Below, piece after piece: positions 1-32,789 of a stretch of 32,789 nt of DNA; position 1 is the first letter of the stretch; every line of letters starts with the position of its first letter. The position numbers were made by a program, and so were the translations under genes. The stretch is taken from positions 1 through 32,789 of the forward strand of contig SFAU01000227.1 of the NCBI GenBank assembly GCA_007096045.1, read 5' to 3'. The notes below the pieces were generated by a model. The model had not been told where the DNA came from. It made no database searches and saw nothing but the letters and a program-made list of their open reading frames with translations. The stretch comes from Microcystis novacekii Mn_MB_F_20050700_S1. GTDB taxonomy: Bacteria > Cyanobacteriota > Cyanobacteriia > Cyanobacteriales > Microcystaceae.

Positions 1-2
1 AT

Positions 3-89
3 GATTTTAGTGCATTAAAGAGGGCAAGAATGTATGCTCCTGTGGGTACACCCCTTGATGAAATTATTCGTACTTATTGTGTCGCCTAG
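3..89 (+). CDS. Possible C-terminal end of a gene entering from the left edge
   Basis: An open frame runs from the window edge to a TAG at 87-89 and gives 28 residues ending in PLDEIIRTYCVA. I do not recognise it. It converges on the minus-strand gene that ends at 113. A stretch this short can be open by chance, so it is only a candidate tail of a gene lying to the left. Confidence 0.2.
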   Translation, partial: DFSALKRARMYAPVGTPLDEIIRTYCVA

Positions 90-112
90 TGTCTCGTTCT
101 TATTTGAAATAA

Positions 113-643
113 CTATATTCGTTCTCGTTCTTGGAGACTCTGCCCGATGAAGTCCTGTTCACTTTGGCTAATATCTTCTGGGCGTTGCTTCAGTTTCTCT
201 TCCGCCTCCGCCAACGCCGCCCCCCGCAACAATGAGCCTTCATCGCGTTGCGTCTGCTGCCATTGCCCCATCGCTCCCCGCAAACGCTCCTGCCAAGCGC
301 GAAAAACCCTGTCTGTGTCCAGACTGATATTTTGGGTGATAATTTGTTGTCCACCGGGCTGTTCTTGGAGCTTGTCTAGTAAATCTTGGGCTAATTTAGT
401 GATTTCATGATCTTTATCAACCCCCGCTTCGACAATTTTATCTTTTAACAAACCTTCATCTTTCTTGATATCCTCTGGTTTTGCCTCTACCATTGCCTGT
501 GCCAAAGCATCATTAGCAAACTTACGCTTAATCAAGGTTTTCAAACCTTGATATGTATCTTTAACGCCTTTTTCCACCGTATCTTTAGCCGCAGCAACCG
601 CACCAGCAGTCAAGGCGGTGACAATCAGAGAAATTGGTTCCAT
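113..643 (-). CDS. Hypothetical protein resembling the N-terminal module of cyanobacterial conflict-system proteins
   Basis: This is a 176-residue soluble protein. It starts with a short apolar, Ala-rich segment (MEPISLIVTALTAGAVAAA, residues 1-19) and continues as charged helix-rich sequence (DTYQGLKTLIKRKF near residues 29-42; ALAEAEEKLKQRPEDIS near 142-158). From memory, this order (an apolar MEPISLI-type start, a YxGLKxLI motif, then an 'AEAEE..L..RPEDIS..E..FI' helix) precedes STAND NTPase, WD40 or peptidase effectors in cyanobacterial conflict proteins. Here the frame stops right after that helix (QSLQERERI), and no effector domain follows. It is either a stand-alone adaptor or a truncated gene. 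The function is inferred. The coding region itself is well supported by its length and composition. Confidence 0.7.
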   Translation of the reverse strand: MEPISLIVTALTAGAVAAAKDTVEKGVKDTYQGLKTLIKRKFANDALAQAMVEAKPEDIKKDEGLLKDKIVEAGVDKDHEITKLAQDLLDKLQEQPGGQQIITQNISLDTDRVFRAWQERLRGAMGQWQQTQRDEGSLLRGAALAEAEEKLKQRPEDISQSEQDFIGQSLQERERI

Positions 644-899
644 TGTTTGATACTCCCAATAAAATATTGCTGATTCAATCTTAGATCAAATCAGTTTTTA
701 ATAGTAAGCCAAACCGCAATCAGCTAGAGAACTGGAATTTTACGACCAAGGCACTAAGCCTTAAAATTATTGCTATGCAAGGCTCGTAGCTGAAAAAGCC
801 AAACAAGGGTTTTCCCTGTGGATGGGGTTTATCAGTTATCAGATTTGAGTTTTCAATTCACTGTTTACTGTTTACTGAACAATGAAAAAAGCTCCCTGA
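644..899. other. Intergenic region with short heptanucleotide repeats
   Basis: No gene is seen here. The stretch carries the upstream region of the 113-643 gene and, near 833-885, short repeats (TTATCAG twice, then ACTGTTT twice followed by ACTGAAC). These resemble cyanobacterial short tandemly repeated repetitive sequences. The region also serves as the 3' flank of the P-type ATPase gene. Confidence 0.5.
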
Positions 900-3686
900 T
901 TATCGCCGATGATACCAACGGGTAAATAATTTTTCTAACTCCACCCAAACGAATAACAAGGAACTAAATCCCAAACAGATTAATAATTCTTCTGTAGTTA
1001 AAAATTGAGTGCCGAAAAAATCCCGCAGAGCAGGAACATAGATTAACATCAGTTGAAAAATTGTCGTCAGGGTTACTGCTACCCAGAGATAGGGATTAGT
1101 CAAAGGATTCATTTCTATGGTAAGATGATCGCTTGATCGCACGGAAATGGCATGACCCATTTGAGCTAAACAGAGAGTAGTAAAAACCATAGTTTTCCAT
1201 GAACCAGTATTACCAAAAAGCGGATCTAAGCGCACAGCGATCAACATTTGAGTGATATTAATAATCGAAAAAATAATCCCAATTCTCACGATATAACTGC
1301 CCAAACCGCGAGCAAAAATACTTTCTTGGGGACTAAAGGGAGGGCGACGCATAATATTAGGAGAAGGGGGTTCCACTGCTAAAGCTAAAGCAGGTAAACC
1401 ATCAGTAACTAAATTCATCCAGAGAATTTGTAGGGGAGTGAGAGGAGTAACTAAACCCAAAAGAGGCGAAGCAGCGATAGTAATTACTTCCCCGATATTA
1501 CTGCCGAGAATATATTTAATAAAACTGCGAATATTGTTATAAACCACTCGCCCTTCTTCCGTGGCGGCGACGATGGTGGCAAAATTATCATCAAGGAGAA
1601 TCATATCACTAGCCTCTTTGGTGACATCGGTGCCGGCGATTCCCATGGCAATACCGATATCTGCTTGTTTCAAGGCCGGAGCATCATTCACCCCATCTCC
1701 GGTCATAGCAACAAATTTACCCTTTTTTTGTAAGGCGCGGACAATAGTTAATTTATGTTCGGGGGAAACACGGGCATAGATGTTAGTTTTGTCAATGAGG
1801 TTTTCTAGCTGAATTGGTGATAATTTATCTAATTCTCGCCCTGAGATGACTAAAGCTCCCGCTTGGGCAATACCAAGACTTTTAGCCACCGCTAGAGCGG
1901 TTAATTGATGATCGCCGGTGATCATGATCGGACGGATTCCCGCTTCTCGACACCTAGTCACGGCGATTTGTACCTCTGGTCGCGCTGCGTCGATCATACC
2001 GACCATTCCTAACCAAATTAGCTCATCTTCGCTGATTTCAGTTAATTCTGGTGGATAAATCAGGTTTTTGTATGCCAATCCTAAGACTCGCAAACCCCTG
2101 TTAGCCATAGCATTGTTAGCGACTAAGACTTTTTCTTTTTCCCTATCCCCAAAAGGAAGACTTTCTAATCCCGATTGATAGGAGAGACATTGTTCAAGGA
2201 TTAATTCCGGGGAACCTTTGGTAAATAGTACGGGATTGACTCCTTGACAAATGACCGACATTCGCTTTCTTTGGGAAGAAAAGGGGATTTCAGCGATTCT
2301 AGGGAACTCTTGCTTGGTTAGGGATAAATTTAAGCCCGCTTTCGCCCCTAAAACTAATAAAGCTCCTTCCGTGGGATCGCCTAAAATGCGATCGTGACCG
2401 TTATCGAGGTTTAAACTGGCATCGTTGCAGAGGACACTGGCAATTAAGAGATGATGTAATTCTAGATCGGTTTTGGGATCGATCGCCCGTTGCTCGGAGT
2501 CTAAAAATTGTCCTTTTGGGCTATATCCTTCCCCAGTAACGGAAAAACTGTGATTAACTGTCTCTATCTCCCGTACAATCATTTTATTTTCCGTTAGCGT
2601 CCCAGTTTTATCGGAACAGATCACATTAACGGAACCGAGGGTTTCTACTGCCGGCAGTTTGCGAATCAAGGCCTGACGTTTGACCATGCGTTGAGTACCT
2701 AGGGCGAGAGTCAGGGTGATAACTGCGGGTAATCCTTCGGGAACGACGGCTACTGCCATACTAAGGGAAACTTCGATCAATTCCTCTAGGGCCGACCAAC
2801 CGGCACTGATCAGGCCGACGGTAATAGTCAGGGCAACTAGAATCAGAGAACCAGCGACAAGGACATTACCCAAGTGAGTCATTCTTTTTTGGAGAGGAGT
2901 GGGTTCATTGCCGACTGTTGCTAACATTTGAGCGATTTTGCCTAATTCCGTGGTCATTCCCGTATTGGTAACGATGACCTTGGCCCGGCCTTGCAGTACC
3001 TCTGTTCCAGTAAAGACAAAATTTAAGCGATCGCTAAGAGGAGTATCCCTGTCTAGGGGGTCAATGGAGGCGGATTTGTTAACACTATTTGCCTCTCCTG
3101 TCAAGGCCGATTCGCGAATTTGCAGGTTAAAAGCTTCGATAATTTGGCCGTCGGCACTGATTTGGGTTCCCGCTTCAATCAGCATGATGTCCCCGGGGAC
3201 GAGATTAACCGCATCTATTTCTCTGCGTTGACCCTCGCGGATAACATTAACTTGGGGAGAGGAAAGTTTTTTTAAAGCGGCCAGAGCTTTTTCGGCGCGA
3301 CTTTCTTGCAGATAGCCGAGGATACCATTGAGGATGACAATTGTTAAAATAGCGATCGTATCTTTGAAGGGAACACCAATTTTAGCCAGATGACCGCGCT
3401 GTAATGCCAGTAAATCTAGTCCCCCGGAAATTATGGCCACGGCAATTAAGAGCAGGAGCATAATATTGGTAAACTGACCCAAGAGAATTTGCCAATTACT
3501 GCGCCCTGGACGTTCTTTTAGTTCATTTTTGCCATAATATTTAATTCTTTCGGCGATTTGCTCCCTATTGAGGCCATTAACAGCGGAACTACCGAGGATA
3601 GATAGGGTGGTTTCCACTGGATAGGTATGCCAAGGTTGTTGCAAGTTAACGCTAGAATGGGCAGAATAGTCGGCATTAGCGGCCAT
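900..3686 (-). CDS. P-type cation-transporting ATPase, PMR1/PacL (Ca2+) type
   Basis: This 928-residue P2-type ATPase is of full family length. The order is an N-terminal cation-ATPase domain (residues ~15-85), an actuator domain with the TGE motif (ESALTGEAN, ~190-200), the M4 ion-site motif PEGLPAV (~315), the phosphorylation motif DKTGTLTEN with phospho-Asp at D359, a nucleotide-binding domain, the hinge [16 protein letters not shown] (~690), and a C-terminal cation-ATPase domain with several membrane spans. M4 PEGLP and the M6 segment [12 protein letters not shown] resemble SERCA/PMR1 pumps, so Ca2+ (possibly Mn2+) export at the plasma membrane is the likely role; the substrate is inferred. 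The gene appears to be single. The start [10 protein letters not shown] is the only good one before the LSILGSS core. Confidence 0.93.
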
Positions 3687-3807
3687 GACAAGTGAAGATA
3701 GTTGATCTAGATAGATCTTAGCCCTTTCTTTCCCCGGTCACAGGAAAAAACAAATGCTTAAACTGCCTCTCCCTGCTCATAGACAGTCTTAACGAGTAAT
3801 GTAGATA

Positions 3808-3898
3808 AGTAGCTGGTTATAATTAAATTGAAGATAGATCCCCCCTTAATCCCCCCTTGATAAGGGGGGTGTCTGAAAGTTTTTAACATCTACCTACT
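3808..3898. mobile_element. MITE copy 1, AGTAG family (TA-flanked)
   Basis: This 91-bp element is bounded by TA at 3806-3807 and 3899-3900. The ends are AGTAGCTGG and, inverted, AGTAGGTAG. The interior contains ccccccttgataagggggg, a strong hairpin. The reverse complement matches the copy at 7307-7422 across both ends (TTAATTATAACCAGCTACT and CCTTATCAAGG). It carries no coding capacity and lies between the Ca2+ ATPase and hybrid kinase genes. TA duplication and this size suggest mobilisation by an IS630/Tc1-type transposase; that assignment is inferred. Confidence 0.8.
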
Positions 3899-3909
3899 TA
3901 GTCAATAGC

Positions 3910-5016
3910 TTAGTAGGGCAAAGTAAACCAAAATTGTGAACCTTTTTCGTCATTATTCATAATGCCAATTTCGCCCCCGTGAGCATGGATAATTTGACGA
4001 CATAGATATAAACCTAGTCCTAAACTAATCTGATTATTATTATTGCCTCGTTGATAGCGATCAAATAATTGTTTTCTCTGGGTTTCGCTAATTCCTACCC
4101 CATTATCGGCAATAGTACACCGGAGATAATTGACCTCTGCTGTAGCTGATAAAGTGATAATTATTCCTTGAGGATTGTGTTTAAGGGCATTGGCTAATAA
4201 ATTCTCAAAAACTCGCCAGAGATGGTGAGCATCGGCATTAACTAAGGGTAAATTGGGGGAAAAGTTATTAATTAAAGTTGCTTGATTTTCCTTTAATCTT
4301 AACTCCCATTCCTGACTGATTTGTTGACCGATTTCGTAGAGAGATAAAGGCTTTAGTTCTAGGGAAACTCCCCAAAGATCATTCTGTCGGGTTTCGACAA
4401 GAGAATCAATTAAAGTTAATTGTCGATCGCAACTGTTGGCCATCTGTTGTAAAATCTTCCGAGATACTTCTTTAGTTTCTCCCTGAGAATTTTTAATTAA
4501 ATTATTTAAGATCATTGACATCCCGATCACGGGATTACGGAGATCGTGAGAGACAGCATGAAGATAAATTTCTAAAGTTTCCTCAGTTTTTTGACGTTCT
4601 TTAATTTCGTTTTGGAGTTGTTTTTTTTGACGAGAAATAGTTAATTGATTTTCGATGCGTGCCATCACTTCTTCCCCTTGAAAAGGTTTAGAAATATAAT
4701 CGACACCTCCCACTTGAAAAGCTTTAACTTTATCTAAGACATCATCAAGAGCGCTGATAAAAATCACGGGAATTTCTCTGGTTTTTTCATCAGCTTTTAA
4801 CTGTTCACAAACTTGATAACCATTGAGATCGGGCATATTAATATCAAGGAGGATCAGATCGGGAATTAGCGATCGCACTGTATTCAGAGCCATCTGTCCA
4901 TTAATCGCTTTGCGTACCTGATATCCCTTCTCGGTGAGCATAATCGACAATAGCCGCACATTATTGGGCAAATCATCGACAATTAAGACACTAGGGCGCG
5001 GTGTGAGTTGAGTCAT
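3910..5016 (-). CDS. Response regulator-histidine kinase hybrid
   Basis: The 368-residue product (from the chosen start) has an N-terminal receiver domain with acidic pocket VDD (14-15), phospho-acceptor D58 in LILLDINMPDLNGY and K110 in YISKPF. A short coiled coil follows (~122-150), then a histidine kinase core with H-box SHDLRNP (H157), N-box NLLANALKHNP, G1 box IADNGVGIS and G2 box LGLGLYL. It is cytoplasmic, with no membrane span. REC-HK hybrids of this kind are common in cyanobacteria and act in phosphorelays. No input domain other than the receiver is present and no partner regulator is adjacent, so the signal is unknown. A longer frame opens at 5082, but its extra residues (MRVSRLFFYTLL) lie outside the family. 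ATG at 5014-5016 (MTQLTPRPSVLIVDD) starts right before the receiver domain. Confidence 0.92.
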   Translation of the reverse strand: MTQLTPRPSVLIVDDLPNNVRLLSIMLTEKGYQVRKAINGQMALNTVRSLIPDLILLDINMPDLNGYQVCEQLKADEKTREIPVIFISALDDVLDKVKAFQVGGVDYISKPFQGEEVMARIENQLTISRQKKQLQNEIKERQKTEETLEIYLHAVSHDLRNPVIGMSMILNNLIKNSQGETKEVSRKILQQMANSCDRQLTLIDSLVETRQNDLWGVSLELKPLSLYEIGQQISQEWELRLKENQATLINNFSPNLPLVNADAHHLWRVFENLLANALKHNPQGIIITLSATAEVNYLRCTIADNGVGISETQRKQLFDRYQRGNNNNQISLGLGLYLCRQIIHAHGGEIGIMNNDEKGSQFWFTLPY

Positions 5017-5120
5017 GCTGGTTATTTTATAACTCAAACTATTTAGTAAAAGTGTATAAAAAAACAGACGCGACACTCGCATCCGTTAGAAAATTAACTA
5101 TATTTTGGGGACAAGAACAT

Positions 5121-5558
5121 CTAAGGATTTTCACCACCCACAGCGATGCCTGTACCATAAATCTGAGCATTCGTCAAGTTAATTCTCTCCATTGATGCAC
5201 CCGTCACATCAGCATCATAAATCACGGCACTGGTGAAATTGACTCCATCGAGATTAGCTTGATTGAAACTGGCATTAGTCAGAAAAGCTGCGGTTAAATT
5301 TGCACCTTCCAGGTTGGCATCGGTCAAATCTGCGCCTTCTAAGTTAGCTTCCCCCAGATTAGCTCCCTGTAAATTCGCTTTTCTCAAATCTGCACCGATT
5401 AAATGCGCCCCCCTTAAATCTGCACCCCGGAGATCACACCCCGGACATTCCCCCGTATTCAATAATTGTTGCACCTGTCGGGGATTTTCCGCACCAACGG
5501 GGTTAATCAGCAGTAAGGAAGCTAGGGAACCTAGGGCAATCATTAAAGTCCTTTTCAT
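5121..5558 (-). CDS. Secreted pentapeptide-repeat protein
   Basis: The 145-residue precursor has a Sec signal peptide (MKRTLMIALGSLASLLLINPVGA, probable cleavage before ENP). A short region with a CPGC motif follows, then about 15 pentapeptide repeats of the A(D/N)LxG type (GADLRGAHLIGADLRKANLQ and so on), which fold as a right-handed quadrilateral beta-helix. CPGC-DLRGADL at the front of such proteins is frequent in cyanobacteria. The role is not known; the periplasm or thylakoid lumen is the expected location. A longer frame opens at 5621, but ATG at 5556-5558 is preceded by GAGGAGG at good spacing and starts a clean signal peptide, so I use it. The last ~30 residues diverge from the repeat and form a cap. 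Confidence 0.88.
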   Translation of the reverse strand: MKRTLMIALGSLASLLLINPVGAENPRQVQQLLNTGECPGCDLRGADLRGAHLIGADLRKANLQGANLGEANLEGADLTDANLEGANLTAAFLTNASFNQANLDGVNFTSAVIYDADVTGASMERINLTNAQIYGTGIAVGGENP

Positions 5559-5672
5559 CGTTTTAGCCTCCTCTTTCGTTTTCCTCTCTACTTTTAGGAT
5601 AGGAAAAAAGCTGCTAACCAACTTCCCCCGATCGGGCTAATTCTCCTGTTATCTCACTTTTGCTTGCTTTTG

Positions 5673-7145
5673 CTAGTCGATCTCTCCTTTCATTACTGTT
5701 GCGATCGCTGCTCGGGCATTTTCCTTAAATTCCTTGACATCGACGCGACTTAATAACCAAACTGCTAGGATCATTCCCAATGCTTGCAGGAGAAAAACTA
5801 AGCTATAGGCTAAAACCGGACTAGAAAAGACAACTTTACCGATATTTAAAATCGTACCGCCTAAAACCGTGGCCAATCCCCGGGCGATCGCTTGTGATAA
5901 TCCCCAAGCGCCGATAAAAGTTCCTGCGGTTTCGGCAGCGGTTAAATCTAACATTAAACTGGTAGCTCCAGCGGTAATCATTCCCGAAGCTAAACCGAAA
6001 AAGAGCAAGCTTGATTTTAATAAACTTTGGTTAGCAGAAAAGCCAGCAAAAATCAAGAGAATAAAACAAATTGTTGCAAAAATACAGCCATATTTAGTGG
6101 TTTTTTGTTTACCGACGCGGGGAATGAGCATAAATCCCGTGGCAGCGATACCAAAAAGGGTTCCAGTTCCCCAAAAAGCGTTTAATTGGGTGGTTTGGGC
6201 GATACACATCCCAAAAACCTCGCCCCCAAAAGGTTCCATAATTGCATCCTGCATAAATAAACTCAAAGTCATCATCAGCAGAAAGGTGAAAAATAAACCG
6301 GTTTGCCGACTAGCGGTGAGAACCTGTAACGCATCCTTGAAGGTAATTTGATCCTCTCTTTGCACAAGAGTGGAACGGGAACTAAAACGAGAATATTTTT
6401 TTTCTACGCCAAAAGTCGCTAAAATACAGAGAAGGAAAACGATAGCGGGCATAATCGCGAACACGGGGTTAACATTCGCCTGTAGTTGCGGAATATTGGC
6501 TATAGGGGCTGATTGAGTCGGATCATAGGTCAAAATATTTGTACCGCAGATATTGGGAGTATCCAGCAAACGAGAACTAACGATCGCCCCGACGACAATT
6601 CCCACCATTAACATTGACCAAACTATACCAACTAATTGCGATCGATTATCTTCATCGGACACATCCACCAAGAGGGCAGCAAAAGGGGTGGAACTGGCGC
6701 TTAAAGCTAGTCCGTAGAGGGCGAAAATTAAGGCTAAGAGGGCAATCCAGGCGTAGGAAATGGTATTCCATCCCGAAGTTTGAATACTAAGTCCCAATTG
6801 CCAGACTACCTGCAAAGCAATAAAAGCTAAAGCGGTAAAAACTGCCGCTCCAATCCAGACATAACCGCTGCGATGATGACCGAAAATAGTTTTACCGTCG
6901 GATCTTTGTCCAAACCAGATGCGTGCTGGACTAACAAACTGGTGCATAGCGATCGCAGCTGCGGCGAGAAAGGGTAAAACTTTTAACTCATCGATCATAA
7001 TCCGATTGAGAACCCCCAAAGTCAGCAGGGACATAATACCTAGTCCCATCTGAAAGAGTCCTAAGCGAAACATGGTGAAAAGTCCCAGTTTTGGCAGGGG
7101 TTTTGGGGATGAGTGAGTAGAATTGGAGATATCGCTGGTAGCCAT
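5673..7145 (-). CDS. PucC/BCH2-family major facilitator protein
   Basis: This 490-residue membrane protein has about 12 hydrophobic segments. N-terminal features are PKLGLFTMFRLGLFQMGLGI and the segment FVSPARIWFGQRSDGKTIFG, a loop typical of the PucC/LhaA/BCH2 group of the major facilitator superfamily, which is linked to (bacterio)chlorophyll delivery or assembly of pigment-protein complexes. Further signatures are FALYGLALSASSTPFAALLVDVSDE and GLASGMITAGATSLMLDLT. The cyanobacterial members have no firmly settled substrate, and chlorophyll or a related molecule is an inference. The gene is solitary, with a MITE-disrupted pseudogene upstream. The start MATSDISNS is plausible, and the hydrophobic core begins 20 residues later. 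Confidence 0.87.
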   Translation of the reverse strand: MATSDISNSTHSSPKPLPKLGLFTMFRLGLFQMGLGIMSLLTLGVLNRIMIDELKVLPFLAAAAIAMHQFVSPARIWFGQRSDGKTIFGHHRSGYVWIGAAVFTALAFIALQVVWQLGLSIQTSGWNTISYAWIALLALIFALYGLALSASSTPFAALLVDVSDEDNRSQLVGIVWSMLMVGIVVGAIVSSRLLDTPNICGTNILTYDPTQSAPIANIPQLQANVNPVFAIMPAIVFLLCILATFGVEKKYSRFSSRSTLVQREDQITFKDALQVLTASRQTGLFFTFLLMMTLSLFMQDAIMEPFGGEVFGMCIAQTTQLNAFWGTGTLFGIAATGFMLIPRVGKQKTTKYGCIFATICFILLIFAGFSANQSLLKSSLLFFGLASGMITAGATSLMLDLTAAETAGTFIGAWGLSQAIARGLATVLGGTILNIGKVVFSSPVLAYSLVFLLQALGMILAVWLLSRVDVKEFKENARAAIATVMKGEID

Positions 7146-7217
7146 GGTTAAATCAATACGGGAAAAATGCCGGTATTTAAAAATTTAACCCAGGACGAGC
7201 AGACATCTTCTGGGGAT

Positions 7218-7531
7218 TTAAATGTCCAATAACCCAGTGGTCAGCTCTGTCAAGCTGGTAAAATCGAGCAGCGCTTCTCCTAAAGTTTCTAATTGTTCTA
7301 GAGATAAGTAGTTAGGTGTCAAAAACTGTCAGCTCTCCCCGCCTATCGGCACCTCCCTTATCAAGGGGAGCAGGGGGGATCGAACCCAAAATCTATCTTC
7401 AATTTAATTATAACCAGCTACTTAGTTCTTGGATTTGTTGGCTTAAAGTCGAGGATATTTCACCTAAACGACGGTTAAGTAGCCGTAGAATCAAAGAAAA
7501 CGCTCCTTCTTTGGTTTTCAATAAATGTTTT
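7218..7531 (-). pseudogene. DUF4351 protein C-terminus (Rpn/PD-(D/E)XK transposase-like family), split by a MITE
   Basis: Two minus-strand blocks match the C-terminal DUF4351 domain of cyanobacterial Rpn-family putative nucleases. The first (7425-7531) reads EGAFSLILRLLNRRLGEISS followed by TLSQQIQEL. The second (7218-7304) reads SLEQLETLGEALLDF and ends TTGLLDI with a TAA at 7218-7220. The 116-bp MITE at 7307-7422 lies between them. Joining the flanks with one TA restores caa gaa cta tct cta gaa caa (QELSLEQ) in a single frame. The N-terminal nuclease part is absent upstream, so this is a remnant. The family assignment is from pattern memory of the LILRLLxRRxG motif. Confidence 0.75.
7307..7422. 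mobile_element. MITE copy 2, AGTAG family, inserted in a DUF4351 pseudogene
   Basis: This 116-bp non-coding element starts AGTAGTTAGGTGTC and ends CCAGCTACT, so its termini are imperfect inverted repeats. It is flanked by TA at 7305-7306 and 7423-7424. It is homologous to 3808-3898 in inverted orientation and to 19132-19285 in the same orientation. Excision leaving one TA restores the host reading frame, so the element boundaries are exact. Confidence 0.85.
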
Positions 7532-7550
7532 CTGATTTCTAAAATAAGTC

Positions 7551-8151
7551 TTAAACTATATTCCTTATTTCTTTTTGAATAATATGATCAACTAGCATAT
7601 TTCTAATGCGATAGATATCATATACATCATTTTTGACATCGATTATTGTTTTCTTGATGTTATCCGAGCAAGTTTTGTGATCAATAAGATGACCACGAAT
7701 CTCCCTTATATACTTATCTGCTTGACTATAGCGGTTCTCGCATCTGTGCGGCACACTTAAACCTTTGCTGATTAAACTGTTCAGGCTCGTGAATGTACCT
7801 CTTGTGAATCAGAAACGCTATATTTTTTTGCTCAAAAGCATTAAAAAATTAATTGAAAATTTTCAACAAAATTACTTAAGCTCATCTTGATATATTCGTT
7901 ACTAACTTATAGGCAAAAGTAATTAGTTGCTCATTAAGATTAAATTGAATGCTAACAATAGCGAGCAATAATTGTAGGACTGAAATATTGTTCGTATTGT
8001 ACCATTCTTCATAAACAGGTTTACCAAATTCATTCGGAAGCCTCACAGTAATTTTTTCCGATTTATTGATAAAATGCTCAAGGGAATACCAAGAATATAG
8101 AAGCGCAGATGAGTGAGATGATATTAGAGGCCGATGCGGCAACCGAACCAC
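7551..8151 (-). pseudogene. AT-rich remnants of one or two unrecognised genes
   Basis: There are two short minus-strand open frames. 7882-8151 contains SEKITVRLPNEFGKPVYEEW and hydrophobic sequence after it. 7551-7754 contains IREIRGHLIDHKTCSDNIKK and then DIYRIRNMLVDH. The second piece resembles the C-terminal part of a HEPN-like helical domain (R..R-N-x-x-V-D-H), but this is weak. Neither has a convincing start with a ribosome binding site. The stretch between them holds in-frame stops and an inverted-repeat-bounded element. I read them as debris rather than functional genes. Confidence 0.35.
7727..7822. mobile_element. Possible 96-bp MITE with TATAGCG ends
   Basis: Inverted repeats TATAGCGGTTCT (7727-7738) and AGAAACGCTATA (7811-7822) differ at one position and bound 72 bp of non-coding DNA. 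The outer TA pairs could be target duplications. No second copy was seen in this window, so the call rests on the ends only. Confidence 0.45.
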
Positions 8152-8325
8152 TGACCTTTAAACTTTGACCCCTTCCCGAAAACCCCATCACCCTATTTGT
8201 CTAAAAATATTAAGAGATGTAACTATTTATGCCTAACCTAGAAAGTGATTACTCAACAGGGGTGAGATCAGGATAGTCTAGATCGAGCAGTCAGATAGAT
8301 GTTTACTTAAATTCCTACTTCAGAT

Positions 8326-9285
8326 ATGTCCGTTTCTAGTCCTCCTCGTTCCCTGCGTATCGGTTCCCGTAAAAGTCAGTTAGCCCTAGTACAAACCTAT
8401 TGGGTACAGGCAGAATTGAGTAAACACCACCCCCATCGACAGTTTGAGGTGGAGACGATGAGTACCCAAGGCGATAAAATTCTCGATGTGGCCTTGGCGA
8501 AAATCGGTGATAAGGGTTTATTTACTAAAGAATTAGAAGTGGGAATGTTGGATCGGTCGATCGATCTTGCTGTCCATTCTCTCAAGGATCTGCCCACTAA
8601 TTTACCCGAAGGCTTAATCTTGGGTTGCGTCACCGAAAGAGTTAATCCGGCCGATGCTTTGGTGGTAAATAGCCAAAATCAAGACTATCAATTAGACACT
8701 TTACCAGAAGGTGCGGTGGTGGGGACTTCTTCCCTGCGGCGATTGGCCCAATTGCGTTACCATTATCCCCATCTGACTTTTAAGGATGTGCGCGGCAATG
8801 TCAACACCCGTCTGGCAAAACTGGACGCGGGAGAATACGATGGGATTATTCTGGCAGTAGCGGGACTAGAAAGGTTAGGATTAGGCGATCGAGTTCATCA
8901 GGTTATTCCGGCGGAAATTTCTCTCCATGCGGTGGGACAGGGGGCTTTAGGGATAGAATGCCGCGATGCTGATCCAGAGGTTTTGGAAGTCCTAAAAGTG
9001 TTGGAACACGCCCCTAGCCGCGATAGATGCTATGCTGAACGCGCTTTTTTACGGGAGTTGCAGGGGGGCTGTCAAGTTCCCATCGGAGTGAATACGGCGA
9101 TCGAGGATGGTATCCTAACTTTAACGGGTATGGTGGCTAGTCTCGACGGTAAGCGCCTGATTAAAGACTCGGTTAGCGGTGATCCTAGCCATGGGGAAGT
9201 ATTAGGACAAGATTTAGCCCATAAAGTGCGCGACGCTGGTGCCGGAGAGATTTTAGCCGAGATTTTCGCTGAAGTGGGACGATAA
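8326..9285 (+). CDS. hemC: Hydroxymethylbilane synthase (porphobilinogen deaminase)
   Basis: The enzyme joins four porphobilinogen units into hydroxymethylbilane, the linear tetrapyrrole leading to haem, chlorophyll and phycobilins. The 319-residue product has the family length. It begins [16 protein letters not shown] and carries [34 protein letters not shown], and the dipyrromethane-cofactor motif [11 protein letters not shown] with C249. It is cytoplasmic. No tetrapyrrole gene is adjacent, as expected for cyanobacteria. The start ATG gives a family-like N-terminus; no strong Shine-Dalgarno sequence is visible. The stop abuts the 3' end of a truncated TauE/SafE gene on the other strand. Confidence 0.96.
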
Positions 9286-9610
9286 TCAGTAGCATCTGGA
9301 AGGTGGCAGTGACGAAGGGTAATGTAGCTAATCTTGCTCCCAAAAAAGCCCCTACCATCGTCGCAGAACCAAAGATAAAAGCAGTTTTTAAGTTAATGTT
9401 CCCTTTTTTCCAGTGGGGAATCGTGCCGAGTAAACTGACACTACCGATGACTAGAAGCGTCATAGCGATCGCCGATTTGGTCGGTACTCCCATCACATAG
9501 ACTAGAATCGGTAATGCTAGTACAGAACCTCCTCCTCCTAACAATCCCAGACTAATCCCCGTACAAACGGCTAACAAATGTCCTATTAACCAAGTTATTT
9601 CAGCGATCAG
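9286..9610 (-). pseudogene. TauE/SafE-family anion permease, truncated
   Basis: About 100 residues of the N-terminal half of a TauE/SafE permease are readable: SLGLLGGGGSVLALPILVYV, GVPTKSAIAMTLLVIGSVSL, AFIFGSATMVGAFLGARLA and a final TFQMLLI. Family members have about 250 residues. The match ends exactly at the stop codon of hemC, beyond which the frame only runs antisense through hemC. At the other end there is no ATG: the frame reads back through ITWLIGH to an in-frame stop at 9611-9613, next to a TTATCAG repeat. A full sulfite, sulfonate or thiosulfate exporter can therefore not be made. It is co-oriented with the rhodanese gene at 9782-10327, consistent with a former sulfur-detoxification operon. 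Confidence 0.8.
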
Positions 9611-9752
9611 TTATCAGTTTCTGAAGCCAAGAGGCAACAGGCCCCAAGTAAAGAATCTGACAATTCTCCTACCTAAAAAGAAGGCTAGAAACTAAGTACA
9701 TCTTAGGTTTTAGATTCGGCCCTTGTTATCAGTTATCAGCAAACCCTCATTA

Positions 9753-9787
9753 GTTACTGGTTACTGGTTACTGGTTACTGCTTACTG
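9753..9787. repeat. Heptanucleotide tandem repeat (GTTACTG, five units)
   Basis: Four exact GTTACTG units (9753-9780) are followed by CTTACTG. TTATCAG repeats lie just before, near 9725-9740. This is the short tandemly repeated repetitive type known from cyanobacteria. It overlaps the stop codon of the rhodanese gene (9782-9784). Confidence 0.8.
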
Positions 9788-10327
9788 ATGGGGTTGATTG
9801 TAGGGAAGTTTAGCCAGAAGCATAGCTAAAGCACAGGTATTACTAATCCCCGCAAAAACTAGACCAGAACCGACAAAACCGCTTAAAATCAGGAACCAAG
9901 GCGAGAGAAAGGCTCCCAATACTGTTCCGAGGACAACTAAGGAACCAGCGACGATCTGCACCTGACGAAATAGGCTAATTGGGGCATTTTGGTCTTTTTC
10001 GGTGGCATAACCCGCACTTTTCCAGGTATTTAAGCCGTTTTTTAGCTGGGCAACTTGGCTAAATCCTGCCGCAATCAGTTTTTGTGCCGCTAAAGTGGAG
10101 CTGCTGCCGGAATTACAATAGAGAACGAGGGTTTGATTGGGATCAAAAGCGATCGAATTAGGGTTAAAACTGGAAAGTGGTACTAATTTCGCCCCCGAAA
10201 TGCGATCGCTGGCGTACTCCCCCGGTTCTCGCACATCAATTAAGCAAACTTCTCGGCGCTCAATCAAGTTTTTTAAAGTATGGGCATCAAATTCTAGCAA
10301 TTTTGCTTGATTTGTGGTATTGGTCAT
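9782..10327 (-). CDS. Rhodanese domain protein with C-terminal membrane domain (YgaP-like)
   Basis: The 181-residue protein has an N-terminal rhodanese domain (~8-115) with CLIDVREPGEYASDRISGA and an active-site loop with nucleophile C71 in YCNSGSSS. A C-terminal DUF2892-type membrane hairpin follows (~125-175: IVAGSLVVLGTVLGAFLSPW and FVGSGLVFAGISNTCALAML). This architecture matches YgaP, a membrane-anchored sulfurtransferase that handles persulfide sulfur. The neighbours are a broken persulfide-dioxygenase-like gene upstream and a broken TauE/SafE gene downstream, both on this strand. This looks like the one intact survivor of a BigR-type sulfide/persulfide operon. ATG at 10325-10327 is preceded by AGGAG (from cctcctga-type sequence in the complement). 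Confidence 0.9.
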   Translation of the reverse strand: MTNTTNQAKLLEFDAHTLKNLIERREVCLIDVREPGEYASDRISGAKLVPLSSFNPNSIAFDPNQTLVLYCNSGSSSTLAAQKLIAAGFSQVAQLKNGLNTWKSAGYATEKDQNAPISLFRQVQIVAGSLVVLGTVLGAFLSPWFLILSGFVGSGLVFAGISNTCALAMLLAKLPYNQPHQ

Positions 10328-10349
10328 CGTTAATCTCCTGAATGGATAT

Positions 10350-10560
10350 TTAAGCTAAAACAACTCCTAAATTGCCGCAGCCTTGGTTAGCGGGAACGGC
10401 TTCCATGATCTTTTTGGGATCGGGTAAATTAAGACTGTTCATAATCCCTTTCCACCTGTTCCCGCACTGAATCTACTAATACCGCTTCCTTGCTGACGGG
10501 ATCGGCAATCAAATAAGTATAAGTGCTGGTTTCGGGATCAAACATCTGACGGAATAGCAT
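10350..10560 (-). pseudogene. Persulfide dioxygenase-like (ETHE1/Blh type) metallo-beta-lactamase-fold gene, internally deleted
   Basis: From ATG at 10558-10560 the frame reads MLFRQMFDPETSTYTYLIAD and on through SKEAVLVDSVREQVERDY to a stop at 10429-10431. This is the conserved N-terminus of ETHE1/Blh-type hydrolases, which normally continues to the metal ligands HxHxDH; these are absent. In another frame, 10350-10442 reads NSLNLPDPKKIMEAVPANQG and ends VVLA, the conserved extreme C-terminus of the same family. About 40 N-terminal and 25-30 C-terminal residues thus remain and roughly 160-170 residues are missing at about 10440. No enzyme activity is possible. It lies directly upstream of the rhodanese gene, 23 bp away. 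Confidence 0.8.
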
Positions 10561-10575
10561 TATCTCTTACTCTCT

Positions 10576-10607
10576 TTATATGAATTAATAACTATACTAT
10601 CATATAA
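10576..10607. promoter_or_regulatory. Candidate operator: TTATATGA-N16-TCATATAA
   Basis: A perfect 8-bp inverted repeat lies 16-47 bp upstream of the start codon of the broken dioxygenase gene, in AT-rich DNA. ArsR/SmtB-type repressors such as BigR bind AT-rich imperfect palindromes before operons of this content. No such regulator gene is present here, so the role is inferred. Confidence 0.35.
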
Positions 10608-10685
10608 CTATAAAATTTTAGGAAACCTCTGGCATTATCAATTTTTGGGCTGCATCTCACTGTTGAGTCAAGAGGCAAAAATACA

Positions 10686-10726
10686 AATAAAGCGAGAACT
10701 GTCGCTCTTGCAGTTCCCGCTTTATT
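10686..10726 (-). terminator. Terminator downstream of petF
   Basis: AATAAAGCG-a-GAACTG pairs with CAGTTC-c-CGCTTTATT around a 9-nt loop. Read on the minus strand, the stem is followed by a T-rich stretch (TTTGTATTTTTG). It lies 46 bp past the petF stop and fits a rho-independent terminator for petF. Confidence 0.75.
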
Positions 10727-10771
10727 GCTGTTGTATTGTTGGAGTGTCTAACTCCCAAATATTGAGTTAAA

Positions 10772-11077
<306 letters not shown>

Positions 11078-11324
11078 TTAATCAATTTAATCAATCTAGT
11101 GTGAAAACGGCAGTCTCAAAATTCCTTCTCTCGCCGTTTAGACTGAACGGGTCGAATCAGTTTTCTTTTTGATACTACGGGAAAATTTACCCGGCTCAAC
11201 TTACCATTAGTAATGACAGCCTTAAATAAACTTAAAATAATATTTACTTATCTCTTAATAAAAACCTTGATTCGAGCGCTCATCGCCCGCAAGATTAAAG
11301 AAAGAGCGACTCAGGAGCAAAATA

Positions 11325-11789
11325 ATGGCCACAGCGACACAATTCTTAAACATTTCTGACTTGACAAAAGATGATTATTGTGTATTCGGTTTAGCGATTT
11401 GTTTTCTCAAACAGGAGGGAGAATTAGAAAAAGTGGCGGTGTTAGAACCGATTCCCTCGGCAGCTCTAGAGGCAATTGTCAAAGGAATTCCCACTTCCTA
11501 CGAATTTGCCCGCGCTATGAGTTTAGGAGAGGTTTTTCAGGACGATAATCCTCAAATACCCAGTAATTTCCCTGATAATGCCCAATTATGTGAGAATTTT
11601 GTCGAAAGGGCGATTGCGGCCACTCGCACCTATAAAAATCAACCCCACCTGCAAGGGTTAATCCCCTTGGGCAGCCAAAAAGACGATTTAAACTTTTCCC
11701 TAGAGAAAAAACGCATCTTGAATGCTGTTCATCTGGTGCGGACGGAGGATAACGTCAAACAACATTCTCACACCCATAAGGTTTTGTAA
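11325..11789 (+). CDS. Conserved hypothetical protein, divergent from petF
   Basis: The 154-residue soluble protein has no membrane span, signal peptide or motif that I can tie to a known activity. It starts MATATQFLNISDLTKDDYCV and includes ICFLKQEGELEKVAVLEPIP, a well-ordered alpha/beta-looking N-terminal half. Near the C-terminus it has a His-rich tail (KQHSHTHKVL) that might bind metal. A Shine-Dalgarno sequence (CAGGAG) precedes the ATG. The 259-bp gap to petF holds both promoters. The composition matches the neighbouring housekeeping genes. I believe it is a cyanobacterium-specific family of unknown function. Confidence 0.8.
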   Translation: MATATQFLNISDLTKDDYCVFGLAICFLKQEGELEKVAVLEPIPSAALEAIVKGIPTSYEFARAMSLGEVFQDDNPQIPSNFPDNAQLCENFVERAIAATRTYKNQPHLQGLIPLGSQKDDLNFSLEKKRILNAVHLVRTEDNVKQHSHTHKVL

Positions 11790-11908
11790 TCAAGGTTAGT
11801 TCGGATTAGGGAATTTTTGCAGTTTTCCCTGATTCCGAACTCAGGTTATAGCAGTTATCTTAAGGGTAAGGTGTAAAGTTGGGATTTTGAGGAGTCGATG
11901 CTCAATTA

Positions 11909-12008
11909 AGTAGGGAGGCACAATTATTTGTAGTAACCCATGCGGGCGTTGGGTTTCATACTTCAACCCAACCTACGTTCATCTTATATTTAATTCCACC
12001 CACCTACT
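11909..12008. mobile_element. MITE copy 4, AGTAG family
   Basis: The 100-bp element is bounded by TA (11907-11908, 12009-12010) with ends AGTAGGGAGG and, inverted, AGTAGGTGGG. The interior differs from copies 1-3 and holds a hairpin (GTTGGGTTT and AACCCAAC) that folds around CATACTTC. It sits directly beside the end of the 12014-12224 element. Confidence 0.7.
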
Positions 12009-12013
12009 TAACA

Positions 12014-12224
12014 ACTGCGTGTAAGCATCTCACCGAAAAGCAAATGCGCTCTGGGGTTTGGGGACGGCGCTTGCGTCCCCAACGGGGGGTTTGGGTAGGG
12101 TTGATTCATGAATCAACCCTACCCAAAAGCTTGGATTGAGTCATAAAATCGAAAGTAACGCCCAATTTTCAAAGAGAGGTTCCCTTTAAAAACCCCAACT
12201 TAGTAGATTTATAAAGATGCACCC
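12014..12224. mobile_element. GGGTGCATCT element, copy A (one end missing)
   Basis: The reverse complement of this ~210-bp stretch aligns along its length with 18811-19010. Shared blocks include TGGGCGTTACTTTCG, ACTCAATCCAAG, CCCCAAACCCC.GAGCGCAT and GTGAGATGCTTACACGC. The right end retains AGATGCACCC. At the other end the homology stops at the neighbouring MITE. A palindrome not found in copy B is inserted at 12090-12127. No coding capacity is seen. It ends 6 bp before the stop of the methyltransferase gene. Confidence 0.8.
12090..12127. repeat. 38-bp perfect palindrome nested in the element
   Basis: TTTGGGTAGGGTTGATTCA is followed immediately by its exact reverse complement. The 26-bp core (TAGGGTTGATTCA and mirror) recurs at 19176-19207 in a different host element. 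Confidence 0.9.
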
Positions 12225-12229
12225 AATTA

Positions 12230-13486
12230 TTAAGGCAATGCTACACATAAATTTTTGCTGACTGAATAAATATCTTCAAACAAATAATCCCATTGATTTT
12301 CTAAATGTCTAGCAATATGGTAAGCAAGCAAAGGTGGGACAGCATTGCCAATTAATTTGTAACCATCCGTAGCCGAAAGTGAATATTTTTCATCTCCCTT
12401 GTTTTGTTGACGCACAAATTCAAAATCATCGGGAAAGGTTTGTATTCTCGCACATTCCCGCACAGTTAAACGTCTCATTTTTAACCCTGCTTCTAACTCA
12501 TTAACTATCTTTCCCCCTAATTCTAAAGATAATCTCCTAAATTCAATATTGCCGTGATGTTCCGAGCGAATAGTCGGACTTAAACCCTGTAAATTAACCT
12601 CGATTTGTCCCTGAGTTTTACCATAATGTTTAGCTTTTGAATAGCTTTTTTGTGAAAGGTCAAATAACTCCTTTTCTGGTTCTGCTAAACCTGATAATAT
12701 CTGACCAACTGTACTGTAAGTTTTAACTTTATGGGTTGGATGCGGAAAAATATCATTATTTTCTAGATGTCCTATCGCTGTCGCTTTTAAATAGGTTTTA
12801 TTTAAACCGATAAAGATAATTCTTTCCCTCGTTTGGGGAATTCCGTAATCGGGAGCAAAGAGAAGTTTAGGGATAACTATATATCCATCTTTACCAATGG
12901 CACTAAAATCCTGTTCAATTATATCTTTAACATTAGCCAAAGAGATTAAACCTTTGACATTTTCAGCAATAAAAACTTTGGGTAAGGTTAATTCAATAAC
13001 TTTTTTCATCCAATCATAGAGTTTCCCGCGATTATCCTGAAAACTATCTTCACTCTCGTCTAGTAGTTTCCCCGTGTGACTTTTGTGAGAATTAAACCCC
13101 TTTCTTTTTCCTGAAACACTAAAATCTTGACAGGGAAAACCTCCCGTTACTACATCGATATTACTGGGAAACTGAAATTCTCCTTTTTCTGCTTGTTTGA
13201 CTAAATCTACAATACTCCCCAAGTGAAATACATTCTTTTTACCTCTTTTTTCAAAGTAGGGAATCCAAGCATTGTGAGCAGCTTTAGTTATATCATTAGC
13301 AAAGACAGTTTCAAAAGAAGTACGCGGTAGTTTTAGCCATGGTTCCCGTCTTTCTACTATCCAATCTTGATGAATATTTTCATTAACACAGTCTTGGTGT
13401 ACCCAAAAATCTCCCTCTAATCCTAAGTCCATTCCCCCGCAGCCAGAAAATAGGGATAAAACTCGCTTTTGTTGCCTATTCATCAC
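12230..13486 (-). CDS. DNA (cytosine-5-)-methyltransferase
   Basis: The 418-residue C5 methyltransferase transfers a methyl group from SAM to cytosine in a specific DNA sequence. Motifs run in order: I VLSLFSGCGGMDLG (9-22), IV GFPCQDFS with catalytic C119, VI AENVKG (174-179), VIII PQTRERIIFIG (218-227), IX RRLTVRECARIQTFPDDF and X KLIGNAVPP. The target-recognition region between VIII and IX is of ordinary size; the target sequence cannot be read from it. No restriction endonuclease, very-short-patch repair gene or specificity gene lies on either side, so it appears to be an orphan. It is AT-richer than its neighbours and is bounded by mobile elements, which suggests acquisition. The start is MMNRQQKRV or the second Met. 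Confidence 0.95.
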   Translation of the reverse strand: MMNRQQKRVLSLFSGCGGMDLGLEGDFWVHQDCVNENIHQDWIVERREPWLKLPRTSFETVFANDITKAAHNAWIPYFEKRGKKNVFHLGSIVDLVKQAEKGEFQFPSNIDVVTGGFPCQDFSVSGKRKGFNSHKSHTGKLLDESEDSFQDNRGKLYDWMKKVIELTLPKVFIAENVKGLISLANVKDIIEQDFSAIGKDGYIVIPKLLFAPDYGIPQTRERIIFIGLNKTYLKATAIGHLENNDIFPHPTHKVKTYSTVGQILSGLAEPEKELFDLSQKSYSKAKHYGKTQGQIEVNLQGLSPTIRSEHHGNIEFRRLSLELGGKIVNELEAGLKMRRLTVRECARIQTFPDDFEFVRQQNKGDEKYSLSATDGYKLIGNAVPPLLAYHIARHLENQWDYLFEDIYSVSKNLCVALP

Positions 13487-13538
13487 TGATTAAATAACTA
13501 ATTCAATAATACGGCGGATTCTGTAACCAAGAGGTACA

Positions 13539-13676
13539 ATGGGGGGATATGACAACAGCACTCAATGTAGAGAATATCATACCATTGCTGATGGTTATTA
13601 TCTATCTGCTGCTGCTCTTTTATTGGGTGTTCTTAGAAGTGAATCATCTTATAACATTTGTAATAAGCTGTACTGA
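13539..13676 (+). CDS. Possible 45-residue small protein
   Basis: ATG at 13539 with AGAGG a few bases upstream opens a frame reading MGGYDNSTQCREYHTIADGY, then YLSAAALLLGVL and SSYNICNKLY, ending TGA at 13674-13676. The single apolar stretch could be membrane-associated. I do not recognise it. It overlaps another short frame beginning at 13549, for which the sequence gives less support. It lies divergent from the methyltransferase. Confidence 0.3.
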   Translation: MGGYDNSTQCREYHTIADGYYLSAAALLLGVLRSESSYNICNKLY

Positions 13677-13729
13677 ATTTAAACTGCGTATTGGAAACTT
13701 TAGTACAAATGCTCGACTGCTTCTCCCTG

Positions 13730-13768
13730 CTCCCCGCTCCCCGCTCCCCTGCAATCTTAACGAGTAAT
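13730..13768. repeat. GCTCCCC heptamer run plus a CTTAACGAGTAAT fragment
   Basis: CTCCCTGCTCCCCGCTCCCC is a short tandem of GCTCCCC units, followed by TCTTAACGAGTAAT. The same tail, also preceded by CTCCCTGCTC, occurs at 3766-3800 just before MITE copy 1, so the two are pieces of one dispersed repeat. Confidence 0.55.
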
Positions 13769-13771
13769 TTA

Positions 13772-13915
13772 GATAGTCAACAGCTGATCACACCTAGTAC
13801 TCCCAGTCCTGCACCCATACAATCCACCCCTGAACTTGGTACTATTGTCCCCTTATTGGGGTTAGGATTGGGTGCCTTGGCTTCTAGAGGTAAGAAACAG
13901 AAGAAACAGGGTTAA
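13772..13915 (+). pseudogene. PEP-CTERM protein C-terminal remnant
   Basis: The frame ends STPELGTIVPLLGLGLGALA-SRGKKQKKQG. This is the layout of a PEP-CTERM sorting signal: a PE-x motif (here PEL instead of PEP), a hydrophobic helix and a basic tail. Upstream the frame runs into low-complexity repeat, and no signal peptide or body of an exported protein remains. It is interpreted as the tail of a lost PEP-CTERM protein. Confidence 0.55.
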
Positions 13916-13989
13916 TTTTGATTCTCCCGATGAGGGTTGGGGTTGCAAGCAGATCGCACTAAGCGCGAGGGACGAATGCTGACACTAAG

Positions 13990-14502
13990 TTAAAATTGAC
14001 CGTTAACGATCGCAATATTCCACTGACCGTCTTGGTTGGTTTCAAAGGCAATTTGGCGACCATCACCGCTAATGGTGGGATTGCGGACGCTTCCCCGCAG
14101 GTTAGCGGTTAACAGGGTTGCACGGGATCTGGAACGATCATAAACCATGACATCACTTTTACCGCGTTCGCTGGAGATATAGGCAATTAAACGACCGTCA
14201 GCACTCAGAGATGGCTGATCTTGGCTAGAATCGCCACGATTTAGGTTAGGAAGATTAACTAGGCGCTTTTCTTGCAGATCGAATAAATATACACTACGAC
14301 GACCGGAGCGATCGGAAGCAAAGGCTAAATAGCGACCATCAGCACTATAACTGGGGAATTGATCGGGAGCAAAACTATTTAAACCACCGACGGGAACTTG
14401 AGGAGTGATCAAAAGAGGGGAATTACAGCCACTTATCCCCGATAACAGCCCAAAAGAGGCCAAAAATCGCCCCAGCCAGACAAAAAAAATTTTTTCTTTC
14501 AT
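13990..14502 (-). CDS. Lipoprotein with PD40/TolB-like beta-propeller repeats
   Basis: From ATG at 14500-14502 the product has 170 residues. An N-terminal lipoprotein signal (MKEKIFFVWLGRFLASFGLL) ends in the lipobox ISGC, so Cys acylation and membrane anchoring are expected. Three PD40-type repeats follow: PSYSADGRYLAFASDRSG, PSLSADGRLIAYISSERG and PTISGDGRQIAFETNQDG. These are half a propeller compared with TolB, so it is either a short family of its own or works as a multimer. It lies 23 bp after the stop of the 71-residue gene and is probably co-transcribed with it. The longer TTG start at 14520 adds only six residues and is less likely. Confidence 0.85.
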   Translation of the reverse strand: MKEKIFFVWLGRFLASFGLLSGISGCNSPLLITPQVPVGGLNSFAPDQFPSYSADGRYLAFASDRSGRRSVYLFDLQEKRLVNLPNLNRGDSSQDQPSLSADGRLIAYISSERGKSDVMVYDRSRSRATLLTANLRGSVRNPTISGDGRQIAFETNQDGQWNIAIVNGQF

Positions 14503-14525
14503 CTTGACTTTTGACCCCAAATGTG

Positions 14526-14741
14526 CTAATAACTTTCTTCCCTGCCGACGGTTTTGAGGGTAAGTAGTTGATTACCTTGACTGAGACTATCGGCGATCGC
14601 TTCTCGAATCGGCAGGTCAATACTGGTTTCAGCGAGGATTTCTTGGGCTTTTTGCCGCAAATCTGCCCCAGTATCGGCATCTACTTGGTCTAGATCGAGT
14701 AATTCTTGCGATAGCTGTTCGATCGAATTCGGGTTAGTCAT
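14526..14741 (-). CDS. Small hypothetical protein, first gene of a two-gene operon
   Basis: The 71-residue acidic protein (MTNPNSIEQLSQELLDLDQV and on) appears all-helical and has no Cys or membrane span. I know it only as a small conserved cyanobacterial protein upstream of TolB-like lipoproteins. The stop lies just before the lipoprotein start. A GGGAG-type ribosome binding site stands upstream of the ATG. Function unknown. Confidence 0.75.
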   Translation of the reverse strand: MTNPNSIEQLSQELLDLDQVDADTGADLRQKAQEILAETSIDLPIREAIADSLSQGNQLLTLKTVGREESY

Positions 14742-14958
14742 AGCTCAGGCTCCCAACAAGCTTAATTACAATCCCATGGTAAAGAGTATCTCTCCCTAAT
14801 TGGGGATTTTTTGGCTTTAATTCAGGATTGATACCAATCCAACTTTAAAAACCCAGTTATCAATTGTTTCCCACTTCCCCACTCCCTCAAAAAAATTTTC
14901 CCAGAGGTGCTTGACATAACCCTGATGATGAAGTTACAATCAGAATTGTCGCAAAAAT

Positions 14959-15032
14959 GGGATTGTAGTTCAATTGGTTAGAGCACCGCCCTGTCACGGC
15001 GGAAGTTGCGGGTTCGAGCCCCGTCAATCCCG
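14959..15032 (+). tRNA. tRNA-Asp (GTC)
   Basis: The cloverleaf is complete. Acceptor GGGATTG (14959-14965) pairs with CAATCCC (15025-15031), the discriminator base is G, the D arm is GTTCAATTGGTTAGAGC, the anticodon stem is CCGCC/GGCGG with loop CTGTCAC (anticodon GTC at 14993-14995), and the T arm is GCGGGTTCGAGCCCCGT. CCA is not encoded. The length is 74 nt. Confidence 0.98.
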
Positions 15033-15074
15033 TAGAAATCGAGATGAAAGTCGCCCAAAGCCAGTTAACCTGTG

Positions 15075-15107
15075 GGCAGTAGGATGAATAAACAGGCTCC
15101 TACTGCC
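15075..15107. terminator. Hairpin between tRNA-Asp and glgP
   Basis: GGCAGTAGG and CCTACTGCC form a perfect 9-bp stem around a 15-nt loop. It lies between the converging tRNA-Asp and glgP genes and may end transcription from both. No long T tract follows on either strand, so the strength is uncertain. Confidence 0.55.
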
Positions 15108-15117
15108 TAGATTGGTT

Positions 15118-17652
15118 CTAATTTACCGATAAACCGGCATTAGCTTGAGTATAATCGGGTAATTCAATCTTTACCGGTTGTACCCGCCAGATTTCCTCGC
15201 AGTATTCCCGAATCGATCGATCGCTAGAGAATTTACCCATGCGGGCCACATTAAGAATCGCTAAACGACTCCAATGTTCTTGATCTTTATAAGCGCGACC
15301 GACCCCTTCCTGACAGTCGATATAGGACTGATAATCGGCCAGTAACATATAGGGATCATCGTAGATAAGATTATCCACAAGCGGGCGGAATAAACTACTA
15401 TCACCCCGGCTAAAAAATCCCGAACCAATGAGGTCTAATACTGCCCGCAATTCTTCGTTACGGTAATAGTATTCTTGGGGATTGTAACCAGAGGCTTTCT
15501 TAGCATAAACTTCCTCGGTTGTCAAGCCAAAAAGAAAGAAATTTTCCGCCCCCACCTCTTCACGAATTTCGATATTTGCCCCATCGAGAGTGCCGATAGT
15601 TAAGGCACCATTCATAGAGAATTTCATATTACCGGTTCCTGAAGCTTCTTTGCCGGCGGTGGAAATTTGTTCAGACAAGTCTGCAGCTGGATAAACCCGT
15701 TGACCGAAGGTGACATTATAATCGGGCAGGAAAACCACTTTTAAGCGTCCTCCAATCGTCGGATCATTGTCGATCACTTCCGCCACAGAATTAATCAATT
15801 TAATGATTAATTTCGCCATAAAATAACCCGGGGCTGCCTTACCACCAAAAATAAAGGTACGGGGGGTAATATCGAGATTGGGATTATTTTTGAGGCGATG
15901 ATAGAGAGTGACGATATGTAAAACGTTGAGATGTTGCCGTTTATATTCGTGAATGCGTTTTACCTGCACATCAAAGAGGGTACTAGGATCAACTTTAATG
16001 CCGACTTTTTTATCGATATAATTGGCTAAATCTGCCTTAATATCGTATTTAATTCGTCGCCAAGAGTCCCGAAATCCACCGTCATCCACATAGTTTTCTA
16101 ACCCGCGTAAATCCTCCAGATGCTTAATCCAATTTTCGCCGATTTTTTCTGTAATCGCAAAAGTCAAGCGGGGATTACTAGAAACTATCCAGCGCCGGGG
16201 AGTAACTCCATTGGTTTTGTTGCTAAACTTTTCGGGAAAGAGTTCATAGAAATCCCGCAGAACATCTTTTTTCAGTAATTCTGTATGGAGGGCTGCCACC
16301 CCATTAATTGCCTGGGAACCCACACAGGCGAGATGAGCCATACGGACGTATTTTTCGCCGCTTTCATCGATTATAGATAAACGGGACATTTTGCCGTCAT
16401 CATGGGGATAAATAATGCGAATTTTATCCAAGAAACGATGGTTAATTTCGTAGATAATTTCCATTAATCGCGGTAAAAGACGACCAAAAATACTCAAAGG
16501 CCATTTTTCTAAAGCTTCTGGCAAAAGAGTGTGATTGGTGTAAGCGAAGGTATTTTGAGTAATAAACCAAGCTTTATCCCAATCGAAATGATGCACATCA
16601 ATTAACAAGCGCATTAACTCAGCTACCCCGACGGAAGGGTGAGTATCATTCAATTGTACCGACCATTTTTGATGAAAATTATCGAGACTGGGGTTCTCAT
16701 GTAAGTGAATACGAATCAGATCCTGTAGGGAACAGGAAACAAAGAAATATTGCTGTTCTAAACGCAGTTCTTTGCCTTGAATTGGTTCATCGTTAGGATA
16801 GAGAACTTTACTGATATTTTCCGAGTGAACTTTATTATCCACCGCACCATAATAATCGCCGCGATTAAAGCGACCAAAATCAAAAGATTCACAAGCTTCT
16901 GATTTCCAGAGACGCATGGTATTAGCGGTGTTAACTCGATAGCCGAGAATTGGGGTATCGTAGGGAATTCCTTTGACTACATAATCGGGAATCCAACGAC
17001 TGCGATAATTACCATTTTCGTCGGTATAGGATTCGGTATAACCGCCAAATTTTACCTCTACTCCCGCTTCTGGTCGGGCAATTTCCCAGGGATTTCCGTA
17101 CTGTAACCACTTATCGGTTATTTCTACCTGCCAACCGTCGTGAATTTCTTGATCAAAGATACCAAATTCGTAGCGAATACCGTAACCAATAGCCGGAATT
17201 TCTAGGGTAGAAAGGGAATCAAGATAACAGGCAGCTAAACGACCTAAACCACCATTTCCTAACCCTGGTTCTTCTTCCTGGGCAATTAATTCTTCTAGTT
17301 TTAATCCCGATTCGCTGACAGCTTTCTCCACCTGTTCGTAGATACCGAGATTGATTAAATTATTGGCCAAATGGGGACCGACTAAAAATTCGGCCGAGAG
17401 ATAACAAACGGTTCTGACATCTTTTTTTAGATAGGTTTGTTGGGTAGTTAACCAACGCTGCAATAAACGATCGCGGATGGTATAAGCTAAGGCCATGTAA
17501 AGATCGTTTTTGCTGGCTAATTCCGGTAATTTACCTTGAATATAGAGTAAATTATCCCTTAAAGCCCGTCGGATAGTTTCTGTGTCTAATCCTGTTCTGT
17601 CATCTTCGACGATAATCGGACAAACAAAAGTTGACTCTGGAGATGGATCCAT
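15118..17652 (-). CDS. glgP: Glycogen phosphorylase
   Basis: The 844-residue enzyme cleaves alpha-1,4 bonds of glycogen with phosphate to give glucose-1-phosphate, mobilising carbon reserves in the dark. Family hallmarks are EEPGLGNGGLGRLAACYLDS near the N-terminus, NDTHPSVGVAELMR, NKTNGVTPRRW, VQVKRIHEYKRQ and the pyridoxal-phosphate site EASGTGNMKFSMNGALTIGT with Schiff-base K677. Length and order are those of the bacterial GlgP/MalP family. No other glycogen gene is adjacent. The start MDPSPESTF precedes a divergent 170-bp promoter region shared with the epimerase gene. Confidence 0.97.
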   Translation of the reverse strand: MDPSPESTFVCPIIVEDDRTGLDTETIRRALRDNLLYIQGKLPELASKNDLYMALAYTIRDRLLQRWLTTQQTYLKKDVRTVCYLSAEFLVGPHLANNLINLGIYEQVEKAVSESGLKLEELIAQEEEPGLGNGGLGRLAACYLDSLSTLEIPAIGYGIRYEFGIFDQEIHDGWQVEITDKWLQYGNPWEIARPEAGVEVKFGGYTESYTDENGNYRSRWIPDYVVKGIPYDTPILGYRVNTANTMRLWKSEACESFDFGRFNRGDYYGAVDNKVHSENISKVLYPNDEPIQGKELRLEQQYFFVSCSLQDLIRIHLHENPSLDNFHQKWSVQLNDTHPSVGVAELMRLLIDVHHFDWDKAWFITQNTFAYTNHTLLPEALEKWPLSIFGRLLPRLMEIIYEINHRFLDKIRIIYPHDDGKMSRLSIIDESGEKYVRMAHLACVGSQAINGVAALHTELLKKDVLRDFYELFPEKFSNKTNGVTPRRWIVSSNPRLTFAITEKIGENWIKHLEDLRGLENYVDDGGFRDSWRRIKYDIKADLANYIDKKVGIKVDPSTLFDVQVKRIHEYKRQHLNVLHIVTLYHRLKNNPNLDITPRTFIFGGKAAPGYFMAKLIIKLINSVAEVIDNDPTIGGRLKVVFLPDYNVTFGQRVYPAADLSEQISTAGKEASGTGNMKFSMNGALTIGTLDGANIEIREEVGAENFFLFGLTTEEVYAKKASGYNPQEYYYRNEELRAVLDLIGSGFFSRGDSSLFRPLVDNLIYDDPYMLLADYQSYIDCQEGVGRAYKDQEHWSRLAILNVARMGKFSSDRSIREYCEEIWRVQPVKIELPDYTQANAGLSVN

Positions 17653-17821
17653 AGGAGTGTTTTGACTAAAAATCGACTGCTCTTAGTCTAAAATAATCTG
17701 TCCTCAAATTTTATCAAGAAAAGCTTAAATCTTGACTAAGATTAAGATATAGTAATGATGAAGTTAAGGTGATTAAAGTTCAGTTACCGACAGAAAGTGA
17801 AGAGAGGAGAAAGTTTGAGCA

Positions 17822-18808
17822 ATGCGTGCTTTTGTGACGGGTGGAACGGGTTTTATCGGGGCGAATTTAGTGCGATTGCTTTTAGTCGAAGGCTACCAAG
17901 TGCGCGTCCTCGTCCGTCCCCAGAGTAATCTCAGAAATTTGCGGGGTTTAGCTCTCGAAATTGTCCGGGGTAATTTAAATGATGAGAACTTATTTAAATT
18001 AATGGTCGGATGCGAAGTTCTCTTTCATGTAGCGGCGCACTATTCTCTCTGGCAAAAGGATAGACATCAACTCTACCAAAATAATGTTTTAGGTACAAGA
18101 AATGTGCTAGAATCGGCGCATCTAGCGGGAATTGCCAGAATAGTTTATACCAGTTCTGTGGCGGCTATTGGAGTTGGTAAAAAGGGTGAAAGTGTCGATG
18201 AAACTTATCAAAGTCCCGCCCATCAATTGGTGGGTTATTATAAAAAATCCAAGTATTGGGCAGAACAGGAAGCATTGAAAGCAGTGCAAAGAGGACAGGA
18301 TATCGTTATAGTTAATCCTAGTACGCCGATAGGAGCCTTTGATCTTAAGCCTACACCCACCGGTGACATTATTCTCCGTTTTTTGCGGCGAAAAATGCCC
18401 GCTTATGTGAATACGGGATTAAATCTAATTGATGTGCGCGATGTGGCCTGGGGACATTTATTAGCTTTAGAAAAGGGCAGAACTGGCGAAAGATATATTT
18501 TAGGTCATCAAAACACTTCTTTAAAAACTTTGTTGACAGAATTAGCCGAAATTACTGGCAGAAATGCTCCGAAAATTGTTTTACCTTTTTGGATTCCTTT
18601 ACTAATAGCTTGGCTGGATGAAAAAGTTCTTCCTGTCTTCGGAAAATCGCCCTCTATACCCCTTGATGGCGTGAAAATGTCAAAACAGTCCATGTACTAC
18701 GATTCCTCGAAGGCAGTGCAAGAACTAGGCTTACCGCAATCGCCGATTAGACAAGCTTTAGCCAATGCGGTCAATTGGTTTCAAACCAATGGAGACATTA
18801 CTTATTAA
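17822..18808 (+). CDS. hpnA: NAD-dependent epimerase/dehydratase, HpnA-like
   Basis: The 328-residue extended short-chain dehydrogenase has a Rossmann nucleotide motif GGTGFIGA (7-14), VFHVAAHYSLW-type sequence, the substrate motif NPSTPIGAFD and a catalytic YxxxK (YYKKSK near residue 140). These match the hopanoid-associated sugar epimerase HpnA, which shares the PSTPIG.D.KPTPTG region. Hopanoid side-chain modification is the family role; the exact reaction here is inferred. No squalene-hopene cyclase lies nearby. An in-frame TGA two codons before the ATG fixes this start. The 3' end is 2 bp from a mobile element. Confidence 0.88.
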   Translation: MRAFVTGGTGFIGANLVRLLLVEGYQVRVLVRPQSNLRNLRGLALEIVRGNLNDENLFKLMVGCEVLFHVAAHYSLWQKDRHQLYQNNVLGTRNVLESAHLAGIARIVYTSSVAAIGVGKKGESVDETYQSPAHQLVGYYKKSKYWAEQEALKAVQRGQDIVIVNPSTPIGAFDLKPTPTGDIILRFLRRKMPAYVNTGLNLIDVRDVAWGHLLALEKGRTGERYILGHQNTSLKTLLTELAEITGRNAPKIVLPFWIPLLIAWLDEKVLPVFGKSPSIPLDGVKMSKQSMYYDSSKAVQELGLPQSPIRQALANAVNWFQTNGDITY

Positions 18809-18810
18809 GA

Positions 18811-19088
18811 GGGTGCATCTCATTTTTGTAAATCTACTAATTTGGGATTTTTCAGGGGAAACTTTCTCCTAAAATTGGGCGTTACTTTCGGTTTTATCAC
18901 TCAATCCAAGTCTTTGGGGGGTTCTACCCCCCAACCCCCCCGTTGGGGGCGTGGCGCCGCCCCCAAACCCCGGAGCGCATTAGCTTAACTGTGAGATGCT
19001 TACACGCGATTGTTCATATTTTTGTACTAATTTAAGAGTCACTGATAATTGCCGATTGTCGGTATTGTTGCATAAGTGAGATGCACCC
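18811..19088. mobile_element. GGGTGCATCT element, copy B (complete ends)
   Basis: The 278-bp non-coding element is bounded by perfect 12-bp inverted repeats, GGGTGCATCTCA (18811-18822) and TGAGATGCACCC (19077-19088). The interior matches the reverse complement of 12014-12224, including CCGTTGGGGGCG.GGCGCCGCCCCCAAACCCC, a strong G/C hairpin. A further partial end copy (GTGAGATGC) lies inside near 18988. No target duplication is obvious. Confidence 0.82.
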
Positions 19089-19131
19089 GCAGGAAAGGAA
19101 AAAAATGGTCTCAATTGTGCTGAAATGCTTA

Positions 19132-19285
19132 AGTAGTTAGGTGTTAAAAGTTGTCAGACACCCCCCTTATCAAGGTAGTAGGGTTGATTCATGAATCAAC
19201 CCTACTATGAATCAACCCTACTATGAATCAACCCTACTATGAATCAACCCTAGGGGCAGGGGGGATCAGACGCAAAATCTATTTA
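19132..19285. mobile_element. MITE copy 3, AGTAG family, with nested palindrome and decayed right end
   Basis: The left end TA-AGTAGTTAGGTGTTAAAA and the CCCCCCTTATCAAGG block match copy 2 (7307-7422). After CAAGG the sequence is interrupted by a palindrome and its 16-bp repeats (19176-19252), then resumes GGGGCAGGGGGGATC and AAAATCTAT. The expected right end CCAGCTACT is missing, where the fluC gene end begins. Confidence 0.75.
19176..19252. repeat. Palindrome plus 16-bp tandem repeat
   Basis: A 32-bp perfect palindrome (TAGTAGGGTTGATTCA and mirror, 19176-19207) is followed by tandem units ATGAATCAACCCTACT at 19191, 19207, 19223 and a partial at 19239. The core is identical to the palindrome at 12090-12127. 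Confidence 0.9.
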
Positions 19286-19290
19286 ATAAC

Positions 19291-19695
19291 TCATCTAGGA
19301 AAACCTGTTCTTGCTAAAATAACTCCAATTTTAAGCGCAATCATTCCCCCAAGAACACTGCCCAACCAATAAATTAACCCGAAAGTTAAGTTTCCCTGCT
19401 CTAAAAACTTGTTAGACTCCAAACTATAGGTAGAAAAAGTTGTATAGGAACCACAAAAACCCGTGACAATCATCAATCCTAATTCTGGGGCAATTATGCG
19501 AATATTTTCCCTAATCATGGTAAAAATATAAGCAATAATTAAACATCCAGAAACATTGACAAAAAATGTCCCCAAAAATCCCCATTCTTGACCGAAGATA
19601 CTGTCAATTAATTCTGCGATATAAAAACGACTTAAAGCTCCAAAAATAGCCCCAATTGCCACGAATAAACCATAACGACCCCTGAAAAAATTCAT
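19291..19695 (-). CDS. crcB: Fluoride channel FluC/CrcB, second gene of a tandem pair
   Basis: The 134-residue protein has four membrane spans and the FluC signatures GALSRFYIAELI, GTFFVNVSGCLIIAYI and GFCGSYTTFSTYSLE, the last containing the conserved TTFST pore motif. FluC channels export F- as dual-topology dimers. This gene sits 40 bp after the other crcB on the same strand. Paired crcB genes in other bacteria can encode obligate heterodimers with fixed, opposite topologies; that is likely but not shown here. The stop codon borders a decayed MITE. Confidence 0.93.
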   Translation of the reverse strand: MNFFRGRYGLFVAIGAIFGALSRFYIAELIDSIFGQEWGFLGTFFVNVSGCLIIAYIFTMIRENIRIIAPELGLMIVTGFCGSYTTFSTYSLESNKFLEQGNLTFGLIYWLGSVLGGMIALKIGVILARTGFPR

Positions 19696-19735
19696 GCTGT
19701 CTCTCCTGCCCTTAAATAGTCAATAAATTAAATAA

Positions 19736-20125
19736 TTAACCTATAAAAACTTGGGCAATAGCTGCCCCGATTCTCACGGCAATCAATCCGAAAATGATAC
19801 TAGCAACGGCAAAAAAAAGACTGAGAAAATTTTGCTGATTGCGCCAGAGAATCAGGATATCTAAACTATAGGTAGAAAAGGTGGTATAAGCTCCTAAAAA
19901 TCCCGTTCTAATCATTAAATCCAGTGCGTGGGAATAAAAAGTAAACTTGGGTAAAATAGCAAAAAAGAAGCCGATAACTAGACAGCCAGTTAAATTAATA
20001 ATAAAGGTTCCATAGGGAAAGCGCAAGCCGAATTTTGCTTTTGTCCATTCGGTAATGTGATAACGAGATAACGCCCCCGGAACCGCTCCTGCTACAATTG
20101 CGAAAACATCGTTCAAATCTGACAT
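19736..20125 (-). CDS. crcB: Fluoride channel FluC/CrcB, first gene of a tandem pair
   Basis: The 129-residue, four-span protein carries GALSRYHITEW, GTFIINLTGCLVIGFF and GFLGAYTTFSTYSLDIL. The two proteins differ clearly in loops and charge distribution, as expected for a heterodimer with fixed orientation. The upstream 124 bp shared with rsmA does not contain a recognisable fluoride riboswitch (no GGAGATGG-type core), so control of the pair is unknown. Confidence 0.93.
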   Translation of the reverse strand: MSDLNDVFAIVAGAVPGALSRYHITEWTKAKFGLRFPYGTFIINLTGCLVIGFFFAILPKFTFYSHALDLMIRTGFLGAYTTFSTYSLDILILWRNQQNFLSLFFAVASIIFGLIAVRIGAAIAQVFIG

Positions 20126-20249
20126 TGTATCTATTTTTTTTGCTATCTTTGCCTAGGCTCTATCATAATTGATGTGGTTATCGATCGCATTGCCCATATT
20201 TTCAGGGGTGTTATTGTCGGGGACAACCCTCTGATTTTAAAATAGAGGT

Positions 20250-21056
20250 ATGAAAATTCAACCGCGTAAACGTTTTGGACAACATTGGTTAAAAGATGAA
20301 TCGATACTCGATCGCATCATCGGCGCTGCTAATTTACAATCAGAGGATCGGGTATTAGAAATCGGTCCGGGTACAGGCATTTTAACCCGTCGTCTTCTCC
20401 ATGGCGCTCAATTGGTTGTCGCTGTGGAAATCGATCGAGATCTATGGACAATTTTAACTAAAAAATTTGGCCAACAAGATAACTTTCATCTCATCCCAGG
20501 GGACTTTCTTACCCTTAAACCTGAGCAACTGCCGCCGGTTAATAAGGTAGTGGCTAATATTCCCTATAATATCACCGGTCCGATCCTGGAAAAGCTGCTC
20601 GGTTCGATCGCCCATCCCTGCACCCCCCCTTACGAGAGTATCACCCTCTTAGTCCAGAAAGAAGTCGCCGAAAGATTAGTCGCTGTCCCCTCCACCAAAG
20701 CTTACAGCGCTCTCAGCGTCCGTATTCAATACCTTGCCGATTGTCAATGGATTTGTGACGTACCCCGGCGGGCCTTTTCCCCACCTCCCCAGGTGGATTC
20801 GGCGGTAATTAGGCTTTTACCTCGTGTTTTGCCGAATAATGTCAGGAATCCTGTCTTTTTGTCCACTTTAATTAGCTGGGGTTTTGCCAACCGGCGTAAA
20901 ATGTTACGCAATAATCTAAAAAATTGTCTAGATAGCGATCAATTAAGCCAAATCCTGACACAATTAGAAATTAATCCCCTCGCTCGCGCCGAAGATCTCA
21001 GTTTATCGCAATGGATTGACTTGGCGGAAAAATTAGGTCAATTGCCAAAATTTTAG
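20250..21056 (+). CDS. rsmA: 16S rRNA (adenine1518-N6/adenine1519-N6)-dimethyltransferase
   Basis: The 268-residue KsgA/RsmA dimethylates two adenines of helix 45 of 16S rRNA during late 30S assembly. The motifs are RKRFGQHWL at the N-terminus, the SAM site EIGPGTGILTRRLL (~38-51), VEIDRDL, the catalytic NIPYNIT (~105) and the C-terminal FANRRKMLRNNL. ATG at 20250 has AGAGG 3 nt upstream. ispE follows 17 bp later, a common gene order in bacteria, so the two likely form an operon. Confidence 0.97.
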   Translation: MKIQPRKRFGQHWLKDESILDRIIGAANLQSEDRVLEIGPGTGILTRRLLHGAQLVVAVEIDRDLWTILTKKFGQQDNFHLIPGDFLTLKPEQLPPVNKVVANIPYNITGPILEKLLGSIAHPCTPPYESITLLVQKEVAERLVAVPSTKAYSALSVRIQYLADCQWICDVPRRAFSPPPQVDSAVIRLLPRVLPNNVRNPVFLSTLISWGFANRRKMLRNNLKNCLDSDQLSQILTQLEINPLARAEDLSLSQWIDLAEKLGQLPKF

Positions 21057-21073
21057 ATTTTTTTCCTTGACAA

Positions 21074-22015
21074 ATGCACAGTTATACCCTTCTAGCTCCC
21101 GCTAAAATTAATTTATATCTAGAAATCGTTGGCGATCGCCCTGATGGTTTCCACGAGTTAGTGATGGTGATGCAGACGGTGGCATTATGCGATCGCATCA
21201 CTCTCCGGCCGAACGGATTGCAGGAATTCCGCCTCTTTTGCTCTCATCCCCTCGTCCCCCAAGATAGCAGTAATCTCGCCCATCGCGCCGCCACTTTGAT
21301 GGCGAAGGAATTCCCCCGTCTCTTTGCCAATTACGGCGGCATCGATATTACCATCGAGAAACATATTCCCGTGGCTGCCGGTTTAGCGGGGGGTTCCACC
21401 AACGCGGCGGCGGTGTTAGTCGGCATCGATTTAATCTGGGAATTAGGTTTAACCCATCCGGAATTAGAAACTTTAGCGGCAAGATTGGGATCCGATACTT
21501 CCTTTTGTGTGACAGGAGGAACGGTTATCTGTACGGGAAGGGGAGAAATTCTCGATCCTATCGCTCCTCTGACTGGATTATGGGTGATTTTAGCCAAATA
21601 CGACCATTTATCCGTTTCTACACCCTGGGCCTACCAAAGCTATCGGCAAAAATTTCAAGATACCTATCTCTCTTCTCCAGAGGAATTTCATCACCGTCGT
21701 CAGCAGGTGAGTTCTGGGGCTTTAGTACAAGCGATCGCCCAGAAAAAACCAGCCGCTATCGGCAAATTTATCCATAATGACCTCGAAAAGGTGGTTTTAC
21801 CCGAATTTCCCCTCGTAGCCGAGTTAAGACAGGTTCTAGGGGATTTAGGCGGCTTGGGAACGATGATGTCAGGCTCTGGCCCGACGGTTTTTACTCTCTG
21901 TTCATCTCAGGAAGTGGCGGAAACTATCGTTAAAAAGGCCCGGGAAATTCTCGTCGCTCCCGATCTACAATTTTGGATAGCTCCAATCACCGATACAGGC
22001 ATTCAAGTGACTTGA
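21074..22015 (+). CDS. ispE: 4-diphosphocytidyl-2-C-methyl-D-erythritol kinase
   Basis: The 313-residue GHMP kinase of the MEP isoprenoid pathway phosphorylates CDP-ME with ATP. It starts LLAPAKINLYLEIVGDRPDG, has the ATP-binding glycine loop PVAAGLAGGSTNAAAVL (~100-116), SDTSFCVTGGT and the C-terminal motif MMSGSGPTVF. It is co-oriented with rsmA with a 17-bp gap. The precursors made supply carotenoids, the phytol of chlorophyll and quinones. Length and motifs are normal for the family. Confidence 0.96.
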   Translation: MHSYTLLAPAKINLYLEIVGDRPDGFHELVMVMQTVALCDRITLRPNGLQEFRLFCSHPLVPQDSSNLAHRAATLMAKEFPRLFANYGGIDITIEKHIPVAAGLAGGSTNAAAVLVGIDLIWELGLTHPELETLAARLGSDTSFCVTGGTVICTGRGEILDPIAPLTGLWVILAKYDHLSVSTPWAYQSYRQKFQDTYLSSPEEFHHRRQQVSSGALVQAIAQKKPAAIGKFIHNDLEKVVLPEFPLVAELRQVLGDLGGLGTMMSGSGPTVFTLCSSQEVAETIVKKAREILVAPDLQFWIAPITDTGIQVT

Positions 22016-22036
22016 GAAAATGACAATTAACCGCTT

Positions 22037-22849
22037 TTACCAAGATAACCAAACTCGCGGCATAATTGCCTCTCGATCGCTCATTTCTCGCCTTAAAATT
22101 TGCCAAACCTGCTGAAACCATTGTCGCACTTCACCGCTAGAATTACCCCGATAACGACACAAAAGACCATCTGCTAAAGTGCTAGTAACTCCCATCTCTC
22201 CTTCTAGGGAAAAATCTCTCGCTTTCTCAATTAAATTTCTTCCCACCGGTTGACCGATATAAACTAAAGTACCGATCATGGCACTATTATTTAAACCAGA
22301 AAATCCCTCGATCATTTTACCACCCGACAGGAAGGAGCGATCGAGCCATAAAGGTTGTCCTGATCGCCAAATTTCCCAATTAGAATGCCATTCTCCCGCT
22401 AAAAATTTCTCGCCTCGCGCACTGCGACCAAAACGCGTAATTTCCCATCCCAACCAACTGCTATTTTCCCCTAAATCCACTCGTAAATGTTGGCGAAAGG
22501 CTGCACCATTAAAGATAATTGTTTCTTGGGGTAGCCATTCTAAACCGGCATTGTCATCGATTTTAATCTCGATTAATTGCTGGGCTATTTGACCGTTACT
22601 CTGGTAAACTTTTCCAGCAGAAGCAGTGGTAATCAGGGCATTAGTAGCGGACTGGAGATGAATTTTTTGTTGAAGAACATCACCCCCAACTATTCCCCCC
22701 GCCGTGTGTAAAATCACCGTATGACAAAGATTTTTTCCTTCGGGATAAAAAGGTCTTTGTACTTTTAAAGGTGCGGTAGCATAGACGTGATTAATCTGGG
22801 TTGCGAGATTTTTTTGCGTGTAAATTAGTTCTAGGTTTCCCTGCCACAT
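22037..22849 (-). CDS. ureD: Urease accessory protein UreD (UreH)
   Basis: The 270-residue accessory protein acts with UreF and UreG to deliver nickel to apo-urease. Its recognisable blocks are RPFYPEGKNLCHTVILHTAGGIVGGD, TTASAGKVYQSNG, LEWLPQETIIFNGA and TRFGRSARGEKF. No other urease gene is in the window, which agrees with the scattered urease loci of many cyanobacteria. Only 3 bp separate it from the gene at 22853-23377 upstream on the same strand, so the two are probably co-transcribed. Confidence 0.94.
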   Translation of the reverse strand: MWQGNLELIYTQKNLATQINHVYATAPLKVQRPFYPEGKNLCHTVILHTAGGIVGGDVLQQKIHLQSATNALITTASAGKVYQSNGQIAQQLIEIKIDDNAGLEWLPQETIIFNGAAFRQHLRVDLGENSSWLGWEITRFGRSARGEKFLAGEWHSNWEIWRSGQPLWLDRSFLSGGKMIEGFSGLNNSAMIGTLVYIGQPVGRNLIEKARDFSLEGEMGVTSTLADGLLCRYRGNSSGEVRQWFQQVWQILRREMSDREAIMPRVWLSW

Positions 22850-22852
22850 TAT

Positions 22853-23377
22853 TTATTGATCCTCAGTCATGGTTTCTAGAAATTGCCGATAATTTTCAGG
22901 ACTGAGATTAATTTTAACTTCTATTTGCTGTTCTTTATCCCTGAACAGTAAAATATATTCACTTTCCGCTTTTTTGCCGACCAGGAGAGGATTTTTTAGC
23001 TCGAATTTTTGATAAACCAGATGGGGTTTCGTCACCCGAATAACTAAACTAGGTTGGGATTGGGGATAAATATATAATTGCTCCTGTTCCCGATCTAAAA
23101 TTAATTGTTTAGGTGTCATGCTTCTTTCGTCAGCAAAAGTAGATTTATGCCAATAGAGGGTAATCCCCCGAATTTGGGGCATTTGGATGCTAAACTTTTC
23201 ATCAAAACCTTGCCGCTCCCAATTAATATCTTCCAGAGAGCCAGTATCAGGAATTAAACGCTGTTGCCAGAAGATTTCCTTAAGATTTAAATCTTGCCAC
23301 CATTGGCTAATAATTTGGAAATTCTCCAGATTATCGGGGTTGGGATTGGCACTTTGCCAGAGGAGAGGAGTAAGCAT
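22853..23377 (-). CDS. Conserved hypothetical protein preceding ureD
   Basis: The 174-residue soluble protein (MLTPLLWQSANPNPDNLENF; RGITLYWHKSTFADER; LILDREQEQLYIYPQSQPSL) has no motif that I recognise. It looks beta-rich, without a signal peptide or membrane span. The 3-bp spacing to ureD suggests shared expression, but a urease role is not implied by the sequence itself. The start ATG at 23375-23377 is the first in frame. Confidence 0.75.
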   Translation of the reverse strand: MLTPLLWQSANPNPDNLENFQIISQWWQDLNLKEIFWQQRLIPDTGSLEDINWERQGFDEKFSIQMPQIRGITLYWHKSTFADERSMTPKQLILDREQEQLYIYPQSQPSLVIRVTKPHLVYQKFELKNPLLVGKKAESEYILLFRDKEQQIEVKINLSPENYRQFLETMTEDQ

Positions 23378-23483
23378 TTTGGGGTAATTTTTGCGCTGAG
23401 AAAATCAAGATAATAGCGTTCGCTGGAGTTAAGGGATCATTAAGCTCAATCATCATCGATTCTTGAGCTGCCAATAGGGCCAT
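23331..23483 (-). CDS. Possible 50-residue ORF overlapping the gene before ureD
   Basis: From ATG at 23481-23483 the frame reads MALLAAQESMMIELNDPLTP, then ANAIILIFSAQKLPQ, and ends 47 nt inside the next gene in another frame. No clear ribosome binding site is seen and I do not recognise the product. It might be a small coupled gene or the former 5' end of a longer protein that lost its frame. Confidence 0.2.
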   Translation of the reverse strand: MALLAAQESMMIELNDPLTPANAIILIFSAQKLPQNAYSSPLAKCQSQPR

Positions 23484-23664
23484 AATATTAACTCTCGATC
23501 GCATTTTTATTTTATCCTAAATTATCGAGGGAAAAACTGCTAAAAGTGGTCTTCACTGGCGATCACCAGCCGCCAGCCTAGAAAACTGAGGGAAGATCAG
23601 ATAGATTGGCATATAATTAACTAATAAAGCTCTGTATGATCCCAAAAACTAGAATTGTTTTAAT

Positions 23665-24879
23665 ATGAACCAGCCTAGACTATTATCTTTTACCCTCGAT
23701 GGTTGGGGTGTGCTAGGTGGTCCAGTTTCCCTATCCCTAGTTAACCAAGTTGGGGTATTAGTGGGTAGAAACGGTGCGGGGAAATCCGCTATCCTAGAAG
23801 GATTTGAAGCCATCTCATCCTGTGCTATCGGTAGATCGATCGTATCTCGGATGATTGACAGTGATAGCATTCCCACAATTTTGCAGGTTGAAATTCTAAC
23901 ACCGACTAACCGGCGCTTAGGATACAGGTATGAGCTAATCATCCCCTTTTCTATGGACGATCTAGATACAGACATAGACGATACCACGGACGATAATTCC
24001 TTGGAAAGTTCCTTCACTTGGAATGATTCTTGTCATTATATTGATGGAGATCAAGAACTTCTCTGGAAAACCGAATTTGGACTAACAAGCTTTAATAATA
24101 ATGGTGAGCCAATATTTGCTATTCTTGGCAATACTACCTCGCTGCGACAGTCAAATGTACCTGGAAATTCATCGCTAAATTTACCTCCAGAAATGAAGTG
24201 GGTTTATGCTATTTTAAAAGGGATTCGTCTTCTTGGCAAAGCTCCTATCCGTCGCACATCAAGGCGACAGCCTTCCTTACTAAAGGTGGCAAGTAAGAAG
24301 GTTTCTACCAGTCGATTTGATCTAGCAGATACTCTAGCTCGGAGAATATTTTATTGGGTAGGTACGGATTATTTTGATGAACTAGAAAATGTTTGTCAAC
24401 GAATAGGACTTGCCAAGAAAATCACTGTGCAGAAGTTTGTTTTGAGTGAGCATTCTGGACAGACAGGCCAAGGTAAAGACGAAGAGTACATCGCTTCAGT
24501 ATTATTAGATGGAGTCAATATTGGATTACTCTCCGATGGCACCTTGCGAGTTTTATCAATTCTTATCGAAATAATTGCTCACTCTCCTAATGCAACAACC
24601 ATAATTGAGGAGCCAGAAACACAAATACATCCCGCAATGTTAGCAAAGTTATTAAATGAAATTAAATCCTATACTTGGGATGAAAATTTAATTATATCAA
24701 CTCATTCACCACAAGTAGTAGCTTGGACAAAGCCGGAAAATATTAGCTTAGTTTATCGTAACCAAGGACGGACAAGTGTTAGGAAACTAGAGGAAGGAGA
24801 GATTGAAAAAGTTGTGGAGTATCTCTGTGAAGAAGGAGATTTAGGAGACTGGATTTACAGTGGTATTCTCGATGAGTAG
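23665..24879 (+). CDS. AAA/ABC-type ATPase of a putative two-gene defence system
   Basis: The 404-residue ATPase is of the OLD/AAA15/AAA21 type. Walker A is GRNGAGKS (34-41) in a Rad50-like N-terminal lobe. A long central insertion follows (including an acidic stretch DDLDTDIDDTTDD, ~98-110). The signature motif is LLSDGTLR (288-295), Walker B is TIIEEPETQIHP (312-323) and the switch His lies in STHSP (345-349). It has no nuclease domain of its own. The next gene overlaps its stop by 8 bp and encodes a TOPRIM-like protein, the arrangement of PARIS (AriA-AriB) and related OLD-like systems. Sensing of phage and release of the effector is inferred from that similarity. It is AT-richer than gyrA next door. 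Confidence 0.85.
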   Translation: MNQPRLLSFTLDGWGVLGGPVSLSLVNQVGVLVGRNGAGKSAILEGFEAISSCAIGRSIVSRMIDSDSIPTILQVEILTPTNRRLGYRYELIIPFSMDDLDTDIDDTTDDNSLESSFTWNDSCHYIDGDQELLWKTEFGLTSFNNNGEPIFAILGNTTSLRQSNVPGNSSLNLPPEMKWVYAILKGIRLLGKAPIRRTSRRQPSLLKVASKKVSTSRFDLADTLARRIFYWVGTDYFDELENVCQRIGLAKKITVQKFVLSEHSGQTGQGKDEEYIASVLLDGVNIGLLSDGTLRVLSILIEIIAHSPNATTIIEEPETQIHPAMLAKLLNEIKSYTWDENLIISTHSPQVVAWTKPENISLVYRNQGRTSVRKLEEGEIEKVVEYLCEEGDLGDWIYSGILDE

Positions 24880-25456
24880 TAACTTGATCGCCATAATTGC
24901 CGAAGATGAGACGGACTGCGATGTGTTTCGTCAAATTATCCATCGCGTGCTGGGGACAAATACTAGGACAAAATATTGGGCATCTAAATCCTGTAGTACA
25001 TTAAAGAGAAAACTGTCAGCAAAACTTAAAGTGATGACAAGGGAAGGATGTGATGCTTTTATCATCGTTCATGATTTAGATCGTAATCCCAAGAATAACT
25101 CTCTTAATGATGAAAAACAATTGCGAGATAACTTAGAATCAAGCTGTTCTAATATTAATAGTATCAGGAAATATATCTGCATCCCAATAGAAGAATTAGA
25201 GGCTTGGTTTTGGTCTGATCCAGAGGTGATTAAATATGTGGGACGAGGCAAGGGAAAAGCTCACCCAAACCCTCACCTAATTATCAAACCGAAAGAAGAA
25301 TTGATCAAATTGTCAATCGGTGAAAATAGAAAACCCCGTTATAGTACCAACATGAATGTTGAACTGGCCGAAAAGCTAAATTTAGAACTTTGTGCCACTC
25401 GTTGTCCTTCTTTTAAAGAGCTGCGCGACTTTCTGCAATCTCTGTCAAGAGGATAG
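24872..25456 (+). CDS. TOPRIM/DUF4276-like putative nuclease, partner of the ATPase
   Basis: The 194-residue protein has the TOPRIM-like layout: an early acidic residue after a beta strand (LIAIIAEDETDCDVF; E11 and nearby E13, D15), a DxD after the next strand (FIIVHDLDRN; D68 and D70) and a further acidic cluster IPIEELEAWFWSD (107-116), the ELEAW motif typical of DUF4276 proteins. Such proteins are probable nucleases or nuclease-like effectors. I use ATG at 24872, which overlaps the ATPase stop (GATGAGTAG) and implies translational coupling. An upstream Met at 24860 adds four residues. The family name is from motif memory. Confidence 0.8.
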   Translation: MSSNLIAIIAEDETDCDVFRQIIHRVLGTNTRTKYWASKSCSTLKRKLSAKLKVMTREGCDAFIIVHDLDRNPKNNSLNDEKQLRDNLESSCSNINSIRKYICIPIEELEAWFWSDPEVIKYVGRGKGKAHPNPHLIIKPKEELIKLSIGENRKPRYSTNMNVELAEKLNLELCATRCPSFKELRDFLQSLSRG

Positions 25457-25650
25457 CAAACCATTAACCCCCCCATCCCAGCCAAGAAACCTGCGAGCGC
25501 CGCCTCAAAACCGACAAAAAAGGCAGATTTTATGGTAAAATAGTCCTACAAATGGGCATATTCTGCACATCAAAAGGGTAAAAACCCGATTTTTAGCGAA
25601 TTTACTCACAAAAACGCTTTTTTTGCCTTGTTATTGGAGTTAACCCCCCT

Positions 25651-28203
25651 ATGACCGCCGCCCAGGATCATATCGTCCCCACAGACTTAAGCAATGAAAT
25701 GTCCCGTTCCTACCTAGAATACGCCATGAGCGTCATCGTTGGGCGCGCCTTGCCCGACGCTAGAGACGGACTGAAACCCGTACACCGGCGCATTCTTTAC
25801 GCGATGTACGAACTAGGATTAACCCCCGATCGCCCCTTCCGGAAATGCGCTAGAGTCGTCGGGGAAGTATTAGGAAAATACCACCCCCACGGGGATACTG
25901 CCGTTTACGATGCCCTCGTCCGCATGGCCCAGGATTTCTCCATGCGCGATCCCCTGATTAACGGTCATGGTAACTTCGGATCGATCGATAACGATCCCCC
26001 AGCAGCCATGCGTTATACCGAGTGTCGTCTGCACAACCTGGCCACCAACGCCCTTCTACAGGATATCGAGTCAGAAACCGTCGATTTCGCCGATAACTTC
26101 GATGGTTCCCAACAGGAACCCGTGGTTTTACCCTCTAGAGTCCCGCAACTGCTAATTAATGGCTCATCGGGTATCGCCGTCGGTATGGCCACCAATATCC
26201 CCCCCCACAACCTGGCCGAGATTATCGATGGAACCGTTGCCCTCATCCATAACCCCGATCTCACCGATACGGAACTACAGCGTTATATCCCCGGTCCAGA
26301 CTTTCCCACCGGAGGGCATATCCTTGGCAGAGATGGCATTCAGGAAGCTTACACCACTGGCCGCGGTTCCATTACCCTGCGGGGAGTCGCCACCATTGAA
26401 ACCATCGAACAAAGGGGAAGACCCGATCGAGATGCTATTATTATCACCGAACTGCCCTATCAAACCAATAAAGCGGCATTAATCGAAAAAATCGCCGATT
26501 TGGTCAACGATCGCAAAATAGACGGTATTTCCGATGTGCGGGACGAAAGCGATCGCGACGGCATCCGGGTGGTGATCGAACTGAAACGAGATGCCTATCC
26601 TCGCGTCGTCCTCAACAATCTTTATAAACAAACGCCCCTCCAGTCGAATTTTGGGGCGAATATGTTGGCATTAGTCGATAACGAACCAAGATTACTGACT
26701 TTAAGGGAGTTTCTCCGCGTTTTCCTCGATTTTCGGCTAGAAGTGATCACCCGTCGTACCCGTTATGAACTCCGCAAGGCCGAGGAAAGGGATCATATCC
26801 TTCAGGGTTTACTAATTGCCCTCGCTAGTCTCGATGCAATCATTGCCCTGATTCGCAGTGCTGCCGACACAGCTAGTGCAAAAGAGGGATTAGTGCAGAA
26901 TTTTGGTCTCTCAGAGGTGCAAGCGGACGCAATCCTACAAATGCAGCTGCGACGGTTAACTGCCCTAGAATCGGAGAAAATTCAGCAAGAACACGGGGAC
27001 TTACTGACAAAAATCAGCGATCTTCAGGATATTTTAGCCAGAAAAGAACGGATCGACAGCATTATCGAGGAAGAACTGCAACAGATCAAAACGATTCACG
27101 CTACCCCCCGTCGCACTCATATTGAACAACGGGAAGGAGAAATCGCCGAAACTGACCTGATTGCCAACGAACAGGCCTTAATTCTCGTCACTGAACAGGG
27201 TTACATCAAAAGAATGCCTGTTAATACCTTTGAGTCCCAAAATCGGGCGACAAGGGGCAAAGCTGGGGCGAAAATGAAAGAAGACGACGGTATCGATCAC
27301 TTTATCACCTGCCGCGATCACGATAGCGTCCTCTTTTTCACCGATCGCGGGGTTGTCTATAGTCTCAACGCCTATCATATCCCCACCGGTTCCCGTACCG
27401 CTCGCGGGGTTCCCATCGTGCAACTGTTAGAGATTCCCAAAGGGGAGAAAATCACCTCGGTGGTGGCAGTCAGCGAGTTCAGCGAGGATAATTACCTGAT
27501 TATGCTCACACAAAAGGGATTTATCAAGAAAACCGCCCTCGCTGCCTTTAGTAATATTCGATCAAACGGTTTAATCGCCATTTCTCTCGAAGACGGTGAT
27601 CAACTACGTTGGGTTCGCTTGGCCAAAGAGGAAGATAGTGTGATTATTGGTTCTCGTCAGGGGATGGCAATTCATTTTAAGGCCGATAGTCAACAATTGC
27701 GCTCCTTGGGCAGGGCAACTAAGGGCGTAAAATCGATGAAATTGCGCTCAGGTGACGAATTAATCAGTATGGACATCCTGCCTAGTCAAATTGTCGCCCA
27801 AATCGCTGAATCTAACCAAGAAGAAACCGAGGACGAAAGCGAAGAAATTAACCCCGAAGTGGCTAATAATGGCCCCTGGGTGTTAGCAATTACCATGGCA
27901 GGACTAGGAAAACGGGTTCCCGTTACCCTCCTCCGTCTGCAAAATCGGGCGGGATTAGGAGTCAGAGTGATTAAATTCCGCAAAAAGAACGATAAATTAG
28001 CGGCTCTGCACGTTGTTAACCCCAACGAGGAATTTATGATTATCACCGCACGGGGTATTATTATCCGTCAATCCGTTGATGCTATTACTCCTCAATCGCG
28101 ATCGGCCGGAGGTATCCGGGTACAAAAACTCGATCAGGACGATGCGATCGCTGCTGTGGCCCTAGTTCCCCCTAGTGATGGGGAGGAATCTGAAGACAGT
28201 TAG
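25651..28203 (+). CDS. gyrA: DNA gyrase subunit A
   Basis: The 850-residue type IIA topoisomerase subunit breaks and rejoins DNA in the A2B2 gyrase that introduces negative supercoils. The N-terminal breakage domain has [20 protein letters not shown], the quinolone region [19 protein letters not shown] (T83 and D87 in E. coli numbering, T where E. coli has S) and the catalytic Y122 in AAMRYTE. The C-terminal beta-pinwheel domain has repeats such as [18 protein letters not shown] and [10 protein letters not shown]. The GyrA-box region reads [12 protein letters not shown], a divergent form, so ParC is not fully excluded, but the length and cyanobacterial context favour gyrA. It has its own promoter region (25457-25650). 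Confidence 0.93.
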
Positions 28204-28210
28204 ATTTGCA

Positions 28211-28279
28211 GGGAAGTGGGGAAGTGGGGAAGTGGGGAAGTGGGGAAGTGGGGAAGTGGGGAAGTGGGGAAGTGGGGAA
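28211..28279. repeat. 8-bp tandem repeat GGGAAGTG (eight full units), G-quadruplex capable
   Basis: Units of GGGAAGTG start at 28211 and recur every 8 bp to 28274, with a partial ninth. Read as GGGG tracts with 4-nt AAGT loops, it meets the G4 pattern on the plus strand. It starts 8 bp after the gyrA stop. Confidence 0.95.
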
Positions 28280-28291
28280 ATTGAACTAAAA

Positions 28292-28318
28292 CCCCAAAAC
28301 CCCAAAACCCCAACCCCC
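28292..28318 (-). repeat. C-tract run, G-quadruplex capable on the minus strand
   Basis: CCCCAAAACCCCAAAACCCC followed by AACCCCC puts four runs of at least four Gs on the minus strand, with loops TT or TTTT. It lies 12 bp beyond the plus-strand G repeat and between converging genes. Confidence 0.9.
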
Positions 28319-28359
28319 AACACCTAAAACCTTCCTGCTGCCTTCGTTGAAATTTGGGG

Positions 28360-28890
28360 TTAAAACTGAAAAAAGTGCATTAATTGGGAGATTTCCTGAG
28401 CGTCTAGGGATAAACGCCCTTTAAAATCCACAATATTCTTAAATAATCCCTGTTCTTCTCTATTTTTAATAATGGCAGCTGCTAAATTATCGCTGATCAG
28501 GGGTAGGGTGGTTAACTGCTCGATCGAGGCGGTGTTAGGATTGATTTTAGGGGGTGCGAGGTGACTTTCCGAGCTATAATAGGCAAATTCTAGAATCGGT
28601 TCCCAAACTTTCAATCTAGCCACAGGAACACTCAAAGCAGCCGCTAGATCTTCAAGACAAAGCAATTCTACCCCCATACCCAGCAATTCCACCAACATCC
28701 GCGCTTGATGGATGGATATCCCCGGCAATCGCAGCCAATCATCCACACCCGCTTGACTGACATTAATTTTAATGCCCAATTGTGCCGCCATAGCGATCTC
28801 ATCGAGGGAACGAAAGCGATAATAGGGATCATTGCTAATTTTGGCTTTTAAAGGGTTAAAAGTGCGTCCTAACCAGTTTTGCGGGGTCAT
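28360..28890 (-). CDS. Helix-hairpin-helix protein, ComEA-like
   Basis: The 176-residue soluble protein contains helix-hairpin-helix motifs: VDDWLRLPGISIHQARMLVE (~49-68) and a C-terminal ComEA-type unit INPNTASIEQLTTLPLISDN (~115-135) followed by LAAAIIKNREEQGLF. HhH motifs bind DNA backbone without sequence specificity. It lacks the signal or membrane anchor of ComEA proper, so a role in DNA uptake is not implied. Its ATG overlaps the stop of the TM2 gene (TAATG at 28888-28892), so the two are translationally coupled. Confidence 0.85.
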   Translation of the reverse strand: MTPQNWLGRTFNPLKAKISNDPYYRFRSLDEIAMAAQLGIKINVSQAGVDDWLRLPGISIHQARMLVELLGMGVELLCLEDLAAALSVPVARLKVWEPILEFAYYSSESHLAPPKINPNTASIEQLTTLPLISDNLAAAIIKNREEQGLFKNIVDFKGRLSLDAQEISQLMHFFQF

Positions 28891-29285
28891 TACAGTAATT
28901 GTCGCCGTTTTTCTTCAAATTCGTACTCAGAAATTAATCCTTCTTGTCGGAGGCACTCTAATTCCCTTAAAGCTGCCCCGATCGCCTCTACTTGTTTAGG
29001 CTCTAAACTGGGGACAGTGGCAGCAGCGGTGGCAGTGGGAAAATAGTTAGCCAAAAATTGGTTATCTTGGATTAAATACCACACCGCATCGATCGCGCAA
29101 GCCACCCGGGGAATCGGAGTTTGCCAAAGGAGAAGATAGATAATTCCCCAGAGAGGTTGGCCGAGATAGAATTTATGAATACCGGCGATAGGAAAGGGTA
29201 AAGCGAGAATACTACCGATAAAAGCCAAAAAAATCGCTAATTTACGGCTTTTGGGCTTACTTAATAATTTTTCCACCAGAAGCAT
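28890..29285 (-). CDS. TM2-domain membrane protein with SHOCT-like tail
   Basis: The 131-residue protein has two membrane spans around GIHKFYLGQPLWGIIYLLLW and IDAVWYL, the TM2 domain pattern (G.H.FYLG), with a further apolar segment near residue 20. The C-terminus ALRELECLRQEGLISEYEFE resembles the SHOCT oligomerisation motif. TM2 proteins have no settled general function. The gene is the first of a coupled pair with the HhH gene and is divergent from asnS (81-bp gap). Confidence 0.83.
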   Translation of the reverse strand: MLLVEKLLSKPKSRKLAIFLAFIGSILALPFPIAGIHKFYLGQPLWGIIYLLLWQTPIPRVACAIDAVWYLIQDNQFLANYFPTATAAATVPSLEPKQVEAIGAALRELECLRQEGLISEYEFEEKRRQLL

Positions 29286-29366
29286 GACACTTGTTCGAGA
29301 TTGATTTTAGCCTGATCTGAACCTTCTATCTTAAAATACTCTTTGGTTCTAACATAGGGATAAGCA

Positions 29367-30731
29367 ATGACTAGCAGAATCAAGGAAATTTTTCAGACAG
29401 GACAACCGGATCAATCCGTCACCGTGCAGGGTTGGGTGAGAACAAAACGAGAATTAAAAGAATTTACTTTCCTGGAAGTTAATGATGGCTCATCCCTAGC
29501 TAACTTACAAGTTATCCTCGAATCGACTTTACCCGATTATGAAAATGTACTAAAAACAATTAGTACAGGAGCAGCGATCGCTGTTTCGGGAAATTTGGTT
29601 CCTTCCCCGGGTAAAGGGCAAAATATCGAGTTAAAAGCGGCCGAAATCACCCTTTATGGTGACTGTCCTGCGGATTATCCCCTACAAAAGAAACGTCATT
29701 CCTTTGAATTTCTGAGAACTATTGCCCATCTGCGAGCAAGAACCAACACCCTAGGAGCAGTAATGCGGGTTAGAAACGCTTGCGCTACCGCTATCCACAG
29801 TTTTTTCCAAGAAAAAGGCTTTATTTGGGTACATACTCCCATTATTACCGCTAACGACTGCGAAGGTGCGGGAGAATTATTTACAGTCACCAGTTTAGAT
29901 TTAAAAAAACCGGCTAATTTTGCTGAGGATTTCTTTGGTAAACGGGCCTATTTAACCGTCAGTGGACAATTACAAGCGGAAGTAATGGCCATGGCTTTAT
30001 CTAATGTTTACACTTTTGGCCCGACTTTTCGCGCCGAGAATTCTAATACTTCCCGTCATCTGGCCGAGTTTTGGATGGTGGAACCGGAAATGGCTTTTTG
30101 TGACTTGGAAGGAGATCAGGATTTAGCGGAAGCTTTTCTCAAATATATCTTTAAATTCGTTTTAGAAAATTGTCCCGAAGATTTGCAGTTTTTTAACGAA
30201 CGTATCGATAAAACGGTGTTAAGTACGGCCGAAAATATCGTTAATAGTGAGTTTGGCCGGATTACCTACAGCGAGGCGATCGAGTTATTAGAAAAAGCCG
30301 ATCGTCAGTTCGAGTTTCCAGTAGAATGGGGCGTAGATTTACAGTCAGAACACGAACGTTATCTAGCGGAAGAACTATTCAAAAAACCCGTGATTGTCAC
30401 CAATTATCCCAAGACAATCAAAGCTTTTTATATGCGTCTAGATGACAATAATAAAACTGTTTCTGCTATGGATATTTTAGCACCCAAGATCGGGGAAATT
30501 ATCGGCGGTTCCCAACGGGAAGAACGATTAGATGTATTAATCCAAAGAATGCAGGAACAGGGTATGAATCCCGATGATTTGTGGTGGTATTTAGATCTGC
30601 GTCGCTACGGTTCCGTTCCCCACGCTGGTTTTGGTTTAGGATTCGAGCGTCTGGTACAATTCATGACGGGAATGACCAATATTCGCGATGTGATTCCTTT
30701 CCCCCGTACCCCTTTAAGTGCCGACTTTTAG
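29367..30731 (+). CDS. asnS: Asparaginyl-tRNA synthetase
   Basis: The 454-residue class IIb synthetase charges tRNA-Asn. It has an N-terminal OB-fold anticodon domain ([20 protein letters not shown], ~18-37), motif 2 [20 protein letters not shown] and motif 3 [15 protein letters not shown] near the C-terminus. [19 protein letters not shown] is typical of AsnRS and separates it from AspRS. Direct charging means that this organism need not rely on transamidation for Asn-tRNA. The length is near the usual 460. The gene appears to be single. Confidence 0.96.
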
Positions 30732-30758
30732 GTTGATGTCTAGGATCGACGGGAGAAA

Positions 30759-30874
30759 GGAGGAATGTAAATATTTATTAAATTGTAGCTTAGGCTACAG
30801 TTTTAGAGTAGAAAATGTGTATTGTTTCACTGTCCTCCTTCTGTCTTGGGTTGGGCTATTGCTTGACCTGACTG
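30759..30874 (+). repeat. Dispersed repeat R, copy 1
   Basis: About 116 bp downstream of asnS align with 31533-31648: GAGGAATGTAAA.ATTTATT.AATTGTA, GATACAG/CTACAG, AATGTGTA, and TTGGGTTGGGCT-TTGCTTGACC. Both copies point the same way and flank the DUF6888-DUF6887 pair. Confidence 0.75.
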
Positions 30875-30880
30875 CGAGAG

Positions 30881-30915
30881 GTGCGCTCTGCTACGCAGTG
30901 CCTTCGGCATCGCAC
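30881..30915. repeat. REP-like palindrome
   Basis: GTGCGCTCTGCTACGCAGTG and then CCTTCGGCATCGCAC forms nested hairpins (GTGCG/CGCAC outer, CTGC/GCAG and TGCC-ttc-GGCA inner). Such sequences are highly repeated in cyanobacterial genomes. It sits between the converging asnS and DUF6887 genes and may help end transcription of both. Confidence 0.6.
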
Positions 30916-30920
30916 TGTAT

Positions 30921-31157
30921 CTAAGTTAACTCATTTTGCTGAAAATTATGACGGGAATCTTGACGCATTTGTTCAATAACTTCGGGATATTTTTCTATAT
31001 CTTCTAAGGAGTTTAAAGGTGGATAAACTACTCGATCTTTTCTTTCATTTACCTTATCTACATAAGCATAAAAAGCCTCGTCATCCTCACGATGAGATAA
31101 GACATAACTTTTTAATTCTTGAGAGGTCATAGTTTTAAAATTAGGTTTTTGATTCAT
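30921..31157 (-). CDS. DUF6887 family small protein
   Basis: The 78-residue protein begins MNQKPNFKTMTSQELKSYVL and continues SHREDDEAFYAYVDKVNER, the pattern of DUF6887, which in cyanobacteria is regularly paired with DUF6888. Such pairs look like toxin-antitoxin or regulatory modules, but no activity is established to my knowledge. I choose ATG at 31155-31157, because it overlaps the TGA of the upstream gene (ATGA), a classic coupling. The alternative at 31166 adds three residues. The protein is acidic and probably helical. Confidence 0.8.
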   Translation of the reverse strand: MNQKPNFKTMTSQELKSYVLSHREDDEAFYAYVDKVNERKDRVVYPPLNSLEDIEKYPEVIEQMRQDSRHNFQQNELT

Positions 31158-31324
31158 TTTATCCATTGTCCATTAGGTTTAATTTCAATCTCAATACCTT
31201 CACCAATTAACATGAAAATATTTTTAGTACGCTCATCCAATCTTATTAAGTTAATTGGTAAATAAAACCTTGTTGCCCAAGAAGATAGGGTATAACATTG
31301 TAAGAGTTGTGCAAGTGTCGGAAT
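31154..31324 (-). CDS. DUF6888 family small protein with probable ATT start
   Basis: The 56-residue product reads IPTLAQLLQCYTLSSWATRF and then PINLIRLDERTKNIFML, ending KPNGQWIK, which matches DUF6888. Where the family has Met, the codon is ATT (31322-31324). It is preceded by GGGAGGG with 6-7 nt spacing. An in-frame extension to an ATG at 31438 is possible on paper, but that start lies upstream of a good promoter (31359-31387), and its residues do not fit the family. Thus either ATT is used, as for infC, or the start was lost by mutation. The stop overlaps the DUF6887 start. Confidence 0.7.
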   Translation of the reverse strand: MPTLAQLLQCYTLSSWATRFYLPINLIRLDERTKNIFMLIGEGIEIEIKPNGQWIK

Positions 31325-31358
31325 ATTTTTCCCTCCCAAAACTGAACGAATGACACTA

Positions 31359-31387
31359 ATTATAACAAAATAGAGAATCTGCTTCAA
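31359..31387 (-). promoter_or_regulatory. Promoter of the DUF6888-DUF6887 pair
   Basis: On the minus strand, TTGAAG (31382-31387) and TATAAT (31359-31364) are separated by 17 bp, a near-consensus sigma-70 type promoter. Transcription would start near 31350, about 25 nt before the ATT codon. Confidence 0.65.
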
Positions 31388-31532
31388 CAACTTCGAGACA
31401 GAGTTGAACGCAAAGGCGAATCCGACATACCGCGCCACAATAACTCAAGGAAGACGATAGTTCGTCTGAGAAGGGGTAAAACAGGGGAAAACACCTGAAA
31501 CTCCTTCCCCTATGAATCCCTAAGCCAGGGAG

Positions 31533-31648
31533 AGGAATGTAAAGATTTATTGAATTGTAACTTTTGATACAGTTGTGGGGGGGGGGGGGTAATGTGTAGT
31601 GTTGTTTTTAATCGCCTTTGGGGTTGGGTTGGGCTGTTGCTTGACCCA
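31533..31648 (+). repeat. Dispersed repeat R, copy 2, with a 13-G run
   Basis: This copy is homologous to 30759-30874. It differs by a run of 13 G at 31577-31589, where copy 1 has TTTTAGAGTAGAAA. It forms the upstream region of the PEP-CTERM gene (start at 31718) and may carry its promoter. Confidence 0.75.
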
Positions 31649-31717
31649 ACAGTCGCTACGGAAGCATCTACTAGAGGGGCGATATGCCACTAAATTCACA
31701 ATAGAGGAGATAAAACA

Positions 31718-32536
31718 ATGATCTATCAAAACCTTTTGCCAAAAATTGGTTCTGGCGTAGTTGCCTTAGGTGTACTGACAGGAGTAGGAATCTCTGCTTT
31801 ACCAGCTCAGGCTTTTCAAATCTTCTTTGGAGAAGATTTAGGTCAAGGAGAATCGATTCGCCTTCCGAGTACGCCCAACGCAAACGCTGCCCAGTCCCAA
31901 TTCCTTGGCAAGTTAAATAACGTCGGAACTGAAGATTTTGAAGGTGCACCCCATCCCCCTGGGCAAACAACTCCTTTTACCGTAACCTTTCCCGGTAGCT
32001 TCGCCACAACCATCACAGCAACTCTCTCGGATAATGGTACAGTTTTTTCTCAGCCGACAGGCACGAATGGATTTGGGCGCTATCCTACGTCTGGCAATCA
32101 ATATGTAGGAACTGGCTCGCATCTTCATGTGAACTTCGATACCAATGTAGCTGCTTTTGGTTTTAAGGGTGTAGATATTGGTGACTTCGGTGGTCAAGTT
32201 ACCTTAAATTTGAAAAAAGCTGGTGCTTTAGTTCAAAAATTGACCATTCCTAATACCATTAATGGTCTGGGTGGTGGAGTTCTTTTCTATGGGGTCATAA
32301 GCGATGGTCCAAGCGAACTTTTCGATGAAGTCGAGTTTAGCAATACTGCTCCTGGCGTTGACTTTTTTGGATTTGATGATATGACTGTGGGCGATCTACA
32401 ACAGGTGCAGCCAACTCCAGAACCGACTAACCTTCTTGGTCTCATCGCCCTCGGAACATTAGGCGCAGCCTCAACCCTCAAACGCCAACTAAAACCCTCT
32501 AAATCCACTGAAAAAGAAATCACAAAAGTAGGCTAA
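31718..32536 (+). CDS. PEP-CTERM sorting-domain exported protein
   Basis: The 272-residue precursor has a signal peptide (residues 1-~32, ending ALPAQA-FQ) and a beta-rich secreted body with FHVNFDTN-type strands (HLHVNFDTNVAAFGFKGVDI; FFGFDDMTVGDL). Its C-terminal PEP-CTERM signal is PTPEPTNLLGLIALGTLGAA followed by the basic tail STLKRQLKPSK. Exosortase-type processing is implied; the exosortase is not in this window. Proteins of this class are often surface or matrix components; the exact role is unknown. GAGGAG precedes the ATG by 8 nt. A hairpin terminator follows at 32561. Confidence 0.92.
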   Translation: MIYQNLLPKIGSGVVALGVLTGVGISALPAQAFQIFFGEDLGQGESIRLPSTPNANAAQSQFLGKLNNVGTEDFEGAPHPPGQTTPFTVTFPGSFATTITATLSDNGTVFSQPTGTNGFGRYPTSGNQYVGTGSHLHVNFDTNVAAFGFKGVDIGDFGGQVTLNLKKAGALVQKLTIPNTINGLGGGVLFYGVISDGPSELFDEVEFSNTAPGVDFFGFDDMTVGDLQQVQPTPEPTNLLGLIALGTLGAASTLKRQLKPSKSTEKEITKVG

Positions 32537-32560
32537 ATTGCTTCTAAAAATACCATAAAT

Positions 32561-32596
32561 GCCCCTTCAATCAATCTTGAGGGGGTTTGTTTTTTC
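32561..32596 (+). terminator. Terminator of the PEP-CTERM gene
   Basis: GCCCCTTCAA and TTGAGGGGG form a stem with a 6-nt loop and one bulge, followed by TTTGTTTTTT. It lies 25 bp after the stop codon and is a good rho-independent terminator. Confidence 0.8.
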
Positions 32597-32614
32597 CTTT
32601 CGCTTATTAAACAA

Positions 32615-32789
32615 CTATTCTGCGTCTGTTTCGCTTTCTAACACTTCTTGTAGTTGTGGTACTAAAATCTGTAAATCTTCTTGAATTGTTGCCCAAACTC
32701 TACTTAAATTAACTTGAAAATATTCGTGAGTTGCAACATTTCTCATTCCTGCCATCAAACGCCAAGGAATAAGAGCATAGCGAGACTGA
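32615..32789 (-). CDS. HepT-like (DUF86) HEPN toxin, C-terminal part, cut by the window edge
   Basis: The minus-strand frame enters at the right edge and ends with TAG at 32615-32617. It reads SRYALIPWRLMAGMRNVATH, then EYFQVNLSRVWATIQEDL and LVPQLQEVLESETDAE. IPWR.M.GMRN...H.YF..NL..VW is the HepT signature; the active-site RX4HXY motif is RNVATHEY. HepT is an RNase toxin, neutralised by the MntA nucleotidyltransferase, which adds AMP to the Tyr. MntA is expected just beyond the right edge. About 58 residues are visible, half of the usual ~115. Confidence 0.88.
   Translation of the reverse strand, partial: QSRYALIPWRLMAGMRNVATHEYFQVNLSRVWATIQEDLQILVPQLQEVLESETDAE

Follow-up and report, generated by a model that had tools for sequence, protein, structure and literature searches.

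Why does the same palindrome lie within two unrelated, MITE-like elements of one contig, and by what means did it arrive there? The window, i.e., the whole 32,789-bp stretch of Microcystis novacekii DNA analysed here (Microcystis is a bloom-forming cyanobacterium), contains one example in each host. The first-pass annotation had described a 38-bp palindrome at 12090-12127 and a 32-bp palindrome at 19176-19207, both absent from sister copies of their hosts, and reading of the sequence bears out the two palindromes as well as the two sister copies (18811-19088 and 7305-7424). The features are as follows.

3806..3900, minus strand: additional AGTAG MITE copy (window repeats I3 and I4; the window scan for half-units gave no match at this place)
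7305..7424, plus strand: sister AGTAG MITE without palindrome (sequence read, window repeats)
12010..12225, minus strand: host element 1 (GGGTGCATCT family) with palindrome, outer limits approximate (inverted match to 18811-19088; orthologue without palindrome in G011)
12090..12127, no strand: 38-bp perfect palindrome consisting of TTTGGG, the 26-bp core and CCCAAA, the outer parts being host hairpin (sequence read)
12096..12121, no strand: 26-bp core TAGGGTTGATTCATGAATCAACCCTA, a head-to-head pair of 13-bp terminal repeats of ISAs1 type (each half is one left-end allele of the IS)
18811..19088, plus strand: host 1 sister copy that lacks the palindrome (repeat comparison; many copies in the genus)
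19130..19290, plus strand: host element 2 (AGTAG MITE copy 3), outer limits approximate (window repeats D9, D10 and I3; orthologues)
19176..19207, no strand: 32-bp palindrome consisting of TAG, the core and CTA (sequence read); this second window copy of TAGGGTTGATTCATGAATCAACCCTA occupies 19179-19204
19179..19191, plus strand: single inverted cap, half-unit TAGGGTTGATTCA (window half-unit scan)
19192..19252, minus strand: one-sided array in which CTA linkers separate four half-units TGAATCAACCCTA, 16-bp period (window half-unit scan)

With up to three mismatches, the 22-bp inner core matches twice in the window, where dinucleotide shuffles of the window predict no match. The expansion of half of the second palindrome as a tandem repeat was also recognized correctly, since three further half-units follow at 16-bp spacing (19208-19220, 19224-19236, and 19240-19252); the array has four half-units in the window and two in the orthologues of G006, G002, G010, and G011. 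Among 12 Microcystis genomes, the locus at 19179 carries the palindrome in five (G000, the genome of this window, G002, G006, G010, and G011), six are devoid of the MITE and one has the MITE without the palindrome. Orthologues without the palindrome exist for both hosts, for the AGTAG MITE in G001 (L221) and for the GGGTGCATCT host in G011 (L228).

The core palindrome occurs in all 12 genomes at 2 to 93 exact copies per genome (75 in G000, 60 in G002, 93 in G011, 6 in G005, and 2 in G008), and a reversed-pattern control gave none. Copies with their flanks were sampled from G000 (46 of 75 exact copies, none on contigs beyond C191), G001 (38/38), G002 (27/60), and at least 64 stretches from named records. 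This sample contains 182 distinct blocks, or 179 once reverse complements are merged as well, of which 105 are one-sided arrays, 57 are bare and none is two-sided. Each block is a head-to-head pair of ends, which further 16-bp half-units often extend on one side; blocks measure 26-186 bp, are multi-copy and have no coding capacity. As half-units with more than two mismatches were left uncounted, array lengths are lower bounds. For statistics on flanks, 165 rows comprising cap and array and having sufficient flank were reduced to 106 sites (32 bare, 74 arrays) by joining those with similar flanks; sites that share a host family are still partly dependent on one another. A CRISPR origin was considered and discarded; copies L153 and L125 lie between two CRISPR-like direct repeats, and L037, L067, and L069 are known by short flanks only. 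At least one match comes from a record outside Microcystis, at the end of a Pseudanabaena MAG contig (L073); both ends of this contig match Microcystis repeats among the matches listed, so that it is likely a wrongly binned Microcystis contig.

The 13-bp half of the palindrome is identical to one left-terminal-repeat allele of a 1,418-bp insertion sequence whose transposase, 373 aa long in G001, belongs to the ISAs1 family (NCBIfam ISAs1, E 6.1e-79, 265.5 bits at a cut-off of 70). Of the 15 IS copies in G001 having a left end, eight carry exactly this half-unit (13/13 bases), and the other seven carry TAGGGCTGTTTCA, which is also the right end of all 15 copies having one and matches the half-unit in 11/13 positions. 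Target duplications of 10-13 bp flank 12 of the 16 IS copies in G001, including GGGGTTTGGG within host 1 and the CCTTATCAAGG and CCTTAGTCC sites within host 2. The targets are partly shared with the palindrome: among eight IS duplications compared, five are identical to palindrome duplications, include them or fall inside them, and three of the five represent variants of a single hairpin site.

Short duplications flank the palindromes in excess as well. Exact duplications of 9-12 bp, a size similar to that of the IS duplications, were found at 12 of the 74 non-redundant arrays, compared with a mean of 0.95 and a maximum of 5 in 500 shuffles. Of these twelve, nine have a duplication of exactly 10 bp, and seven belong to the 42-bp form composed of cap, half-unit, 3-nt linker, and half-unit. 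Among the 32 bare 26-bp blocks, one has an exact duplication (shuffle mean 0.31) and five have a duplication with one mismatch (mean of 1.26 and maximum of 5 in shuffles). Most blocks are without a clean duplication: neither window copy has one, and the exact 9-12 bp duplication is absent from 62 of the 74 arrays, which counts against transposition of the palindrome as an ISAs1-type MITE. For two sites that lie outside the hosts, sister species provide an empty counterpart. L126 is filled in G002 and G011, and the flanks in G000 overlap as a 10-bp duplication predicts; at L023, the filled genomes G010, G000, and G011 have CCCATCACCC on either side, and it occurs once in G003. Alignment of six more loci between species, namely the two in the window, three L151/L092 places, and L106, yielded no clean empty site with duplication. 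An initial orthologue search gave 99 filled and seven empty rows, one of the latter being a MITE without the palindrome and six lacking the whole MITE.

We therefore consider it likely that the palindrome is a non-autonomous MITE made of terminal repeats only and moved by an ISAs1 transposase, and that its arrays later change in length in place. In its minimal form it would consist of two 13-bp left-end repeats of the IS, head to head within 26 bp. The transposase, acting in trans now or formerly, would insert it beside G-runs and duplicate about 10-12 bp of target. The units do adjoin G-runs, as the preference for G-rich sites proposed in the first-pass annotation had it, and the abundance of G-runs in two resident MITE families would explain the nesting. 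The same annotation had also proposed a distinct mobile unit that is either autonomous or REP-like. A separate mobile unit is favored by its presence within both hosts and outside them, by the excess of duplications and by the empty sites, but the palindrome carries no gene that could make it autonomous. An ancestral part of both hosts, lost from the sister copies, is at odds with the copies outside the hosts.

The distribution of the presumed parent is less favorable to this explanation. The search turned up no intact IS in G000, which has one 59-aa fragment, or in G002 and G011, which have pieces, several with stops; G005 and G008 gave no IS match, and palindrome and IS counts across the 12 genomes are not significantly correlated (Spearman 0.33, p 0.30). 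Each palindrome might instead be an immobile local scar, marking a site from which a full ISAs1 element was lost by internal deletion or by fold-back repair of its left end. Repair by fold-back of one end would yield a perfect palindrome and retain the duplication, some sites and duplication lengths are common to palindromes and IS, and 13-bp ends abutting on one short duplex are hard to synapse. However, palindromes with TAGGGCTGTTTCA arms are absent from all 12 genomes at up to one mismatch, although right ends (38) and the other left-end allele (29) are commoner in the retrieved sequences than the palindrome-type left allele (14), overlapping loci being counted repeatedly. This absence argues for the spread of a left-end founder over independent scars, and the three most palindrome-rich genomes have 1, 2, and 5 IS matches. 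We regard scars as an unlikely explanation; the spread more probably began with a single left-end/left-end founder or with a few of them.

Even less probable, in our opinion, is that the palindrome was spread chiefly by the two host MITEs carrying it along, with hardly any movement of its own. Host sequence does lie in a flank of many sampled blocks (41/51 in G000, 30/40 in G001, 20/27 in G002, and 39/67 among the matches listed for other records), and identical junctions are common to several hosts. Against this, different positions and two host families were used, neither host is present in the flanks of 10 of the 51 sampled G000 blocks, and blocks outside both hosts have duplications and empty sites of their own. 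Some copies may nevertheless have spread as passengers.

A RAYT/IS200-type transposase, for which an association had been suggested, would make the palindrome a REP-like unit moved by a Y1 enzyme. A G precedes TAGGG on the single-cap side of all 74 arrays, giving a GTAG foot, Y1 genes are present in 12/12 genomes, and palindrome and Y1 numbers correlate across them (Spearman 0.62, p 0.03, kinship ignored). In G001, whose 19 matches amount to 15 Y1 places after removal of overlapping or adjoining pieces, four places have a palindrome within 7 kb, where 1.3 are expected (P 0.043), but none has one within 500 bp, and IS copies are also somewhat near palindromes (3/16 within 7 kb, 1.4 expected, P 0.17). 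Y1 genes flanked by the repeats were encountered neither in G001 nor on the G000 contigs C90 and C113, which have Y1 frames of 213 and 205 aa and no exact palindrome listed. Target duplication is not known from IS200/RAYT-type (Y1) transposases, and the flanking duplications and single-copy empty sites do not suit their chemistry. The ISAs1 element, which has an identical end and some target sites in common with the palindrome, is the better parent, and movement by a Y1 transposase appears very improbable to us.

If the palindrome is an ISAs1-type MITE, its arrays would change after insertion, as 16-bp direct half-units expand and contract, probably via replication slippage. Orthologous arrays are of unequal length in 20 of 30 groups, although a neighboring block confounds the comparison in two of the 20. 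Fold-back synthesis, in which the 3-nt linker would be a copy of the host flank, was also considered and rejected; judged by eye, linkers are not matched to the flank, GGG flanks occurring with CTA, CCT, and CCA linkers. More tentatively, the 26-42 bp unit might itself be mobile with no interior, its ends being too close for the usual pairing on one duplex, and the one-sided arrays might record a strand-specific step that multiplies ends rather than plain slippage; we think this possible, yet rather doubtful. Ends so close would need another pairing, in a cruciform or hairpin or between two copies in trans. The cap that always stands behind G, together with the single G-strand polarity of the 19/19 arrays that show a G/C skew and whose duplication has no more than one mismatch, would be the record of such a step.

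Nostoc is said, in work of Elhai et al. from 2008, to harbor small dispersed repeats (SDR) of 21-27 nt, nested in mini-transposons and tandem repeats, which were reportedly proposed to move through RNA and whose parent is reportedly not known. The palindrome resembles these SDR in size, cyanobacterial host, and nesting, but it belongs to another genus and has a visible DNA transposon parent and target duplications. With ISAs1-family IS and their MITEs it has in common the 13-bp end, some of the G-run targets, and short target duplications, whereas it lacks a transposase and any interior, consisting of terminal repeats only that are often in tandem. Prokaryotic MITEs, as treated in the sections of PMC10969869 consulted, are likewise non-coding and multi-copy with inverted ends and target duplications; they typically measure 50-500 bp, with QMITE1 copies from 39 bp, whereas the minimal form of the palindrome is smaller (26 bp). 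REP/REPIN sequences with RAYT, according to the consulted part of PMC3733652, are similar as short dispersed palindromes with a GTAG foot, but the palindrome has duplications at some copies and no adjoining Y1 gene was found. No description of the element was found in the literature searched, including the consulted sections of PMC11448079, PMC10969869, PMC3733652, PMC6006769, and PMC2442094, and an earlier notice in Elhai 2008 or Kaneko 2007 is possible; the sole literature match to the reverse half-unit sequence is an unrelated deer paper.

If the palindrome moves by itself, its size would equal or fall short of the minimum cited for bacterial MITEs, and with a parent identified as well, the least DNA needed by a DDE transposase would become directly testable. 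A set of variable tandem repeats in Microcystis genomes, along with some breaks between contigs, would then have an explanation too.

The 26-bp palindrome core, which consists of two 13-bp half-units head to head, was read from the sequence at two places in the window, inside two different MITE-like hosts, and, as claimed in the first-pass annotation, sister copies of each host lack it.

12096-12121, core TAGGGTTGATTCATGAATCAACCCTA, first copy
12090-12127, 38-bp palindrome of core and host bases
19179-19204, core TAGGGTTGATTCATGAATCAACCCTA, second copy
19176-19207, 32-bp palindrome of core and host bases; extra 16-bp half-units run on to 19252

The inner 22 bp of the core match twice in the window at up to three mismatches and not once in shuffled windows. 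All 12 Microcystis genomes searched contain the palindrome (75, 38, 60, 3, 15, 6, 9, 9, 2, 11, 40, and 93 exact copies from G000, the genome of the window, to G011), and a reversed control pattern gave no match in the same search. At up to three mismatches, G000 (4.70 Mb, 295 contigs) has 80 copies. Scanning a single genome for each species detects at least 64 stretches, and among the matches listed all are titled Microcystis except for one contig of a Pseudanabaena MAG, each of whose two ends matches Microcystis repeats.

Half-units of G000 (185 matches on one strand, 158 on the other) often lie in arrays with 16-bp spacing. Contigs C14 and C68 finish and C44 and C48 start within such arrays, and therefore the assembly seems to be broken at this repeat. 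The 179 distinct blocks sampled comprise 105 one-sided arrays with a single inverted half-unit as cap, 57 bare palindromes, 8 blocks without inversion, and 9 mixed ones; plain two-sided expansion was seen in none of them. The base preceding the cap is G in all 74 non-redundant arrays. The 3-nt linkers are CTA (135), CCT (108), CCA (22), CGA (14), CAA (4), CCC (3), plus five others. Paired linkers agree in 443 of 482 comparisons within arrays versus 14,712 of 41,713 between arrays, which suggests that every array expanded from a single founder.

A candidate parent is a 1,418-bp element of G001 (L090, 5132-6549), which starts with a palindrome half-unit followed by TTTAAATTAAG, terminates in TGAAACAGCCCTA, and encodes a 373-residue protein matching the NCBIfam ISAs1 family (E 6.1e-79, 265.5 bits, cut-off 70) and Pfam DDE_Tnp_1 (E 1.5e-16). 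Among 16 G001 copies of this insertion sequence (IS), the left end is present in 15, as TAGGGTTGATTCA (8) or TAGGGCTGTTTCA (7), and the right end in 15, always as TAGGGCTGTTTCA; one G004 copy (L209) has a TAGGGCTGATTCA right end. Target duplications of 10-13 bp flank 12 of the 16 G001 copies, are absent at two full-length ones (L263, L267), and two more are truncated (L260, L268); L117 and L271 are one and the same place, as are L109 and L257. No flanking duplication was found at full-length copies in G009 (L273) and G011 (L276). G011 also harbors a degenerate transposase relative, 48% identical, with a TAGGGCTGATTCA end nearby (L200). A MITE of about 175 bp with ends TAGGGTCGTTTCATTCTC and TAGGGCTGATTCATTCTC (L106:3735-3910, L165:12482-12656, L068:3846-4020) is probably another ISAs1 derivative.

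Exact direct repeats of 9-12 bp at zero offset flank 12 of the 74 non-redundant arrays (mean 0.95, maximum 5 on shuffling right flanks), and 20 of 74 at up to one mismatch (2.5, maximum 9). For bare palindromes, the numbers are 1 of 32 (0.31) and, with one mismatch allowed, 5 of 32 (1.26, maximum 5). Three sites outside hosts, judged by reading flanks, were traced through the 12 genomes, those not named below being too divergent at these intergenic places for a call. At L126, arrays of unequal length, each with its own 10-bp repeats, occupy the site in G002 and G011, G000 has a single-copy target with flanks overlapping by 10 (computed as 9 with the right flank starting one base inside), and G007 has an empty, repeat-rich version. 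L023 is filled in G010, G000, and G011 and empty in G003, with one CCCATCACCC. No clean empty counterpart was found for L106 in the 12 genomes, nor for L151 and L092, whose orthologues are filled, rearranged, or missing. Orthologous bare palindromes in L101, L179, L016, and L051 have a direct repeat of some 30 bp on either side (ACAGTAAAATCGGACAAAATCAATTTCTGG in L179), well above the length of an ISAs1 duplication.

At the second window copy, the palindrome is present in five of 12 genomes, as a short 42-bp form in four and with two more units in G000; in G001 the MITE stands without it, and six genomes lack the MITE. At L106, G001 has two direct half-units versus a long array in G010. Of 30 orthologue groups in which two or more members are filled, 20 vary in half-unit number, with adjoining blocks confounding the groups of L032 and L133. 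Judging from these sequences, array length changes in place. Among eight regions fetched for the first copy, the host runs through the site only in G011, where its hairpin reads GGTTTGGGGGGTAGAACCCCCCAAA and the palindrome is absent; the G010 piece stops short of the site, and the six others lack such a host there. In G000 the palindrome takes the place of the hairpin tip without duplication, from which we infer a later deletion. G008 has a different insertion at this place, starting GGGTGCATCT, and G002 (C1:3872315-3873687) has four GGGTGCATCT host elements at regular 365-bp spacing. Other palindromes lie between paired CRISPR-like direct repeats (L153:770-905, L125:9965-10075, and by their flanks L037, L067, and L069), and window positions 28195-28290 hold the 8-bp tandem repeat GGGAAGTG in several copies, located at the end of a gyrA-like gene (named by eye) and beyond it.

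The simplest account is that the palindrome is a MITE consisting of terminal repeats only, moved in trans by the ISAs1 transposase, with later slippage. If palindromes were scars left where IS copies had been lost, the sites common to palindromes and IS would be accounted for as well, but this predicts TAGGGCTGTTTCA arms in some palindromes, and at up to one mismatch none of the 12 genomes has such a palindrome. The first-pass annotation had suggested an autonomous or REP-like mobile unit and proposed looking for an associated RAYT/IS200-type (Y1) transposase; Y1 matches (PF01797) do occur in all 12 genomes and their number correlates with that of palindromes (0.62, p 0.03), but none of 15 Y1 places in G001 lies within 500 bp of a palindrome, and the target duplications speak against Y1 chemistry, which is not known to produce them.

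The weak points of the ISAs1 account are that no intact IS copy was seen in G000 (a fragmented assembly), G002, or G011 (two contigs each), and no IS match in G005 and G008, that IS and palindrome counts show no significant correlation, and that many blocks lack a clean duplication. Nor does it fully explain the absence of two-sided expansion and the polarity of arrays relative to the G-rich strand, seen in 54 of 67 skewed arrays (p 4.5e-7, sites within one host family not being independent) and in 19 of 19 whose duplication has one mismatch or none; the IS shows a similar tendency (8 of 11 skewed duplications, counted by hand). A 42-bp founder slipping on one side only would account for the missing two-sided expansion, but not for the polarity.

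The closest precedents are the SDRs of Nostoc, and our literature search found no description of the 26-bp element. Bacterial MITEs are described as 50-500 bp long, QMITE1 copies starting at 39 bp (PMC10969869), and a 187-bp ISL3-related MITE is described for Microcystis (PMC11448079). In the ISAs1 account, the transposase acting in trans would insert the terminal-repeat-only MITE, and direct half-units would slip after insertion, altering the arrays.
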